From: Geothrix sp. 21YS21S-4
GTDB taxonomy: Bacteria; Acidobacteriota; Holophagae; Holophagales; Holophagaceae
Reading direction: 5' to 3'
NCBI RefSeq assembly: GCF_030845995.1
Contig: NZ_CP132719.1
Location: 2,356,001-2,420,000, forward strand
Length of the DNA: 64,000 bases
Below, piece after piece: positions 1 through 64,000 of this stretch. The first letter of the stretch is position 1; each line of letters starts with the position of its first letter. Below the pieces are notes generated by a model. That model saw nothing but the letters and a program-made list of their open reading frames with translations. It had not been told where the DNA came from and searched no databases. Made by a program: the position numbers and the translations under genes.

Positions 1-1
1 G

Positions 2-1498
2 CTGGCGGCGGTGCGCGACGGGCGCATCCAGTTCACGCCCGAGCACCACGTCGCCGTGTGGGAGCACTGGCTGACCAACATCCAGGACTGGTGCATCAGC
101 CGCCAGCTGGTGTGGGGCCACCGCATCCCCGCGTGGACCTGCGGCGCCTGCGGCACGCTCCACGTGGAGCTGGAGGCCCCCGCGGCCTGCGCCTGCGGAT
201 CCAAGAATCTCATCCAGGATCCGGACACGCTGGACACCTGGTTCTCGTCGGCGCTGTGGCCGTTCAGCGTGTTCGGCTGGCCGGACGAGACGCCGGACCT
301 GAAGCGCTACTACCCCACCAGCGTGCTGATCACCGGCTACGACATCCTGTTCTTCTGGGTGGCGCGCATGGCCATGGCCGGCCTCACCTGGATGGGCGAG
401 GTGCCTTTCCGCAAGGTCTACTTCAACAGCCTGGTGCGCGACGCCAGCGGCCAGAAGATGAGCAAGACCAAGGGCAACGTCATCGATCCGCTGGAGGTGA
501 TGGAGGAGTACGGCACCGACGCCCTGCGCTTCGCCCTGTCCATCATGGCGGCGCCGGGAACCGACATCGCCATGAGCCCCGCGCGGCTCGAAGCCAGCCG
601 CAACTTCTGCAACAAGCTGTGGAACGCCTCGCGGTTCGTCCAGATGAACCTGGACGATTCGATCACGCTGGCGACGGAGCCGGAATTCGGCGAAGCCGAG
701 TTCTGGATGGTGGGCCGCCTGCGGGACGAACTCACGGCGATCACCGAATCGCTCGAAGCCTTCCGGTTCCACGACGCCGCGGAACGGCTGTACCACCTGG
801 TCTACGACGACTTCTGCGCCACCTACATCGAGCTGGCCAAGGTGCAGCTCCAGAACGGGACCGCCGCCCAGAAGGCCGCCATCCTGCGCTTCCTGGACAT
901 CCTGCTGCGCGCCCTGCACCCCTTCGTGCCGTTCCTCACGGAAGAGATCCACGAGGCGGTGATCGCCCCCCGCCTGCCGACCGCGGAACCGACCCTGCTC
1001 ACGCTGAGAAGCTGGCCCATGGATGAGCCGCTCCTCCGCACCCAAGGCGGCAAGCCAGCGCTTATCCCCCGCTTCCAGGAAGTGCTCTCCGCGTTCCTGC
1101 GCCTCAAGGCGGAACAGGGCGTGGATCCGGCCAAGCGGGTGGCGGCCTTCTGTTCCCTGGCGGAACTGGAGCCCTTCGCCGAGGCCCTCAAATCCATCGC
1201 GCGGCTCGAATCCGTGACCTTCACCCAGGCGGACCTGGCCTCGCCCACCCGCGCCGTGGCCGTGGTGGCGGGCGGGACCGTGGCTCTGGAACTGGCGGGC
1301 CTCAAGGACCCGGCGGCGGAGAAGGCCAAGCTGGAGAAGGAACTGGCCAAGCTGGAGAAGGAACTGGAACCCCTCCGTGGGCGCCTGGCGGACGACAGTT
1401 TCGTCACCAAGGCTCCGGAAGCGGCCGTCGCGAAACTGCGCGCCCAGGCCGAGGAAAAGGAGCGGCGGCTGGCCCAGGTGAAGGCTCTCCTGGGCTGA
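2..1498 (+). CDS. valS: Valyl-tRNA synthetase, C-terminal part (5' end outside window)
   Basis: Class Ia aminoacyl-tRNA synthetase that charges tRNA-Val in the cytoplasm. Only the last 498 residues are present; the open frame runs off the left edge, so the HIGH half is missing. The fragment shows a four-Cys zinc-ribbon-like insert (C47, C50, C63, C65 of the fragment), the KMSK catalytic loop at fragment residues 152-155 (nucleotides 455-466), the helical anticodon-binding domain, and a Lys/Glu/Leu-rich coiled-coil tail from about residue 440, which is the hallmark C-terminal arm of ValRS. The order of motifs and the tail distinguish it from IleRS and LeuRS. A tRNA-Val(GAC) gene lies in the same window at 16.1 kb. 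Confidence 0.96.
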
Positions 1499-1527
1499 AT
1501 CCTTCCCCGCAATGCTAATCTGATGTC

Positions 1528-1950
1528 ATGACGAAGACTTACTACGCCGGCCAGGACGTCGATGCACCCTGCGGCCGCTGCGGCGGGGAGACCCGCCACC
1601 AGATCCTGACCGTCACGAACGGCGTTCCGGAACAGCTCATCTGCGGCAATTGCCGCTCCGTCCACAAGTTCCGCGCGGCGCGGCCCGAGCCCCTGCCCCG
1701 CTCGCCCCGGATCCCCGCGGCGGCCAAGGCCGGTGGTCCCCGCCCGGGTTCGCTGTTCTCCCAGTTCCAGGAGGTCATGGCCCGCGAGCAGGGCGGCGCG
1801 CTGGCCCGCCCTTATTCCGTGGCGACCCGCTGGGAAGAGGGCGCGTGGATGGACCATCCCAGCTTCGGCCTAGGCCGGGTCCAGCGGCGCGTGGGACGGA
1901 AAGTGGACGTGCTGTTCAGGGATGGGCTGAAGACCCTGATCAGCGCATGA
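1528..1950 (+). CDS. Zinc-ribbon protein of unknown function
   Basis: A 140-residue protein not matched to a named family. The N-terminus carries two CxxC pairs (C15/C18 and C39/C42), a classic zinc ribbon. A Pro/Arg-rich linker follows, and the last 40 residues hold an HPSFGLGRV...KVDVLF..GLKTL segment resembling the small beta domain of CarD/UvrD-tail type proteins, so a nucleic-acid-linked role is possible but inferred. The stop overlaps the start of the following exonuclease (ATGA), implying translational coupling. There is no Shine-Dalgarno before the ATG; a TAATCT hexamer at 1516-1521 sits exactly where a -10 box would give a leaderless transcript. Confidence 0.8.
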   Translation: MTKTYYAGQDVDAPCGRCGGETRHQILTVTNGVPEQLICGNCRSVHKFRAARPEPLPRSPRIPAAAKAGGPRPGSLFSQFQEVMAREQGGALARPYSVATRWEEGAWMDHPSFGLGRVQRRVGRKVDVLFRDGLKTLISA

Positions 1951-2585
1951 TCCAGGAACCGCTCCTCGAAACCGGATCTCCCGCCCTGCGGGAACTGCGG
2001 TTCGCGGTGCTCGATCTGGAGACGACGGGCGGCAGCCCCAAGAGCCGGTGGAACAAGGAGGGGCGGTTTATCCGGGCCTCCGAGATCACCGAAGTGGGCG
2101 TGGTGGGCCTGTCGGGCATGGTCGTGGAGGACCGGTTCTCCAGCCTCGCTGCCATCGAGGGCTTTCTGCCGGAAGAGATCCAGCGCCTGACGGGGATCAG
2201 CCTCCCCATGCTGGCGGGCGCTCCGCCCTGGGAACAGGTCGCCCTGAAAGTGGCGCCCCGGCTGGAGGGCCGCGTGTGGGTCGCCCACTACGCGCCCTAC
2301 GACGGCAGCTTCCTCAAGGCCTGGCTGCCCGAGGGGATCTGGCGCCGCCACCGGCTGATCTGCACCCGCCTCCTCGCCAAGGAACTCCTCCCCGAGCTGC
2401 CCAAGCGCAGCCTGGCCGACGTCTGCGCCCACCTGGGGATCACCAACACCCGCGCCCACCGCGCCCTCCAGGACGCCGAGGCCACCGCCGAAGCCCTGCA
2501 ATGCCTGATCCAGCGCGCCGAAGACCGGGGACTGGACGGAGAGGCCTTCCTCCGCCTGGGCGAAGTGGCCTGGAACAAGGTCTGA
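1947..2585 (+). CDS. DnaQ-like DEDDh 3'-5' exonuclease
   Basis: A 212-residue stand-alone exonuclease of the DnaQ/RNase T superfamily, expected to remove 3' nucleotides from DNA or RNA using two metal ions. Exo I is DLETTGG (D23, E25), Exo II lies in the HYAPYDGSFL segment, and Exo III is the DEDDh-type HRALQDAEAT (H171, D176). The ATG at 1947 is chosen because it overlaps the upstream stop by four bases and places Exo I at the normal distance; an upstream in-frame extension would run through the previous gene. The substrate cannot be told from sequence: it could be a proofreading-like subunit, an epsilon paralogue or an oligoribonuclease-like enzyme. Confidence 0.88.
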   Translation: MIQEPLLETGSPALRELRFAVLDLETTGGSPKSRWNKEGRFIRASEITEVGVVGLSGMVVEDRFSSLAAIEGFLPEEIQRLTGISLPMLAGAPPWEQVALKVAPRLEGRVWVAHYAPYDGSFLKAWLPEGIWRRHRLICTRLLAKELLPELPKRSLADVCAHLGITNTRAHRALQDAEATAEALQCLIQRAEDRGLDGEAFLRLGEVAWNKV

Positions 2586-2602
2586 TCGCGCTTCAACCGA
2601 AG

Positions 2603-2646
2603 GACAGGACTCACCGCCAAGGTTCCTCTGGGCGGTGAGTCCTGTC
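2603..2646. terminator. Bidirectional hairpin terminator
   Basis: A perfect 16-bp inverted repeat (2603-2618 with 2631-2646) around a 12-nt loop sits between the convergent exonuclease and W-repeat lipoprotein genes. There is no strong T-run on either side, so it may act as a barrier or mRNA-stabilising stem rather than a textbook intrinsic terminator. Confidence 0.7.
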
Positions 2647-2659
2647 TGCGGAGGTGAAC

Positions 2660-4060
2660 TCAGTTCCAGCGGTTGGCGTAGATGTGGCGGATGCCGCTCG
2701 CGTCCTTCTGGTACCACGTGGCGATGGCCGATCCGGAGCTCGAGACCTGGACGGAAGGGGCATAGGCCATGCCGGCGTCGCTCGTCTCCAGGAGGCGCGC
2801 GGAATCCCACCCCCGCGTGACGTCGAAATGGGCGCCGAAGATGCTGGCCACGGAACCCACGTTCTGGTTCCACACCAGCGCTGCGGAGCCCGCCGCATTG
2901 ACGTGGAGCGCGAGGCTTCCGATCTCCCCCGATTGCGTATCGAGGGGCTGGGTGGAGGCCGTCCAGGCCCCCGATGGCGGGCGGCTGGCCAGATAGATGT
3001 CGTTCCACGACCCAGCGGAGTACTGGAGCCAGGCGCCGTAGGCGTAGCCCGTGGCGTCGATGCCCACGCGCGGAACGTCGCCCGCGGCCGTGGTCATGGG
3101 CGACGCCGCGCTCCACACGCCGGTCGCGGGGTTCCACACCCGGGCGTAGGGGCGGTAGTCGCTTCCGTTGACGCTCTCAGCCCAGCCCAGCACCGCGCCG
3201 CCGGCGCTCATGGCGAGTGAACAGCCGTAGGCGTCATCCCGACTTTCCAGGCCCACCTGGAGGCTGGGGATAGGGCCCGCCTGCCAGCCCTGGCTGCGGC
3301 GGTAGAGGGCGGCGCACACCGCCGCAGGGCCACTCTCCACATCGACGGCGCGATTCCATGCGACGAACCCATTCCCCGCCGGATCCATCGCGGCGCAGGG
3401 GACGTAGTTGTTGGTGGAGGAACTGGTCCCCAGGATCGTGGGCGCCGACCAGAAGCCGGTGCCGGCGTCGAAGCGGGTCGCCTGGATTTCGTAGTAGCCG
3501 GAGGCGTTCTGCTGGTGCCACGCCACGATGGCGTTTCCGGAACCGTCCGCCGCCACCGACGGGTAGGCGGCTGCCGCCGTCCCTGTGCTCACCTTCAGGG
3601 GGCCGCTCCACCCCGAGCCCGGGACGTAGCGGTTCACGTACACGGCGGTGGATCCGACGACCGGCGTCTGTTCCCAGGCCACGAAGAAGGCCCCATTCCC
3701 GCTGACGGTCACCACCGGATAGGCCGCGTCGCCGTCCAGGGATTCGATGGTTCCCTCCGGCTGCCACCCGGTGCCCGGTTGGTAGACCTTCGCCCAGATA
3801 TCGGCCGGGCCGCCCAGCGTCCGGAACCACACCACCAGGGCGCGGCCGGAACCGTCCACGGCCACCTGGGGGTTGTAGGAGTCGAAGAGAAGGTTGGTCT
3901 CCAGCACCTGGGCGGAGCCCCAGGAACCGGCCGTCGCCGGGGGCGGCACCACTGCGGCCCCGCCGCCTCCCCCCCCTCCGCCGCAGGCCAGGGCCGCGAG
4001 CAGCGCGGAGCCCGCCGCCAGACGGCGCAGGAACTGGGAAAAGGAAAGCGGGATGGGCAC
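2660..4060 (-). CDS. Exported lipoprotein with about eight W-containing beta-propeller-like repeats
   Basis: A 466-residue predicted lipoprotein of unknown function. The GTG at 4060 is chosen because GGAGGA lies just upstream and it opens a signal peptide ending in a lipobox (LAALAC); the longer ATG frame only adds a Pro/Arg-rich extension. After the lipidated Cys comes a run of eight glycines, then about eight spaced repeats of the form G-x-A-x-x-x-W followed by a hydrophilic turn (for example SGRALVVWFR, GNAIVAWHQQ, GSAIATWYQK). This spacing suggests a beta-propeller of seven or eight blades facing the periplasm or cell surface. No catalytic motif is visible. It is convergent with the exonuclease gene and separated from it by a strong hairpin. 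Confidence 0.8.
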   Translation of the reverse strand: MPIPLSFSQFLRRLAAGSALLAALACGGGGGGGGAAVVPPPATAGSWGSAQVLETNLLFDSYNPQVAVDGSGRALVVWFRTLGGPADIWAKVYQPGTGWQPEGTIESLDGDAAYPVVTVSGNGAFFVAWEQTPVVGSTAVYVNRYVPGSGWSGPLKVSTGTAAAAYPSVAADGSGNAIVAWHQQNASGYYEIQATRFDAGTGFWSAPTILGTSSSTNNYVPCAAMDPAGNGFVAWNRAVDVESGPAAVCAALYRRSQGWQAGPIPSLQVGLESRDDAYGCSLAMSAGGAVLGWAESVNGSDYRPYARVWNPATGVWSAASPMTTAAGDVPRVGIDATGYAYGAWLQYSAGSWNDIYLASRPPSGAWTASTQPLDTQSGEIGSLALHVNAAGSAALVWNQNVGSVASIFGAHFDVTRGWDSARLLETSDAGMAYAPSVQVSSSGSAIATWYQKDASGIRHIYANRWN

Positions 4061-4186
4061 GGGTCCTCCGGAGCGCCCGCGTCCGGAATCAAGGCGCGGA
4101 GACGGGGGCAACCTCGGAACCTGGACTGTCGGGGTGGGGCGAGGAAAGCGTAGCATTCTCCCCCAAAGCCCTGCGGAGCAACCCCG

Positions 4187-4357
4187 TCAGCCGAGGGCCT
4201 TCTTGGCTTTTTCCGCGGAGGCCTGGGAATAGTAGGCGCACACGCCCTTCTTGGCGTCCGGCGCGATGCCCGCGGCCTTGAGGGCGTCCTTGAACTTCTT
4301 CTCCGGCACGCCCAGTTCCTTCGCCCAGTTCACCGCCGTCTTAAGATCGTCCGCCAC
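4187..4357 (-). CDS. Small helical protein (56 aa)
   Basis: A 56-residue ORF with a GTG start preceded by GGAGG at five-base spacing. The longer frame has no ribosome site and reads antisense to the next gene. The product is Lys/Ala-rich and predicted helical, with a repeated ELGVPEKKFKDALKAAGI-type helix-turn pattern and a single Cys near the end (KKGVCAYY). It could be a small nucleic-acid-binding or adaptor protein, but no family is recognised. It is divergent from the membrane protein gene at 4415, with only 57 bp between start codons. Confidence 0.65.
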   Translation of the reverse strand: MADDLKTAVNWAKELGVPEKKFKDALKAAGIAPDAKKGVCAYYSQASAEKAKKALG

Positions 4358-4414
4358 AGGACCCTCCCCCCGGTCGAGCGCCGGTCCGGGAATGGTAGCG
4401 CTAGACTTCCCCCC

Positions 4415-4984
4415 ATGGACCTCTCCCGCTTCCTCGACCTCGTCCGCACCCAGGGCTGGCAGGGATGGTCCCTGTGGCTGGTGCTCATGGCCCAGGCCCT
4501 CCTGTGGGTGGGGCTGGTGCGCCTCCAGCTCTCTCTTCACCGGGAGGAGGCGCCCTGGGAGGAATGCGTCGGCAAGATCCGCTCCGCCTTCCTCCGCAAA
4601 GTGAACGGCGAGGAGGAGATCCAGGAACTGAAGGTCCACCGCTACGCCCCCCTCGTGGATCAGCTCCTGGCCCTCCATTTCGCGGAACAGAAGAGCGACC
4701 GCTTCGACCGCTGGCTGCTTCTCCGCTGGAAGGCCAAGGAGGGGTTACGCCCTTTCTGGATCCGGTGGGGCCACCTGGTGATCGCCTTCGGCGCCGTGGT
4801 CTGGTACCTCCAAGGCCTGCGCCTGGACCTGGGCACCGACGCCCTCAAGCGCACGCCCGTCGATCCCCGCCTGCTGTGGGTCTGGCTGGGCTACGCCATG
4901 CTGCTCGCCTGGAAGATCGTCCGCCTCCAGGGCAACCTCGAACGCGTCCAGCGCAGCCTGCTGCTGCCGAGGCGGGAGGAATAG
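4415..4984 (+). CDS. Membrane protein of unknown function
   Basis: A 189-residue protein with three likely membrane segments (about residues 18-36, 117-134 and 152-169), separated by a charged 75-residue cytoplasmic-type loop with the motif RYAPLVDQLLALHFAEQ. The topology is loosely reminiscent of MotA/ExbB-like proteins but the conserved features are absent, so no function is given. The start has no Shine-Dalgarno; TAGACT at 4402-4407 ends seven bases before the ATG, the geometry of a leaderless transcript. Confidence 0.75.
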   Translation: MDLSRFLDLVRTQGWQGWSLWLVLMAQALLWVGLVRLQLSLHREEAPWEECVGKIRSAFLRKVNGEEEIQELKVHRYAPLVDQLLALHFAEQKSDRFDRWLLLRWKAKEGLRPFWIRWGHLVIAFGAVVWYLQGLRLDLGTDALKRTPVDPRLLWVWLGYAMLLAWKIVRLQGNLERVQRSLLLPRREE

Positions 4985-5001
4985 TCCATGGCGGGAAAGA
5001 T

Positions 5002-5083
5002 CCACCACCAAGGCACCAAGACACCAAGGACAGACAAGGAAGAGACCTTTGCTTTTCTTGGTGTCTTGGTGCCTTGGTGGTGG
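5002..5083. repeat. Intergenic 27-bp perfect palindrome (dispersed repeat, copy A)
   Basis: A perfect inverted repeat: 5002-5028 pairs with 5057-5083 around a 28-nt loop. The arms are built of CACCAAG-type heptad units. A decayed relative lies at about 48102-48180. The element fills most of the gap between a membrane-protein gene and the yraN-like gene. It looks like a REP/MITE-like extragenic palindrome; no ORF is inside it. Confidence 0.8.
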
Positions 5084-5111
5084 TCCGTTTCAGTCTTGAA
5101 GGCTCATCCTC

Positions 5112-5492
5112 ATGCCCGCGTCTAGGCGCGGGGAAGCCGCCCGACGGCTGGGACTGCGCGTCGAACGGCTGACGCTGTGGCTGATGTGGGCTCGGGGCTG
5201 GGATCTGGTGGCCTGGCGGCGGAAGGTGGGTCGCTATGAACTGGACCTGCTCCTGAGCCGGGGACCGGAGTTGCGCCTGCTGGAGGTGAAAGCCCGCCGC
5301 CCCGGAACCTGGGTGGGCGCCGACACCGCCCTGGCGCCGGAACAGCGGCTCCGCCTTCAGCGGGCCCTGCGGACCTGGCTGGACCGGGTGCCCTGGCCGG
5401 GAACCGTCAGCTTCCAGCGGGTGAGCTGGGCGGGCTGGCGCTGCCGCCTCCATCCGGCGGAACGGTGGGACGCCCTGAAGCTTCCCCGCTGA
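5112..5492 (+). CDS. YraN/UPF0102 family endonuclease-like protein
   Basis: A 126-residue protein of the YraN (UPF0102) family, which has a restriction-endonuclease-like fold and is linked to DNA processing in other bacteria. The diagnostic core is present: RRKVGRYELDLLL with E43 and D45, then a strand ending LLEVKARR with E58 and K60, matching the PD-(D/E)xK-type active site. The Arg/Trp-rich tail is somewhat divergent. The last 86 bp overlap the end of the convergent merR-like gene, so the two messages are antisense to each other at their 3' ends. Confidence 0.75.
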   Translation: MPASRRGEAARRLGLRVERLTLWLMWARGWDLVAWRRKVGRYELDLLLSRGPELRLLEVKARRPGTWVGADTALAPEQRLRLQRALRTWLDRVPWPGTVSFQRVSWAGWRCRLHPAERWDALKLPR

Positions 5493-6012
5493 GGGGACCC
5501 GCCGAGGCCGCGCGGATCCGCGCGATCTCCTCCTCCGAGAGCCCCAGGAAGGCCAGGAACCGCTGATGGCGCAGGGGATCCGCCGCCTCGAAGGTGGCAT
5601 GCCAGCGGTCCATGTCCGCATCGGTGAAGCCCGAGGCCCGGAGGAGGGCCACCCAGGTGGCCTTGTCCAAGGCGGGCTCGCCCAGCAGGTCCGGATTCCG
5701 CAGGAAACCGCCGATCACCCGCTGCTGGCCGCGGAGGCGCCGGATCTCCTCATCCAAGGTGCGGAGGCGGCCTTCGAGGATGCCCGCCACCGCCCGTTCC
5801 GGCCCGTCCAGCAGGCGGCGGATCTCCGCGAGGGGCACGCCGGCCCGGCGGTAGGCGCAGATCCGCTCCAGCCGGACCTCCTCGGCTTCGCCGTAGCGCC
5901 GGTAGTCCTTGGCGCTGCGGCTCCCGGGCCGGAGGAGGCCGATGCGGTCGTAGTAGAGGAGGGCGCTCCGGGACAGGCCGAACCGCCGGGCGAGGGCGCT
6001 GATGGTGGGCAT
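5407..6012 (-). CDS. MerR-family transcriptional regulator
   Basis: A 201-residue regulator with an N-terminal MerR winged-helix (residues 1-70: a TISALARRFGLSRSALLYYD helix-turn-helix followed by YRRYGEAEEVRLERI), a coiled-coil dimer helix around 85-110 and a C-terminal segment with TIPAS-like helices. No Cys cluster typical of metal sensors is seen, so the effector is unknown. It lies 20 bp downstream of the SRPBCC gene on the same strand, probably one operon. TACAGT at 6018-6023 (minus strand) ends five bases before the ATG, suggesting an alternative leaderless transcript. The 3' end overlaps yraN by 86 bp. Confidence 0.85.
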   Translation of the reverse strand: MPTISALARRFGLSRSALLYYDRIGLLRPGSRSAKDYRRYGEAEEVRLERICAYRRAGVPLAEIRRLLDGPERAVAGILEGRLRTLDEEIRRLRGQQRVIGGFLRNPDLLGEPALDKATWVALLRASGFTDADMDRWHATFEAADPLRHQRFLAFLGLSEEEIARIRAASAGPLSGEASGRPTVPPDGGGSASPPSSPAGS

Positions 6013-6032
6013 GGGTCACTGTACTTCCCGGA

Positions 6033-6518
6033 TCAGGGCGCGCCCACCAGGCACGCTCCGGTCCGGAGGAAATGGGCGAGCTTGGCCTCCAGCGCCGCCA
6101 GTCGGGCCGGCAGGGCGGCCAGGTACTCCCGGTGGAACCCTTCCCGGGTGGGATCGAGGGCCGTCAGGGTGTAGGTCCAGCTCACGCGGGACCCGCCCGT
6201 CTCGGCCTCCAGGGCGATGTCCAGCACCGTGACGAGGGAGCCTGGGGCGTACACCACGAATTGCACGGCGGCCGGAGGCTCGTGGCGGCTCACGGTCCAG
6301 ACCCATTCGGAGCCGTCGGGCCCCGGGCTGGTGAACACGGCACCGGGCTCGGCCAGGCCGCTAACGGAATGAAGCATCCGGGCGTCCCAGCCTTCCAGCC
6401 ATTCCCGCTCCCGGACGGGGCACAGGAGCGGGAACACGGCCGAAGGGGGATGGGCCAGATGCATGACGTGGGTGCAGGACAGGCGCAGGGCGGCCTCGGG
6501 CACGGGCGCTTCGATCAT
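6033..6518 (-). CDS. SRPBCC (START/Bet v1-like) domain protein
   Basis: A 161-residue protein with the features of polyketide-cyclase/SRPBCC helix-grip proteins: an early HPPSAVFPLLCPVREREWLEGW segment, alternating strands ending VSWTYTLTALD, and a long C-terminal helix (residues 120-150). Such proteins bind small hydrophobic ligands. The start at 6518 is preferred because GGAGAG precedes it; the longer frame adds an unlikely Pro/Arg-rich tail. It is cotranscribed with the downstream MerR-type regulator, which may respond to the same ligand; this link is inference. Confidence 0.78.
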   Translation of the reverse strand: MIEAPVPEAALRLSCTHVMHLAHPPSAVFPLLCPVREREWLEGWDARMLHSVSGLAEPGAVFTSPGPDGSEWVWTVSRHEPPAAVQFVVYAPGSLVTVLDIALEAETGGSRVSWTYTLTALDPTREGFHREYLAALPARLAALEAKLAHFLRTGACLVGAP

Positions 6519-6613
6519 CGGTCTCTCCAGGGGATCCTTCCCCGGAGCCCAGCCTCGGGGGTGAAGCCGTGGTCGGGTCAAGCGGGTCTAGGTCAGGGGG
6601 CCCCCGCCCGCTT

Positions 6614-6628
6614 TGGCACACCCCTCGC
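6614..6628 (+). promoter_or_regulatory. Candidate sigma-54 (-24/-12) promoter for flhA operon
   Basis: TGGCAC-N5-TCGC with the invariant GG (6615-6616) and GC (6627-6628) exactly ten bases apart; it matches 9 of 12 consensus positions. Transcription would start near 6640, about ten bases before the flhA ATG. Confidence 0.5.
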
Positions 6629-6650
6629 CCCGCACCCTCCGGGTGTCGGT

Positions 6651-8750
6651 ATGTTGACCTTCCTGGACCGCTTGCTTCCGTTCATGGCCCGCCTGTCGAG
6701 GCGGTCGGATCTGGCTGCGCCCGTCTTCGTGATGGTCGTCCTGGTGGTAATGGTCCTGCCGCTGCCGGCGTTCATGCTGGACCTGCTCATCGTCCTGAAC
6801 GTCACCCTCAGCCTGCTGATCCTGATGGTGGGGATGTACGTCCCCAAGCCCAAGGAATTCAGCTCCTATCCTTCGGTCCTGCTGGTCATCACCCTGTTCC
6901 GCCTGGCCATCAACGTGGCCACCACCCGGCGGATCCTGCTCTACGCCGGGGACCAGGGCGCGGACGCCGCCGGGCACATGGTGAAGGCCTTCGGCCAGTT
7001 CGTGGTGGGCGGGAGCTACGTCATCGGCCTGGTGGTGTTCCTGATCCTCCTGGCCATCCAGTTCCTGGTGATCAACCACGGCGCGGGCCGCATCGCGGAA
7101 GTGACCGCCCGCTTCACCCTGGACGCCCTGCCCGGCAAGCAGATGGCCATCGACGCCGACCTGAACGCCGGCTACATCGACGAGCAGGAAGCCCGCAAGC
7201 GTCGCAAGGATCTGCAGGAAGAAGCGGGCTTCTACGGCGCCATGGACGGCGCCGTGAAGTTCACCCAGCGCGACGCGGTGGCGGCCCTGATCATCCTGGC
7301 CGTCAACATCGTGGCGGGCATCCTGCTCGGCGTGATCCAGTACAACCTGCCGGTGTCCCAGGCCCTGGAGGTCTACACCCTCCTGACGGTGGGCGACGGC
7401 CTGGTGACGGTGATCCCCAGCCTGCTCATCAGCGTCGGCGGCGCCATCCTCACCACCCGCAGCGGCAGCGACGCCACCGGCCTGGGTAGCCAGGTCCTCG
7501 GCCAGTTGGGCGCGGACCACCGGCCCCTGGCGATCGCAGCCTCCGTCCTGCTGCTCTTCGGGGCGGTGCCCGGCCTGCCGCTGTTCCCCTTCTGGGCCAT
7601 GGCCGCGATCTTCGGCGTGATGGCCTACGCCACCTGGAAGCTGCCCAAGCCCTCCGCCGTCGCCGCCGAAGCTGCCGCCGCGGCCGAGAAGGCCAAGGCC
7701 GCGGCGGCCGACACCTCCGAAAAGGTGGAGGGTCTCCTCAAGGTGGATCCCCTCGGGCTGGAAGTGGGCTACAGCCTCATTCCCCTTCTCGACGTGAACC
7801 AGGGCGGAACGGTCCTGGAGCGAATCAAGGCCGTCCGCCGCCAGATGGCCCAGGAACTGGGGATCGTCGTCCCCCCCGTCCGCATCCGGGACAACCTGCA
7901 GCTCCCTCCGCACACCTACCGGCTGCTGCTGCGGGGCGAGGAGATCGCCCGCGCGGAGCTCCAGCCCGGCCAGTTCATGGCCATGAACCCAGGCACCGCC
8001 ACCGAGGATCTGACGGGCACGTCCACGACGGAACCCGCCTTTGGCCTGCCCGCCTACTGGATTCCGGACGCCCAGCGCGATCGGGCGCAGATGCTGGGCT
8101 ACACGGTGGTCGAGCCCGCGACGGTGCTCACCACCCACCTCTCCGAACTCATCAAGCAGCACGCCCCCGAACTCCTGGGACGGCCGGAAGTCCAGCACCT
8201 CCTCGACACCCTCAAGGAGAGCACCCCCAAGCTGGTGGACGACCTCATCCCCAATGTGGTGAGCGTCACCACGCTGCAGAAGGTCATGCACAACCTGCTG
8301 CGGGAGCGGGTCCCCGTCCGCGACCTGGGCCGGATCCTGGAGGCCACCGCCGACGCCGCGACCATGACCAAGGACCTGGGCTTCATCACCGAGTACGTCC
8401 GCCAGGCCATGGGCCGGGTGCTCACCAGCCCGCACCTGTCCGACACGGGAGAGCTGGGCGTCCTGGTGCTGGATCCCCAGATCGAACAGGCCCTCCAGGG
8501 GGGCATCGAGCAGACGGACCGGGGGAGCTTCCTCGCCCTGGAACCGGGCCGCACCCAGGAACTGCTCTCCCGGATCGCCAACGGGATCGCGTCCCTCCTG
8601 CCCGGCGCCCAGCCCGTGCTGCTCACCAACCCGGTGGTGCGCCCGCACCTCCGCCGCCTGCTGGAGCGCGCCCTGCCCCATCTGGTGGTCCTGAGCCACA
8701 GCGAGGTCCCCATGGACGTCCGCGTCGTCAACCTCGGCACCGTGTCGTGA
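6651..8750 (+). CDS. flhA: Flagellar export-gate protein FlhA
   Basis: A 699-residue FlhA of the flagellar type III secretion system, which forms the nonameric export gate in the inner membrane and docks chaperone-substrate complexes. The N-terminal half holds the transmembrane bundle (from about residue 20 to 320) with the FHIPEP-family stretch VTLFRLAINVATTRRILL, and the C-terminal half (from about 345) is the cytoplasmic ring domain. The ATG at 6651 gives a standard N-terminus just before the first membrane helix; upstream extension reads antisense to the SRPBCC gene. No clear Shine-Dalgarno. It is the first gene of flhA-flhF-flhG-fliA-fliM-fliN. Confidence 0.97.
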   Translation: MLTFLDRLLPFMARLSRRSDLAAPVFVMVVLVVMVLPLPAFMLDLLIVLNVTLSLLILMVGMYVPKPKEFSSYPSVLLVITLFRLAINVATTRRILLYAGDQGADAAGHMVKAFGQFVVGGSYVIGLVVFLILLAIQFLVINHGAGRIAEVTARFTLDALPGKQMAIDADLNAGYIDEQEARKRRKDLQEEAGFYGAMDGAVKFTQRDAVAALIILAVNIVAGILLGVIQYNLPVSQALEVYTLLTVGDGLVTVIPSLLISVGGAILTTRSGSDATGLGSQVLGQLGADHRPLAIAASVLLLFGAVPGLPLFPFWAMAAIFGVMAYATWKLPKPSAVAAEAAAAAEKAKAAAADTSEKVEGLLKVDPLGLEVGYSLIPLLDVNQGGTVLERIKAVRRQMAQELGIVVPPVRIRDNLQLPPHTYRLLLRGEEIARAELQPGQFMAMNPGTATEDLTGTSTTEPAFGLPAYWIPDAQRDRAQMLGYTVVEPATVLTTHLSELIKQHAPELLGRPEVQHLLDTLKESTPKLVDDLIPNVVSVTTLQKVMHNLLRERVPVRDLGRILEATADAATMTKDLGFITEYVRQAMGRVLTSPHLSDTGELGVLVLDPQIEQALQGGIEQTDRGSFLALEPGRTQELLSRIANGIASLLPGAQPVLLTNPVVRPHLRRLLERALPHLVVLSHSEVPMDVRVVNLGTVS

Positions 8751-8760
8751 AGGCCCATCC

Positions 8761-10074
8761 ATGCGCGTGAAGACCTTTGAAGCCGGATCCATGCAGGACG
8801 CCCTGGATGTCGTGAAGCGCGAGATGGGCGAGGAGGCGTTCATCCTCTCCACCCGCACCCGCCGCCGCCCCTCGGCCTTGGGCCTTGGGGAGGAAGCCGT
8901 CATCGAGGTCACGGCGGCGGTGGACGAAACGCCCGCCAAGCCGTCCGTTCCCGCCCATCCCGCCCCGCCCCTCACCTACGGGCTGCGGCCTCCGCTGGAA
9001 GCGGCTGCTCCGAAACCCGCGCCTCCGGCCCGTTCCGCCGCCCGCTCGGGACCGCCCCCCGCTCCGCCTTCGCCGCCGGCCCCGCCCATGGACCTGCAGC
9101 CCCTGCGCCGGGAGCTGCTGGAGATCAAGGGCGCGGTGGCGGCCCTCAAGGACAACGACCAGCGCAACACCTCCATCCTGAAAGAGCTGGATCAGATGAA
9201 GTCGCTGCTCAACCGCATCCAGCGGCAGGGCATGCCTCCGGCCCAGCTCCAGCTTCCCTCCAGCCTCCTGGAGCTGTACGGCGATCTGGTGGCCAACGAC
9301 GTGGAGCCCCTGGTCGCCCTCCGGCTGTGCGAGTACGCCCAGCGCGCCCTGGTGGACCAGGACGGCGACACGGCGGCGGGCGTGGTCGATGCCGAGCGCG
9401 CGCGCCTGTTCCTCCGCCGGGTGATCGCCGACTTCATCCCCGTCGCGCCCCCCATCCAGCTCGATCCCGGCAAGATGCGCGTGGCCGCCCTGGTGGGCCC
9501 CACGGGGGTGGGCAAGACCACCACCCTCGCCAAGCTGGCCGCCTACGCCCAGCTCCACCTCAAGCAGAAGGTGGCTCTCCTGACCCTGGACACCTACCGC
9601 ATGGCGGCAGTGGACCAGCTCCAGCAGTACGCCCAGATCCTGCAGGTGCCGCTGCACGTGGCTCTGACGGTGGAGGACCTGCGCAGCGCCCTCCGCTTCT
9701 ACCAGGACCGGGCGCTGGTGCTGATCGACACGCCGGGCCACAGCCCCAAGGACACCGAGACCCTGGGCCAGTTGCGCGGCCTGCTGGACGAGCTGCCGGA
9801 GGTGGAGACGCACCTCGTGATGTCGGCCACCACCAAGCCCCGCGACCTGACCGAGATCGCCGCCCGCTACGAGCCCCTCCACCCGACGCGGCTGCTGTTC
9901 ACCAAGCTGGACGAGACCTCCACCTACGGTCCCATCCTCAGCACCCTCGTGCGGGTCAAGCGGCCCCTCAGCTACCTGGGAACGGGCCAGGAAGTGCCCG
10001 AGGCCCTGGAGCTGGCCACCAGCCGCCGCGTGGCCGACCTGATCCTCCCCGCTCCCGTGAAGGAGGCCGAATGA
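8761..10074 (+). CDS. flhF: Flagellar biosynthesis SRP-like GTPase FlhF
   Basis: A 437-residue SIMIBI GTPase related to Ffh/FtsY that sets the place and number of flagella. The N-terminal B domain begins MRVKTFEAGSMQDALDVVK; a Pro/Ala-rich linker follows, then an N domain and a G domain with P-loop GPTGVGKTT (residues 246-254), LDTYRMAAVDQL, DTPGH and TKLDET motifs. It precedes and overlaps flhG by four bases (ATGA), the usual partner that stimulates its GTPase activity. Confidence 0.97.
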   Translation: MRVKTFEAGSMQDALDVVKREMGEEAFILSTRTRRRPSALGLGEEAVIEVTAAVDETPAKPSVPAHPAPPLTYGLRPPLEAAAPKPAPPARSAARSGPPPAPPSPPAPPMDLQPLRRELLEIKGAVAALKDNDQRNTSILKELDQMKSLLNRIQRQGMPPAQLQLPSSLLELYGDLVANDVEPLVALRLCEYAQRALVDQDGDTAAGVVDAERARLFLRRVIADFIPVAPPIQLDPGKMRVAALVGPTGVGKTTTLAKLAAYAQLHLKQKVALLTLDTYRMAAVDQLQQYAQILQVPLHVALTVEDLRSALRFYQDRALVLIDTPGHSPKDTETLGQLRGLLDELPEVETHLVMSATTKPRDLTEIAARYEPLHPTRLLFTKLDETSTYGPILSTLVRVKRPLSYLGTGQEVPEALELATSRRVADLILPAPVKEAE

Positions 10075-10943
10075 GCAGCGACCAGGCATCCCGGCTCCGC
10101 AGCCTCGCCCAGAAGCAGCGCCCCGAAGCGCCCCTCTTCTCCGCCCGGGTCCTCGCCATCACCTCCGGCAAGGGCGGCGTGGGCAAGACCAACGTCGTCG
10201 CCGGCCTGGCCCTGTCGCTCGCCCAGAAGGGCCAGCGCGTGGTGGTCATGGACGCGGACTTCGGCCTCGCCAACCTGGACATCCTCCTGGGCCTGTCGCC
10301 GAAGTACACGCTCGAGCACGTCCTCCGCGGAGAGAAGGTGCTGGAGGAGATCCTTCTCGACGGCCCGCTGGGGGTGCGGATCATTCCCGCCAGCAGCGGG
10401 ATCCAGGAACTCACTCGCCTCGACACGATGAGCGAACTGCGGCTGGTCCAGGGTCTCCAGCGGGTGGCGGAAACCGCCGACTGGCTGCTGATCGACACCG
10501 CCGCGGGGATCCACGATTCCGTCATCAAGCTCCTGATGGCGGCGCAGGAAGTGATTCTGGTGACGACCCCCGAGCCCACCAGCCTGGTGGACGCCTACGC
10601 CATGGTGAAGGTCCTGCACCTCCGCGACGCGTCGAAGCCGCTGTGGCTCCTGGTGAACAACGGCCAGAGCGCGGACGAGGCGCAGGAGACCATCGAGCAG
10701 CTCCAGGCCGCCACCGAGCGGTTCCTGGGGAAGCAGCTCCGCGTGCTGGGCATGGTCCCTTCCGATCCCCACATCCTGCAGGCGGTGCGCCAGCAGCGGG
10801 GCGTGGTGGACCTCTTCCCGCGCAGTCCGTCCGCCCAGGCCTTCCAGACCCTGGCACGCCAGCTGCAAGGGCAGGTTTCCTTGCAGCCCGATGGCTTTGC
10901 GGCATTCTGGAGGCAGCTCGCTTCGGATGAATCCGCCCTCTAA
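10071..10943 (+). CDS. flhG: MinD-like ATPase FlhG (FleN/YlxH)
   Basis: A 290-residue ParA/MinD-family ATPase that limits flagellar number with FlhF. The deviant Walker A is SGKGGVGKTN (residues 32-41), followed by VVVMDADFGLANLDILLG and IDTAAGI. The C-terminus carries a Gln/Arg-rich helix expected for membrane or partner contact. GGAGG precedes the ATG, which overlaps the flhF stop. Confidence 0.95.
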   Translation: MSSDQASRLRSLAQKQRPEAPLFSARVLAITSGKGGVGKTNVVAGLALSLAQKGQRVVVMDADFGLANLDILLGLSPKYTLEHVLRGEKVLEEILLDGPLGVRIIPASSGIQELTRLDTMSELRLVQGLQRVAETADWLLIDTAAGIHDSVIKLLMAAQEVILVTTPEPTSLVDAYAMVKVLHLRDASKPLWLLVNNGQSADEAQETIEQLQAATERFLGKQLRVLGMVPSDPHILQAVRQQRGVVDLFPRSPSAQAFQTLARQLQGQVSLQPDGFAAFWRQLASDESAL

Positions 10944-10956
10944 GGAGCTTTCCCCC

Positions 10957-11868
10957 ATGTCTTTCCCGCCGGATCCGTCCGCCGTGCCCCTCCCGCCCCG
11001 CGGGCCCGAGGGCGTGCGCGGCGTGGAATCCGCGCCCGCCGCCCTCCGCCCCTGGGCGGCCCTGGCGGCGGCCAAGGCCTATGGGAAAGGAACGCCCGTA
11101 GCACCTGCGGCTGCCGCTCCTCCGGCCTCCGGGGAGACGGATCCTCCCGAAGTCTTCGACCGGGAGAACCGCGAGCAGCTCATCAAGGACTACGTCCCCC
11201 TGGTGAAGTTCGTGGCCCATCGCGTGGCCTCGCGCCTGCCCTCCCACGTGGAGCTGGACGACCTCATCAACAGCGGCATCCTCGGCCTGATGGACGCCAT
11301 CGAGAAGTTCGAGCCGGCCCGCAACATCAAGTTCAAGACCTACGCCGAACTCCGCGTGAAGGGCGCCATCCTCGACGGGCTGCGCGACCTCGACTGGGTT
11401 CCCCGCAGCCTGCGCCGCAAGAAGAAGGACATCGAGAACGCCTACCATCTCCTGGAGCAGCAGCTGGGCCGGGCCGCCACGGACGAGGAGGTCGCGGTCC
11501 ATCTGGGCGTGCCCCTGGAGGAGCTGCACAAGAACCTGGACGAGTTGAAGGGCGTCACCCTCGGCACCTTTGTGGAGGTCGGCGAGGACGGCGAAGGGGA
11601 AAGCCTCATCAGCTTCGTCCCCGATCCCGACGCGGAGGATCCCCACCAGACGTTCCAGGCCACGGAGATCAAGGACATCCTGCGGACGGCCATGGACGTG
11701 CTCCCCAAGAAGGAGAAGTTCGTCGTGCAGCTCTACTACTTCGACGAGCTGACCATGAAGGAAATCGGGACCCTGCTGAACATCACCGAGTCCCGGGTAT
11801 CCCAATTGCATACGAAGGCCATGCTGCGCCTCCGGGGAAAACTTCTGGAGAAGCACATCGAAGGGTGA
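10957..11868 (+). CDS. fliA: Flagellar RNA polymerase sigma-28 factor FliA
   Basis: A 303-residue FliA/WhiG-type sigma factor for late flagellar and chemotaxis genes. After an unusual 60-residue Pro/Ala-rich N-terminal extension, sigma region 2 reads LIKDYVPLVKFVAHRVASRL, with the LDDLINSGILGLMDAIEKF and FKTYAELRVKGAILDGLRD blocks; regions 3 and 4 follow, ending TMKEIGTLLNITESRVSQLH. AAGGAG precedes the ATG. The N-terminal extension is longer than in enteric FliA (about 240 residues). Confidence 0.94.
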   Translation: MSFPPDPSAVPLPPRGPEGVRGVESAPAALRPWAALAAAKAYGKGTPVAPAAAAPPASGETDPPEVFDRENREQLIKDYVPLVKFVAHRVASRLPSHVELDDLINSGILGLMDAIEKFEPARNIKFKTYAELRVKGAILDGLRDLDWVPRSLRRKKKDIENAYHLLEQQLGRAATDEEVAVHLGVPLEELHKNLDELKGVTLGTFVEVGEDGEGESLISFVPDPDAEDPHQTFQATEIKDILRTAMDVLPKKEKFVVQLYYFDELTMKEIGTLLNITESRVSQLHTKAMLRLRGKLLEKHIEG

Positions 11869-11871
11869 GCC

Positions 11872-12888
11872 GTGGCCAAGATCCTGAGCCAAGAAGAAGT
11901 CGATGCGCTACTTAAGTCCCATACCCGGTCCGGTCCGAAGAGCGGCGGCGGGTCGGGAGGGGAGCGCGGAGGCGCGCCATCCCAGGCAAAAAAGGCCCAG
12001 GCCCAGCGCAAAGTCACCCTCTACAACTTCCGCCGCCCGGACCGGGTGAGCCGGGAGCAGATGCGGTCGCTCCACTTCATGCACGACCGCTTCGCCCGGA
12101 ACTTCTCCAGTTCCCTCAGCGCCTACCTCCGGACCATCACGGAAGTGAACCTGGTGAGCGTCGAGCAGCTCAGCTACCAGGAATTCCTGCTGTCGGTACC
12201 CGATCCCACCTGCTTCAACGCCATCTCCATCAAGCCCCTGGAAGGCGCCCTGGCGCTGGAGGTGAACCCCACCCTGGTATTCCCCATCATCGACAAGATG
12301 CTGGGCGGACCCGGCGAGCCGCTGAAGCAGCTCCGCACCATGACCGACATCGAGCAGAGCATCTTCGACGGCGTCCTCAAGCTCGTCCTGGAGGACCTGC
12401 GCGAGGCCTGGCGCGGCATCGTGGACCTGGATTTCCGGATCCAGGCCCGGGAGACCAGCCCCCAGCTCATCCAGATCGTGGCGCCCAACGAGGTGGTCCT
12501 GCTGGTGGTCTTCGAGGTGAAGATGGGCCCCGTGAGCGGGATGATCAACCTCGCCATCCCGAGCATCATCCTCGAACCCATCTCCAGCAAGTTCGACCAG
12601 GAGATGTTCACGGGCTACAAGAAGTCCTCCACCTTCGAGGAGGCGCGCCTGCTGATGGCCAGCCTCAAGCGGTGCTCCATGGAGGCCGCCGCCGAGATCC
12701 GCGGCACGAACCTCCGGATGGAGGAGATCCTCCAGCTCAAGCCGGGCGACCTGATCCCCCTCACCAAGCGGTTCGACGCGGAACTGGATCTGTGCGTGGA
12801 CGGGATCCCGCGCTTCATGGGGCTGGTGGCCCTGAATCCCAACGGAAAACGCGTCTTCCAAGTGACCGCCACCCGATCGGAGGGATGA
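11872..12888 (+). CDS. fliM: Flagellar motor switch protein FliM
   Basis: A 338-residue switch protein of the C-ring. The CheY-P-binding peptide is conserved at the N-terminus (ILSQEEVDALLKS), followed by the CheC-like middle domain and a C-terminal SpoA domain (residues 265-335). The start is a GTG three bases after the fliA stop. Its presence with an intact N-terminal peptide implies chemotactic control of rotation. Confidence 0.96.
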   Translation: MAKILSQEEVDALLKSHTRSGPKSGGGSGGERGGAPSQAKKAQAQRKVTLYNFRRPDRVSREQMRSLHFMHDRFARNFSSSLSAYLRTITEVNLVSVEQLSYQEFLLSVPDPTCFNAISIKPLEGALALEVNPTLVFPIIDKMLGGPGEPLKQLRTMTDIEQSIFDGVLKLVLEDLREAWRGIVDLDFRIQARETSPQLIQIVAPNEVVLLVVFEVKMGPVSGMINLAIPSIILEPISSKFDQEMFTGYKKSSTFEEARLLMASLKRCSMEAAAEIRGTNLRMEEILQLKPGDLIPLTKRFDAELDLCVDGIPRFMGLVALNPNGKRVFQVTATRSEG

Positions 12889-12891
12889 GCC

Positions 12892-13815
12892 ATGGACGTC
12901 CAGGACACTGAACTCTTCCAGAAGGTCGGCAGCGCATTCGCCGAGAGCATGGGCTCCGTTTTCTCCATGCTCACGGGGCGCGAATTCCAGCTGAAGTCCA
13001 CCCCGGGCGACAGCCTGGAAGCCGCCGGAATCGCCGCGCTGCACGGGGCGCCCACCATCCTCGTCAAGGCCAACTACCAGAAGGGCCTGAACGGCGCCCT
13101 GTTCTTCTCCCTGCCCCTCAAGGAAGGGACCATGCTGGTCGACCTGATGCTCGGCGGTGACGGCGCGTCGGCCGACGAGCTGGTGGGCGACTCGAAGGAC
13201 GCCCTCGCCGAGACCTTCAACCAGGTCATGGGCAGCGCCAATCAGACCCTTTCCGACCTCGCGGGCGAGACCCTCGCCATCGCCAACGTGGACATCCTCG
13301 CCGTGGCGCCGGAAGAGGGCGCCTTCGCGGAGCACCTGGGCCAGGGCCCCTTCCAGGACGTCGCCCTCCCCACCACCCAGGACAGCCTCTCCACCACCAT
13401 CCACCTCCTCCTGCCGGACCTCCTCCTGCAGCAGCTCAAGCGAAAGCTGGGCCTGGTGGAGGCCCCCGAACCGGCGGCCCCGCCCCCACCTCCCGCCGCT
13501 CCTGCCCCTTCCCCAGCCCACCGCGCCCCGGTCGCCGCCGGTCCCTTCCCCGACGCGGGCAACCTGGACCTGCTGCTGGACATCCAGCTTCCCGTGGTGG
13601 TCCGCATGGGCCAGACGGAAATGCAGATGGGCGAGCTGCTGAAGCTCACCCCCGGCGCCATCCTGGAACTCAACCGCAGCGCCGACGCACCGGTAGAGCT
13701 GCTGGTGAACGGCAAGCACATCGCCCGCGGCGAAGTGGTGGTGGTGGACGGGAACTTCGCCTTCCGCATCACCGAGATCGACAGCCGCGCCGCCCGCATC
13801 CGCAGCCTCGGGTGA
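12892..13815 (+). CDS. fliN: Flagellar motor switch protein FliN/FliY with N-terminal CheC-like domain
   Basis: A 307-residue protein, about twice the length of a simple FliN. Residues 225-305 form the SpoA/FliN domain (from NLDLLLDIQLPVVVRMG to FRITEID) that builds the C-ring with FliM. Residues 10-190 resemble the CheC/CheX/FliY phosphatase fold, including a D103-x3-E107-x2-N110 match to the CheC active-site pattern; the Pro expected 23 residues later is Val, so CheY-P phosphatase activity is uncertain. The two domains are joined by a Pro/Ala linker (residues 190-220). Last gene of the flhA operon; a hairpin follows. Confidence 0.88.
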   Translation: MDVQDTELFQKVGSAFAESMGSVFSMLTGREFQLKSTPGDSLEAAGIAALHGAPTILVKANYQKGLNGALFFSLPLKEGTMLVDLMLGGDGASADELVGDSKDALAETFNQVMGSANQTLSDLAGETLAIANVDILAVAPEEGAFAEHLGQGPFQDVALPTTQDSLSTTIHLLLPDLLLQQLKRKLGLVEAPEPAAPPPPPAAPAPSPAHRAPVAAGPFPDAGNLDLLLDIQLPVVVRMGQTEMQMGELLKLTPGAILELNRSADAPVELLVNGKHIARGEVVVVDGNFAFRITEIDSRAARIRSLG

Positions 13816-13861
13816 TGTCCTCCGGGGGTCCCGCGCTGCGCGCATACCCCCGGACCCCCGT

Positions 13862-13888
13862 GTTCAGCCCAGCCAAGCCGGGCTGAAC
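13862..13888 (+). terminator. Hairpin terminator after fliN
   Basis: A 9-bp perfect stem (13862-13870 with 13880-13888) and 9-nt loop followed by TTTC, 46 bp after the fliN stop. It plausibly ends the flhA operon. Confidence 0.6.
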
Positions 13889-13958
13889 TTTCATGACGGG
13901 TGGGAGACACCACACGTGTAGCGGGAGCTCCGCCGCGGGGCGTGTGCGGCCCACCACA

Positions 13959-13987
13959 TTGGAACTGGAGGGCGGTCCCGCTAAGTT
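13959..13987 (+). promoter_or_regulatory. Weak candidate sigma-70 promoter for glmS
   Basis: TTGGAA (13959-13964), a 17-bp spacer and TAAGTT (13982-13987) would start transcription about 20 bases before the glmS ATG, leaving room for the GGAG ribosome site. The -10 is imperfect. Confidence 0.3.
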
Positions 13988-14014
13988 GGGGATACGCCAC
14001 CTCCGGAGTCACCC

Positions 14015-15847
14015 ATGTGCGGAATCGTCGGTTACATCGGCCAGCAGGGCGCCGCGGCCATCCTCGTGAACGGCCTGCGCAGCCTCGAATACCGCGGCTA
14101 TGACAGCGCCGGCGTGGCCCTGTCGGATCCCGCCGACGGCTTCAAGATCCTGCGGGCCTCGGGCAAGCTGGCCAACCTCGCGGGAAAGGTGGATCTCGCC
14201 GATCCCACGCCCCTGGGCATCGGCCACACCCGGTGGGCCACCCACGGCCGGCCCACCGAGGAGAACGCCCACCCCCACCAGAGCGGCGACGGCCAGGTGG
14301 TGGCGGTCCACAACGGCATCTTCGAGAACTTCCTGGAGCTGCGCGCGGAATTGTCCGCCGCCGGAGAAACCTTCCGCTCCGAAACCGACACCGAGTGCTT
14401 CCCCGTGATGGTCTCCCACCTGATGAAGGGCGGCATGGGCTTCACGGAGGCCTTCCGTGAGGCCATAAGCCGGATGAAGGGCATCTACGCCCTCGCCTGC
14501 CTCCACGCTTCCGACAAGGACCGCCTGCTCGCCGCTCGCAGCGGTCCTCCGCTGGTCCTGGGTCTGGGCGACGGCGAGGCCTTCGTCGCCTCCGACGTGG
14601 TGCCGCTCCTGCCCCACACACGGCGCGTGATCTTCCTGGAGGATGGCGATCTCGCCGAACTGACCCGCGAAGGGATCCGCATCTTCCGCCCGGACGGCAC
14701 TGAAGTCCAGCGCCCGGTCCACACCATCCCCTACGATCCCGTGGCGGCGGAAAAGGGCGGCTACAAGCACTTCATGCAGAAGGAGATCTTCGAGCAGCCC
14801 CAGGCCCTGTCCAACACGCTCCTGAACCGCCTGCCCCTGGACTCGGAGCCCATCCCCCTCGACTTGCCCTTCACCGAGGCGGAACTGGCGGCCCTGAACC
14901 GGATCCACATCGTGGCCTGCGGCACCAGCTGGCACGCGGGACTCGTGGGCAAGTTCCTCATCGAGCAGCTCAGCCGCGTGGCCGTCGAAGTCGACTACGC
15001 CAGCGAGTACCGCTACCGCGAGCCCGTGATCCAGCCGGGCACGCTGATCGTGGGCATCACGCAGAGCGGCGAGACCGCCGACACCCTGGCCGCCATGAAG
15101 GAGGCCGCCGCCCGCGGCGCGCGCACCCTCGCCATCTGCAACGTGATGGGCTCCACGGCCACGCGGCAGGCGGAGGCGACCATCCTCACCCACGCGGGCC
15201 CTGAGATCGGCGTGGCGTCCACCAAGGCTTTCACAACTCAGTTGGCGGTGCTCACCCTGCTGGCGCTACGCCTGGGCGAAGCGAAGGGCACCGTGGATCC
15301 CGCCCTCCAGGCCGAGCTGCTCCAGGGCCTGCGCGAGCTGCCCGCCCACCTGGAGCGGCTCAATGCCCTGGAGCCGAAGATCATCCAATGGGCCCAGCGC
15401 TGGCAGGACGCCACGGACTTTCTCTACCTCGGCCGCGGCCCCTGCTATCCCATCGCCCTGGAAGGCGCCCTCAAGCTGAAGGAGATCTCCTACATTCACG
15501 CCGAGGGCTATCCCGCGGGCGAGATGAAGCACGGGCCCATCGCCCTCATCGACAAGACCCTTCCCGTGGTGGCCCTCATGCCCCACGACGCCCACCGGGA
15601 GAAGACCCTCAGCAACCTCCAGGAGGCCGCCGCCCGCGACGGGCGGATCCTCGCGCTGGTCACCGAAGGGGACACCAGCCTGTCGAAGATCGCCGAGGAC
15701 GTGCTGGAGCTGCCCGCCGTCCACCCCTGGCTGGCCCCCATCGTCTACGCCGTCCCGCTCCAGCTCCTGGCCTACCACATCGCCGTGCTGCGCGGCTGCG
15801 ACGTGGACCAGCCCCGCAACCTCGCCAAGAGCGTCACCGTCGAATAG
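14015..15847 (+). CDS. glmS: Glucosamine-6-phosphate synthase (isomerizing)
   Basis: A 610-residue GlmS that makes glucosamine-6-phosphate from fructose-6-phosphate and glutamine, the entry step to UDP-GlcNAc, peptidoglycan and LPS. Cys2 of MCGIVGYIG is the class II amidotransferase nucleophile; the glutaminase domain spans about 1-220 and includes EYRGYDSAGVA and GHTRWATHG. Two SIS sugar-isomerase domains follow, with the VACGTSWHAG and QSGETADTL motifs, and the protein ends in the conserved RNLAKSVTVE tail. GGAG lies six bases before the ATG. No glmS ribozyme motif was recognised upstream. Confidence 0.98.
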   Translation: MCGIVGYIGQQGAAAILVNGLRSLEYRGYDSAGVALSDPADGFKILRASGKLANLAGKVDLADPTPLGIGHTRWATHGRPTEENAHPHQSGDGQVVAVHNGIFENFLELRAELSAAGETFRSETDTECFPVMVSHLMKGGMGFTEAFREAISRMKGIYALACLHASDKDRLLAARSGPPLVLGLGDGEAFVASDVVPLLPHTRRVIFLEDGDLAELTREGIRIFRPDGTEVQRPVHTIPYDPVAAEKGGYKHFMQKEIFEQPQALSNTLLNRLPLDSEPIPLDLPFTEAELAALNRIHIVACGTSWHAGLVGKFLIEQLSRVAVEVDYASEYRYREPVIQPGTLIVGITQSGETADTLAAMKEAAARGARTLAICNVMGSTATRQAEATILTHAGPEIGVASTKAFTTQLAVLTLLALRLGEAKGTVDPALQAELLQGLRELPAHLERLNALEPKIIQWAQRWQDATDFLYLGRGPCYPIALEGALKLKEISYIHAEGYPAGEMKHGPIALIDKTLPVVALMPHDAHREKTLSNLQEAAARDGRILALVTEGDTSLSKIAEDVLELPAVHPWLAPIVYAVPLQLLAYHIAVLRGCDVDQPRNLAKSVTVE

Positions 15848-15897
15848 CCCGAAGTTCCAGGAAAGTCACGGCGGAAAGGGTCGATCGAGCCCACCTT

Positions 15898-15924
15898 CCA
15901 TCCGGAGGTTTCTCCTCCGGATGG
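15898..15924. other. Hairpin between glmS and small ORF
   Basis: A perfect 11-bp stem (15898-15908 with 15914-15924) and 5-nt loop lies about 50 bp after glmS. It may terminate glmS, but its 3' arm is immediately next to the ribosome-binding site of the 38-codon ORF, so it could also mask that site. Confidence 0.5.
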
Positions 15925-15931
15925 AGATTCC

Positions 15932-16048
15932 ATGGCCACCCATCCCCTCCGCCCCCGCGACCTCGCCCACGACCCGTCCCTCGATTGGCTGCTGGCCCTG
16001 GTGGGCGCCCTCCTCGCCTGCCTCCTCTGGCCCGCCAGCCACGGCTGA
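15932..16048 (+). CDS. Possible 38-residue single-pass membrane peptide
   Basis: An ATG preceded by GGAG at six-base spacing opens 38 codons. The peptide has a short basic N-terminus and one hydrophobic stretch (residues 18-33, LDWLLALVGALLACLL) sufficient to span a membrane, then stops after WPASHG. There is no homologue I recognise. It is flanked by an 11-bp hairpin on the left and the tRNA-Val promoter on the right; it might be spurious. Confidence 0.35.
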   Translation: MATHPLRPRDLAHDPSLDWLLALVGALLACLLWPASHG

Positions 16049-16080
16049 ATCCAGTCTTCGCACGCACGCGCTCCTCCCGC

Positions 16081-16108
16081 TCGACAACCGCCGCCGTTCC
16101 GCTAGAAT
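16081..16108 (+). promoter_or_regulatory. Promoter of tRNA-Val
   Basis: TCGACA (16081-16086), a 16-bp spacer and TAGAAT (16103-16108) place the transcription start about six bases before the mature 5' end of the tRNA. Confidence 0.55.
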
Positions 16109-16120
16109 GGGAGTTCGCGC

Positions 16121-16560
<440 letters not shown>

Positions 16561-16606
16561 AAGCCCGGCGGGCCAGGCAGGAGCGCCGGGGCCGAATCAG
16601 CCCCGC

Positions 16607-16648
16607 GACAACCAAAAAGGCCGCCTTCCGGCAGCCTTTTTGGTTGTC
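16607..16648. terminator. Bidirectional intrinsic terminator
   Basis: A 19-bp stem with one mismatch (16607-16625 with 16630-16648) around loop TTCC; A-run on the left and T-run on the right make it work in both directions. It separates the tRNA repeat region from the convergent metalloprotease gene. Confidence 0.85.
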
Positions 16649-16659
16649 TGGAGGGGAAC

Positions 16660-19269
16660 CTACAAACTCATCCGCGTGACGCTGGGCTTGAGGGTCTCTT
16701 CGATGGAGGCCAGGCATTCGGCGAAATGGGCCTTGGTTTCCTTGCTGTAGCCCGGCTTGGTCCCGGCGGTGCGGAGCCGGGCCGCCAGGGTTTTGAGGCC
16801 TTCCCGACTCAGGGCGCGGGCGTCCTCGGGGGTGGCTGGATTCGCGCGCAGCACCAGCCCGACCAGGTTCCGGAGGTGTTCCTTCTGGAGGTTCCGGCGC
16901 AGGGCGGGCGCCTCCTTGCCGGTCTTCAGCTCGCTCCAGATGGCGCTCTGCAGGGCCTCGAAGAGTTCGGACAACCGGAAGGCAGCCTTGGGATCGGCCA
17001 TCTTGTCCGTGGCGTCGAGGATCCGGGTGGCCACGCCGGGCTGCATGAGCTGGGTCAGGACCATCCGCTGGAGCCCCAGGAGGCGGGTGCTGAGAGAGAA
17101 GTCGGGATTGAAGCCCCGCTCGAACTGATTGACCGTGAGGCGCGCCATGAACTCCGGCCGGAATGCGAACGCGTCCGCACTGAAGAGACCCACCTCCAGC
17201 AGCTTCACGGCCTCGCGCTGGCGCTCGGCGGACACGGGCGTGAACGGCGCGCGGGGGCTGCCGGCGTGATCGCGGAGATGGACGACACCGCCCACGTACT
17301 TCGCGGTGAGGTTGGCCGCAAGACCCACCTGGCCCAGTCCGCCCTCGAAGGTGCGCCGCAGAACGGCGTAGCTCTCGTCATCCTTCAGCCGCTTGTCCTG
17401 CAGGCGGTCCCACAGCTCGCGGCTGAGCTGGAGGCGCTTCTTGTAGAAGCCCAGGGGATCGGCCCCCAGATCGCGACGGTTCACCTCCGGATCCATCCCA
17501 TCTATTCCCGAGTAGCCCGCCTCCTCGTCCGTGCCGTAGGCCAGCCGGGGCTCGGTGTGGCTGCGAGCGGCGATCTTCGCCAGCTCTGCTTTCTCGGATG
17601 AGGCTTCCAGGGGCTTGTAGGCGTACTCGATGGCCCAGAAGTCGTAGGGGCCGAGGGTGCTCATGACGTACTCGCCCTGCTTCTCGCCCTTCGCCGCGAT
17701 GTTGAGGGCGTTGTAGTCCATCACCGACCCCGTGAGGCCGTTGGCCTTCGTGAAGGCCGCGTCCTGGAGCTGGGCGTTGGCGTAGATGGTCGACGCGCGG
17801 AAGTTGTGGCGCAGGCCCAGGGTGTGGCCCACCTCGTGGGTGATCACGTCCTTCAGCACCGCCATCACGTAGGCGTCGGCCTCGGGGCTGTCGGGCTCCA
17901 GGTCGCCACGGGCCTCCAGCAGATCCATGGCGAAGCCCATCTCCTGGCTGGCTTCGGCCTCATAGGCGCAGGCGTGGACGGCATCCTTCGCCATCGGCCG
18001 CGGCAGCTCCTCCACCACTGTGCGGCGGGGATTGCGGGTCCAGATCTCGCCCACGCCGATGTCGGCGTCCAGGATCTCGCCGGTGCGGGGATCCACGTGG
18101 CTGGGGCCAATGGCGAACCCGATGTCCGTGCCCACCAGCCACCGCACGGAGGCGTGGCGGGTGTCGTGGGTGTCCCACTCGGCGTCGGCGGGCTGGACCT
18201 TCACCTGCACCGCGTCCTTGAATCCGATCTTCTCGAAGGCCCTGTTCCATTCGAGGATCCCGGCGGTGACGGCGGGCCGGTATTTCTCGGGCATGTTGCG
18301 GTCCAGCCAGTAGACGATGGGCTGCTTGGGCTCGCTGAGCGCCGCGGCGGGATCCTGCTTCTCCAGGCGCCAGCGGTTGACGAAGCGCACCTTGGGATCG
18401 GGGTTCAGGTCGTGGGTAAAGTCCCAGTGGGTGGTGGTGAAGTAGCCCACCCGCTCGTCCGCGGCACGCGGCTGCATGGGCTCGGGCAGCTTGGAAAGAC
18501 TGTAGTGGTAGCCTAGGAAGAGGCTGCGCACGTCCTCCAGCGTCCCGGGCAGGGGAGTGAACGGCATGGGCGGCGCGCCCGGCAGGGACACCGGAGGGAG
18601 GATCAGCTTCGCCAGCGCGAAGTGGGCGCTGACGCTGAACGTGTCCATGTCCGCCGTGGCCCGCACCTTGGCGAAGCTGCTGTTGGCCCTGTCGAGGGCG
18701 TAGGGCTGCCGATAGATGAGTTCCAATTGGGTGGCGGCCATGGGAATGTCCGCCAGGAAGAGCGCGTTGGCCTCCACCAGGAAGCTCTTCCGGTCGGGGT
18801 GCGGCTGGCTGAGCACCGGCGCGAAGCCCAGGAGGCTGTCGGAGAAGCCCTCCTTCACCGCCCGCGCGATGGGCGTGCCCTCCTTGGCCGTGAAATCCAG
18901 GTTCTTGGCCAGCATCTGCAAGGTGTTGCCGATGCGCTTGAACTGCACCACATGGGTGCGGTCCATCATTCCCCCGTAGAGCCCGCGCTCGCCCACCCCC
19001 TGCGTGGTGCTCACCGCCAGGAAGAAGGGCTTATCCAACTGCTCGGGCTTCAGCTCGATCCAGACCTTGTCGTCCTTCTGCCACAGCGGGAAGAGGCCGG
19101 GCAGCTCCTTGGCTTCCTTCACCACGTCGGAGAAGGGCTTCAACCCACCGGGTATCGGGAGGACGGGAGCGGGATGCTCCTGGGGCCGCGTCGCGGGCGC
19201 GGGAGTCTGGGCCACCAAGGCCAACGGCAGGGCCGCCAGAACGACGGATCGCAGGCAACGGGAAGTCAT
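16660..19269 (-). CDS. Exported zinc metalloprotease, DUF5117/DUF4953 type
   Basis: An 869-residue secreted or periplasmic protein. The ATG at 19269 is chosen because GGAGG lies five bases upstream and it opens a signal peptide (SVVLAALPLALVAQ, residues 8-21). The zinc site is a full metzincin consensus HExxHxxGxxH: H478, E479, H482, G485 and H488, followed about 40 residues later by a SVMDYNA Met-turn-like segment. The N-terminal 350 residues and the C-terminal helical region match the large DUF5117/DUF4953 proteins common in Bacteroidota and Acidobacteriota, whose substrates are largely unknown. It ends at a bidirectional terminator; the upstream gene on the other strand is the RCC1 lipoprotein. 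Confidence 0.87.
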   Translation of the reverse strand: MTSRCLRSVVLAALPLALVAQTPAPATRPQEHPAPVLPIPGGLKPFSDVVKEAKELPGLFPLWQKDDKVWIELKPEQLDKPFFLAVSTTQGVGERGLYGGMMDRTHVVQFKRIGNTLQMLAKNLDFTAKEGTPIARAVKEGFSDSLLGFAPVLSQPHPDRKSFLVEANALFLADIPMAATQLELIYRQPYALDRANSSFAKVRATADMDTFSVSAHFALAKLILPPVSLPGAPPMPFTPLPGTLEDVRSLFLGYHYSLSKLPEPMQPRAADERVGYFTTTHWDFTHDLNPDPKVRFVNRWRLEKQDPAAALSEPKQPIVYWLDRNMPEKYRPAVTAGILEWNRAFEKIGFKDAVQVKVQPADAEWDTHDTRHASVRWLVGTDIGFAIGPSHVDPRTGEILDADIGVGEIWTRNPRRTVVEELPRPMAKDAVHACAYEAEASQEMGFAMDLLEARGDLEPDSPEADAYVMAVLKDVITHEVGHTLGLRHNFRASTIYANAQLQDAAFTKANGLTGSVMDYNALNIAAKGEKQGEYVMSTLGPYDFWAIEYAYKPLEASSEKAELAKIAARSHTEPRLAYGTDEEAGYSGIDGMDPEVNRRDLGADPLGFYKKRLQLSRELWDRLQDKRLKDDESYAVLRRTFEGGLGQVGLAANLTAKYVGGVVHLRDHAGSPRAPFTPVSAERQREAVKLLEVGLFSADAFAFRPEFMARLTVNQFERGFNPDFSLSTRLLGLQRMVLTQLMQPGVATRILDATDKMADPKAAFRLSELFEALQSAIWSELKTGKEAPALRRNLQKEHLRNLVGLVLRANPATPEDARALSREGLKTLAARLRTAGTKPGYSKETKAHFAECLASIEETLKPSVTRMSL

Positions 19270-19472
19270 GAGAGCCTCCGAAAAGCATGAGCAAGGACGG
19301 GCCATCCTATCGCGTTACGAGGTCCGCAGCACCACCTCGCAAAAGGGTGTTAGTTATAGCCCAAAATCATTCAATGCACCATTTGGATAAAGTGATATTC
19401 TTCACTCATTCCGTAGATCACGCTTCGATCATCTTCGAGTTCCTTTACATCGATCCTCCCTTGGAGCCGGCT

Positions 19473-22400
19473 GTGAAATCGTTGTTCGCTCTCAGAAAAG
19501 ACGCCCGCTTTCTTGCCTTCGGGTTGGCATTCGGGCTCCTCTCCTGCGGAGGAGGCGGAGGGACGGGCCCTACTCCCATTCTGGATCCCGCCATTTCCAA
19601 TTTCAGCGCAGCCAAACCCCTCATTACCAAAGGTACAAGTACCACCCTTACCGCCAGCTTCAGTCAGGGGACGGGCTCGATCACTCCCGGGGTTGGTCCT
19701 GTTAGCAGCGGCTCCGCCGTCGGAATCCATCCCACGGCGGATACGACCTATACCCTGACGGTCACCAATAGCGCCTCCAAAACCGTCACCGCCACTTGCC
19801 TGGTCTCCGTTGTAGATCCTCCCATCGAGCCCACCGTCACCGCGCCTGCGCTGGTCGCGGCCAATGGAACTGGCTATGCGGCTTCAATTCCTGCTCAAGC
19901 CAACTGCATTTATGCCTGGACCATTGCAGGCGGGACCATTACCGCAGGGGCAGCGACACCTTCCATCACCTTCTCTGCCGGAGCCGGCAGCAACGTCCAG
20001 TTATCCTGTGTCGTCACGAACCAAGCAGGCACAGAGAGTTCTCCCGGCAAGGCGATTTGTGCCATCGTCGCCGAACCTTCCGCGCCGCTGTTGGCGGCAC
20101 CAACCCACGTGACCCTCAACCAGACCGGTTACACAGCTTCCATTCCTCCACAGGCTAACTCGACGTATGCCTGGACCATCGCCGGCGGGACAATCATTAC
20201 GGGCGCGACGAGCCCTTCTATCACATTCACCGCAGGAAATAACGGGAGCCTTCAGCTCACCTGCACTGTGACGAACCTGGCCGGCAGCGCCACCAGTGCC
20301 GCCACCTGCCTTGTCGTCCCCCCACCCACCACTCCTTCCATCGCAGCACCGTCCTTCGTTACGGCCAATCAATCGGGGTACGCGGCTTCCACATCGGCGC
20401 AGGCGGGATGCACTTACGCCTGGAGCATCACCGGCGGAACCCTTACATCAGCGTCCACGGCGCCCTCCGTCATCTTCACACCGGGAAACACTGGAATGCT
20501 CCAGCTCTCCTGCGTCGTCATCAATCAGGCTGGAACTCGGAGCGCAAGCGGAACGACCATCTGTACCACCGTCCCCGAACCCGTGGCACCTGCGATGACA
20601 GCCCCCGCCTATGTGACCGCTGGGCAAACAGGATATGCAGCATCCATTTCGCCCCAAAACGGCTGTACGTATGCTTGGACGATCAGCGGAGGCACCCTCA
20701 CGTCCGATCCTTCCGCATCCACCATCACCTTTACCGGGGGAACCGCCCAGAGCCTCCAGCTTTCCTGTACCGCCACCAACCAAGCCGGAACGAGCAACAG
20801 GACAAATCGGGTTTGCACCATCGTGATTCCGCCCTCGATCGACACCTTCGCCGCCAGTGCAAGCCTCATTACCGCAGGCCGAGGTACCATCCTCTCTTCC
20901 GTCTTCCAGGACGGAATTGGAAACATCGATCAGGGCGTGGGAAATGCAATCAGTGGCGGCACTCTCAATGTAGCTCCCGGTTCCGATACCACCTATACCC
21001 TGACTGTCACCAATGCTGCAGGGACCTCGGTCCAGCGCTCCCTATCGGTTGGAGTGGTTCCCGCTCCCACCATCACCAGCTTTGCACCCAGCTCCCGATG
21101 GCTCGTGAATCGACGGCAGACGGCCGTGCTGACGGCTGTATTCAGCCATGGGACGGGCACCGTCGATCAAGGCATCGGGTCCGTCTCCAGCGGCGTGGCT
21201 TCCCCTGCAGTAGGTCCTTTGACCAGCCCCGTCACCTACACCCTCACCGTGACGAATTCGGCCGGGGATTCCATCTCAAAAACCACGAGGATCTACGGTC
21301 CAAGCCCTGTCGTGGCCGGATCCATGTCCGATTTCACCCTTTCGCTCAAAGAAGATGGTACGGTCTGGGCTTGGGGCTACAACAGAGCCGGCCAGTTGGG
21401 AGATGGATCCGTTGTGGATCGCTCTTTACCCACTCCCGTGGTGAATCTGACAGGCGTGGTAGCGCTAGGGGTGGGCCAGGCTCACGGTCTGGCGCTCAAA
21501 GCTGACGGGACCGTATGGAGCTGGGGGATCAATAGTAACGGGCAGTTGGGGAATGGAACCACTGTCGACTCTGCTGAACCTGTTCACGTATATGGGCTAA
21601 CCGATGTGGTGGCCATCGCCGGCGGAGGATTCCATAGCCTCGCCTTGAAGTCCGACGGCACCGTCTGGGCGTGGGGATCCAACAGCTATGGCCAATTGGC
21701 GGACACACCATCTTCCCAGCAAAGAAATAATCCTATCCCCGTGATGGGGCTAACTGATGTGGTGGCCATCGCCGGCGGGGGATTCCATAGCCTCGCCTTG
21801 AAGTCCGACGGTACCGTCTGGGCTTGGGGAGCGAACAGCCAGGGTCAATTGGGAGATGGCACAACCATTGATCGATCCATCCCGGTAAAGGTGGGAAATC
21901 TCTCGGGAGGAAGCGTTCTCGCAGCGGGTTCTACCCATAGCCTAGCCTTGACCTCCGATGGAACGCTTTGGGGGTGGGGCTCCAATGGAAATGGTGAACT
22001 CGGCGATGGAACATGGCTCAATCACACCGTCCCAGTCCCGATGCATTCCATTTCCGATGTCGTGGCGATGAGTGCAGGCCCCTCTTACAGCATTGCCTTG
22101 ACTTCCGATGGAACACCCTGGACCTGGGGAAACAACTGGTACGGTCAGTTGGGGGATGGAACGGCCACTCCCCGAAACGCTCCACAACGTGTGACGGGTT
22201 TGACTGATGCGATGGCAGTTGCCAGCGGACAAAACTACTGCATCGCTGTGAAAACGGACCGGACGCTTTGGGGCTGGGGATGGGACGCCTACGGACAGAC
22301 AGGTCAGGGCGCCACAGTGGAAAGCCTCACGCCCCAACAGGTGAACCTTACCGACGTCACAAAGGTGGTTGCCGGGGCGTACCAAGCCACAGCGTGGAAG

Positions 22401-23417
22401 ACTGATGGCAGCGTCTGGACTTGGGGATACAGTGGCATCGGGGCGCTGGGCGATGGCAACGCATCCGGGCGAAGTCAAAGCTTACCCAACCTCGCAAGCT
22501 TTCTGGTGGGCATCACAGACCGTGGGGACGGGGAGTTGCACAGTCTCGCCCTACAACCGAATGGAACGGTTTGGACGTGGGGAATGAATGACATGGGCCA
22601 GTTGGGCGATGGGACGACCATCACCCGCCCTACGCCCTTGCCTGTCACTGGCCTGACGGACGTTGTTCAGGTAGCGGGATGCGGTTATCACAGTTTGGCC
22701 CGGAAGAGCGATGGCACGGTATGGTCCTGGGGCTATAACGCATTTGGACAAGCGGGCAAGGGATCTATTTCTACTCTGAGCGACCCAGGTCCCATCAACG
22801 GATTGACAAACGTCATTTTGATCGGTGGAGGGGCTTATCACAGTTTTGCTTTGAGATCCGATGGTACCGTTTGGATGTGGGGTGCCAATGACGCAGGTCA
22901 ATTAGGAGACGGAACAATGGTCGACCGCCCTACGCCCCAACAAGTCCCTGGGCTAAGTGGCGTTATAGCTGTGGCCGGAGGTTATTACCATACGCTGGCT
23001 CTGAAGTCCGATGGCACAGTCTGGGGGTGGGGTTTGAATCGATATGGGGAAGTGGGGGATGGAACCGCGATTCGCCGCCTTAGCCCGGTACAAGTAAGTG
23101 GCCTAAGTGGGGTAGTGGCATTGGTGGGAGGCCGCCAACATAGCCTCGCTCTGAAGGCTGACGGCACAGTCTGGACGTGGGGTAACAATGAGAGCGGTCA
23201 ATTGGGCGATGGAACAGCTACAAACCGACTCGTTCCTGTCCAGGTGGTGAGTCTTGCTGGAGTATCGACCCTTTCCGCAGGGCTGGACTTCACGTTGGCC
23301 GTGAAAGGAGACCACACCCTTTGGGCTTGGGGTCGAGATCACGATGGAATTCTGGGGAATGGCCGTCCGTTGTTCATCCTTGCTCCGCGTCGGGTGGCTG
23401 GTTTCGAAATTCCCTAG
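19473..23417 (+). CDS. Giant lipoprotein: Ig-like modules plus 14 RCC1 repeats
   Basis: A 1314-residue predicted surface lipoprotein. The GTG at 19473 follows GGAG at six-base spacing and opens a short signal peptide ending LLSC, then a run of glycines; the longer frame has no ribosome site. Residues from about 45 to 610 hold repeated Ig/PKD-like modules (TYTLTVTN and YAWTI.GGT signatures). The remainder has 14 RCC1 units (pattern VWAWG.N..GQLGDG), enough for two seven-bladed propellers. The gene is visibly richer in A/T than its neighbours, which suggests transfer or relaxed composition. Two adjacent units are almost identical in DNA (21594-21677 and 21747-21830). Such proteins are usually adhesive or ligand-binding; no enzyme motif is seen. 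Confidence 0.85.
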
Positions 23418-23444
23418 GCGAGAAGTTGTAGACGCGCAGGAAAC

Positions 23445-23482
23445 CACATAGAGCTGCTTCCCACAGGGGGCAGCTCTATGTG
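23445..23482 (+). terminator. Hairpin after RCC1 lipoprotein gene
   Basis: A perfect 13-bp stem (23445-23457 with 23470-23482) and 12-nt loop between the convergent RCC1 and Omp85 genes. There is no T-run, so it may be bidirectional but weak. Confidence 0.6.
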
Positions 23483-23531
23483 TGAGGCCTTTATCTGTGA
23501 ACTCGACCATTGAAGCTTGTCCACAGTTAAT

Positions 23532-26500
23532 TCAGAACTGGAACCCCGCCGAGATCAGCAGGCTCTTCAATTGGGTGTCGCGCTCTTCCTCGGTGCGCGG
23601 GCGGCCCATGATGCGCTTCCAGTCGGCGGCGTACTCGACTTTAAGGGGGAAGCCCAATTTGAAGATCAAGCCCACGCCCAGGGTGGTGCGCAGGGCCGGA
23701 AAAGAGGCGGGAATCCGCTTCGTGGGGTCCGCCGGATCCTCTTCGGAGAGCAGGCTGCGGTAGACCTGGCCGGAATCCGCGAACACTTCGGCCCAGACGC
23801 TCTGGCCGATCAGCGGGAACCGGTATTCCAGATTGAGGACAGCGAGCGCCTGTCCGCCCAAGGGAATGGTCTGGACGGTGGTCTGCTCGCCAGGGGGTTT
23901 GGTCGTATCCGTGGTGGTCACCTTGCCGCGGGTTCCGAGCATGTCGGGTTCCACGCCTCGCACCGTGAAGGGCCCGCCCCCGAAGAACCGCTCGGAGAGG
24001 GGAAGGTCCTTGGCCGAACCCGCCGTGGGACGGGCGAGCCCCACGCGAACGCTCGCCATCACCACACCGTGCTCCGCCTGGAAGCCCACGGGCCAGTTCC
24101 ACTGGTGGCGCATGTCGAGCTTCACGAAGCTGCTGTTGGGCGAAGTTCCGAACACCTGGTTCGCGAACTCCAGCCGGCCGAGGAAGAAGGTGCCCTGCGT
24201 GGGATCGTAGGGCTTGTCCCGCCGATCCACGGTGACCTGCAGGTAGGGCGCGGAGATGATGCTGCGGGCCGGCGTGCGGGCCAGCAGGAAGAGATCCTGG
24301 TCCGCGATCAGGGGCTTTCCCTGGCTATCCCGATTGGACGCCACCTCCACCCGCTCAAACCGATAGCCGAGCTGCACCACCTGCTCCGAGGACAGCTTCC
24401 ACTCCAGGCTGGGCGTGAACCGGCGGCGGCGGGCGAAGAAGGCCGCCTGGGCCTCTTCGATGTAGGCCCCTTCCATGCGGAAGCGGGTGCGCGGCGCGAG
24501 CAGCGAATCCAGCGAGCCCGGCAGGAACCAGGGATCCGTGTAGCCGATGCTGTAGCTGTCCACGGACCGCTTGACGTCGCCGGTGGGGAAGGCCTTGCGG
24601 AGGGGCTTGCTGTCCAGCGTCTGGTCGCCGGCGCGGATGCCGAAGTCGACGGCCCGGCCCATGCCGCCCAGGTTGAGACGCTGCGCGTTCAAGCCGAAGT
24701 GATAGCCCTGGGTCTTGTCGTAGCCGAAGGACTCGCCGAACACCCAGGGGTTGCGCTCCTGCAGGCGGAGGGCCAAATCGCCCCGCTGCCAAGGCTCCTT
24801 CTCCTGCCCGAGCAGATCCTTCAAGGTGAGCAGGTCCACGCGGTTGAAAGCGCCCAGTCCCCCGAGTTGGATCTGGCCCTCGTCCAGCTTGGCGGGATCG
24901 AGGGGCGCGCCGGGAAGGGCCTCCGTCTCGCGGAGAACGGCCTCGGCGCGGGTGCGGTCGCTGCCCTGCACCACCAGACGGCGCGTGATGTCCAGGGGCT
25001 GAAGCGGCACCTGGACGCGGACGACGGGCTCCACCACGTCGTCGTCCAGGGCCAGCCGCACTTGGGGCGTGGCGGCGCCGAGGGAGGAGAGGCGCTGCCG
25101 CAGGTCCGCCACCACCAGCGCCAGATCATTGCGCACCAGCGGCAGGGCGGGCTTGAAGGACAGCCGCGCGCCCTCGGCGGTCAGCTCCAGCGTGCCCTCG
25201 ATTCCCTGGAGATGGCGGCGGTCGGAGCGGTAGCGGGACGTGCCGGAAATAGGGACGGGGCGCTCGCCCAGAACGAGCAGCAGGCTCTGGGCCAGCCGCT
25301 CGCGGGGAAAAGCGGGATCGGGAGGAAGCTCCAGGGTGAGGGCGTCCAGCGTGCGGCGCTGCCCCTCGCGGATGAGCAGGCGCACGTCCACGCTCCCGGC
25401 CTTGTTCGATTCCACCCGCCGCCGCACCCGCACCTCGGGGAAGCCCCGCTGGAGGTAGTGGGCGGTGACGCGGTCCTCCAGGGCCTTCACGGCCTCGGCC
25501 TTCGCGTGGGGCGGAAGGAGCAGCAAGCGCTTCGGCAGGCTCGCGGCCTCGCGCAGCTCGCTTTCCGGCAGCTCGCGGTTGCCTTCGAAACTCACGGTTC
25601 CCAGGACCCGCCGGGGGCCGCGAACCACCGTGTAGGTGATGGTGACGGCCTCGGGCCGCTCCGCGGTTCCGACCGTCACCTCGCGGACGTAGGTCACGCG
25701 GGCTTCCGGGTAGCCCTGGTCCCGGTAGTAGGCCGTGATCCGACCGGCGCCTTCGTCCAGCAGACTGGGCGCGTAGCGCTCGGCCCGGGCGAGGGGAACG
25801 AATTCCGACAGCCACGGCCGACCCAGGAACGGGCCGAAGAAGTCCATCCCCTTGGCCTTCAGCTTGACCTTGGGACCGGGCTGGATCTTGAGGACGAGGA
25901 TGCCGTCGGCGCCCTCCTGGGGGGCGAGGCTGACGGAGCCCTCCAGGCGGTCGTCCTTCACCAGCCGGTGGCGCAGCCGCCGCTGGGCGTCGCGCTGCGC
26001 GGCGGGAGTCCAGGCGGTGTGCCCCAGGGAGACGCCGGCCACCCGCAGCAGGCGCTCGCGGGTGTAGGGGGCGGGATCGCCTTCGATCCGCAGCTCCTGG
26101 ATGATGCGGGGGGTGCCGAGCACGACGGCGAGCCGCAGGCGGCGTCCGCCCTCCTCCAGCGACGCGGTGATCTTGGCGCGCCGGAACCCGGCGTCGCGGA
26201 GTTGCTGCTCGGCATCGTCCTCCAGCGTCGCCAACCGCTGGGGCCCCAGCCGCTGGCCCTTCCGCAGGTCGGGCAGCAGGGTCTTCTTCACCTTGGCGGG
26301 GATGGGATCGCCCTCCCAGCGCCATTCCGCCACCGGGGCCAGGGGCTGGAGGCGGAGGAGGACGGTGCCGCCCTCGAAGGTTCCTTCCACCGACCGGTAG
26401 CGGTCCACCAGCCGAACCGCGGCCAGGGCCCGCTGGAACCCGACCTCGTCCACCGCCTGGCCTTCCCTCAGGCCGAGGGCGGCCCGGGCGAAGCGGCGAT

Positions 26501-26618
26501 CGTTGTCGTCGCCGCCGTCGATCCGGATGGAGGTGATGATCCGCAGCGCGGCGGCTTCCTGCCCCTGGACGGACGCCAGGAGCAGGAAGCCGCAACCCAG
26601 GGCGGCGCGGACGCGCAC
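23532..26618 (-). CDS. Omp85-family outer-membrane protein with many POTRA-like domains (BamA/TamA-like)
   Basis: A 1028-residue outer-membrane assembly or translocation protein. A GTG start opens a signal peptide ending near VQGQ. About 640 residues of repeated POTRA-like modules follow (for example ITSIRIDGGDD, IQELRIEGDPAP, LGTVSFEGNRELPE, RRLVVQGSDR), clearly more than the five of BamA or three of TamA. The C-terminal half is a 16-strand-type barrel with the Omp85 motif PFTVRGVE and ends in Phe (SAGFQF), the beta-barrel insertion signal. It could be the main BamA or a TamA/secretion paralogue; the usual bamA neighbours (skp, lpxD, rseP) are absent, favouring a paralogue. The upstream STAS gene is only four bases away. 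Confidence 0.85.
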   Translation of the reverse strand: MRVRAALGCGFLLLASVQGQEAAALRIITSIRIDGGDDNDRRFARAALGLREGQAVDEVGFQRALAAVRLVDRYRSVEGTFEGGTVLLRLQPLAPVAEWRWEGDPIPAKVKKTLLPDLRKGQRLGPQRLATLEDDAEQQLRDAGFRRAKITASLEEGGRRLRLAVVLGTPRIIQELRIEGDPAPYTRERLLRVAGVSLGHTAWTPAAQRDAQRRLRHRLVKDDRLEGSVSLAPQEGADGILVLKIQPGPKVKLKAKGMDFFGPFLGRPWLSEFVPLARAERYAPSLLDEGAGRITAYYRDQGYPEARVTYVREVTVGTAERPEAVTITYTVVRGPRRVLGTVSFEGNRELPESELREAASLPKRLLLLPPHAKAEAVKALEDRVTAHYLQRGFPEVRVRRRVESNKAGSVDVRLLIREGQRRTLDALTLELPPDPAFPRERLAQSLLLVLGERPVPISGTSRYRSDRRHLQGIEGTLELTAEGARLSFKPALPLVRNDLALVVADLRQRLSSLGAATPQVRLALDDDVVEPVVRVQVPLQPLDITRRLVVQGSDRTRAEAVLRETEALPGAPLDPAKLDEGQIQLGGLGAFNRVDLLTLKDLLGQEKEPWQRGDLALRLQERNPWVFGESFGYDKTQGYHFGLNAQRLNLGGMGRAVDFGIRAGDQTLDSKPLRKAFPTGDVKRSVDSYSIGYTDPWFLPGSLDSLLAPRTRFRMEGAYIEEAQAAFFARRRRFTPSLEWKLSSEQVVQLGYRFERVEVASNRDSQGKPLIADQDLFLLARTPARSIISAPYLQVTVDRRDKPYDPTQGTFFLGRLEFANQVFGTSPNSSFVKLDMRHQWNWPVGFQAEHGVVMASVRVGLARPTAGSAKDLPLSERFFGGGPFTVRGVEPDMLGTRGKVTTTDTTKPPGEQTTVQTIPLGGQALAVLNLEYRFPLIGQSVWAEVFADSGQVYRSLLSEEDPADPTKRIPASFPALRTTLGVGLIFKLGFPLKVEYAADWKRIMGRPRTEEERDTQLKSLLISAGFQF

Positions 26619-26622
26619 GGCC

Positions 26623-26958
26623 CTAGAAGCCCGCGAGGGCCTCTTCCTCGGTGTCCATGACCTCGAAGACCGAATGCAGGCTGGTCATCTTGATGAGGCT
26701 GAAGATCTTGGAACTCATTCCGCAGATGCGGAGTTCGCCGCCCTTGCCCTTGATGGAGGTGTAGCAGCCCACCAGCTCCCCGACGCCCGAGGAATCCAGG
26801 TAGCTCACCTTGCTGAAGTTGATGACGATCTTGCGGGCGCCGTTGGTCAGGGCCGTGCGGACGGCCTCGCCCAGTTCCTGGTCGCCGTCGCCCAGGGTGA
26901 TCTTGCCTTCCGGATAGAGGATCAGCACTTCGTTGTGCTTCCGCGTGTTCAGGATCAT
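26623..26958 (-). CDS. STAS-domain anti-sigma factor antagonist
   Basis: A 111-residue SpoIIAA/RsbV-like protein. The core is NFSKVSYLDSSGVGELV, with the phosphorylatable Ser at residue 56 or 57, inside the four-helix STAS fold. Such proteins sequester an anti-sigma kinase when dephosphorylated. The ATG at 26958 gives the standard STAS N-terminus (MILNTRKHNEVLILYPEG); the longer open frame reads antisense to flgB. No kinase (RsbW) or phosphatase lies in the window. It is directly upstream of, and probably cotranscribed with, the Omp85 gene, and divergent from the flgB operon. Confidence 0.88.
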   Translation of the reverse strand: MILNTRKHNEVLILYPEGKITLGDGDQELGEAVRTALTNGARKIVINFSKVSYLDSSGVGELVGCYTSIKGKGGELRICGMSSKIFSLIKMTSLHSVFEVMDTEEEALAGF

Positions 26959-27058
26959 GGTGGCCTCGAGGTGAGCGGCCAGTTTAGGACGGGGAACGCA
27001 ACTCGACAATGGCGGGGAGTTGGAGTTCAAACCGGCCTCCCCTGGCCCGAGAGATTTC

Positions 27059-27074
27059 CGGCATGGAGGCTGCA
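27059..27074 (+). promoter_or_regulatory. Candidate sigma-54 promoter for flgB cluster
   Basis: CGGCATG-N4-CTGCA: the invariant GG (27060-27061) and GC (27072-27073) are ten bases apart and 9 of 12 consensus positions match. The start point would be about 40 bases before the flgB ATG. Confidence 0.5.
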
Positions 27075-27124
27075 TCTCCACCGGTGCCGTCGGGATCGTC
27101 CCGGCCCATTCTGCAGGGTGTCCC

Positions 27125-27544
27125 ATGTTCGACCTCACCAGCGGCAACGCGATCATCCAGTCCATGGATCGCGGCATGACGCTGGCTTCCCAGCGCCAGA
27201 CCCTGATCGCCTCCAACCTGGCGAACCTGGACACGCCGGGCTACCGCACGCGGGACTTCAGCTTCGAAGGCGCCATGAAAGCGGCACTGAGTGGGCAATC
27301 CTCGCCGACTTCCCTGACCACCACCCACGCCATGCACCTCCAGGGGACGCCGAGCTCCTCCCTCCCCGCCACCGCCGATCCCCTTCAGCCCAGCGCCGAG
27401 CGCAACGACGGGAACGACGTGAGCCTCGACCGGGAGAACATGCTGCTGGCCCGCACCCAGACGACCTACCAGACCGCATCCACCTTCATGCAGGTCGAGC
27501 TCCGGAAGCTCTATTCCCTCATCCGAGAAGCGAGCGCGCACTGA
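27125..27544 (+). CDS. flgB: Flagellar basal-body rod protein FlgB
   Basis: A 139-residue proximal rod subunit exported through the flagellar secretion system. The N-terminal rod signature is ASQRQTLIASNLANLDTPGYRTRDFSF, split here as residues 22-48, and the C-terminal helix is LLARTQTTYQTASTF. The ATG at 27125 gives the usual length; upstream codons read through the promoter region. The stop overlaps the flgC start by one base (TGATG). Confidence 0.95.
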   Translation: MFDLTSGNAIIQSMDRGMTLASQRQTLIASNLANLDTPGYRTRDFSFEGAMKAALSGQSSPTSLTTTHAMHLQGTPSSSLPATADPLQPSAERNDGNDVSLDRENMLLARTQTTYQTASTFMQVELRKLYSLIREASAH

Positions 27545-27963
27545 TGGGCATTCCCACGATCCTCGACATCGCCAGCACCGGCATGGCCGCCCAGCGGCTC
27601 CGGGTCCAATTGATCGCCTCCAACATCGCCAACAGCGAGACCACGCGCACCAAGGAAGGCGGGGCCTACCGCCGCAAGGACCCCGTGTTCCAGAGCCAGG
27701 ACATGGGCTTTTCGGGCGCGCTGGCCGCGGCGGGCGTGAAAGTGGCCGGCATACGCACCAGCCAGGAGCCCTTCCTCACGCGCTACGAGCCGGGACACCC
27801 GGACGCCGACGCCAACGGCGTGGTGAGCTACCCCAACGTCAATCCCGTGGAAGAGATGGTGAACCTCACCGAAGCCAGCCGGGCCTACGAAGCGAACATC
27901 GCCGTGGTGCGCTCCGCCAAGGCCATGGCTTCCTCCGCCCTTGAGATCCTCCGCGTGCAGTAG
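27544..27963 (+). CDS. flgC: Flagellar basal-body rod protein FlgC
   Basis: A 139-residue rod protein. It begins MGIPTILDIASTGMAAQRLR and has the ASNIANSETTRT rod motif, the YPNVNPVEEMVNLTEASRAY signature near residues 98-118 and a C-terminal helix. It overlaps flgB by one base and is followed by a 77-bp gap before fliE. Confidence 0.96.
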   Translation: MGIPTILDIASTGMAAQRLRVQLIASNIANSETTRTKEGGAYRRKDPVFQSQDMGFSGALAAAGVKVAGIRTSQEPFLTRYEPGHPDADANGVVSYPNVNPVEEMVNLTEASRAYEANIAVVRSAKAMASSALEILRVQ

Positions 27964-28040
27964 CCTGTCGGAATTTCGACTTGCCCCCTCCGACGCCCCG
28001 ACCGATCGTGTGAAAAGGCCCCTTTCCTCCGAGCCGCTCC

Positions 28041-28361
28041 ATGGACCCACTCCTCAACATTCCCTCCCTTCCGACCCCCAGCCCCATCTCCGCGCCCACC
28101 AAGATCGGCGCGGACACTGGCGCTTCGGGCACGGACGGGAACCTCAATTTCGGCGACCTCCTCAAGCAGGCCATGCAGGAGGTGAACCAGGTTTCGGCCG
28201 AGGCCGAGGATGAGGCACGGAACTTGATGACGGGTGAGAGTGCAGACATGCACACGGCCATGCTGGCAGTCCAGAAGGCCGATCTTAGCTTCCAGATGAT
28301 GATGGCCGTTCGATCCAAGCTGGTCGACGCCTACCGCGAGGTCATGCGCATGCAGATGTAG
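28041..28361 (+). CDS. fliE: Flagellar hook-basal body protein FliE
   Basis: A 106-residue protein that joins the MS ring to the rod. The C-terminal half is diagnostic: FGDLLKQAMQEVNQ, then GESADMHTAMLAVQKADLSF and AYREVMRMQM. The N-terminal 35 residues are Pro/Ser-rich and variable. The ribosome site is weak. Confidence 0.94.
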   Translation: MDPLLNIPSLPTPSPISAPTKIGADTGASGTDGNLNFGDLLKQAMQEVNQVSAEAEDEARNLMTGESADMHTAMLAVQKADLSFQMMMAVRSKLVDAYREVMRMQM

Positions 28362-28410
28362 CGCAGGCCGAGCTTTCCGGCGCGGCCTCATCCCTGACTG
28401 AGGAACGCCT

Positions 28411-30090
28411 ATGGCCGGGGAAACGAACCTCGCGGAACAACTGACCAGCGCATTCAAGAGCATGAGCGCCACCCAGCGCGTCATGGTGGCCGCCATTTCC
28501 CTGACAGTGCTGCTGGCGCTGGGCGGCCTGGGCATCTGGGCGGGCCAGGAGTCCAAGGGCGTCCTCGCCGCCAACGTCTCCCCCCAGGAGGCCAGTTCCA
28601 TCGTGTCCCAGCTGGACAAGATGCAGGTCCCCTACGAACTCAGCTCGGACCAGCGGACGATCCTGGTGCCGGAGAGCAAGATCGGGTCCCTCCGCCTCAA
28701 GTTCGCGGGGGACGGCCTCCTGTCCGGCGACAAGCTGGGCTTCGAGAAGCTGGAGAACGCCGGGCTCGGGACCACCGACTTCTCCCAGAAGGTGATCCAC
28801 CGCCGGGCCATGGAGGCCCAACTCGCCAAGACGATCATGAGCCTCCAGCAGGTCTCCGAGGCTACCGTCCACATCACGCCCTCCAACGACAGCCCCTTCC
28901 TCACGGACAAGGAGGACGCCAAGGCCAGCGTGCTGCTCAAGCTGCGCGGCGCCCGGATGCTGCCCGACGAGAACACCCAGGCCATCGTCAACCTGGTGGC
29001 GGCCAGCGTGGAGGGGCTCAAGCCCGAGCAGGTCGTCATCATCGACCAGTTCAGCCGGATCCTCTCCCGCACGGGGCGCGATCCCATGGTGGGCGCCAGC
29101 GACGCCCAGAAGAAGGTGGCGCGGGAGGAGGAGGACCACCTCGTGCGCCGGGTCACGGAGCTGCTGGAGCCCGTGGTCGGCATCGGGAAGGTGCGCGCCA
29201 CCGCCCATGTGGACCTGGACTTCGACAAGGTGAAGGTCAACGAGGAGCGGTTCGATCCCCAGGGCCAGGTGGAGCGAAGCGTCCAGCAGAAGGACGAGAA
29301 GGTCACCAAGCGCGATGCGGGCGCCGGCACGCCGGGCACCCCCAGCAACGTGGCCCCCGCCAATGCGGGCGCGACGGGAAATGTGGTGGAGGATTCCACG
29401 AAGAAGGAAACCACCACCAACTACGAGATCACCAAGACCGTCTCGGCCACGGAGCGGGCGACGGGCTCCATCAAGCGCGTCACGCTCGCCGTGATCGTGG
29501 ACAGCATCGGGACGTGGGAGAAGGACCCCAAGGGCGATCCCATCCTCAAGCAGACGCCCCGCAGCCCGGATGAACTGAAGAAGATCCGCGACCAGGTGTC
29601 GGCGGCGGTGGGAATCCAGCCCAAGCGGGGCGATGAGCTCACCGTGGAGAACATGGCCTTCGCCAGCCTCCAGGCCAATCCCAAGGAAGAGGCCGAAGCG
29701 AAGCGCCAATTCTGGATGGACCTGGGGCTCAAGGCCCTGCCCTACGCGGCCTGGGGCGTGGTCGGATTCATCGTGTTCTTCATGATCCTCCTGCCGATGC
29801 TCAAGCGGATGTCCGCCGCCATCAACCGCCCCACGCCCCTGCGCGTGGCCAGCGCCGACGGCGAAGGCGGGGGCGGCGGAGGATCGTCTCCCCGCAAGCC
29901 GGTCCAGGTGAAGTCCGTCACCGAGATCGAGGCGGAGATCGAAGCGGAACTCAACGCCGACGCCGCCTTCAGCGCCCCCGAAGCCCGCCGGCGCGAGCTG
30001 ATCCGCAAGCGACTCCAGGGCGGCTCCCAGGAGGACCCGGAGACCATGGCCTCCCTGGTCCGGTCGTGGCTCCTCGAGGAAGGGCGGTAG
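28411..30090 (+). CDS. fliF: Flagellar MS-ring protein FliF
   Basis: A 559-residue inner-membrane ring protein, the platform on which the basal body assembles. There is a first membrane helix at about residues 27-48, then the YscJ/FliF ring-building motifs (GLGTTDFSQKVIHRRAMEAQ region) and a long periplasmic domain, a second membrane helix at about 446-467, and a C-terminal tail (about 520-559) that binds FliG. GAGGA precedes the start. fliG follows three bases later. Confidence 0.97.
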   Translation: MAGETNLAEQLTSAFKSMSATQRVMVAAISLTVLLALGGLGIWAGQESKGVLAANVSPQEASSIVSQLDKMQVPYELSSDQRTILVPESKIGSLRLKFAGDGLLSGDKLGFEKLENAGLGTTDFSQKVIHRRAMEAQLAKTIMSLQQVSEATVHITPSNDSPFLTDKEDAKASVLLKLRGARMLPDENTQAIVNLVAASVEGLKPEQVVIIDQFSRILSRTGRDPMVGASDAQKKVAREEEDHLVRRVTELLEPVVGIGKVRATAHVDLDFDKVKVNEERFDPQGQVERSVQQKDEKVTKRDAGAGTPGTPSNVAPANAGATGNVVEDSTKKETTTNYEITKTVSATERATGSIKRVTLAVIVDSIGTWEKDPKGDPILKQTPRSPDELKKIRDQVSAAVGIQPKRGDELTVENMAFASLQANPKEEAEAKRQFWMDLGLKALPYAAWGVVGFIVFFMILLPMLKRMSAAINRPTPLRVASADGEGGGGGGSSPRKPVQVKSVTEIEAEIEAELNADAAFSAPEARRRELIRKRLQGGSQEDPETMASLVRSWLLEEGR

Positions 30091-30093
30091 GCC

Positions 30094-31098
30094 ATGGCGA
30101 AACTCACCGGCATGCAGAAGGCCGCGGTGCTCATGGTCACCCTCGGGGACGAGACCGCCGCCAACATCTTCAAGTACCTCGAAGAGGACGAAATCCAGAC
30201 GATCTCCCGCGAGATCGCCATCACCAAGCACGTCCAGCCGGAAGTGGCCGAGGAGGTCCTGGAAGAGTTCCACACCATGACCCAGGCCCGGAGCTACATC
30301 AGCCAGGGCGGCATCGAGTACGCCAAGAAGCTGCTGATCAAGTCCGTCGGCCCCGAGGTGGCGCGCAAGATCATCGACCGCCTGGTGAAGGCCCTGGAAT
30401 CCAGCGCGGGCTTCACCAGCCTGGAGCGCGCGAACCCCCAGCAGCTGTCCAAGTTCATCCAGAACGAGCACCCCCAGACCATCGCCCTGATCCTCGCCCA
30501 CCTGAACGCCTCCCAGGCGGCGGAGCTGATCTCCAGCCTGCCGGAAGCCCTGCGCAGCGACGTGGCCATGCGCATGGCCAGCCTCCAGGAAATCAGCCCC
30601 GAGGTGGTCCGCCGCATCAGCCTGATCCTGGAGCAGAAACTCGAGGCCCTGGGCTCCTTCGCGACGGAAGCCTACGGCGGCGTCCGGGCCGTGGCGGAGC
30701 TGTTCAACCGCATGGACCGCAACACCGGCCGGGCCGTCCTCGAGAAGATCGAAACGGAGAATCCGCAGCTGGCCGCCAGCATCCGCGACCTGATGTTCGT
30801 ATTCGACGACATCCTGCTGATCGACGACAACGGGATCACCGAGATCCTGAAGCGCGCCGACAAGAAGACCCTCACCATCGCCCTGAAGGGCACCAGCGAG
30901 GAGCTCCAGAACCAGTTCTTCCGCAACATGTCCAGCCGCGCGGTGGAACTGATGAAGGAGGAAATGGAGTTCATGGGGCCCATCAAGCTGAAGGACGTGG
31001 AGAAGTCCCAGCACGAAGTCGTCGAGATCGTCCGCCAGCTGGAGGAAGAGGGCGTCATCAGCATCGGCGGCGGCGGGGGCGAGGACTATGTCACGTAA
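30094..31098 (+). CDS. fliG: Flagellar motor switch protein FliG
   Basis: A 334-residue C-ring protein that touches the stator and generates torque. It shows the N-terminal FliF-binding domain, the middle EHPQTIALILAHL motif (residues 128-140) and the C-terminal charged helix containing LIDDNGITEILKRADKKTL. A glycine-rich tail (SIGGGGGEDYVT) is longer than usual. The stop lies inside the start region of fliH (11-bp overlap). Confidence 0.97.
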   Translation: MAKLTGMQKAAVLMVTLGDETAANIFKYLEEDEIQTISREIAITKHVQPEVAEEVLEEFHTMTQARSYISQGGIEYAKKLLIKSVGPEVARKIIDRLVKALESSAGFTSLERANPQQLSKFIQNEHPQTIALILAHLNASQAAELISSLPEALRSDVAMRMASLQEISPEVVRRISLILEQKLEALGSFATEAYGGVRAVAELFNRMDRNTGRAVLEKIETENPQLAASIRDLMFVFDDILLIDDNGITEILKRADKKTLTIALKGTSEELQNQFFRNMSSRAVELMKEEMEFMGPIKLKDVEKSQHEVVEIVRQLEEEGVISIGGGGGEDYVT

Positions 31099-31819
31099 GG
31101 GCTTCATCGCCTCCGAGGACCTCCAGCACACGCGGCTGGAGGCCTTCCCGTACTTCCCCGTGGACGCCATGCCGGCGCCCCGCGCCCCGGGCGAGGAGGA
31201 GGGCTCCGTCGCCGCGGAGCTGGGGGACGACGCCGCCTCCCGCATTCCGGTCGAGCAGCGGATCGTGGATCGGCTTCAGGAAGCGGAGCGCCAGGCCCAG
31301 GAGATCGCCCGCAAGGCCTACGAAGAGGGCTTCGCCTCCGGCGAGGCCGAGGGCCGCACCTACGGGGAAAGCCAGTACCGAACCTACGTCCAGCGCCTGA
31401 GCGAACACCTGGAAGACCTCTCCAAGGCCACGCTCACCCTGCGCGAAGCGCTGAACGACGACCTCGTGGCCCTCGCCCTCGCAGTGGGCGAGCACCTCGC
31501 CGTCCAGCAGATCAACCGCTCTCCGGCTGCGGTGAGGGCCCTGATGGAGGGCGTCCTGGAAGAACTGCCCTTCCCCCTGCCGCACGGCCGCCAGGAGGGC
31601 ACGGCACCGCTTCAGGTCTTCCTCAATCCCATGGACCTGGACCTCCTGGCCGACCGCTTCGTCGGCCACGGCGGACTCACGCTGCTGCCGGATCCCGGCC
31701 TGGCCCGCGGCAGCCTGCGGGCGGAAACGCCGCAGGGCATCCTCAACGGCAGCCTCGAAGGGCGGCGCGAGCGGCTGATGCAGCTCATCGCGCGGATGCG
31801 CGAAAGCCAGGCCCCGTGA
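31088..31819 (+). CDS. fliH: Flagellar assembly protein FliH
   Basis: A 243-residue regulator of the FliI export ATPase, recognised by position and by its helical middle with a spaced Gly pattern (AYEEGFASGEAEGRTYGESQY, read from about residue 76) and a C-terminal domain related to the V-ATPase E subunit. The N-terminal part is acidic and poorly conserved. The start overlaps fliG, and the stop overlaps the GTG of fliI. Confidence 0.85.
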   Translation: MSRKGFIASEDLQHTRLEAFPYFPVDAMPAPRAPGEEEGSVAAELGDDAASRIPVEQRIVDRLQEAERQAQEIARKAYEEGFASGEAEGRTYGESQYRTYVQRLSEHLEDLSKATLTLREALNDDLVALALAVGEHLAVQQINRSPAAVRALMEGVLEELPFPLPHGRQEGTAPLQVFLNPMDLDLLADRFVGHGGLTLLPDPGLARGSLRAETPQGILNGSLEGRRERLMQLIARMRESQAP

Positions 31820-33180
31820 GCCCCGCGCTGCTCGATCCCGCCACGCTGGCCGCCCAGCTGAAGCACCTGCCGAAGGCCGACTGGCTGGGCCGCGTCACCA
31901 AGGTCGTGGGCCTGGTGGTGGAATCCACCGGTCCGGAGTGCTCCGTCGGTGAGCAGATGCTCATTCACGGAACGGATGCCGGCGGGCGGCCCCGGCTCAT
32001 CCACGCGGAGGTCGTGGGTTTCTCCGGCCAGCAGGTACTGCTGATGCCCGTGGAAGAGATCGAAGGCATCCGGCCGGGGCTGTGGGTGGAGGCCACCGGC
32101 CACCAGTCCGAGCTGCCCTTGTCCGACAACCTGCTGGGGCGGGTGATCGATCCGCTCGGCCGGCCCCTGGACGGAGGCCCGCCGGTGGAAGCCACCGCCC
32201 ACCTGCCCCTCCAGGGACCGCCGCCGAACCCCATGCGCCGGAAGCGCATCAGCGAAGTGCTGTCCACGGGCGTCCGGGTCATCGACGGGCTCCTCACCCT
32301 CGGGAAGGGCCAGCGGGTGGGCATCTTCGCGGGCTCCGGCGTGGGCAAATCCACGCTCATGGGCATGATCGCGCGCAACACGTCGGCGTCGGTGAACGTG
32401 ATCACGCTGGTGGGGGAGCGCGGGCGCGAGCTGCGCGAATTCATCGAGAACGACCTGGGCGAAGAGGGCCTAAAGCGCAGCGTGGTGGTGGTCTCCACCA
32501 GCGACCAGACGCCCCTCCTCCGCCTGCGCTGCGCCATGGCCGGCACCACCGTCGCCGAGTACTTCATGCGCCAGGGGAAGGACGTCCTTCTGATGATGGA
32601 CAGCGTCACCCGCTTCGCCATGGCCCAGCGCGAGGTGGGCCTCAGCGCCGGCGAGCCCCCCAGCTCCCGGGGCTACACGCCCTCCGTCTTCGCCCTCCTG
32701 CCCCGGCTGATGGAGCGGGCGGGAACCTTCGAGGGCATGGGCTCTATCACGGGCATCTACACGGTGCTGGTGGAGGGCGACGACATGAATGAGCCCATCA
32801 GCGACGCGGTGCGCGGCATCCTCGACGGCCACGTCGTCCTGTCCCGCAAGCTGGGTTCGAAGAACCACTTTCCCGCCATCGACGTCCTGCCCAGCCTCTC
32901 GCGCCTGTTCAGCGCCCTGGCGCCGCCGGAGCAGAAGCAGCTCGCCAGCAAGCTGCGGGACCTGATGGCCACCTACCAGGACGCCGAGGACCTCATCCAG
33001 ATCGGCGCCTACACCAAGGGCTCCAGCACCGCCATCGACCAGGCCATCCAGTTCCAGCCCGCCATCCAGGCCTTCCTCCGCCAGGCCACCGCGGAGGCCT
33101 CCGACCATCGGCAGGCCCTGCTCGCCATGGGCCAGATCTTCGGCATCGACCTGGCGCCCTTCCTGAAGGGCCGCAGCTGA
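31816..33180 (+). CDS. fliI: Flagellum-specific ATP synthase FliI
   Basis: A 454-residue ATPase that energises early steps of flagellar export, homologous to the F1 beta subunit. Walker A is GSGVGKSTLMG (about residues 174-184), followed by GERGRELREF, the Walker B strand LLMMDSVTRFAMAQRE and a GSITGIYTVLVEGDD block. The GTG start is inside a GTGA overlap with the fliH stop, giving the correct length. Confidence 0.97.
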   Translation: MSPALLDPATLAAQLKHLPKADWLGRVTKVVGLVVESTGPECSVGEQMLIHGTDAGGRPRLIHAEVVGFSGQQVLLMPVEEIEGIRPGLWVEATGHQSELPLSDNLLGRVIDPLGRPLDGGPPVEATAHLPLQGPPPNPMRRKRISEVLSTGVRVIDGLLTLGKGQRVGIFAGSGVGKSTLMGMIARNTSASVNVITLVGERGRELREFIENDLGEEGLKRSVVVVSTSDQTPLLRLRCAMAGTTVAEYFMRQGKDVLLMMDSVTRFAMAQREVGLSAGEPPSSRGYTPSVFALLPRLMERAGTFEGMGSITGIYTVLVEGDDMNEPISDAVRGILDGHVVLSRKLGSKNHFPAIDVLPSLSRLFSALAPPEQKQLASKLRDLMATYQDAEDLIQIGAYTKGSSTAIDQAIQFQPAIQAFLRQATAEASDHRQALLAMGQIFGIDLAPFLKGRS

Positions 33181-33629
33181 TGGCCGCCCGCTTCCAGTTC
33201 CGCCTCGAGCCGCTCCGCCGGCTGCGCGAAGCCCTGGAACGGGAAGCGGAGCGCGTGCTGGGCCGGGCCCTTCAGGCGGAACGGGAGGCGCAGGCCCACC
33301 TGGACAGCCTCGTGGAGCAGCGCCGCGGCCTGTTCGAGAGTCGCCGCTCCGCCTCGGGACAGGTGCTCGACCTCGACCTGTGGCGCGCAGGAGAGCGCTT
33401 CCTGGTGGTGCTCGAACGCCGCCAGCGGGAGGGCTACGAACGCCTGCGGGCCGCTTCGGCCCAGGTGGTCGCCGCCCGGGAGGGCCTGACCGTGGCTCAC
33501 CGGAACCACCTGATGCTGGTGCGCCTCAAGGAGCGCCGCGCCCTCCTCCACGCCCGCGAGCAGGAACTGCGCGAAATCATCGAGATGGACGAGCTGGCCG
33601 TCCTGCGCCACCACCGCCAGAGCGCTTAG
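33180..33629 (+). CDS. fliJ: Flagellar export protein FliJ
   Basis: A 149-residue coiled-coil protein, the central stalk analogue of the export ATPase. It is almost wholly helical and rich in Arg, Glu and Leu (FRLEPLRRLREALEREAER at the N-terminus). FliJ sequences are weakly conserved, so the call rests mainly on size, coiled-coil character and position directly after fliI with a one-base overlap. Confidence 0.85.
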   Translation: MAARFQFRLEPLRRLREALEREAERVLGRALQAEREAQAHLDSLVEQRRGLFESRRSASGQVLDLDLWRAGERFLVVLERRQREGYERLRAASAQVVAAREGLTVAHRNHLMLVRLKERRALLHAREQELREIIEMDELAVLRHHRQSA

Positions 33630-33645
33630 GCGCGTAGGAGTTCCC

Positions 33646-34191
33646 ATGAACAGCCGCTACCTCCTCTGGATCTCCATTCCCGTCGTCCTGTCCGCCGGTG
33701 TCCTGTGGCTGTCCGCCCAGGAGCCGAAGACCGATCCCAAGGGCGCCGCCGCCGAGGGGGTCAAAGTGGCCGATTTGGCCTCCCAACTCCAGGCCCGGGA
33801 GAAGACCGTCGCCCAGAAGGAGGCGGAGCTTCGCCAGTTGGAGCAGCGGCTCATCACCCTCCAGACCACCCTGGACAAGGACCGCGGAGAGCTCGCCACC
33901 CGCGAAAAGGCCGTCCAGGATGCGCTCGCCAAGCTCGAGCAGCTGAAGATCCGGCCCGTTATCGATCCCCAGATCATCCGGACCTACGAGGCCATGGAGC
34001 CTGCCGCTGGGGCCCAGGCCATGCGGGAACTGGCTGCCCAGAACCAGGAAGTGGCCGTGGCCCTGCTCGCGGGGATGACCCCCAAGAAGGCCGCCCGGCT
34101 CATGGACCAGTTGGCTCCCCTGGACGCCAAGCTGGCGGGGCGGCTGTCGGAACGGGTGGGCCTCAGCAAGCCGAAGGAAGCGGGCGCCTGA
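33646..34191 (+). CDS. MotE-like flagellar periplasmic coiled-coil protein
   Basis: A 181-residue protein with an N-terminal membrane anchor (residues 5-24), a coiled coil (about 45-105) and a C-terminal MgtE-N-like helical domain: YEAMEPAAGAQAM...EVAVALLAGMTPKKAARLMDQL. This is the layout of MotE/FlbB-type proteins, which assist stator assembly or hook-basal-body localisation in other bacteria. It sits between fliJ and fliK, the common position for this family. AGGAG precedes the ATG. Confidence 0.8.
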   Translation: MNSRYLLWISIPVVLSAGVLWLSAQEPKTDPKGAAAEGVKVADLASQLQAREKTVAQKEAELRQLEQRLITLQTTLDKDRGELATREKAVQDALAKLEQLKIRPVIDPQIIRTYEAMEPAAGAQAMRELAAQNQEVAVALLAGMTPKKAARLMDQLAPLDAKLAGRLSERVGLSKPKEAGA

Positions 34192-34212
34192 ACCTTTCTG
34201 CCCAGCGGCATC

Positions 34213-34226
34213 GGCACGGTCCTCGC
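34213..34226 (+). promoter_or_regulatory. Candidate sigma-54 promoter for fliK-flgD-flgE
   Basis: CGGCACG-N4-TCGC with GG at 34213-34214 and GC at 34225-34226, ten bases apart; 9 of 12 consensus positions match. It lies in the 76-bp gap before fliK, about 42 bases from the ATG. Confidence 0.45.
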
Positions 34227-34267
34227 GCAGCATCTCCCACTCCGGAAGATCCGGGTGCGGAGTTCCC

Positions 34268-35794
34268 ATGGTCTCCCCCAGCGCGACAGCCGTCCTCGCA
34301 GTCCCCGATCGTCCCCTGCCCGAGCGGCCGGAGGCGAAGGACGCGGACGCCTCGGACGGCCACTTCGCCGGCCTGATGGCCCAGTTCGTCCAGACCCCCC
34401 GTCCGGAGGCCCCCCCGGCCCGCCCCACCGCGGAACGGGGCGCCCGGCCCGTCGCCGAAAAGAAGCAGGAGAAAGCGGACGCCCCTTCAAACTCGGCGGC
34501 TGAAGCCGGCACCGGAACCTCGGACGTCCAGGAATCCAAGCAGCCGGCCAAGCCTGACCCGGCCAAGCGCTCCTCCGACAAACCCTCTGCGAAATCAGCC
34601 GACCCAGCCGATTCCGCCCAGACCCCGGCTTCGACCGCGTCCGCCACTTCTGCCTCTGCGGCCACCCCCGCCGTCCCGGGCAGCCCCGTCCCGACGGCCC
34701 CTTCTCCGACGGCGATCGCGTCCCCCGCAGCGACCGCTCCGGCCGCCGCCACCCCCGCTCTCCCCACGGAGGCCGCGGTGAAGGCCCCGTCGAAGGAGGC
34801 GCTCTCCGCGGACGCTGCCGTCGCCGCGGCCCTGAAGACGGGCGCGCCTGCGGCCTCTCCCCAGGTGGCCGAAGGCACCCAGGGCCCGGCACCTTCCGAG
34901 GCGCCGGCAGCGGTTGCCGTCATCGTGACCCATTCCGGGGCGACCAAGACCCCGGCCGCGCCTCCGAAAGCAGCGAATCTCAAGGCGGCGGCCGAAGGCG
35001 CGGAAGTAGAGGAAGTCCCGGCGACCCCCATCGCGGTCAAAGGGGTTCCGGCCGCGGCGTCGACAACCCCGGCCCAGCCGTCCACTACCAGCGGAGAAGG
35101 CACCGCCCGCGCAGGCCATCCCAGCGCGGAAGCCGCGCCTGCGGCCCAGGCTCTGCCCGCCACGCCCCTCTCCGCTGCCGAGGGGGATGGCCCTTCCGCG
35201 CCCGCCATCGAGCTCTCCCTGCTGAAAGCGGCTGCCGGCACGTCCCTGGCCGAACCCCTCCCCCATGCGGGCGCGTCCGTCCTCATGGACGCTTCGCCCC
35301 TGGTGGTGGCCGGAACGCCCACCGCGCCGACGGCCTCCCCCGTCGCCTCCCCGGATCCCGTGCCCGCGGCCTCGGGCGCGCTCGCCCAGCCGCCCTCGGC
35401 GCCCGTGGCGCAGGTGGAGGGCGGCTTCCGCTGGATGCTGAAGGGCGGCGCCCAGGAGGCGCAACTCCAGCTCCATCCCGAATCCCTGGGTCAGGTGACC
35501 ATCCACCTCAAGGTCGAAGGCGGCGAGGTCCACGCCCGCCTGTGGATCACGGAGCCCGGCTCCGTCCAGGCAGTCCAGGAGGGCCGCCCCCACCTGGAGC
35601 AGTCCCTCAAGGAGCAGGGACTCCAGCTGGGCAGTTTCGATCTCCAGCAGGGACAGCGCTCCTTCCAGGAATCTCCTTCGGCCCCCGCTTCGCGCGGTTG
35701 GGCGGCGGCGGGGACGGTCGAGGCCCGGCAAGAAGCACCCGCCCAGATCCTGCCGTCGGCTCTAAACCCGCACCGCGTCGAGCTCTACGCCTAA
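34268..35794 (+). CDS. fliK: Flagellar hook-length control protein FliK
   Basis: A 508-residue protein. About 370 residues of low-complexity Ala/Pro/Thr/Ser sequence act as the molecular ruler part, followed by the conserved Flg_hook domain (about 375-480) with the motif LQLHPESLGQVTIHLKVEGG. It is exported during hook growth and switches substrate specificity at FlhB. GGAG precedes the ATG. The low-complexity region creates long spurious open frames on the opposite strand. Confidence 0.92.
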   Translation: MVSPSATAVLAVPDRPLPERPEAKDADASDGHFAGLMAQFVQTPRPEAPPARPTAERGARPVAEKKQEKADAPSNSAAEAGTGTSDVQESKQPAKPDPAKRSSDKPSAKSADPADSAQTPASTASATSASAATPAVPGSPVPTAPSPTAIASPAATAPAAATPALPTEAAVKAPSKEALSADAAVAAALKTGAPAASPQVAEGTQGPAPSEAPAAVAVIVTHSGATKTPAAPPKAANLKAAAEGAEVEEVPATPIAVKGVPAAASTTPAQPSTTSGEGTARAGHPSAEAAPAAQALPATPLSAAEGDGPSAPAIELSLLKAAAGTSLAEPLPHAGASVLMDASPLVVAGTPTAPTASPVASPDPVPAASGALAQPPSAPVAQVEGGFRWMLKGGAQEAQLQLHPESLGQVTIHLKVEGGEVHARLWITEPGSVQAVQEGRPHLEQSLKEQGLQLGSFDLQQGQRSFQESPSAPASRGWAAAGTVEARQEAPAQILPSALNPHRVELYA

Positions 35795-35834
35795 TCGGCA
35801 CGCTTCCTGTTCATTCCCCCCATCTGGAGGTTCC

Positions 35835-36497
35835 ATGGAAACCGGCATGATCAGCTCGACCACCGCGAGCACCAGCTCCACCAGCACCACGTCCACGGCG
35901 AAGAACACGCTGGACAAGGATGGGTTCCTCAAGCTCCTGGTGGCCCAGCTCCAGAACCAGGATCCCACCGGCGAAGGCCAGGATCCCAACCAGATGGTCC
36001 AGCAGCTCACCAGCTTCTCCAGCCTCGAGCAGGCCCAGCAGACCAACACCCTGCTCTCCGGCCTCCAGACCCAGACTTCGGGCCTTTTCCAGGCGCAGAC
36101 CGCCAGCCTCGTGGGCAAGACCGTGAAGGTGGACGGGTCGGGCTTCAACCTCAAGTCGGGCGCCGCTTCCATGAACCTGGAGCTGGCCAAGTCCGCCAGC
36201 GTCACCGTCACCGTCAAGGACGCCCAGGGCAACACCGTGGCGACCCTCCCCCAGGGCACCCTCAACAGCGGCACGTCGACCCTCACGTGGGACGGTCGCG
36301 ACTCGGCGGGGAACCAGCTGGCCGACGGCGCCTACAGCGTGTCGATCTCCGCCACCGGCACCGACGGCAACGCCGTCTCCTACAAGACCAGCCTCCAGCT
36401 GAAGGTCGACGGCGTCGCCTTCAACAGCGGGGGGATCTACATCACGTCCGGAACCAACACCGTCTCCCTCGACAACGTCCTCGAAATCAGCGCCTGA
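35835..36497 (+). CDS. flgD: Flagellar hook assembly (capping) protein FlgD
   Basis: A 220-residue scaffold for hook polymerisation. The N-terminal signature is LDKDGFLKLLVAQLQNQDPT, followed by the MVQQLTSFSSLEQ helix; the C-terminal half (residues 95-215) is the Ig/Tudor-like FlgD domain with LTWDGRDSAGNQLADGAY. GGAGG precedes the ATG. Confidence 0.96.
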   Translation: METGMISSTTASTSSTSTTSTAKNTLDKDGFLKLLVAQLQNQDPTGEGQDPNQMVQQLTSFSSLEQAQQTNTLLSGLQTQTSGLFQAQTASLVGKTVKVDGSGFNLKSGAASMNLELAKSASVTVTVKDAQGNTVATLPQGTLNSGTSTLTWDGRDSAGNQLADGAYSVSISATGTDGNAVSYKTSLQLKVDGVAFNSGGIYITSGTNTVSLDNVLEISA

Positions 36498-36524
36498 CCT
36501 CGACCTCGGTCCAAGGAGTCCTTC

Positions 36525-37823
36525 ATGAGCCTCTATTCCGCCTTCTACTCGGGCCTCTCGGGGTTGTCCACCAACGCCAACGCCCTGAACGTGATCGGTA
36601 ACAACCTGTCGAACATCAACACGGTGGGCTTCAAGGGCTCCAGCACGACCTTCCGCGACATCTTCAGCACGAGCCTGGGCGGCGTCTCCACGCAGGGGAA
36701 CGGCAATCCCATCCAGTTCGGCCTGGGCGTGCAGACCAACAGCGTGAGCCAGGACTTCTCCCAGTCCTCCTTCCAGAGCACCGGCAACGCCCTCGACATG
36801 GCCATCCAGGGCAACGGGTTCTTCACCCTGCAGACGTCGGACGGGCGCCAGGTCTTCAGCCGGGCCGGCAACTTCACCCGGAACAACGACGGCTACCTGG
36901 TGGCCAGCGACGGCGCCAACGTCATGGGCTGGAACCGGGATTCCACCACCGGCGTGGTGAACACGTCGGCCTCCCTGTCCCCCATCCGGATCGACGCCAG
37001 CACCACCGCCAGCGCCTTCGCCACCCAGAACATCCGCCTGGGAATCAACCTCAACGCCTCCACCTTCGATCCCACCTCCACGACCCCGGCCAGCACGCCG
37101 GTCTCGTCCCTGACGACCCCCATCCAGGTCTACGACAGCCAGGGCAACGCCCAGAACGTCACCGTCACCTACACCAAGACCGGCCCGAACGCGTGGTCCT
37201 ACGCGGCCTCCGTGACCGCCCCCGCCACCATCGGATCGGGCGCGACCGGCACGTTGACCTTCAGCACCACGGGCACCCTGCTCACCATCAACGGCCAGCC
37301 CGCCACGTCCGCCAACAACCCCGTGCTGGGCAACATCGACTGGGGCAACGGCACGGCGGTCCAGAGCGTGAACTGGAACATCGTCAACTCCGACAACTCC
37401 GTCAACGTCACCCAGTACTCCGCCGCCAGCACCACCAGCAGCAGCTTCCAGGACGGCTACGCCGCCGGCACCCTGCGCGACCTGACGGTGGACCAGAACG
37501 GCGTGATCACGGGCACCTTCACCAACGGGCAGGTGATCTCCCTCGCCCAGGTCGCGCTGTCCAGCTTCACCAACGTGAACGGCCTGGTCCAGACCGGGAA
37601 TAACCACTGGGGCCAGAGCCTCGCCTCGGGCTCGCCTACCATCGGCCTCGCCAACCAGGGCGGCCGCGGCGGCGTCCTGGGCTCCAACCTGGAACTCTCC
37701 AACGTGGACGTGGCCGGCGAGTTCACCAAGCTGATCCTCAGCCAGCGCGGCTACCAGGCCAACTCCCGGATCGTCACCACCACCGACGAACTGCTCCAGG
37801 AGACCCTCAACCTCAAGCGGTAA
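36525..37823 (+). CDS. flgE: Flagellar hook protein FlgE
   Basis: A 432-residue hook subunit. The N-terminal rod/hook motif is ANALNVIGNNLSNINTVGFK (residues 20-39), followed by the D1/D2 beta domains with GNALDMAIQGNGFF, and the C-terminal coiled-coil helix ending in RIVTTTDELLQETLNLKR. AAGGAG precedes the ATG. Last gene of the cluster; a GC-rich hairpin follows. Confidence 0.97.
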   Translation: MSLYSAFYSGLSGLSTNANALNVIGNNLSNINTVGFKGSSTTFRDIFSTSLGGVSTQGNGNPIQFGLGVQTNSVSQDFSQSSFQSTGNALDMAIQGNGFFTLQTSDGRQVFSRAGNFTRNNDGYLVASDGANVMGWNRDSTTGVVNTSASLSPIRIDASTTASAFATQNIRLGINLNASTFDPTSTTPASTPVSSLTTPIQVYDSQGNAQNVTVTYTKTGPNAWSYAASVTAPATIGSGATGTLTFSTTGTLLTINGQPATSANNPVLGNIDWGNGTAVQSVNWNIVNSDNSVNVTQYSAASTTSSSFQDGYAAGTLRDLTVDQNGVITGTFTNGQVISLAQVALSSFTNVNGLVQTGNNHWGQSLASGSPTIGLANQGGRGGVLGSNLELSNVDVAGEFTKLILSQRGYQANSRIVTTTDELLQETLNLKR

Positions 37824-37843
37824 GCCGTTTCTCTCCAGTTCTC

Positions 37844-37867
37844 CGCGCGGCCCCACGGGGCCGCGCG
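37844..37867 (+). terminator. GC-rich hairpin after flgE
   Basis: An 11-bp perfect inverted repeat (37844-37854 with 37857-37867), 20 bp after the flgE stop. It lacks a T-run, so termination may be partial. Confidence 0.55.
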
Positions 37868-37931
37868 CCATGTACGGCGCCCGCGAAGAATGTGGGGGCA
37901 GGTAGACTGGAACCTTCGAGCACGAGGCCCC

Positions 37932-39038
37932 ATGTCCGCTCCCGAAACCCAGCCCCTCGCCCCCCGCCGCAGGACGCGCCAGATCCTGGTGGGCAAGGTT
38001 CCCGTGGGCGGCGACGCGCCCATCACCGTGCAGAGCATGACCAAGACGGACACGCGCGACGTCGAGGCCACGGTCAAGCAGATCTACGGCTACGCCAACG
38101 CCGGCTGCGAGATCGTGCGGGTGAGCGTGCCCACCAAGAAGGCCGGCGAGGTCTTCCACGAGATCTGCGACCGCAGCCCCATCCCGGTGGTGGCCGACAT
38201 CCACTTCGACTACCGCCTGGCGCTGGTGGCCGCGGACGGCGGCGCCGCCTGCCTCCGCATCAACCCCGGCAACATCGGCGGGCAGGACCGCGTGAAGGCG
38301 GTGGTGGAGAAGGCCGGCGCCAAGGGCATCCCCATCCGCATCGGCGTCAACGGCGGCAGCCTGGAGAAGGACCTGCTGGAGAAGTTCGGCTCCGCCACGC
38401 CCGAGGCCATGGTGGAGAGCGCCCTGCGCCACATCGAGACCCTGGAGCGCGAGAGCTTCCGCGACATCAAGATCAGCCTGAAGGCCAGCGACGTGATCCG
38501 CACGGTCCAGGCCTACCGCCTGCTGGCGAAGCAGGTGGACTATCCCTTCCACCTGGGGATCACCGAGGCCGGCACGCCCTTCGGGGGCACCATCCGGTCG
38601 AGCGTCGGAATGGGAATCCTCCTGGCCGAGGGCCTGGGCGACACCATCCGCGTCTCGCTCACGGGCGAGGGCGAGGACGAATGCCGGGTGGGCCACGAGC
38701 TGCTGCGTTCCCTGGCCCTCCGCACCGGCGGGTTCCGGATGGTGAGCTGCCCCAGCTGCGGTCGCGTCCAGATCGACCTCAACCGCGTCGCGAACGAGAT
38801 CGAGGAGGGCCTGAAGGCCATCAACCACGAGAACATCACCTACGCCGTGATGGGCTGCGTCGTGAACGGCCCCGGCGAGGCCAAGGACGCGGACCTCGGC
38901 GTGGCGGGCGGCGCCGGCGAGGGCCTCATCTACCGCAAGGGCGAACTCATCCGGAAGGTGAAGGAGGAGGACCTGGTCCCCGCCTTCCTGGAGGAGGCCC
39001 GCAAGGTCAAGGCCGAGGCTGATGCGGCGAAGGCCTAG
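37932..39038 (+). CDS. ispG: 4-hydroxy-3-methylbut-2-enyl diphosphate synthase (flavodoxin/ferredoxin)
   Basis: A 368-residue IspG (GcpE), the penultimate enzyme of the MEP isoprenoid pathway, using a 4Fe-4S cluster. The short bacterial form is seen: TIM barrel from about residue 10 to 260 (VQSMTKTDTRD, ADIHFDYRLAL, INPGNIG) and the cluster domain with C273, C276 and C309 (CPSCGR and CVVNGPGE). GAGG lies four bases before the ATG; TAGACT at 37903-37908 is the likely -10 box. Confidence 0.97.
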   Translation: MSAPETQPLAPRRRTRQILVGKVPVGGDAPITVQSMTKTDTRDVEATVKQIYGYANAGCEIVRVSVPTKKAGEVFHEICDRSPIPVVADIHFDYRLALVAADGGAACLRINPGNIGGQDRVKAVVEKAGAKGIPIRIGVNGGSLEKDLLEKFGSATPEAMVESALRHIETLERESFRDIKISLKASDVIRTVQAYRLLAKQVDYPFHLGITEAGTPFGGTIRSSVGMGILLAEGLGDTIRVSLTGEGEDECRVGHELLRSLALRTGGFRMVSCPSCGRVQIDLNRVANEIEEGLKAINHENITYAVMGCVVNGPGEAKDADLGVAGGAGEGLIYRKGELIRKVKEEDLVPAFLEEARKVKAEADAAKA

Positions 39039-39039
39039 G

Positions 39040-39336
39040 ATGGCCGATTGGCTGCTGGGCCATCCCTTGGCGACGATCGGGCTCTACCTGGTGGCGGAAG
39101 CGTTCCTGCCGGTGCGGTTCCAGCCCACCGCCTGGGTCTGCCGCGGCCTGATCCGCACCTATCAGGCCACCCTGTCCAGCCACCTGCCCACCCAGTGCAA
39201 GTTCACGCCCACCTGCAGCCACTACGGCCTGGGCTGCATCCGGAAGTACGGCACCCTCCGCGGCGGCCTGCTCACCTCCTGGCGCCTCGTGCGCTGCTCG
39301 CCCCTGACGGATGGGGGGCCGGATCCCATTCCTTAA
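39040..39336 (+). CDS. yidD: Membrane protein insertion efficiency factor YidD
   Basis: A 98-residue YidD/UPF0161 protein, thought to help YidC insert membrane proteins. The core is CKFTPTCSHYGLGCIRKYG followed by LTSWRLVRCSPLTDGG, preceded by an amphipathic hydrophobic N-terminus. It starts two bases after ispG; elsewhere yidD usually lies between rnpA and yidC, so this location is unusual. Confidence 0.92.
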   Translation: MADWLLGHPLATIGLYLVAEAFLPVRFQPTAWVCRGLIRTYQATLSSHLPTQCKFTPTCSHYGLGCIRKYGTLRGGLLTSWRLVRCSPLTDGGPDPIP

Positions 39337-39410
39337 ATATTGTTAAAAATGAATTTATATTTTCAGTTTTCAATTTAAAGAAAATCATATCTTTTTAGTC
39401 AAGATGTGAC
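39336..39410. promoter_or_regulatory. AT-rich island upstream of ric
   Basis: About 70 bases with roughly 17% G+C in an otherwise GC-rich segment, between yidD and ric. It contains several A- and T-tracts and TTTAAA/TATATT-like stretches, suitable for a promoter with UP element or for a nucleoid-protein or regulator site. No clear FNR, NsrR or sigma-54 site was found. Confidence 0.45.
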
Positions 39411-39466
39411 GCCACTCACGCCCCCTCCGACCGACTCTGGATCCGGATCCTTTCCTGGAGGCGGTC

Positions 39467-40183
39467 ATGAACGCGGAACTGGACATCAAGGTGGGCGAGC
39501 TGGTGATGGCGCGGCCCGAGGCCATGCGCTACTTCGAGGGACTGGGCATCGACTACTGCTGCGGCGGCCACCGCACCCTGGCGGAAGCCTGCCGCGCCGC
39601 GGGCCAGGCACCGGAGGCGGTATTAAAGGGACTCGAGGCTCTTGAACTTCCGATGGCCGGAGTTCCCTCCCTTCGCGACTGGAAGGCCGCCTCGCTCACC
39701 GACCTCATCGGGCACATCATCGCCACCCACCACGAGTACCTCCGCACGGAGCTGCCGCGGCTGGACGTCCTGATGGCCAAGGTGCTGGCGGTGCATCAGG
39801 AACGTCACCCCGAACTGGCCCGGGTGGGCGAGATCTTCCGCGCCCTCGCCGGGGATCTCATGCCCCACCTGATAAAGGAAGAGCAGATCCTCTTTCCCTA
39901 CATCCAACGGATGGAGAAGGGCGAAGCCGGCTCCTCCTGCTTCGGCTCCGTCCAGAGCCCCATCCGCGTGATGGAGATGGAACACGAGGCCGTGGGCGGG
40001 CTGCTGGCCGAACTGCGGGAACTCACCTCCGCCTACGCCGTGCCCGCCGACGGGTGCGCCACCTTCCGCGCCCTCTATGACGGCCTGGAGACCCTGGAGC
40101 GCGACCTCCACCTGCACATCTACCTGGAGAACCAGGTGCTCCACCCGCGGGCCGCCGCGCTGGAGGCCGAACTCCGCGGCTAG
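39467..40183 (+). CDS. ric: Iron-sulfur cluster repair di-iron protein (Ric/YtfE/ScdA)
   Basis: A 238-residue hemerythrin-like protein that repairs Fe-S clusters damaged by nitric oxide or oxidants. The N-terminal ScdA_N domain carries GIDYCCGGHRTLAEAC (C31, C32), and the hemerythrin domain has the His/Glu ligands in HIIATHHEYL, HLIKEEQILFP, MEMEHEAV and LHIYLENQVLHP. GGAGG precedes the ATG. A NorR-like activator is encoded 1.1 kb downstream, which fits an NO-stress role. Confidence 0.94.
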   Translation: MNAELDIKVGELVMARPEAMRYFEGLGIDYCCGGHRTLAEACRAAGQAPEAVLKGLEALELPMAGVPSLRDWKAASLTDLIGHIIATHHEYLRTELPRLDVLMAKVLAVHQERHPELARVGEIFRALAGDLMPHLIKEEQILFPYIQRMEKGEAGSSCFGSVQSPIRVMEMEHEAVGGLLAELRELTSAYAVPADGCATFRALYDGLETLERDLHLHIYLENQVLHPRAAALEAELRG

Positions 40184-40189
40184 TCCCCG

Positions 40190-40408
40190 TCAGCCTGCGT
40201 CTTCGAGGCTCCACCGGTCGGTGCAGCCGTGGCTCTCCACCACCTGCTTCGCCTTCCGCATCCGGAGGGTGTGCTGGACGGTCTGCATCACCGTGAACAG
40301 AGGATCGCGCAGGCCCAGCCGCGCGAGGTCGTCGGAGGTAAACCACGTCACGCCGTCCGCCCCTTTTCGCGCGGCGTGGTCGGCCAGGATCTGCTCGGTG
40401 ATGCCCAC
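40190..40408 (-). CDS. Small conserved-looking protein of unknown function (72 aa)
   Basis: A 72-residue ORF with a GTG start preceded by GGAGG at six-base spacing. The product is soluble, with a winged-helix-like pattern in the first 60 residues (TEQILADHAARKG, then WFTSDDLARLGLRDPLFTVMQTV) and one Cys. It might be a small DNA-binding protein but no family is recognised. It is convergent with ric, six bases apart, and divergent from plsC. Confidence 0.6.
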   Translation of the reverse strand: MGITEQILADHAARKGADGVTWFTSDDLARLGLRDPLFTVMQTVQHTLRMRKAKQVVESHGCTDRWSLEDAG

Positions 40409-40453
40409 GGGAACCCTCCGGAACTGCTAGCTTGAATAGCACGGGAGGGCGGC

Positions 40454-41203
40454 GTGGCCAACTGGCGGAAGACGGGATGGGGCGCGGTGCTCATGGCCCT
40501 GTGGGCCCTGGCGTCGGTGCCCGTGATCGTCGCCGCGATCCTGCTGGCCTTCCCCTTCATGGGCCGGCGGGGCTTCTTCGCCATCGCCCCCATGTTCGCG
40601 CGGGGGATGGCCTGGTTCTGCGGCATCCCCTTCACCCTGGAGGGCTGGGACCGCCTCCCGGAGGCCATCCGCACCGGGCAGCAGCCGGTGATCTTCATGT
40701 CCAATCACGAAAGCCAGATGGATCCCCCGGTGCTCATCGGAGCCCTGCCCGTCCCGGCGGTCTACATCGCCAAGAAGGAACTGAAGTACGTGCCCTTCAT
40801 CGGGTGGGCGGCCTGGGCCGCGGGCGTGATCTTCATCGACCGCGGCGACCGCGACCGGGCCATCCGCAGCATCCACGCGGCCGCCGCTGAGATCCGCGGC
40901 GGGAAGAACGTGGTGATCTTCCCCGAGGGCACCCGCAGCCGCACCGGCGGGATGCTGCCCTTCAAGAAGGGCGGCTTCGCCCTCGCCCAGGACGCGGGCG
41001 TGTGCATCATTCCCACGGCCACGGTGGGAGGGCGCGAGGTCCTTCCTTCCGGCAGCATCCATTTGCGTCCGGGCCGCTATGTGGTCGCCGTCGGCGAACC
41101 CGTGGACCCCGCCGCCTATCCGGATCGCGACGCCCTGATGGCCGAAGTGCGGGCCCGGATCGAGAACCTGGTGGCCCAGGCCAGGGGGGAGCGGGCCGCC
41201 TAG
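40454..41203 (+). CDS. plsC: 1-acyl-sn-glycerol-3-phosphate acyltransferase
   Basis: A 249-residue PlsC-family enzyme acylating lysophosphatidic acid to phosphatidic acid at the inner membrane. It has an N-terminal membrane segment (about 12-34), the catalytic HX4D motif NHESQMD (H85, D90), a second hydrophobic hairpin, and the phosphate-binding FPEGTRSRTGG (from residue 156). GGGAGG precedes the GTG start. It could also act on other acyl acceptors. Confidence 0.92.
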   Translation: MANWRKTGWGAVLMALWALASVPVIVAAILLAFPFMGRRGFFAIAPMFARGMAWFCGIPFTLEGWDRLPEAIRTGQQPVIFMSNHESQMDPPVLIGALPVPAVYIAKKELKYVPFIGWAAWAAGVIFIDRGDRDRAIRSIHAAAAEIRGGKNVVIFPEGTRSRTGGMLPFKKGGFALAQDAGVCIIPTATVGGREVLPSGSIHLRPGRYVVAVGEPVDPAAYPDRDALMAEVRARIENLVAQARGERAA

Positions 41204-41210
41204 GAGCCCC

Positions 41211-41238
41211 TTGACCCGGTTCTCGAAATGTCGAGAAT
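41211..41238 (+). promoter_or_regulatory. Candidate promoter with overlapping palindromic operator
   Basis: TTGACC (41211-41216), a 16-bp spacer and GAGAAT (41233-41238). An 18-bp palindrome TTCTCGA-N4-TCGAGAA (41220-41237) covers the spacer and -10 element, placed as an operator would be for repression of the downstream regulator gene. Confidence 0.35.
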
Positions 41239-41254
41239 CGGAATGGAGGTGGCC

Positions 41255-42793
41255 GTGGCCGCGCCTGATCTGGATACCGCCCTCACGGGGGCCCGCCTGG
41301 TGGAAGAGGCGGGCGGGCTGCTCACCTTGGGAGAAGATCCCGATCGCATGGTGGGGCACGCCTTCGAGCGCCTGGGCCGGCTCGTCCCCTACGACCTCGC
41401 GACCGTCCTGCTGCGCGAAGGCGAGGGCCTGCGGGTGGCCTACGCGGTGGGCCCCCTGGCCACGCCCCAATTGTCCGAGGCGCTCATTCCCGTGCGGGGC
41501 AACCTCCGCCTGCAGAACGCGCTGAAGCCCCGCTCCAAGCCCGCCACTTTCGAAGAAGACGACCCCGGCGAGGACACCTTTCACGGGCTGGTGGACATGC
41601 CCCACGGCCACAGCTGCCTGGTGGCGCCCCTCCGCAGCCGGGGCGAGACCTTCGGCCTGATGACGCTGGACGCCATGGTCTGCCGGCAGTATCCAGAGAG
41701 CGTCCTCCACCACGTCGGCGTGTTCGCATCCCTCCTGGCCCTGGGATTGAAGCAGGCCGAGCATCTGGCGCAACTGGCCGAGCGGGAGCGGCACCTGGCG
41801 GAAGAGGTCAGCTACTTCCGGGAAGTCCAGCGCCGCGACGTCCTGCAGGAACCCCTGCGCGCCGAGAGTCCGGCGATGCGAGGCGTGGTGGAGCAGCTCC
41901 GGCAGGTGGCCTCTACGGCCGCCACGGTGCTCATCACGGGCGAGACCGGCACGGGCAAGGAGAAGGTCGCCCAGACCCTCCACCACCTCTCGCCCCGCCG
42001 CGAGAAGCCCTTCATCAAGGTGAACTGCAGCGCCCTGCCCGCGACCCTCATCGAATCCGAGCTGTTCGGCCACGTGAAGGGCGCCTTCAGCGGGGCGGCC
42101 GCCGCGCGGAAGGGCCGGTTCGAGCTGGCGGACGGCGGCACCCTGTTCCTGGACGAGATCGGCGATCTGCCCCTGGACCTCCAGCCCAAGCTGCTCCGCG
42201 CCATCCAGGAGAAGGAGATCGATCCCCTGGGGGCGGAGAAATCCCGGTCGGTGGACGTGCGCCTCGTGGCCGCCACCCACACGGACCTGCGGAAGGCCGT
42301 CGCCGACGGGCGCTTCCGGGAGGATCTCTTCTACCGCCTGAGCGTGTTCCCCATCCACCTTCCGCCGCTCCGGGAGCGGCCCGACGACATCGCCGCCCTG
42401 GCGGAGAGCTTCCTCGACCGCTTCGCCCGGCAGAACCGGCGCCCGCCCATCCAGCTGCCCGACGGCGTCCGCGCCCAACTGGAGGCCTACGCGTGGCCCG
42501 GCAACGTGCGCGAGCTGCACAACGTCCTGGAGCGGGCCGCCATCCTGTCGGCGGGCCGCGAGTTGCGCCTTCCGCCGGGGGCGCTGACCATCAGCGGCGG
42601 AGAGCGCGCGGGCGGCCGCCCGCCCACGTGGGAGGCGCAGGAGCGGACCTACCTGGAGCGCCTCCTGCGGCACGCGCGGGGCAAGATCGCCGGCGGAGAC
42701 GGGGCCGCGGCGCTGGCGGGCCTGGCGCCTTCCACGCTGCTGTCCCGCCTGGAGAAGCTGGGATTGCGCCCCAGGGATTTCCGGGGCGCGTGA
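41255..42793 (+). CDS. Sigma-54-dependent transcriptional activator (GAF-AAA-HTH, NorR-like)
   Basis: A 512-residue enhancer-binding protein. An N-terminal GAF sensor (about 10-175) is followed by the AAA+ domain with Walker A GETGTGKE, the sigma-54 contact loop GAFSGA (42080-42097, Ser for the usual Thr of GAFTGA), Walker B GTLFLDEIGD and the arginine-finger region, and a C-terminal Fis-type helix-turn-helix. GTG at 41255 is preferred because GGAGG is five bases upstream; ATGs at 41228 and 41243 lack a ribosome site. Domain order matches NorR and FhlA; the nearby ric gene supports an NO-responsive role, by inference only. Confidence 0.88.
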   Translation: MAAPDLDTALTGARLVEEAGGLLTLGEDPDRMVGHAFERLGRLVPYDLATVLLREGEGLRVAYAVGPLATPQLSEALIPVRGNLRLQNALKPRSKPATFEEDDPGEDTFHGLVDMPHGHSCLVAPLRSRGETFGLMTLDAMVCRQYPESVLHHVGVFASLLALGLKQAEHLAQLAERERHLAEEVSYFREVQRRDVLQEPLRAESPAMRGVVEQLRQVASTAATVLITGETGTGKEKVAQTLHHLSPRREKPFIKVNCSALPATLIESELFGHVKGAFSGAAAARKGRFELADGGTLFLDEIGDLPLDLQPKLLRAIQEKEIDPLGAEKSRSVDVRLVAATHTDLRKAVADGRFREDLFYRLSVFPIHLPPLRERPDDIAALAESFLDRFARQNRRPPIQLPDGVRAQLEAYAWPGNVRELHNVLERAAILSAGRELRLPPGALTISGGERAGGRPPTWEAQERTYLERLLRHARGKIAGGDGAAALAGLAPSTLLSRLEKLGLRPRDFRGA

Positions 42794-42822
42794 TAGGTTA
42801 AGGCCGCCCTCTGGAGCGACGG

Positions 42823-43581
42823 ATGAGCGAGATCCCCGGCCCGCACGATGCCCCGCCTCCGGCGATCCCGCTGGACGAGCCTCTTTCGATTCCGCCCATC
42901 GTCCCTCCGGAACCGCCCCTTCCGCCACCCTCGCCGGCGCCCGTCCCTTTCGAGGATCCCGAACGCTACGGCGGGTTCTGGTCCCGGGTGGGCGCGATGT
43001 TCCAAATGGTCTTCCGCAATCCCATGGAACTCTTCGAACGAGTGCCGGCCGGCGAGGGCTTCGGCGCGCCCTGGCGCTTCCTGCTGCTGCTGTCGGTGCC
43101 AGCCTTCTTCATCGTGGCCGGGCTGTTCTTCTTCATGGGGCTGGGCATCGCGGTGGCGGCCCTGGAACACACGGGAAGGGCCGACGGCCGGGCGGTGGCC
43201 GCCGCGATGCCGGCGATCTTCGGCATCCTGCTGGCGCTGCTGCCCCTCGTCAGTTTTCTGGGGATGCTCATCGGCGGCGCATTCCACCACGCATTCCTGT
43301 GGATGTGGGGCGGCCTCAAGCCGGGGGCCGGCGTCAACCAGAGCATCCGCGCCTACGGCTACGCCTCGGCCTTCATCCAGCTCGGGGCGCTGATCCCCTA
43401 CCTGGGCTTCCTGGCGCAGATCGCGGGCATGGTGGTCCTCGGCATGGGCCTGGCGCGGCTGCACAAGACGGACACATGGCGCGGGGTGTGCGCGGCGCTG
43501 ACGCCCTTCGTGCTGCTGTGCTGCTGCGGGATCGGGACGCTCGGCGCCGTGACGGCCCTCATCGCTGCGGGGCGCCACTAG
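42823..43581 (+). CDS. Yip1-domain membrane protein
   Basis: A 252-residue protein with a Pro-rich cytoplasmic N-terminus (1-45) and five likely membrane helices from about residue 82 to the end, including the FRNPMELFERVP amphipathic lead-in and GGAFHHAFLWMWGG typical of bacterial Yip1 proteins. Function is unknown. The last 23 bp overlap the convergent crotonase gene. GGAG precedes the start. A second Yip1 protein is at 55.1 kb. Confidence 0.82.
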   Translation: MSEIPGPHDAPPPAIPLDEPLSIPPIVPPEPPLPPPSPAPVPFEDPERYGGFWSRVGAMFQMVFRNPMELFERVPAGEGFGAPWRFLLLLSVPAFFIVAGLFFFMGLGIAVAALEHTGRADGRAVAAAMPAIFGILLALLPLVSFLGMLIGGAFHHAFLWMWGGLKPGAGVNQSIRAYGYASAFIQLGALIPYLGFLAQIAGMVVLGMGLARLHKTDTWRGVCAALTPFVLLCCCGIGTLGAVTALIAAGRH

Positions 43582-44206
43582 CCAGCCAGGCCAACACCGC
43601 TTCCCGCGCAGCCGCGGCGGGCACGATGCGATGGATGGCTCCCGCCGCCAGCGCTTCCTCCGCCTCCCACGTCTCGAAGCCGCGGAACAGGCGCGCGGCC
43701 CCTTCCGGTCCCAGAACTTCCGGGAGGCGAACCGTCCCGCCAAAACCCGTCAGGATCCCGTGCTTCGCCGCGGGATGGGCAAGCCGCAGGCCATCGCCCG
43801 CCGCCCAGCGCTCCTGTCCGTGCAGCGCCAGATCGCAGCCGCCGCCCATGGCGACGCCGGAGATCAGCGTCAGGGTCCGCCAGCCGGGCCACAGGAGGTG
43901 GGACATCACCCGCTGGCCCCGGCGGGAGAAGGGATCAGCGGACCCAGGATCCAGGGCGCCCACTTCATGCAGATCCGCACCCGCCGAGAAGTGGCCGCCG
44001 CCGCCCGCCATCCACGCCGCGCCGCTCAGGACCAACCGTCGGACGCCGGACCAGCGCAGGTCGATGAACAGGCGGTCCAGGGCGACCAGGAGATCGCTGT
44101 GCAGGCGATGGAGGCCGTCCGCCGACCGCAGCCCGATCCACGCCCAGTCCGCGCCCCGCAGCAGGTCCAGGGAGGTGGGTCCCTCGTGCCAGGGTTCGGG
44201 CCTCAC
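43559..44206 (-). CDS. Enoyl-CoA hydratase/isomerase (crotonase) family protein
   Basis: A 215-residue crotonase-fold protein, shorter than the usual 255-260. The two oxyanion-hole segments are present: GGGGHFSAGADLHEV and GVAMGGGCDLALHGQ, then AHPAAKHGILTGFGGTVRLPEVLG. The GTG start overlaps the miaA stop by four bases (GTGA), so the longer upstream frame is a shadow of miaA. Typical hydratase Glu residues are not both obvious, so the activity could be hydratase, isomerase or hydrolase. Confidence 0.82.
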   Translation of the reverse strand: MRPEPWHEGPTSLDLLRGADWAWIGLRSADGLHRLHSDLLVALDRLFIDLRWSGVRRLVLSGAAWMAGGGGHFSAGADLHEVGALDPGSADPFSRRGQRVMSHLLWPGWRTLTLISGVAMGGGCDLALHGQERWAAGDGLRLAHPAAKHGILTGFGGTVRLPEVLGPEGAARLFRGFETWEAEEALAAGAIHRIVPAAAAREAVLAWLASGAPQR

Positions 44207-45084
44207 GAAAAGCCCAGCCGCGCGAAGGCCGCCTCCAAAGGTTCCGTATCGGGATCCCAGGCCGGAGCGCCCGGAAGCTGGTTGCGGAACCACGTGTCCT
44301 GGCGCTTGGCATAGGCCTGCGTCTCCTGGACGATGGCCGCCTGAACGGCGTCGGAAGCGCCGCCCGCCATCCATCGGGCGTAGCCCAGGGGACGGAGGAC
44401 TTCCAGATCCGCCGCATGGCCCGCCGTCACCAGCGCCGCCACCTCCGCGGGCCAGCCCGCCTTCACCTGGGCCGCCACCCGCGCGGCCACCCGGGCGCGG
44501 CGCCGCTCCCGGCCCGGCGAGACCACGAGCGCCTTCCAGCCCTCCGGAACGCCGGTTTTCGGCGCCGACAGCAGTACGGAGGGCGCGCGGCCCGAGGCCA
44601 AATGCAGGGCCAGGGCGCGCTGGACCCGGGCGCCGTCGTTGGGATGCAACGCCCCGGCCCGCGCGGGATCCACCGCGGCGAGGTAGCGGTGGAGCGCGGG
44701 GATTCCGAGCCGGTCTCCCCACCGGCGGACCCGCTCCACCAGGGCTGGATCCACGGCGGGCAGAGGGCTGAGCTGGTTCCAGATCCCCCGCAGGTAGAGG
44801 CCCGAGCCCGTCACCAGCACCGGCTCGCGGCAGGCCGCGAGCCGGTCCCGCACCCAGGCGCCGAATTCCGCGGGATTGGGGCGGGCCGACAGCGGGAGTT
44901 CGCCGTAGCCCGCGTGCGGCACGCCGCCCCGCTCCTCCGCGTCCGGCTGGCCCGTGCCGATGGCCAGCCCCGCCAGGGCCTGATAGGGGTCGCCGTTCAC
45001 CACGGTTCCGCCCAGCCGGCGGGCCACAGCCACCGCCACAGCGGATTTGCCGGAGGCGGTGGGGCCGAGGATCGCGATGGGCAT
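44203..45084 (-). CDS. miaA: tRNA dimethylallyltransferase
   Basis: A 293-residue MiaA that adds the isopentenyl group to A37 of tRNAs reading UNN codons. The P-loop ILGPTASGKS starts at residue 4, followed by the GTGQPDAEE...PHAGYG loop, GSGLYLRGI, and the C-terminal ALHPNDGARVQRALAL and YAKRQDTWFRNQ segments. The start at 45084 fits the family; an in-frame ATG at 45144 with an AAGG site would add 20 low-complexity residues. The following crotonase gene overlaps it. Confidence 0.93.
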   Translation of the reverse strand: MPIAILGPTASGKSAVAVAVARRLGGTVVNGDPYQALAGLAIGTGQPDAEERGGVPHAGYGELPLSARPNPAEFGAWVRDRLAACREPVLVTGSGLYLRGIWNQLSPLPAVDPALVERVRRWGDRLGIPALHRYLAAVDPARAGALHPNDGARVQRALALHLASGRAPSVLLSAPKTGVPEGWKALVVSPGRERRRARVAARVAAQVKAGWPAEVAALVTAGHAADLEVLRPLGYARWMAGGASDAVQAAIVQETQAYAKRQDTWFRNQLPGAPAWDPDTEPLEAAFARLGFS

Positions 45085-45133
45085 GTCGTCCACGCTATCA
45101 GGTGCCGGAGGAACCTCAGGAGGTGTGGAATCA

Positions 45134-45520
45134 TTGAAAGGCATGCGCGCCCTTCTCTGCCTCTGTCTCGCCTGCGGCTTCCTGGCCGGGGGAGAACCCC
45201 CGCCGGAACCGGGGCGGAACGAGGCCTTCCTGGGCCGGCTGATGGGGGACGGCAGCCGCCCCTGGCGGACCTACCGCCAGCCGGCGGAATCGGCCTCGGC
45301 CACGGTGGAAGTGGTGGGCGAATTGACGCCCGCGGAACTGCGGGAAGTGGCCTTCCAGGAATTCCTGGCCTGGTTCCGGCTCGACCTGAAGCGCTATCTC
45401 CACAGCATCGGCGGCCCCGCCCCCACGCCCGCGGACCTGGCCGCCGCCACGATGCCCGTGGAGCGCTTCGGGGGGAATCCCGTCCCCCGGAACGTGCCCC
45501 TGGCGCGGGTGGGATTCTAG
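45134..45520 (+). CDS. Short exported protein of unknown function
   Basis: A 128-residue protein with a Leu/Cys-rich signal peptide (about 5-20, ending near FLAGG). A TTG at 45134 sits ten bases after AGGAGG; the in-frame ATG at 45143 is too far from that site, so either could be used. The mature part has a helical block (ELREVAFQEFLAWFRLDLKRYL) and no recognised motif. It is divergent from miaA. Confidence 0.6.
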   Translation: MKGMRALLCLCLACGFLAGGEPPPEPGRNEAFLGRLMGDGSRPWRTYRQPAESASATVEVVGELTPAELREVAFQEFLAWFRLDLKRYLHSIGGPAPTPADLAAATMPVERFGGNPVPRNVPLARVGF

Positions 45521-45533
45521 AGGGCGCGGCCGC

Positions 45534-45869
45534 TCACCCCATCAGCCGGGGCAGCAGCAGCGCGGCCTGATCGCGGGCCAGGCGGGCCGCTTCCAGGGCG
45601 TTGCGGGCGGCATCGGCGGGGGACTGGTGCGGCGTCAGGAGAGCCTCAAGCTGGCCCCGGAGGCGGGCCGTCTCGCCCTGGGGATCCGGCAGGTGGCGGT
45701 GAGCGGCGACCTCGAACACGGCGAGGAAGCACTGGATGGCGTCGCAGGCTGCGCTGACGATGGCGGCGCTGTTCCGGCGATCGATGTCCAGGGCCAGAGC
45801 CGCGGCGAGGAAGCGCAGGCCGTCCTCGAAGCGGGCGTGGGACGCCCCCGAGGGGCCGGAGCCGGACAT
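45534..45869 (-). CDS. Small all-helical protein downstream of purF
   Basis: A 111-residue Ala/Leu-rich protein of unknown function. Its pattern of four or five amphipathic helices (RRNSAAIVSAACDAIQCFLAVFEVAAHR in two runs, and QSPADAARNALEAARLARDQAA) resembles HEPN- or four-helix-bundle proteins, without a clear RxxxxH motif. GGAGG is very close to the ATG. It follows purF by ten bases and is probably cotranscribed. Confidence 0.65.
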   Translation of the reverse strand: MSGSGPSGASHARFEDGLRFLAAALALDIDRRNSAAIVSAACDAIQCFLAVFEVAAHRHLPDPQGETARLRGQLEALLTPHQSPADAARNALEAARLARDQAALLLPRLMG

Positions 45870-45879
45870 GCCTCCGGCG

Positions 45880-47250
45880 CTACTTCTCGCCCATGGGCGC
45901 CACGGGGTACTCGCCCGTGAAACACGCATAGCAGAAGCCCTGCCCGTCGTCCCCCATGCAGGTCTGGAGGTCCGGCAGGCTGAGGTAGCCCAGCGAATCG
46001 GCCCCGAGGAACGTGCGGATCTCCTCCACGGAAAGCCCGGAGGCGATGAGGTGCTGGCGCTTGGGGGTATCGATCCCGTAGAAGCAGGGGTCGGTGGTCG
46101 GGGGGCTGGAGATCCGGAGATGGACCTCCTTGGCGCCGGCCTCGCGGACCATCTGCACGATCTTCTTGCTGGTGGTGCCGCGCACGATGCTGTCGTCCAC
46201 CAGGACCACGCGCTTGCCCGCGAGCAGGTGACGCACGGGGTTCAGCTTCACCTTCACGCCGAAGCTGCGGATGGTCTGCTTGGGCTCGATGAAGGTCCGG
46301 CCCACGTAGTGGTTGCGGATCATCCCGAAATCGAAGGGGATCCCCGACTGCTCCGAATAGCCCAAAGCCGCGCTGACGCCGCTGTCCGGCACCGGCACCA
46401 CCAGATCCGCCTCCACCGGGTGGCGCAGGGCCAGCTGGCGGCCCATCTCGCGGCGGGCCACCATCACGCTCCGGCCGTAGACCAGGGAATCGGGCCGGGC
46501 GAAGTAGATGTGCTCGAAGACGCAGGGCTTGGGCTGGACCTTGGGCAGCGGGAAATGGGAGCGCGCCGCGCTGCCGTCCCGGGGGACCACCATCACCTCG
46601 CCGGGAGCCACGTCGCGGACGTAGCCGGCGCCGACCAGATCGAAGGCGCAGGTCTCGGAGCTGAAGACGGTGGTGCTGTCCAGGCGTCCCATGGCCAGGG
46701 GGCGGAACCCGTGGGGATCCCGGGCCGCGATCAGGACGTCGTTGGTGAGGATCAGGAGCGAATAGGCGCCGCGGGCTTGGCGGAGGGCCGAGACCACGGC
46801 CTCCTCCAGGGTGTCGGCCTCGGCACGGTTGATGAGCGCCAGCAGGACCTCGGAATCGGAGGGGCTGGTGAACGTGTGGCCGTCGGCGATCAGCCGGGCC
46901 CGCAGGTCCTCGGTGTTGGTGAGGTTCCCGTTGTGGCAGAGGGCCACCTGCCCGAACCGGCCGTGGATCAGGAAGGGGTGGGCGGCCGAGGCGACGTTCC
47001 CGCCGGTGGTCGAGTAGCGGGTGTGCCCGATCGCCGCATCGCCCGGAAGGGCGTCCAGGACGGCCTCGGTGAACACGTCCGCCACGTAGCCCTGGGCCTT
47101 GTGGAGGTGCAGGCCCTCGGCGTCGCCGGAGCAGATCCCGGCCGCCTCCTGGCCCCGGTGCTGGAGGGCGTAGAGGCCCAGGTAGGTCTGGCGGGAAGCC
47201 TCCGCATGGGGGCAGATCCCGAACACCCCGCATTCGTCCCTGAACGGCAT
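45880..47250 (-). CDS. purF: Amidophosphoribosyltransferase
   Basis: A 456-residue PurF, first enzyme of de novo purine synthesis. A short propeptide (MPFRDE) precedes the catalytic Cys7 of CGVFGI, as in the processed Bacillus-type enzyme. The glutaminase domain has GIGHTRYSTTG-like and CHNGNLTN motifs, and the phosphoribosyltransferase domain carries the PRPP loop VVLVDDSIVRGTT. GGGGGGA precedes the start. CYACFTGEYP near the C-terminus suggests the Fe-S cluster Cys pair of the Bacillus type, to be confirmed. Confidence 0.97.
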   Translation of the reverse strand: MPFRDECGVFGICPHAEASRQTYLGLYALQHRGQEAAGICSGDAEGLHLHKAQGYVADVFTEAVLDALPGDAAIGHTRYSTTGGNVASAAHPFLIHGRFGQVALCHNGNLTNTEDLRARLIADGHTFTSPSDSEVLLALINRAEADTLEEAVVSALRQARGAYSLLILTNDVLIAARDPHGFRPLAMGRLDSTTVFSSETCAFDLVGAGYVRDVAPGEVMVVPRDGSAARSHFPLPKVQPKPCVFEHIYFARPDSLVYGRSVMVARREMGRQLALRHPVEADLVVPVPDSGVSAALGYSEQSGIPFDFGMIRNHYVGRTFIEPKQTIRSFGVKVKLNPVRHLLAGKRVVLVDDSIVRGTTSKKIVQMVREAGAKEVHLRISSPPTTDPCFYGIDTPKRQHLIASGLSVEEIRTFLGADSLGYLSLPDLQTCMGDDGQGFCYACFTGEYPVAPMGEK

Positions 47251-47331
47251 GATTCCCCCCGATCTTCCAGAATAACCTCGGGACCGGGGAACCCGTAGCT
47301 CAGACATCCCGCGATCCCCTCCGGAGCCGCC

Positions 47332-48066
47332 ATGCGCCTGCCCCTTTTCATGCTCCTCCTGGCCCTCCCGCTGGCCGCCAACGGGCTGGACGACCTGCGG
47401 GCCGCGCTGGCGAAGCTGCCCGGCGGGGATCCCGTGAAGGCCACCCTGGAGCACAGCTTCTGGCGGCAGATCGTCGACGACAAGAAGCCCACGATCACCC
47501 AGGGGAAGGTATCCGCCCACGTGGAGGATGGCCCCCAGGGGCTGCGGGTGACCTGGGCGCGGCCCGCCCTCCAGCAGGCGGCCAAGGAACTGGCCGTCCA
47601 GGAGCGGGAACCCGAACACCCCACCCCCACGCGCACCGCCCTCAAGAACCTGGATCCCCTGGAGACCGCCGAGGCGCTCAACCACGCGGAGGCCCTCCTC
47701 CGCGACCTCTCCCTCGCCCAGCTCCAGGAGGAGCGGTCCGAAGCCTGGCAGGGGCGGCCCGCCCGGCTGCTGGTCCTGAAGCTGGATCCGATCCTCCCCC
47801 CAGGTCAGCGGAAGTATCTGAAGGAACTCAAGGTGGACGCCAAGCTGTGGGTCGGTCCCGATGGCCTGCCTCTGGCCTTCACCACCGCCGTGGCCCTCAA
47901 GGGAAGCCGGATGTTCATCACCTTCGAGGCCGGCAACACCCAGGAGCGGCTGTTCGCCCGGGTGGGCGGCCGCCTCGTGGTCACCCGGAACACCACCGAA
48001 GACCGCACCGCCGGCCTCGGCGCCTCCAACCAGACGAAGAAGATCACCACGCTCACGGTGCTGTAG
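47332..48066 (+). CDS. Exported protein of unknown function
   Basis: A 244-residue protein with a clear signal peptide (residues 1-16, LFMLLLALPLAANG). The mature part alternates beta-strand-like segments (ITQGKVSAHVEDGPQGLRVTW, split) and helices, and ends TTLTVL. No family recognised; LolA-like outer-membrane carriers have a similar size, but this is not established. GGAG precedes the ATG; divergent from purF. Confidence 0.72.
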   Translation: MRLPLFMLLLALPLAANGLDDLRAALAKLPGGDPVKATLEHSFWRQIVDDKKPTITQGKVSAHVEDGPQGLRVTWARPALQQAAKELAVQEREPEHPTPTRTALKNLDPLETAEALNHAEALLRDLSLAQLQEERSEAWQGRPARLLVLKLDPILPPGQRKYLKELKVDAKLWVGPDGLPLAFTTAVALKGSRMFITFEAGNTQERLFARVGGRLVVTRNTTEDRTAGLGASNQTKKITTLTVL

Positions 48067-48101
48067 ATCCCGTTCTGCCTGGCAGTGATCAAAAAACGAA
48101 T

Positions 48102-48180
48102 CCTCACCACCAAGGCACGAAGGGCACCAAGAGAAGCGCAAGGGCCTGACCAGATTTTTCTTGGAGTCTTCGTGATGAGG
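48102..48180. repeat. Decayed intergenic palindrome (dispersed repeat, copy B)
   Basis: The left part carries CACCACCAAGGCACGAAGG and CACCAAGAG, close to copy A at 5002-5028; the right arm CTTGGAGTCTTCGTGATGAGG pairs imperfectly with it (CCTCA, CGAAG and CCAAGA blocks). It occupies the gap between two convergent genes and touches the stop of the minus-strand gene. Confidence 0.65.
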
Positions 48181-48181
48181 C

Positions 48182-48769
48182 CTAGCGGACCGTCCCGCCG
48201 TCGTCCTGTGCCTCGTTCTCCCGGGCCCAGGCCCGAAGGGTGCTGAGGAGGACGGTGCCGGCTTCGGCGGGGGCGAGGGCGCCGGGTTCGTCCACGCCTT
48301 CGAGGTGCAGTTCCACCCGGGCCAGGTCCCCGCGGTCGAAGCGGGCGCTGAGGTCGCACAGGGCCAGGAGGCGGGGCGCCACTTCCACCAGCGCCGTGGA
48401 GACCCGCAGCCCCTGGGGCTGTTCGAGGCTCCAGACGGGCAGGCTGCGCGTCCCGAAGCGGAGGGCCAGGGGTTCGGCGCGGGTCTGGGGCGCCGGGCCG
48501 GCGAGGTACAGCAGCCGTTCCGCGCGGCCCAGCAGCAGCGCCTGGGCGTAGGGCGTGCCTTCGGAGCGGTCGGCCTCCAGGCGCCAGCCGCCCATCCGGG
48601 GCTTCTTCACCTTGTTGTGGCTGGTGGTCCCCGCGGTGGCGACCAGCCGGAACCGCGTCTCCACCGGCTCCGAATCGCCCCGCATCCACACCTGGATGCG
48701 GTAGCGCAGACCCTGCTGAGCCGCCGCCGGGAGGGAAAGGGCCAAAAGAATCGCCGCGCGCCAGTGCAT
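48182..48769 (-). CDS. Exported protein of unknown function
   Basis: A 195-residue protein with a signal peptide (HWRAAILLALSLPAAAQQ). The mature part is beta-rich, with FRLVATAGTTSHNKV, a tryptophan-containing strand and a C-terminal helix. The ATG at 48769 is 11 bases from GGAGG; a TTG one codon earlier has better spacing. The longer open frame is antisense to the HAD gene. No family recognised. Confidence 0.65.
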   Translation of the reverse strand: MHWRAAILLALSLPAAAQQGLRYRIQVWMRGDSEPVETRFRLVATAGTTSHNKVKKPRMGGWRLEADRSEGTPYAQALLLGRAERLLYLAGPAPQTRAEPLALRFGTRSLPVWSLEQPQGLRVSTALVEVAPRLLALCDLSARFDRGDLARVELHLEGVDEPGALAPAEAGTVLLSTLRAWARENEAQDDGGTVR

Positions 48770-48833
48770 CAAGGAACCGTCCTCCTTCGAGCATGCCATC
48801 CATGGGATCCTGGGCCAATGCCGTGAGGTGCCC

Positions 48834-49487
48834 ATGCCGCTCTGTTTCGACCTCGACGGGACCCTGGGCCACTTCAGCTCGGGCTTCGTCCTGCTGCGCG
48901 AAGCTCTGGGCGAACTGTGGGGCCATCCACCCACGGCGGAGGAACTGGGGCGGTGCGGGGGCTCCACGGACTGGGAGATCGTCGGCGAGCTGCACCGGAT
49001 GCGCTTCGACCGGGACCTGGAAGAGACCGCCTACGCGGCCTATGAAACGGCCTGCGTGGGCCGCTTCCGCGCCGCCTTTGGGCCCGGCGGGCGGCAGGCC
49101 GTGAACTATCCCGGCATCCTCGAGGGCATGCACCGCCTGGCCGCTTGGCATCCGGTCTGGCTGGTGTCCGGCAACGCTCCGGACCTCCTGGCCTTCAAGG
49201 CGGACGTCCTGGGCATCGACCCGGCCATCCCCCGGCTGGGTTCCGTCCCCCGCCACGACCGCGCGGCCCTCCTCCAGCGGGTCCTCCGGGACTGCCCGGG
49301 CCCCCATCTGTACGTCGGGGACCGACCCCACGACCTCGCGGCCGCCCAGGCCGCCGGGTTCCCCTTCCTGGGCGTCGGCGATGCCGTGCCGGGCGACCAT
49401 CTGAGCCTTCCCAGCGACGCGGATGCGGACCGCGTGGTGGAAGCGGTCCTCGCCTTCATGCGGCCGGCGGAGACGGCGCGGGCCTAG
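48834..49487 (+). CDS. HAD-superfamily hydrolase (phosphatase-like)
   Basis: A 217-residue soluble HAD enzyme. Motif I is DLDGTLG (D6, D8), motif II is VSGN at about residue 115, and motif IV is YVGDRPHDLAAAQAAG. The helical cap lies between residues 15 and 85, as in phosphoglycolate-phosphatase-like proteins. GAGG precedes the ATG at five bases. It is convergent with the next gene, their stop codons sharing a CTAG. Substrate unknown. Confidence 0.88.
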   Translation: MPLCFDLDGTLGHFSSGFVLLREALGELWGHPPTAEELGRCGGSTDWEIVGELHRMRFDRDLEETAYAAYETACVGRFRAAFGPGGRQAVNYPGILEGMHRLAAWHPVWLVSGNAPDLLAFKADVLGIDPAIPRLGSVPRHDRAALLQRVLRDCPGPHLYVGDRPHDLAAAQAAGFPFLGVGDAVPGDHLSLPSDADADRVVEAVLAFMRPAETARA

Positions 49488-49990
49488 CGCCCCCGCACCT
49501 CGAAGTCGTCCAGGAAAGCGAGCGTGCGGGGATCGTCCTCCCGTCGGACGATCGCCTGGGCGTGGTACAGCCGGCCCGAGCGCAGCACCGCGATCCCCTC
49601 CACGAAGCCGCCGTTCATGCCCTTCACCTTGTAGCGGAAGCCCGGTCCCCGGTCCGCGGGCAGCTCCGTCCGGCGCAGCAGGCCGAAGCGGTAGATCAGG
49701 AAGTTCTGGAAGGTGGTCAGGATCTCCCGGGGCGTGGTCCCGCCGCGGTCCCCCGGGGGCAGGTTGCCCACGGACACGGAAAACGTCTCGTCCAGGCGGC
49801 CGGCGGGGTTCATCGCCAGATCGAACCACTCCACCTCGCCGAAGGGCCCCGGCTCCGTGTGGCGGTGCAGCTTGGCGGGCCCCGGAAACGTCGCTGCGAT
49901 CCCCAGGTTGTCGTTCTCGATCCGGCGCGGGTCCTCCCGGCACCCCCCCAGGGCGAGCAACGCGACCAGAGCGATCGAAGCGCGGAACAT
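49484..49990 (-). CDS. Predicted lipoprotein of unknown function
   Basis: A 168-residue protein with a signal peptide and lipobox (LLALGGC). The mature domain is strand-rich, with the segments NLGIAATFPGPAKLHRH, RLDETFSVSVGNLP and a GRLYHAQAIVRR strand followed by LAFLDDFEV, similar to small PsbP/DUF1795-type folds; that comparison is tentative. GGGAG precedes the ATG at 49990. Confidence 0.72.
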   Translation of the reverse strand: MFRASIALVALLALGGCREDPRRIENDNLGIAATFPGPAKLHRHTEPGPFGEVEWFDLAMNPAGRLDETFSVSVGNLPPGDRGGTTPREILTTFQNFLIYRFGLLRRTELPADRGPGFRYKVKGMNGGFVEGIAVLRSGRLYHAQAIVRREDDPRTLAFLDDFEVRGR

Positions 49991-50077
49991 GTCGGGATCT
50001 CCCACCGTCATCATCGGACGCATGAAAGGGAAAGTTGACTTAGATGGGATTTTATTGCGAAGCGTTCCCCCGCCGCA

Positions 50078-50632
50078 TCATCGCAGTTTCAACGCCTCGT
50101 CCACGGCCCGTTTGGCCATGCCTTCCCCGTACCCGGCCCAAGTGCGGACCAGGCGGCCCCGGCGGTCCACGACGAAGCTGGCGGGGATGCCCCGGATCTC
50201 GCCGAGGGGCGCCAGGCCCGCTTTTCCGTCGGGGAGGTAGGCCGTGAGGCCGAGCTGGGGATTCTGGGCCAGGAAGGGTTTCACCGCGCTCCAGCCGCCC
50301 TCGTCCACGGAGATGGGGAGGACGACGTAGCCGCCGCCGGCCGCTTTCTGGAGATCGGCCACTTCGGGAAGGGATCTGCGGCAGGGGGGACACCACGTGG
50401 CCCAGACGTCCACCAGCACCACCTTTCCGCGGTAGTCCGCCAGGGTGCGCCGGTTCCCGTCCACGTCCCGGAAGGCCAGGCGGCTCACGTCGGCGCCGAC
50501 CTCCGCGCCTCCCGCGCCGCCGCCGGACATTCCCCGCACCACCGCCCAGCCCGCCAGAAGCAGCCCTCCCCCCACCAGCGCGGCCGCGGCGGCCGTGCGC
50601 CAGCGGGACTCGGGAACATAGGCGTCGGACAT
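50078..50632 (-). CDS. TlpA/ResA-like membrane-anchored thioredoxin
   Basis: A 184-residue thiol-disulfide protein facing the periplasm. One N-terminal membrane anchor (residues 14-33) is followed by an AhpC/TSA-Redoxin fold with VDVWATWCPPCRRSLPE (C81 and C84) and the cis-Pro loop GIPASFVVDRRG. Such proteins reduce cytochrome c maturation partners or other periplasmic disulfides. Divergent from the sulfurtransferase gene. Confidence 0.92.
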   Translation of the reverse strand: MSDAYVPESRWRTAAAAALVGGGLLLAGWAVVRGMSGGGAGGAEVGADVSRLAFRDVDGNRRTLADYRGKVVLVDVWATWCPPCRRSLPEVADLQKAAGGGYVVLPISVDEGGWSAVKPFLAQNPQLGLTAYLPDGKAGLAPLGEIRGIPASFVVDRRGRLVRTWAGYGEGMAKRAVDEALKLR

Positions 50633-50682
50633 GGAGGACTCCCCGCTTCGGGCTTCAAGGTACTGCGTTTCATACTGGGGGC

Positions 50683-51516
50683 ATGCCGCTCATCTCCGCC
50701 ACCGACCTCCGCGACCGCTTTTCCGCGTTCCGCCTCCTGGACGCCCGCCCGGCTCCCGCCGATTACGCCGCGGGTCACCTTCCCGGCGCCCTGCACGCGG
50801 ACCTGAACCGCCACCTCAGCACCGCCACCGAGCCCGGCCACGATCCCGCGCGGGGCGGGCGCCATCCCCTGCCTTCCGCCGCCCGCTTCGCGGCCCAGTT
50901 GGGCGCGTGGGGCATCGGGCCGGATACGGAAGTCGTGGCCTACGACGCCGCCGGCGGAAGCAACGCCGCGGCGCGCCTGTGGTGGATGCTGCGGGCGCTC
51001 GGTCACGAGCGGATCTTCGTCCTCGACGGCGGCCTGGCCGCGGCGCTGGAAGCGGGTTTGACACCCACTGTCGAAGTGCCAGCCCAGGAGCCGCGTCCGC
51101 CCTATCCCGCAACGGACTGGCGGCTTCCCCTCGTCGACGCCGAGCGCGTGGAAGCCCTGAGCCTCGATCCGTCCCGGAAACTGCTGGACGTGCGCGCCGC
51201 CGAGCGGTGGCGCGGGGAGAACGAGACCTTCGACCCCGTGGCCGGCCACATCCCCGGTTCCGTCAACCTGCCGTGGACGGACAACCTGGGCCCCGACGGG
51301 CGGTTCAAGGCGCCGGAGGCCCTGCGCGCCCAGTACCAGGCGCTGCTGGGGGACATTCCGCCGGAGCAATTGGCGGTCCACTGCGGCAGCGGCGTGACCG
51401 CCTGCCATACGCTTCTTGCCCTGGAGATGGCGGGCCTGTCCGGCGCAGCCCTGTACGTGGGCAGTTGGAGCGAGTGGTGCCGCGGCGGCCGTCCCCAGAG
51501 CGGCGTCTCCGCATGA
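50683..51516 (+). CDS. Thiosulfate/3-mercaptopyruvate sulfurtransferase (tandem rhodanese)
   Basis: A 277-residue two-domain rhodanese. The inactive N-terminal domain begins with LLDARPAPADYAAGHLPGA, and the C-terminal domain has LLDVRAAERW, AGHIPGSVNLPW and the active-site loop HCGSGVTAC with Cys234. The CGSGVTA loop is of the mercaptopyruvate type. CATACT at 50671-50676 ends seven bases before the ATG, and there is no Shine-Dalgarno, so the transcript may be leaderless. The stop overlaps the MFS start (ATGA). Confidence 0.93.
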   Translation: MPLISATDLRDRFSAFRLLDARPAPADYAAGHLPGALHADLNRHLSTATEPGHDPARGGRHPLPSAARFAAQLGAWGIGPDTEVVAYDAAGGSNAAARLWWMLRALGHERIFVLDGGLAAALEAGLTPTVEVPAQEPRPPYPATDWRLPLVDAERVEALSLDPSRKLLDVRAAERWRGENETFDPVAGHIPGSVNLPWTDNLGPDGRFKAPEALRAQYQALLGDIPPEQLAVHCGSGVTACHTLLALEMAGLSGAALYVGSWSEWCRGGRPQSGVSA

Positions 51517-52685
51517 ACCCCTGGAAAGGCCTGCGGGGCCTCCCGCGCGAGGTGTGGCTGGTCTGCGCCACCACCCTGGTGAACCGCCTGGGCACCATGG
51601 CCCTGCCCTTCCTGGTGCTGTACCTCACCGAGGGCCGGCGCTGGACGCCGCAGGAAGCCGGCTTCGGAATGATGGTCTTCGGCGCGGGCGCCCTGGCGGC
51701 GGGGCCGTTTTCCGGACGCCTGGCGGACCGGCTGGGCCACGGGCGGATCCTGAAGGCCAGCCTCTGGTCCTCGGGACTCCTGCTGATGACCCTGCCCTTC
51801 GCCAGGACCCGGCCCCTCATCTTCTCCGTCATCTTCCTGTGGGCGGCCTGCAGCCAGGCCTTCTGGCCCAGCGCGATGGCCCTGCTGGCGGACCTGGCTC
51901 CGCCGGAGCAGCGCAAGGCCGTCTTCGCGCTCCACCGCCTGACCGTGAACCTGGGGATGGCGGTGGGCCCCGCCGCGGGGGGCCTCATCGCGCACCGCAG
52001 CTACGCCTGGGTGTTCTGGACCGACGGGCTCACCACCCTCGGCGGGGCCGTCCTGCTGGGCTTCCTCCTCAAGGCGCGGCCCCGCTCCGTCGCCCCCGCG
52101 GGCCACGCGGCGGGCGCCAGCCCCTGGCGCGACCGGCGGCTGGCGTTCCTGCTGCTGCCGCTGCTTCCGCTGCTGATGGTCTTCTTCCAGATCGAGGGCA
52201 CCCTGCCCCTGTGGGTGGTGCGGGACCTGGGGCTGGGCAGCCGGTTCTACGGGCTGCTGTTCACGGTGAACACGCTCCTGATCGTGGCGCTGGAAGTGGC
52301 GCTCAACCTCGCCATGGCCCACTGGGGCCATGGCCGCCAGATCTTCGCCGGCGCCCTCTGCCTCGCCCTGGGCTTCGGACTCACCGCCTGGGCCACGGTG
52401 CCCGCCACGCTGATCGTCACGACGGTGATCTGGACCTTCGGGGAGATGATCCTCTTCCCCGCCATGAGCGACGCCGTGGCCACGCTGGCGCCGCCGGATC
52501 GCCGCGGCGAGTACATGGGCCTGCTGTCCCTGTGCTTCGCGGGCGCCCTGGCGCTGGGCCCCTGGCTCGGCGTCCTCGCCTACGCGCAGGTGGGACCGAA
52601 GGCCGTGTGGCTGTCCACCTTCGTCATCTGCACCGCTGCGGGCCTGCTGCTGGCGCGGTTCAAGGCGGGCGCCGTCACGCCCTGA
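51513..52685 (+). CDS. MFS transporter
   Basis: A 390-residue major facilitator with about 12 membrane helices. The motif-A loop GRLADRLGHGRILK lies between helices 2 and 3, and the family looks like DHA1-type drug or metabolite exporters (MdtH-like), with the substrate unknown. It overlaps the sulfurtransferase gene by four bases and is probably cotranscribed. The last 11 bp overlap the convergent MOSC gene. Confidence 0.9.
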   Translation: MNPWKGLRGLPREVWLVCATTLVNRLGTMALPFLVLYLTEGRRWTPQEAGFGMMVFGAGALAAGPFSGRLADRLGHGRILKASLWSSGLLLMTLPFARTRPLIFSVIFLWAACSQAFWPSAMALLADLAPPEQRKAVFALHRLTVNLGMAVGPAAGGLIAHRSYAWVFWTDGLTTLGGAVLLGFLLKARPRSVAPAGHAAGASPWRDRRLAFLLLPLLPLLMVFFQIEGTLPLWVVRDLGLGSRFYGLLFTVNTLLIVALEVALNLAMAHWGHGRQIFAGALCLALGFGLTAWATVPATLIVTTVIWTFGEMILFPAMSDAVATLAPPDRRGEYMGLLSLCFAGALALGPWLGVLAYAQVGPKAVWLSTFVICTAAGLLLARFKAGAVTP

Positions 52686-53139
52686 CCGGATCCCCCACCC
52701 GGATCAGCCCACCTTCGACAATTTCAGCCCGCAGCCCGCCGCGGTGGATGAGGCCGGGCAGGATCTGGGGCTTGCCGGTCATCCGGGCCAGATCGGCGCA
52801 GGGTTCGCACAGCTCGTGGCCCCGCAGCCTCGCTTCGCCCACGGTGAACTCGCGGCCCACCAAATGGTTCAGGGCCACGCCGCGGGTGACGAGGTTCCGG
52901 CGCGTCTCCCCCGGCGCCAGCACCATCCCCAGCTCCCGCTCCAGCGCCTCGATGGCCTCCGCTTCGATCAGCGTGACCTGGCGGCTGGGCTTGGGCTTGG
53001 CCGAGAAGGTTCCCTTCCGCTCGGCGTAGCGGTCGCCCTCCAGGCCCACGCCCGCGAGGGCCACCGCCTCGTCCGTGCTCCGCATGGGCGCTTCCGCGGC
53101 GGCGGCAAGATGGATGGATTCGACGCGGCCCAGGTCCAT
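52675..53139 (-). CDS. MOSC-domain protein
   Basis: A 154-residue MOSC protein, a fold found at the C-terminus of molybdenum cofactor sulfurases and in YiiM-like proteins that handle molybdenum cofactor or N-hydroxylated substrates. The motifs GLEGDRYAERKG, RRNLVTRGVALNHLVG and GHELCEPCADLARMTG are present, the last with the conserved Cys. GGGGAGG precedes the ATG. Confidence 0.93.
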   Translation of the reverse strand: MDLGRVESIHLAAAAEAPMRSTDEAVALAGVGLEGDRYAERKGTFSAKPKPSRQVTLIEAEAIEALERELGMVLAPGETRRNLVTRGVALNHLVGREFTVGEARLRGHELCEPCADLARMTGKPQILPGLIHRGGLRAEIVEGGLIRVGDPVRA

Positions 53140-53191
53140 GGCAGCCTCCCCGGCCAGTGTCCGGAAAACGGAAGGGGAGCGCCAGGGCCCC

Positions 53192-53602
53192 TCAGTTCCG
53201 GACGAGATCCCGCCGGTCCACCAGCCGGAAGGTCCGGTCCTTCCAGCGGAGGCTGAGCGGCTCGACCTGAAGGTCGACGGGAGACACCCGGCGGGGCTTC
53301 TCCCGCCCCTGCTCCCGGGGCAGGAGGAAGGCCTGCTCGATCTCGCGGAAGCCCTCCCGGTCCTCCGGGAACATCACGTAGCGCACGAGCCAGTGGGTGA
53401 CGTCGGCGTAGACCTCGTAGCCGTAGTGGCGGCAGTCCGGATCGGCGAGACCGTGGGATTCCAGCCGGACCCAGGCCGGCGGAATCGGCTCCGCCTGGAA
53501 GGCCGGAATGGCGCCGGAGGGACGGACGCCCGGGGGCTCGACGGGCCCCTGGAAGGAAAGGGCCAACAGGCAGGCAGCGATCCAGGGCGGCATGGGAAAC
53601 AT
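53192..53602 (-). CDS. Small exported protein of unknown function
   Basis: A 136-residue protein with a signal peptide (IAACLLALSF). It continues with a Pro-rich stretch and a compact domain containing CRHYGYEVYADVTHWLVRYV, then basic strands. ATG at 53602 or 53593 are both possible; GGAGG is 12 bases before the first. The longer frame is a shadow of rocD. No family recognised. Confidence 0.62.
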   Translation of the reverse strand: MFPMPPWIAACLLALSFQGPVEPPGVRPSGAIPAFQAEPIPPAWVRLESHGLADPDCRHYGYEVYADVTHWLVRYVMFPEDREGFREIEQAFLLPREQGREKPRRVSPVDLQVEPLSLRWKDRTFRLVDRRDLVRN

Positions 53603-53688
53603 CCTCGCGCAGAGCCTCCAGGCTCCCCCGCCGCCGGCACCACGGGGCGACGGCGGCGTGAGGAGGCTGTGACTTTCGGGGCTGGATC

Positions 53689-54903
53689 TCAGCCCTGGAG
53701 GACGGCTTCGAGCTGATCCACGGCCCAGTCGATCTGCTCCTTGGTGATGACGAGGGGCGGGGCCAGGCGGATGGTATCCACGTGGGTGTCCTTGCAGAGC
53801 ATCCCGCGGTCCTTCAGCAGGTAGCAGTACTTCCGGGCGCCGCCCGCTTCCGGCTTGAGCTGGACCCCGGCCCACAGGCCGCGGACGCGCACCTCCTGGA
53901 GCTTGGACGTCTTCATGCCCTTCAGCCGGGCTTCCAGGTGCTTGCCCAGTTCGGCGGCCCTCGCCACCAGCTTCTCGTCCACCAGGACGTCGAGGGCGGC
54001 GCTGGCGACGGCGCAGGCCAACGGATTGCCGCCGTAGGTGCTGCCGTGGATCCCCGGCGTGAACACGTCCATCACCTCGTCGTTCGCCAGGAAGGCGGAG
54101 ACGGGGTAGTAGCCGCCGCTGAGGGCCTTGCCGATGGTGATTCCGTCGGGACGGATGCCCTCGTGCTCGAAGGCGAACAGCTTGCCCGTGCGCCCCAGGC
54201 CCGACTGGATCTCGTCGAGCACCAGCAGGACGTTGTTCTGGTCCGCGACCTCGCGCAGGCCCTTGAGGAAGCCCTGGGGCGGGATGACCACGCCGCCCTC
54301 GCCCTGGATGGGCTCCATGAAGATGGCGCAGGTGTTGGGGGTGATCGCCCGCTTCACCGCCTCCAGGTCGCCGTAGGGGACGATCACGAAGCCGGGCGTG
54401 AAGGGGCCGAAGCGGCTGGTGCTGTCGGGATCGGTGCTGAAGCCCACGATGGTGGTGGTCCGCCCGTGGAAGTTGCCGTCGGCCACGATGATCTCGGCGG
54501 CGCCGTACTCGATGCCCTTCTTGTCGTAGCCCCACTTCCGCATGGCCTTGAGCGCGGTCTCCACGGCCTCCGCACCGCTGTTCATCAGCAGGGCCTTGTC
54601 GAAGCCGGTGAGTTTGCACAGCTTCTCGAGCAGCGGCGGGAACTGGTCGTTGCGGAAGGCGCGGCTGGTGAGCGCGAGCGTCTTGATCTGGGCGATCATC
54701 GCCTCGCCGATCTTCGGATGGTTGTGGCCCTGGTTCACGGCGGAGTAGGCGGCCAGGAAGTCCATGTACTGCTTGCCGTCCACGTCCGTGAGGAAGACGC
54801 CTTCGCCCTTGGTGCACACCACGTCCAGCGGATGGTAGTTGTGCGCGCCGTACTGGTTCTCCTGCTGGATCAGGGCTTCGGATGTCGCGGCGAAGGTGGC
54901 CAT
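53689..54903 (-). CDS. rocD: Ornithine--oxo-acid aminotransferase
   Basis: A 404-residue class III PLP aminotransferase converting ornithine and 2-oxoglutarate to glutamate-semialdehyde and glutamate. The ornithine-specific N-terminus YGAHNYHPLDVV is present; the PLP site is DEIQSGLGRTGK (Asp230) and the Schiff-base Lys259 in ITIGKALSGG. GGAG precedes the start. It connects arginine/ornithine breakdown with proline and glutamate; no roc operon neighbours are seen. Confidence 0.95.
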   Translation of the reverse strand: MATFAATSEALIQQENQYGAHNYHPLDVVCTKGEGVFLTDVDGKQYMDFLAAYSAVNQGHNHPKIGEAMIAQIKTLALTSRAFRNDQFPPLLEKLCKLTGFDKALLMNSGAEAVETALKAMRKWGYDKKGIEYGAAEIIVADGNFHGRTTTIVGFSTDPDSTSRFGPFTPGFVIVPYGDLEAVKRAITPNTCAIFMEPIQGEGGVVIPPQGFLKGLREVADQNNVLLVLDEIQSGLGRTGKLFAFEHEGIRPDGITIGKALSGGYYPVSAFLANDEVMDVFTPGIHGSTYGGNPLACAVASAALDVLVDEKLVARAAELGKHLEARLKGMKTSKLQEVRVRGLWAGVQLKPEAGGARKYCYLLKDRGMLCKDTHVDTIRLAPPLVITKEQIDWAVDQLEAVLQG

Positions 54904-55109
54904 GGGAACTCCGGAAAAGGGTCTGGGAAGGGGCGGGCTCAGTATGGGCCCGGGAAAAGGGGATTGGCAGGTAGCCCAAGGGCTTCTTGACGAACTGTCA
55001 GGACCGAATATCCGCGTCCCGCCCCCGCCGGGCGGGGAAATCCCGCCGCTGGGCGGAGGGATGGGACAATGGGTCCATCCGCTTCTACCTTGATTCCACT
55101 GGAGATCCC

Positions 55110-55877
55110 ATGAGCGACCAACCGACTTCCCTCTACGGCGATCAGCCCCAGGCGCCCCCGCCTCCGCCCGGCCTGATGGATCAGTTGGCCGGCGTGTTCA
55201 CGGAACCCAAAGCGCTCATGCTCCGCCTCCGCCAGCGTCCCGTCTGGATCGGCGCCCTCCTCCTGGCCGTGGGAATCGGCATCGTGGCGGGGCTGATCTG
55301 GGCCTCGAAGGTGGACATGGCCGAGATGACCCGCCATCAGATGGAGCGCACCCGCGACCTCTTCCACATGAACATTCCCGACCAGGCCATGGAGGACGCC
55401 ATCTCCAAGGCCGAGGGGAAGAAACCCTGGCTGAGCGCCGTCTCCGGCGCGGTGTTCGCGATCCCCTTCGTCTACCTGGTCGTCGCCCTCATCGTGTGGG
55501 GCTTCGCCGCCATGGGCACCGAGGACGGCGAGACGTCCCCCACCTTCGGCCAGGCCTTCTCCGTCACCTGCGTCCACTACCTGGTCACCCTTCCGGCCAC
55601 CCTGCTGGCGGGGATCATCGCCCTGCTGCGCCCGGTGGGCGGACACAGCCTCCAGCAGTTGATGCCCACGGTGCTGAGCTTCTACGTCAGTCCGGAGTCG
55701 GGCTTCGTCCGTGGACTGCTGGCCCTGGTGGACCCGCTGTGGATCTTCTCCTTCGTGGTCCTGGCCCTCGGCATGCGCCACGCCCTCAAGACCAAAACCT
55801 GGGCCATCTGCGCGTGCCTGACCCTGTTCGTGGTGCTGGGCGGCGGCCTCCGCTTCGTGGGGGGCCTGTTCCAGTGA
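55110..55877 (+). CDS. Yip1-domain membrane protein
   Basis: A 255-residue protein with a Pro-rich N-terminus and five likely membrane helices beginning near residue 45 (PVWIGALLLAVGIGIVAGLI). It resembles the Yip1 protein at 42.8 kb. GGAG is five bases before the ATG. The last codon and stop overlap the GTG of the adaptor gene (GTGA), implying coupling with the MacAB-like pair. Function unknown. Confidence 0.82.
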   Translation: MSDQPTSLYGDQPQAPPPPPGLMDQLAGVFTEPKALMLRLRQRPVWIGALLLAVGIGIVAGLIWASKVDMAEMTRHQMERTRDLFHMNIPDQAMEDAISKAEGKKPWLSAVSGAVFAIPFVYLVVALIVWGFAAMGTEDGETSPTFGQAFSVTCVHYLVTLPATLLAGIIALLRPVGGHSLQQLMPTVLSFYVSPESGFVRGLLALVDPLWIFSFVVLALGMRHALKTKTWAICACLTLFVVLGGGLRFVGGLFQ

Positions 55878-57118
55878 AAGGCAACACCAAACTGCTTGTC
55901 TTCGGCGGGCTGGGCCTCGCCGCGCTGATCGCCCTCGGGCTCGCCTTCGGCGGCGCCAAGGACGACGACAGCGCGTTCTCCTGGGACGCGGTGGGCCGCG
56001 GCGATATCCGCGAGACCATCAGCGCCAGCGGCGAGGTCCGCGCCAAGACCCAGGTCAACATCGGCACGTCGGTGGCCGGCGAGATCAAGGCCATCCACGT
56101 GAAGGACGGCCAGGACGTGAAGGCGGGGGATCTCCTCGTCACCATCGACCAGGAGCGCCTGAAGCAGGCCATGGCCCAGGCCCGCGCGGCGCTCGAGGCC
56201 TCGCGCCAGGACGCCTCCCGCTTGGAGGCCGCCCGGCGGCGGGCGGAGGAGAGCTACCCGCGCTACGAATCGCTCCGCCACCAGGGGCTGATGTCCGACG
56301 AGGACTTTCTCCAGCAGAAGCTGGCCCGGGATACCGCGATCCTCGCCTCCAGCGCGGCCCGCGCCAACGTGGCCCAGAACGACGCCAACCTCAAGGGCAT
56401 GGAGGACGGCCTGTCCAAGGCCACCCTCCGGGCGCCCGTCGCCGGCCGCGTCACCAGCCTCAAAGCGGAAAAGGGGGAGACGGCCATTCCCGGGATCAGC
56501 AACCTGCCCGGCGCGGTGCTGATGATCATCTCCGACATGAGCGAGATGCAGGCGGAGATCAAGGTCAACGAGAGCGAGGTGGTGCGCACCAAGGTGGGCC
56601 AGACCGCCCAGGTCACGGTGGAATCGCTGCCCGGGAAGGTCTTCCAGGGCTCCGTCATCGAGGTCGCCACGGGCACCGAGAAGACCGGCAACGACGCCAA
56701 CCTCTACAAGGTGAAGGTCGTCCTTCAGGGCGCCCGGGAGGATCTGGAACAGCTGCGCCCGGGCATGAGCGCCCGGGCGGTCATCCTCACCCGCGAGGCC
56801 AAGAACGTCCTGCGCATTCCCCTTCAGGCGGTGCTGGAACGGGAGGGCAGCCTGGAGGAGGCCCAGAAGCGCGGCCTCCTCGCGCCCACCAGCCGCAACG
56901 TGGCCCTGGTCTTCCGAAGCGGCAAGGCGGAGGAGCGCACCGTGGACGTGGGCATCGCCAACACCCAGTTCTTCGAGCTGAAGGGCGGGCTCGCGGAGGG
57001 CGACAAGGTCCTCACCGGCCCCATCCGCAAGCTCAAGGATCTGAAGGACCGGGCCTCCGTCGCGCTCCGCTCCAAACCCGACAGCGAGCTGGCGAAGCTC
57101 AAGGACGCGAAGAAGTGA
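55874..57118 (+). CDS. MacA-like periplasmic adaptor (membrane fusion protein)
   Basis: A 414-residue HlyD/RND-type adaptor. It has an N-terminal signal anchor (residues 6-25), a lipoyl half-motif GEVRAKTQVNIGTSVAGEIKAI, a coiled-coil hairpin (about 90-190), the second lipoyl half (ATLRAPVAGRVTSLKAEKGE) and a barrel domain. It links the inner-membrane permease to an outer-membrane factor. The GTG start is inside the Yip1 stop. The order matches macA-macB, but no ATPase gene is present here. Confidence 0.92.
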   Translation: MKGNTKLLVFGGLGLAALIALGLAFGGAKDDDSAFSWDAVGRGDIRETISASGEVRAKTQVNIGTSVAGEIKAIHVKDGQDVKAGDLLVTIDQERLKQAMAQARAALEASRQDASRLEAARRRAEESYPRYESLRHQGLMSDEDFLQQKLARDTAILASSAARANVAQNDANLKGMEDGLSKATLRAPVAGRVTSLKAEKGETAIPGISNLPGAVLMIISDMSEMQAEIKVNESEVVRTKVGQTAQVTVESLPGKVFQGSVIEVATGTEKTGNDANLYKVKVVLQGAREDLEQLRPGMSARAVILTREAKNVLRIPLQAVLEREGSLEEAQKRGLLAPTSRNVALVFRSGKAEERTVDVGIANTQFFELKGGLAEGDKVLTGPIRKLKDLKDRASVALRSKPDSELAKLKDAKK

Positions 57119-58341
57119 TGGACGTCCAAGAACCCCTGGCAGCGGCCGTCCGCGCCCTCAAGGCCAACAAGCTGAGGTCGGCCCTCACCACCCTGGGCAT
57201 CATCATCGGCGTGGCTGCGGTGATCGTGGTGGTGAGCCTCGTCCAGGGCCTGAAGACCAGCGTCCTGAAGCAGGTGGAGCGCGCCGGCAGCCAGACCATC
57301 TTCATCCGGCCCGTCTTCCCCATGGACATGCCCCTGGCCGACTACATGAAGATCAAGAACAAGGACATGACCCTGGACGAGATGCGGATGCTGGCCCGGT
57401 CCGTGCCCCAGATCACGCAGGTGACGCCGCTGTTCTTCAACGGCGCGGAGGTGAAGGCCGAGGGGCGCAGCGCCACCGTCAACCAGATCATGACGGACGA
57501 GACCTACCTGGAGCTGAACAGCATCTCGCTGACGGCGGGCCGCAACTTCGTGCCGTCGGACCTGCGGCTGGGAAACAAGGTGGCCATCATCGGCCCGCGC
57601 GTCCTCGAGAAACTGGGCTTGAAGGGCAACCCCATCGGCCGGATCGTCAGCACGCCCACCCTCAGCCTGGAGGTCATCGGCGTGCTGGAGGAGCAGGGCG
57701 CGCAGCTGGGCAACGACCCGGACCAGAACATCCTCATCCCGCTCACCACGGGGATGGCCCAGCTCACCGAGGCCCAGCGGCGGCAGCTCTTCTTCCAGGC
57801 CCGGGTGGATCCGCGCCTCTCCGCCGACGACGGCGCGGAACTGGTGGAGGAATCCCTGCGCCGCATCAAGGGCCTGCGCGGCACCGAGCCCAGCGGCTTC
57901 AAGGTCTTCAGCCCCAAGCAGATCACCGGAATCATCAGCGGAATCACGGGCACCATCACCGCCGTGGCCGGCGGCATGGTCTCCATTGCGCTGCTGGTGG
58001 GCGGGATCGGGATCATGAACATCATGCTGGTGAGCGTCACGGAGCGGACCCGCGAGATCGGCATCCGCAAGGCCGTGGGCGCGAAGCGCCGGGACGTGCT
58101 GCTCCAGTTCCTGATCGAGGCCGCCTTCCTGTGCATCCTGGGCGGGGCCATCGGGGTGGGCCTCGGCTTCGTCCTCGGCGCGGCCCTGGGCAAGGCCCTG
58201 CTGGGCTCCATGGGCTCCGTCCCGCTGTGGGCCCTGATCAGCGCCTTCGCCGTGCCCGCGGGCATCGGCCTGATCTTCGGCCTCTATCCCGCGGCGAAGG
58301 CCAGCAAGCTGGATCCGATCGAGGCCCTGCGGTACGAATGA
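57118..58341 (+). CDS. MacB/FtsX-family ABC permease subunit (no ATPase domain)
   Basis: A 407-residue permease with one N-terminal membrane helix (about 22-44), a large periplasmic MacB_PCD domain (about 50-270) and three C-terminal helices with the FtsX signature VSVTERTREIGIRKAVGA. The end KASKLDPIEALRYE is typical of MacB/LolC permeases. The stop of the adaptor overlaps the start by one base (TGATG); an alternative GTG lies one codon earlier. The nucleotide-binding subunit is not encoded nearby, so it must be supplied elsewhere. Confidence 0.92.
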   Translation: MDVQEPLAAAVRALKANKLRSALTTLGIIIGVAAVIVVVSLVQGLKTSVLKQVERAGSQTIFIRPVFPMDMPLADYMKIKNKDMTLDEMRMLARSVPQITQVTPLFFNGAEVKAEGRSATVNQIMTDETYLELNSISLTAGRNFVPSDLRLGNKVAIIGPRVLEKLGLKGNPIGRIVSTPTLSLEVIGVLEEQGAQLGNDPDQNILIPLTTGMAQLTEAQRRQLFFQARVDPRLSADDGAELVEESLRRIKGLRGTEPSGFKVFSPKQITGIISGITGTITAVAGGMVSIALLVGGIGIMNIMLVSVTERTREIGIRKAVGAKRRDVLLQFLIEAAFLCILGGAIGVGLGFVLGAALGKALLGSMGSVPLWALISAFAVPAGIGLIFGLYPAAKASKLDPIEALRYE

Positions 58342-58400
58342 GGGCCGCGCGGCTCCCGCGAGGGCGCGGCTAGACTGGACCCTCCCCCTCCGGAGTCCGC

Positions 58401-59759
58401 ATGTCCAAGCTCGTCCGCATCGCCAACGGCCAGGGTTTCTGGGGCGACAGCATCGATGCGCCGGTGCGGCTGGTGGAAGCCGGCGGCATCGACTACCTGA
58501 CGCTGGACTACCTGGCGGAGGTGACGCTCTCCATCATGCAGAAGCAGCGGCGGAAGGATCCGAACCTGGGCTACGCCACGGACTTCGTGGACCTCATGCG
58601 CCGCGCCCTGCCCCAGATCAAGGCCACCGGCGTCCGCGTGGTGGCCAACGCCGGCGGGGTGAATCCCGAGGCCTGCCGCGCGGCGGTCCTGGCGGTGGCG
58701 AAGGAGCTGGGCGTCCGCGGTCTGAAGGTCGCCACGGTGACCGGGGACGACGTGCTGGCGCGGCTTCCCGAGTTCCAGGCCCAGGGGCTGAAGCTCGCCA
58801 ACATGGACACCGGCGAGGGACTGTTCGACGCGCCGCGGCGGATCCTCAGCGCCAACGTCTACCTCCAGACCCAGGCCATGGTGGAGGCGCTGGACACCGG
58901 CGCCGACATCGTCCTCACGGGCCGCTGCACGGACCCCGGCCTCACGCTGGCGCCGCTGATCCACGAGTTCAAGTGGGCGGCCCACGACTGGGACCGGCTC
59001 GCCGCCGGGACCGTGGCGGGGCACATCCTGGAGTGCGGCGCCCAGAGCACCGGCGGGAACTTCAGCCGGTGGTGGGAGGTCCCCGACCTGTGGAACGTGG
59101 GCTATCCCATCGCGGAGGTCTCCGGGGACGGCACCTTCGTCGTCACCAAGCAGCCGGACACCGGCGGGCTGGTGACGGTGGACACCGTGAGCGAGCAGCT
59201 GGTCTACGAGATGGGCGATCCGCAGAACTACATCACGCCCGACGTGGTGGCGGACTTCACGTCGATCCGCCTGGCGCAGGCGGGTCCCGACCGCGTGCGC
59301 GTCAGCGGCGTGAAGGGCCGGCCGAAGACGCCCTTCCTCAAGGTGAGCGGCGCCTACCTCAAGGGCTACAAGGCCACGGGCCAGCTGGTCCTGTCCGGTC
59401 CCCGCGCCCTGGAGAAGGCCCAGCTCTGCGCGGACCTCGTGTGGAAGCGCCTCCGCGCCGCGGGCTTCGAATTCGAGCATACGGACGCGGAATTCCTGGG
59501 CGCCAGCACCGTCCACGCGGGCATCGCGCCCGCCCCGGAGGATCCCGCCGAAATCGTGCTCCGCCTCAGCGTGAAGGATCCGGACCGGACGAAGGTGGAG
59601 CGGTTCGGGCGGGAGATCGCCCCGCTGGTCACGTCGGGTCCCGCCGGGGTGACGGGCTTCGCCGGCGGACGGCCCAAGGCCCAGGAGATCGTGGCCTACT
59701 GGCCCGCGCTCCTGCCGCGGGAGCTGGTGACGTGGCAGGTGAGCGTCGAGGAAGCCTGA
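58401..59759 (+). CDS. AtuA/DUF1446 family protein
   Basis: A 452-residue protein of the DUF1446/AtuA family, named from acyclic terpene utilisation in Pseudomonas. It begins IANGQGFWGDSIDAPV, has VANAGGVNPEACRAA and the DIVLTGRCTDPGLTLAPL core, then a GNFSRWWEVPDLWNVGYPIAE segment. The rest of the terpene-degradation cluster (carboxylase subunits) is missing, so the substrate is unknown. TAGACT at 58371-58376 is the likely -10, and GGAG precedes the ATG. Confidence 0.88.
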   Translation: MSKLVRIANGQGFWGDSIDAPVRLVEAGGIDYLTLDYLAEVTLSIMQKQRRKDPNLGYATDFVDLMRRALPQIKATGVRVVANAGGVNPEACRAAVLAVAKELGVRGLKVATVTGDDVLARLPEFQAQGLKLANMDTGEGLFDAPRRILSANVYLQTQAMVEALDTGADIVLTGRCTDPGLTLAPLIHEFKWAAHDWDRLAAGTVAGHILECGAQSTGGNFSRWWEVPDLWNVGYPIAEVSGDGTFVVTKQPDTGGLVTVDTVSEQLVYEMGDPQNYITPDVVADFTSIRLAQAGPDRVRVSGVKGRPKTPFLKVSGAYLKGYKATGQLVLSGPRALEKAQLCADLVWKRLRAAGFEFEHTDAEFLGASTVHAGIAPAPEDPAEIVLRLSVKDPDRTKVERFGREIAPLVTSGPAGVTGFAGGRPKAQEIVAYWPALLPRELVTWQVSVEEA

Positions 59760-59856
59760 GCCTCAACCGGCACGGCGCGCGCCGGGTCCTTCTCCCTGCC
59801 GGCCCTTGCGCCCGGCTTGCCCGCCGCGCACCCTTGGTCCGAGCCCCGGAGCTCCC

Positions 59857-61032
59857 ATGCGCCGTTCCGTCCTTTCCACCCTCGCCGTCCTCGCCCTGCT
59901 GGGCTGCTCCGGTTCCCACCACCACTACGGCGCGTCGGGCCACTACCTGGTGAACGCCATCGCCGTGGCGGACGTCGACGCCAACGGGCTGCCCGACATC
60001 CTGGGCGGCGTGTCGACGGACTGGAACGGGGCGGAAACCCAGGGCTACGTCTCCGTGCGTCTCCAGAGCGCCGCGGGCGCCTTCGTCCTGCCCACCCGCT
60101 TCGGCGTGGGCGCCGGTCCCGCCAACGTGACCGTGGCCGACCTCAACGGCGATGGGCGCCCCGATCTCATCGTGGCCAACGCGGCGGACCGGACCGTGAG
60201 CGTGCGGCTGGCCGACGCCGCCCATCCCGGCTCCTTCCTCGCGGCGACGGTCCTGGCGACGCCCGGACGCACGCCCCTGGACGTGGCGGTGGGCGACCTG
60301 AACGGCGACGGGCGGCCCGACCTCGTGGTCGCCGCCAGCGGCGCCAACAGCGCCCTGGTCTTCACCCAGACGGCGGCCGGCGGGTTCGATCCCCCCGTGG
60401 CCTACGCGGTGGGAGGCGATCCCCAGGCCGTCACCGTCGCGGATCTGGACGGAAACGGCCGGGCCGACGTGGCGGTGGCCACCAGCGCCAACACCGTGTC
60501 CGTCCTGCTCCAGACGGCGGCGGGGGTCTTCGCCTCCGCCGCCGACTATCCCACCGGCATCCAGCCGGTGGCCATCCGGGCGGCAGACCTCAACGGCGAC
60601 GGGAAACTGGACCTCCTCACGGCCAACTACGGCGCCGCGGTGAGCCCCGGCACGCAGGGCCTCAGCGTCCTCATCCAGGGCGCCGCCGGAACGTTCCAGG
60701 CGCCCGTCCACTACGTCACCGACTACCGCGCCGCGGCTTTGGCCGTGGGCGACCTCAACGGCGACGGGAAGCCCGACGTGGTGGTGGCCTGCGCGGGCCT
60801 ACCCGGCTTCCCCGGCGCCGTCGCGGTCTTCCTCCAGAGCTCCACCACGCCCGGCGCCCTGGGCACGGCGGGGCTCTCTTCCGGCCTCTGGGGGCCCCTG
60901 GGCGTGGCCCTGGGGGACATGGACGGCGACGGCCTGCCGGACGTGGTGGTGGCGGACGGCGACATCACCGTGCGCTACAACCGCGCCAGCGCGCCGGGCA
61001 CGTTCGGGCCTCCGAACCTCTTCTACAACTGA
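59857..61032 (+). CDS. FG-GAP/VCBS-repeat lipoprotein
   Basis: A 391-residue lipoprotein with a signal peptide ending in the lipobox ALLGC, then about seven repeats of ADLNGDGRPDLIVA type. Each repeat holds a DxDxDG-like calcium loop, and seven blades would form a beta-propeller. It is most like integrin-alpha/VCBS surface proteins; the ligand is unknown. GGAG precedes the ATG. A strong intrinsic terminator follows. Confidence 0.88.
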   Translation: MRRSVLSTLAVLALLGCSGSHHHYGASGHYLVNAIAVADVDANGLPDILGGVSTDWNGAETQGYVSVRLQSAAGAFVLPTRFGVGAGPANVTVADLNGDGRPDLIVANAADRTVSVRLADAAHPGSFLAATVLATPGRTPLDVAVGDLNGDGRPDLVVAASGANSALVFTQTAAGGFDPPVAYAVGGDPQAVTVADLDGNGRADVAVATSANTVSVLLQTAAGVFASAADYPTGIQPVAIRAADLNGDGKLDLLTANYGAAVSPGTQGLSVLIQGAAGTFQAPVHYVTDYRAAALAVGDLNGDGKPDVVVACAGLPGFPGAVAVFLQSSTTPGALGTAGLSSGLWGPLGVALGDMDGDGLPDVVVADGDITVRYNRASAPGTFGPPNLFYN

Positions 61033-61035
61033 CGC

Positions 61036-61066
61036 GAAAAGGCCCCGGAAATCCGGGGCCTTTTTC
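61036..61066. terminator. Intrinsic terminator, bidirectional
   Basis: GGCCCCGG/CCGGGGCC stem (61041-61048 with 61053-61060) flanked by an A-run and a T-run that extend the pairing. It ends both the FG-GAP and hsp20 transcripts. Confidence 0.9.
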
Positions 61067-61080
61067 GAGGGAAGCTCCGC

Positions 61081-61536
61081 TCAGCCGAGGCTGACGTTGA
61101 TCTTGCGAGGCCGGACCTCGGGGCGCTTGGGCACCATCAGGGTCAGGACGCCGTTCCTCAATTCGGCCACCACCTTCTCGCCCTCCACGTCCTCGGGGAG
61201 GGTGAAGGTCCGGCTGAAGCGGCCATGGGTGCGCTCCGCCAGGTGCAGGCGCTCGCCTTCCTGCAGCGCGCCTTCCTCGCGCTTGCCGGCGATGGTCAGG
61301 CGGGTGCCCTCGACGCTGATCTCCAGGTCGGTCTCGACGATGCCCGGGAGATCCACCTTGAACTGGTAGGCGTCGGCGCTCTCCTTCACGTCGAAGCTGG
61401 GCATGAACGCGCCGGCCGGGGCGGCGAGCTCGTAGTCGCGGAGGGGGTCCCACCGGAGCAGGCCGCGCATGAGGCGGAAGGGTTCGAGGGAGGCGGCGGT
61501 GGCGGGGTGGGAAAGGCGGGTGCGAAGTAGGGTCAT
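61081..61536 (-). CDS. Small heat-shock protein (Hsp20 family)
   Basis: A 151-residue alpha-crystallin-type chaperone that holds unfolding proteins. The crystallin domain runs from about residue 47 (PSFDVKESADAYQFKVDLPGI) to the end, with the conserved ELRNGVLTLMVPKR signature. GGAGG precedes the ATG at five bases, and a near-consensus sigma-70 promoter lies 60 bp upstream. Confidence 0.95.
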   Translation of the reverse strand: MTLLRTRLSHPATAASLEPFRLMRGLLRWDPLRDYELAAPAGAFMPSFDVKESADAYQFKVDLPGIVETDLEISVEGTRLTIAGKREEGALQEGERLHLAERTHGRFSRTFTLPEDVEGEKVVAELRNGVLTLMVPKRPEVRPRKINVSLG

Positions 61537-61595
61537 GGAATCCTCCAGGAAATGGGATTTGAGTCAGTCCGTAGATGAATTCAAATCCGAATGAA

Positions 61596-61623
61596 ATATT
61601 AGTCCATACCAATCACATGTCAA
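61596..61623 (-). promoter_or_regulatory. Near-consensus sigma-70 promoter of hsp20
   Basis: On the minus strand TTGACA (61618-61623), a 16-bp spacer and TAATAT (61596-61601) lie in an AT-rich leader. This is a close match to the housekeeping consensus and is unusually strong for this GC-rich window. Confidence 0.7.
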
Positions 61624-61722
61624 CTATCGGAAATTTTGAGATGAATGTCCTGCTTTGTGCAACCAAGAATCAATACTTCTCCGCGCCCGACGATGGGATC
61701 GGAAGACTTGGTACAGGTGCGC

Positions 61723-63309
61723 ATGCTCCCTAAATCCTTCCGACTCCGCTCCCTTTCCGCCAAGGTGCTCGCCTTGGCCCTCCTACCCGTGGGGTTGTTT
61801 CTCCTCTTCTTCGCCTTCTACGTCCTGCCGACCCTGAGGCAGGCCGTCCTCTCGACAAAAAAAGAAGGGGTGCAGCAGGTGGTGGATCTGGGGGTGGCCC
61901 TGCTCCAAGAGCAGGAGGCCCAGGTGCGCGCCGGCAACCTGAGCGTGGAGACCGCCCAGATCCGGGGGCGGGAAATCCTGGAAGGCCTGAGGTACAGCGG
62001 CACCAACTACCTGTGGATCCAGTCCGCCGGCCCCCGGATCGTGGGGCACGGCACCCGCAAGGACTGGGACGGGAAGCTGACGGATGACCTGGGCGATCCC
62101 GCCATCGCCAAGCTGTTCCGCGATTTCGACCGCGTGGCCGCGGCCACCGGCGGCGGATTCCACGAGTACACCTTCTCCAAGCCGGGTGCTTCCGGGACCT
62201 TCCCCAAGGTGAGCTATGTCCGCACGTTCGCTCCTTGGGGCTGGACGGTGGGCTCCGGCGTCTACGTGGACGACGTGGACCGCCAGGTCCGCGACATCGC
62301 CTTCGCCCTGCTGGCGGGGATCGCGGTCATCTCGGTCCTGATCTTCTTCCTGGCCCGGGTGTTCTCCCGCCGGATGGTCCATCCCCTCCAGCAATTGGTG
62401 GATGGCCTCCGGAACAGCGACCTCTCCCGCGAGATCCCCATTTCCACCGAGGACGAGATCGGCGCCGCCGCCCGGGCCTTCAATGACTACAACGGCGGGA
62501 TGCGCGGCACGGTGCTGGACGTCTCCCAGTTCGCCGAGCGCGTGGCCTCGGGCAGCACGGAATTGGCCGCCTCCGCCGACCAGATGTCCCATGCCGTGGC
62601 GGAGATCGCCCGGGTGAGCGAGGACCTCAAGATCGCCGGGGAGCGCGTCTCCGACGCCCTCCGCAGCCTGGGCTCCAGCGCCGGGATGGTGGCCTCCCGC
62701 ACCCGCGAGACCGAAGCCCGCAGCGAGGACGCCGTCCAGGAGACGGACCGCAGCGCCGAAGCCGGCCAGGGCGCCGCCCACGGGATGGCCGACATCCAGC
62801 TCGTCACCGGCCAGATCGTCGCCGCCGTCACCGTCATCCAGGAAATCGCCCGCCAGACCAACCTCCTGTCGCTCAATGCCGCCATCGAGGCCGCCAAGGC
62901 CGGGAGCATGGGCAAGGGCTTCGCGGTGGTAGCCGAGGAAGTCCGCAAGCTGGCGGAGCGCTCCGGCACCGCGGCCCGCGAGATCGAGAGCCTGATCCAG
63001 CGCACCCAGGACGTGGTCGCCGAGGGCGCCCGCAGCGTAGACACCACCCTCGCCAGCCTCCAGGCCATCCGCGACCGCATCGGCGGAATGGCCGAGAGCG
63101 TCCGCGACATCGGCGGCCTCTCCCGCCAGCAGGCGGACACCGGCCGCGAGGTGGCGGACATGATGGCCCAGACGAGCCTCCGGCTCACCCAGAACGCCTC
63201 GGCCACCCACCAGCTCGCCTCCACCGTCGTCGAGATCGCCCGCACGTCCGAGGAGCTGTCCCGGGTGGCGGAAGGCATGCGGTCCGTGGTGGGGGGATTC
63301 AGGCTGTAG
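61723..63309 (+). CDS. Methyl-accepting chemotaxis protein (cache-HAMP-MCP)
   Basis: A 528-residue receptor. The first membrane helix is about residues 15-37; a periplasmic single-cache-like domain follows with [15 protein letters not shown] and a [16 protein letters not shown] segment; the second helix is near 190-212, then a HAMP linker and the MCP signalling domain with the hairpin tip [20 protein letters not shown]. No CheR-docking pentapeptide ends the protein. The ATG at 61723 is chosen because it starts just before the first helix; an upstream ATG at 61645 would add 26 residues. Ribosome sites are weak for both. Confidence 0.9.
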
Positions 63310-63346
63310 GAGGGGAGAGTTACACTCGGCGCCGGGAGAACCTTCC

Positions 63347-64000
63347 ATGCGCCGCCCCCTGCTCGTTCTAGGCCTCGCCGCCGGCGTCCTCGCCGGCTGG
63401 TGCGGCCACGCCCTGGTCCCCAATCCCGCCAAGCCGCGCCCCATCGAATCCCGCGGACCGCTGTACGAATGGGAGAAGGCCTCCATCCAGCGGTTCCGGG
63501 AGGCGGCCCCCAGCGTCGTCTACATCACCACCACGGAAGAGCGCAGCCGGGATTTCTTCGGGCTCGACGTAGTGGAGGTGCCGGCGGGTTCCGGCACCGG
63601 CTTCATCTGGGACGCCGAGGGCCACGTGGTGACGAACTTCCACGTCATCCAGGGCGCGGCGCGGGCCTACATCACCCTGTCGGACGGGTCGCGGCACGAA
63701 GCGGCCTTCGTGGGGGGCGCCGCCGACAAGGACCTGGCGGTGCTCCTCCTGGCGAAGACGCCGCCCAAGCTGCGCCCCATCCCCCTGGGCACCAGCTCCG
63801 ACCTGCAGGTGGGCCAGGGCGTCCTCGCCATCGGCAACCCCTTCGGCCTGGACCAGACCCTCACCACCGGCGTGGTCTCCGCCCTGGGCCGGGAGATCCA
63901 GAGCGTCACCCGCCGCCGGATTACCGGCGTCATCCAGACGGACGCGGCCATCAACCCCGGGAACAGCGGCGGCCCGCTGCTGGACAGCGCCGGGCGGCTG
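63347..64000 (+). CDS. HtrA/DegP-type serine protease (3' end outside window)
   Basis: The first 218 residues of a trypsin-like periplasmic protease; the frame is still open at the window end. A short signal or anchor segment (6-22) precedes the protease domain with the catalytic triad H99 (TNFHVIQG), D129 (DKDLAVL) and S207 (NPGNSGGPL). GGGAGA is close to the ATG, and TACACT at 63321-63326 is a likely -10. PDZ domains, expected after the protease part, are out of view. Confidence 0.95.
   Translation, partial: MRRPLLVLGLAAGVLAGWCGHALVPNPAKPRPIESRGPLYEWEKASIQRFREAAPSVVYITTTEERSRDFFGLDVVEVPAGSGTGFIWDAEGHVVTNFHVIQGAARAYITLSDGSRHEAAFVGGAADKDLAVLLLAKTPPKLRPIPLGTSSDLQVGQGVLAIGNPFGLDQTLTTGVVSALGREIQSVTRRRITGVIQTDAAINPGNSGGPLLDSAGRL

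Follow-up and report, generated by a model that had tools for sequence, protein, structure and literature searches.

The window analysed here is a stretch of 64,000 nucleotides from Geothrix sp. 21YS21S-4, in which we followed up one large gene lying between a tRNA-Val and a gene which we take, from its sequence, to be Omp85/BamA-like. The features of the locus are as follows.

16121..16195, forward strand: tRNA-Val (gac), one edge of a variable interval
16171..16558, forward strand: three copies of the tRNA-Val 3′ end with the following bases (at 16171, 16345 and 16519, a 174-base spacing), which resemble integration scars
16660..19305, reverse strand: DUF5117/DUF4953 met-zincin gene, inside the interval and divergent from the RCC1-headed gene
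19463..19466, forward strand: GGAG, six bases before the GTG start and, from its sequence, probably its ribosome-binding site
19473..23417, forward strand: RCC1-headed gene, 1314 amino acids from GTG, with the layout lipobox, seven Ig/PKD-like modules, 14 RCC1 units
23532..26618, reverse strand: presumed Omp85/BamA-like gene, the opposite edge of the interval

The gene starts with GTG at 19473 and the last base of its stop codon is 23417. By inspection, a hydrophobic stretch near the N-terminus leads into LLSC at residues 22-25 (codon of Cys25 at 19545), which is followed by poly-Gly, and Cys25 was called by the lipobox rule. The region aligns with ...GLVSCGGGGG in the homologue from a second genome of the genus, G024, so the lipobox is kept there. 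By this signal peptide the product would be a lipoprotein, presumably lipidated. A Pfam scan gave PF25390 (RCC1-like domain) at 826.7 bits and PF00415 at 465.8 bits over 14 stretches, both above the curated Pfam score, with units of about 50 residues. This agrees with the 14 RCC1 units of the initial annotation, whose coordinates for the gene are right, and the several Ig/PKD-like modules that it placed behind a lipobox are likewise there, seven in number. On searching the whole genome (a single contig of 3,078,440 bases), all 13 RCC1 matches listed fell within this gene, and the same whole-genome search found no RCC1 match in any of 14 control genomes. The parts of the protein, all on the forward strand, are given below.

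19473..19547, forward strand: signal peptide through the lipobox cysteine (residue 25), then poly-Gly, called by inspection and the lipobox rule
19587..19814, forward strand: Ig-like module A1, by eye
19833..20069, forward strand: Ig/PKD-like module B1, by eye and from the model (the module that was modelled)
20088..20318, forward strand: Ig/PKD-like module B2, by eye and identity to B1
20337..20573, forward strand: Ig/PKD-like module B3, by eye and identity to B1
20592..20825, forward strand: Ig/PKD-like module B4, by eye and identity to B1
20838..21059, forward strand: Ig-like module A2, by eye
21069..21299, forward strand: Ig-like module A3, by eye
21297..22346, forward strand: predicted RCC1 ring 1, units 1-7 (model residues 7-356), from the model and structural matches
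22347..23414, forward strand: predicted RCC1 ring 2, units 8-14 (model residues 357-712), from the model and structural matches

The head (residues 603-1314) was modelled with AlphaFold2 from an alignment that held 31 relatives from the genome-contig collection, giving a mean pLDDT of 86.9 and a pTM of 0.62. The model has 56 strands, that is 14 four-stranded blades, counted as 28 + 28. Foldseek and VIA-align rank UVR8, HERC2, RPGR and RCC1 first among solved folds, and BLIP-II, whose targets are class A beta-lactamases, also matches. UVR8 (6xzl) aligns with model residues 7-356 (Z 55.9, rmsd 1.5, 348 aligned) and the RLD2 of HERC2 (7q40_C) with model residues 375-710 (Z 48.6, rmsd 1.6, 334 aligned). 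On the strength of the strand count and of structural matches lying inside each half, the split would be 7 + 7, and the predicted strands are most simply read as two consecutive seven-bladed rings, which is what the initial annotation had proposed and what structure prediction was to check by counting blades. Which strands close the rings is not certain, because some UVR8 and RCC1 matches cover ranges such as 8..712 of the model and the block-mean pLDDT falls to 66-79 across model residues 311-420.

When the 14 units are compared between the window and G024, the W, W and G of WxWG, as well as the G nine positions past the anchor, are 93-100% identical, whereas the loop positions +5, +18, +21 and +26 are only 14-21% identical; thus the framework of the unit is kept between the two congeners and the loop positions are not. 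The second ring was also considered as a recent copy of the first, of which the unit identities give no clear sign: the mean identity of unit i to unit i+7, taken from rounded pairwise values, is 0.51 against 0.44 for all pairs in the window and 0.50 against 0.50 in G024. The same-numbered unit of G024 is the best match for only 4 of the 14 window units (1, 3, 4 and 7), and yet the two heads align co-linearly despite this weak unit-by-unit orthology. Units 3 and 4 have in common a stretch of 121 bases with 87% DNA identity, from which local conversion or duplication between them is likely.

The modules of the stalk, judged by eye, are of two types in the order A-B-B-B-B-A-A (three A and four B modules). 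PKD_6 of Pfam scores 35.5 bits on this part against a cut-off of 25, and the other B modules are 53-57% identical to B1. When B1 was modelled together with B2-B4, it came out as an Ig-like sandwich in the only one of five models that was confident (81.8, against 35-48 for the rest). Foldseek gave no match to this B1 model at E ≤ 0.001; the best match on a second look was intimin (1f00; Z 8.1, rmsd 2.4, 75 aligned). An Ig fold for the stalk modules is therefore moderately supported, as a prediction.

Given this anatomy, a double-ring head of kept framework and varying loops on a stalk with a presumed lipid anchor, we favour, with modest confidence, a binding protein that is displayed at the surface as an outer-membrane lipoprotein. 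Signal peptidase II would cleave before Cys25 and the cysteine would be lipidated; the poly-Gly tether and the seven Ig-like modules would make a stalk, presumably an elongated one; the tandem pair of seven-bladed propellers would be the head, and the variable loops on its faces may bind a partner, either a protein or a glycan, so that it would serve recognition or attachment, putatively adhesion. We infer the outer-membrane and outward location, the ligand binding and the adhesion. It may be noted that lipoproteins may face the periplasm, that we know of no outward sorting signal for lipoproteins of this group, and that the divergence of the loops could be mere neutral drift. Ran guanine nucleotide exchange is unlikely for a protein of the bacterial envelope.

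RCC1 propellers serve as platforms for binding: PilX2 of Saccharibacteria, with an RCC1 propeller, is described as needed for T4P-2 function and is a proposed adhesin (PMC12206443), BLIP-II is described as a secreted bacterial enzyme binder (PMC9218822), and an RCC1 protein is described in Myxococcus vesicles (PMC4158809). BLIP-II suggests another reading, in which the double propeller is a tight enzyme inhibitor or sponge held at the cell envelope rather than secreted, and BLIP-II (3qhy_B) does match the head model (Z 29.1, rmsd 2.2, 241 aligned, 38% identity). However, the likeness is one of common fold and lies well below that of eukaryotic RCC1 domains (UVR8, Z about 56), and no target gene was identified nearby, so that we consider an inhibitor quite improbable. 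The position of the gene next to Omp85 in both genomes carrying the full-length form, together with BamB, the propeller lipoprotein of the BAM complex (work cited in PMC9218822), would rather fit an accessory of the adjoining Omp85 protein, aiding outer-membrane assembly from the periplasmic side. Against this, Omp85 is present in 46 of the 47 genus genomes and 2 of the 47 carry the full-length RCC1 lipoprotein, whose gene differs in orientation relative to Omp85 between the window and G024; we regard such a role as very improbable and continue with the displayed binding protein.

The interval from tRNA-Val to Omp85 spans 7336 bases in the window and holds two genes, DUF5117 and the RCC1-headed gene. 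All three copies of the tRNA end in the window are exact and every one is on the tRNA side; a search of the 64 kb that tolerated as many as three mismatches found no further copy of the 21-base end. An intact tRNA-integrated element was considered and rejected, as there is no att copy on the second side and neither gene of the interval is an integrase. Since the copies all lie on the tRNA side, the interval is a scarred site of gene turnover rather than one intact element. The corresponding region was compared in 21 of the 45 other genus genomes with Omp85. The order GlmS, tRNA-Val, Omp85 is constant in the 16 of these 21 loci whose stretch includes the tRNA (in the remaining 5, the tRNA is outside the fetched stretch). 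The tRNA-Omp85 gaps in these 16 are 43, 48, 304, 330, 501, 777, 1071 and 1189 bp for the shorter ones, and 1529, 2365, 4873 (G024), 5558, 5616, 10945, 11744 and 12766 bp for the longer ones. Only G024 among the 21 loci has a match to the RCC1 lipoprotein. In G007, the interval (12.8 kb) is flanked by two exact copies of the tRNA 3′ end with a tyrosine integrase adjoining the second; integrases are also found within the stretches of G025 and G026, and a resolvase-type recombinase in that of G002.

The neighbouring DUF5117 gene is unusual as well. Its protein is 80-81% identical to those of G022, G003, G069, G023 and G030 as against 67-69% for eight others, and Omp85 ranks the same relatives oppositely (69-71% in the DUF5117-close set, 72-78% in the others). 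In 12 DUF5117 neighbourhoods (that of G024 excluded) there is no GlmS, Omp85, RCC1 lipoprotein or tRNA. Either an old paralogy or a transfer between members of the genus would account for this identity pattern.

A full-length homologue of the RCC1-headed protein was found in 1 of the 46 other genus genomes, some of which are incomplete assemblies. This is the G024 protein (58% identity over residues 7-1314), encoded in the same tRNA-Omp85 interval in opposite orientation and with no DUF5117 beside it. Yet G024 is not the closest genome by Omp85 (74%, against 77-78% in several genomes without the RCC1-headed gene), and one has to suppose that the gene was lost, or was transferred, inside the genus. 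Beyond this pair, RCC1 itself is not scarce. It is present in 16 of the 47 genus genomes and 34 of the 297 phylum genomes searched, and the genus matches besides the window genome and G024:C75 belong to a second type, with frames of 203-765 residues whose RCC1 part is partly degenerate (ten of these loci were looked at). In G201, which belongs to another genus of the same family, two proteins (L208 and L211) have a Cys-polyGly N-terminus and, by eye, three Ig-like modules, and their RCC1 parts align over 694 and 702 of the window's 712 residues at 43-44% identity; the residues preceding their cysteine are not a canonical lipobox. A pattern search of the genome-contig collection gave 264 matches, of which 261 encode relatives, and the 79 loci retained come from many phyla. 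The view that RCC1 repeats on a bacterial surface lipoprotein are unusual outside a few environmental lineages was therefore too strong, all the more as RCC1 surface proteins have already been published.

The base composition of the gene does differ from that of its neighbours, as had been pointed out. Its GC is 0.592 and its GC3 0.625, against 0.672-0.703 and 0.903-0.930, respectively, in GlmS, DUF5117, Omp85 and FliF. At fourfold-degenerate sites the gene has a GC of 0.630 (840 sites; 0.688 in the Ig part and 0.574 in the RCC1 part), with 0.947 for GlmS, 0.929 for DUF5117, 0.936 for Omp85 and 0.965 for FliF, so the amino-acid make-up is not the cause of the low GC. The G024 homologue has a GC3 of 0.678 against 0.887-0.946 in its own GlmS, Omp85 and FliF. 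Among 31 genes that encode a related stalk (30 congener open reading frames and the window gene), the window gene has the lowest GC3, with L191 (0.634), L200 (0.643) and L136 (0.678) near it; the anomaly is thus real and not peculiar to one gene.

One explanation of these values needs no transfer: relaxed codon selection or biased repair could have lowered the GC of a large, weakly expressed, repetitive surface gene. Two other stalk genes reach GC3 values of 0.634 and 0.643, and two further large PKD genes in the same genome have 0.77 and 0.80, but GC3 stays at 0.80-0.93 in many stalk genes, and in G201 the gene with an RCC1 head has a GC of 0.70; we see this explanation as possible but less likely than not. 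The opposite explanation, that the whole gene arrived recently from another phylum, draws on the fourfold-site GC (0.63 against 0.93-0.97), on the variable tRNA-Val interval with its scar-like repeats, where the congener G007 carries an integrase-bearing element, and on an RCC1 tree of 87 rows in which the nearest rows outside the window and G024 (paired; 100, starred) are Bacillota. However, 35 of the 84 inner branches of this tree are unsupported, and in a 34-row subset picked by hand, a clade of the window protein, G024 and the two G201 proteins is not rejected (p-AU 0.781) and has the higher likelihood. A foreign origin of the RCC1 head was accordingly set aside, and no donor can be named. 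The stalk, moreover, is 59% identical to that of G024 over about 570 residues and 52-53% to those of congener proteins with an FGE-sulfatase head, low GC3 occurs in other large stalk genes, the G024 homologue lies inverted in the same interval, and similar Ig-RCC1 proteins exist in another genus of the family, all of which makes a recent cross-phylum arrival unlikely.

The suggestion of acquisition in the initial annotation is hence only partly supported. In its favour stand the variable interval, the scar-like repeats, the patchy occurrence (1 of 46 for the full-length form) and the low fourfold-site GC; what we found is not a set of orthologues of the same composition in all sister genomes together with another fold. 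On the other side are the wide spread of the stalk family in the genus, the G024 homologue with its low GC3 (0.678) in the same interval, the stalk genes close in GC3 (0.634 and 0.643), and RCC1 trees that establish no foreign donor.

The Ig part of the protein matches 30 of the 47 genus genomes at E ≤ 1e-15, the own genome counted, and 30 congener open reading frames, from 28 stretches examined, have a stalk match of at least 100 bits. Heads were scanned with Pfam in 26 of the 30, leaving out 4 cut by a contig or stretch edge. The C-terminal heads were 7 FGE-sulfatase, 7 lactonase propeller, 3 Kelch, 1 NHL and 1 RCC1, with 3 weak DUF4082 matches below the cut-off, 1 fn3 and 3 without a family. 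In G006 and G060, the proteins with an FGE head can be aligned to residues 6-573 of the 577 of the window stalk at 52-53% identity, and the alignment runs to the border of the head. In a stalk tree built on modules A2-A3 from 27 rows, after two rows of G063 without an A2-A3 match had been left out, 8 of 24 inner branches are starred, and the head type changes 12 times against a shuffled mean of 17.1, with none of 200 shuffles as low. Free exchange of heads among stalks was considered and rejected, as the heads track stalk lineages; the heads have changed several times and are mostly inherited with the stalk.

The stalk family, which occurs widely in the genus, bears several C-terminal head kinds; its RCC1-headed form would be old enough to be common to two diverged species and would reside beside tRNA-Val in an interval that gains and loses genes, its codon usage staying off that of the genome. 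We suggest tentatively that this Ig-array lipoprotein family may be a display platform with different binding heads by lineage, that the RCC1 form may be kept in the tRNA-Val turnover site, and that neighbours may differ in recognition. One stalk kind with several head kinds would be a natural experiment on how bacterial surface recognition changes, and the family supplies ready-made pairs for binding tests. In the literature searched, with subscription journals mostly outside the coverage, we found no paper on this protein or stalk family and did not meet related stalks with such a variety of heads.

Knowledge of RCC1 propellers comes mainly from eukaryotes, and bacterial ones are common and almost unstudied. 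With its 14 units over the cut-off and predicted four-stranded blades, the window protein is like the RCC1/BLIP-II beta-propeller superfamily (PF00415, PF25390), from which it differs by two tandem rings, an Ig stalk and a lipobox; the likeness seen to UVR8, RCC1 and BLIP-II is in predicted fold, and not in Ran exchange, UV sensing or beta-lactamase binding. Surface RCC1 proteins with several seven-repeat domains are already published, namely the LPxTG surface proteins of honeybee bifidobacteria, described with 2-4 domains that average 7 RCC1 repeats (PMC4449606). These are surface-anchored, as the window protein is by prediction, but by a Gram-positive wall anchor, and come in tandem gene clusters with Flg_new (PMC4449606), whereas the window has one gene with a lipobox and Ig modules. 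A propeller with four Ig-like folds is also published, as HCTKY_2170 of Hepatoplasmataceae is described with a seven-bladed propeller, unlike ours single and N-terminal (PMC10928387). PilX2 of Saccharibacteria likewise has an RCC1 seven-bladed propeller as a distal head and proposed adhesin, but of one ring and carried by a type IV pilus, as described (PMC12206443). Myxococcus xanthus MXAN_0889 is described as an RCC1 protein in outer-membrane vesicles (PMC4158809), and our genome-contig search found many myxobacterial relatives with similar RCC1 unit numbers; they differ in having no close stalk homologue, the stalk matches being confined to the window's own group in the searches run. An array of folded modules that would hold a binding domain away from the cell is known from Periscope proteins, whose modules are described as nearly identical (PMC8201768), unlike the B modules of the window at 53-57% identity to B1. 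The RCC1-headed protein alone is therefore a variation on a known theme, to which the other tips in sister species add interest.

When the gene for the lipoprotein with Ig/PKD-like modules and RCC1 units was compared between the two genomes that carry it (window 19473-23417 and, in the genus genome G024, locus L136 4009-8007), it was found to be flipped with respect to its neighbours. Within the gene, 121 bases are common to RCC1 units 3 and 4 at 87% DNA identity (window 21579-21852), which suggests that a local conversion or duplication took place recently.

The following features also lie in the interval between tRNA-Val and the Omp85/BamA-like gene or at its tRNA-Val edge:
window 16121-16558, tRNA-Val(gac) and downstream tandem repeats
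window 16660-19305, DUF5117/DUF4953 met-zincin gene

The repeat unit is of 174 bases and is present in 3 tandem copies, each including the tRNA 3′ end, and in G007, another genome of the genus, a 12-kb integrase element (L165) occupies the same tRNA-Val site. The congener identities of the met-zincin conflict with those of Omp85, and therefore within-genus transfer or old paralogy is suggested for it. The same interval in a further genome (G069, L175 12730-15168) holds an 813-aa gene of GC 0.62, whose product looks like a surface protein.

Elsewhere in the genome that the window comes from, Pfam finds RHS repeats together with a PKD domain in each of two genes:
L188 6428-13324, very large RHS and PKD gene
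L189 830-7993, very large RHS and PKD gene

The genus also has another type of RCC1 protein (loci L146-L154 and L207), which is shorter, with an RCC1 part that is partly degenerate, and is encoded by genes of GC close to that of the genome.
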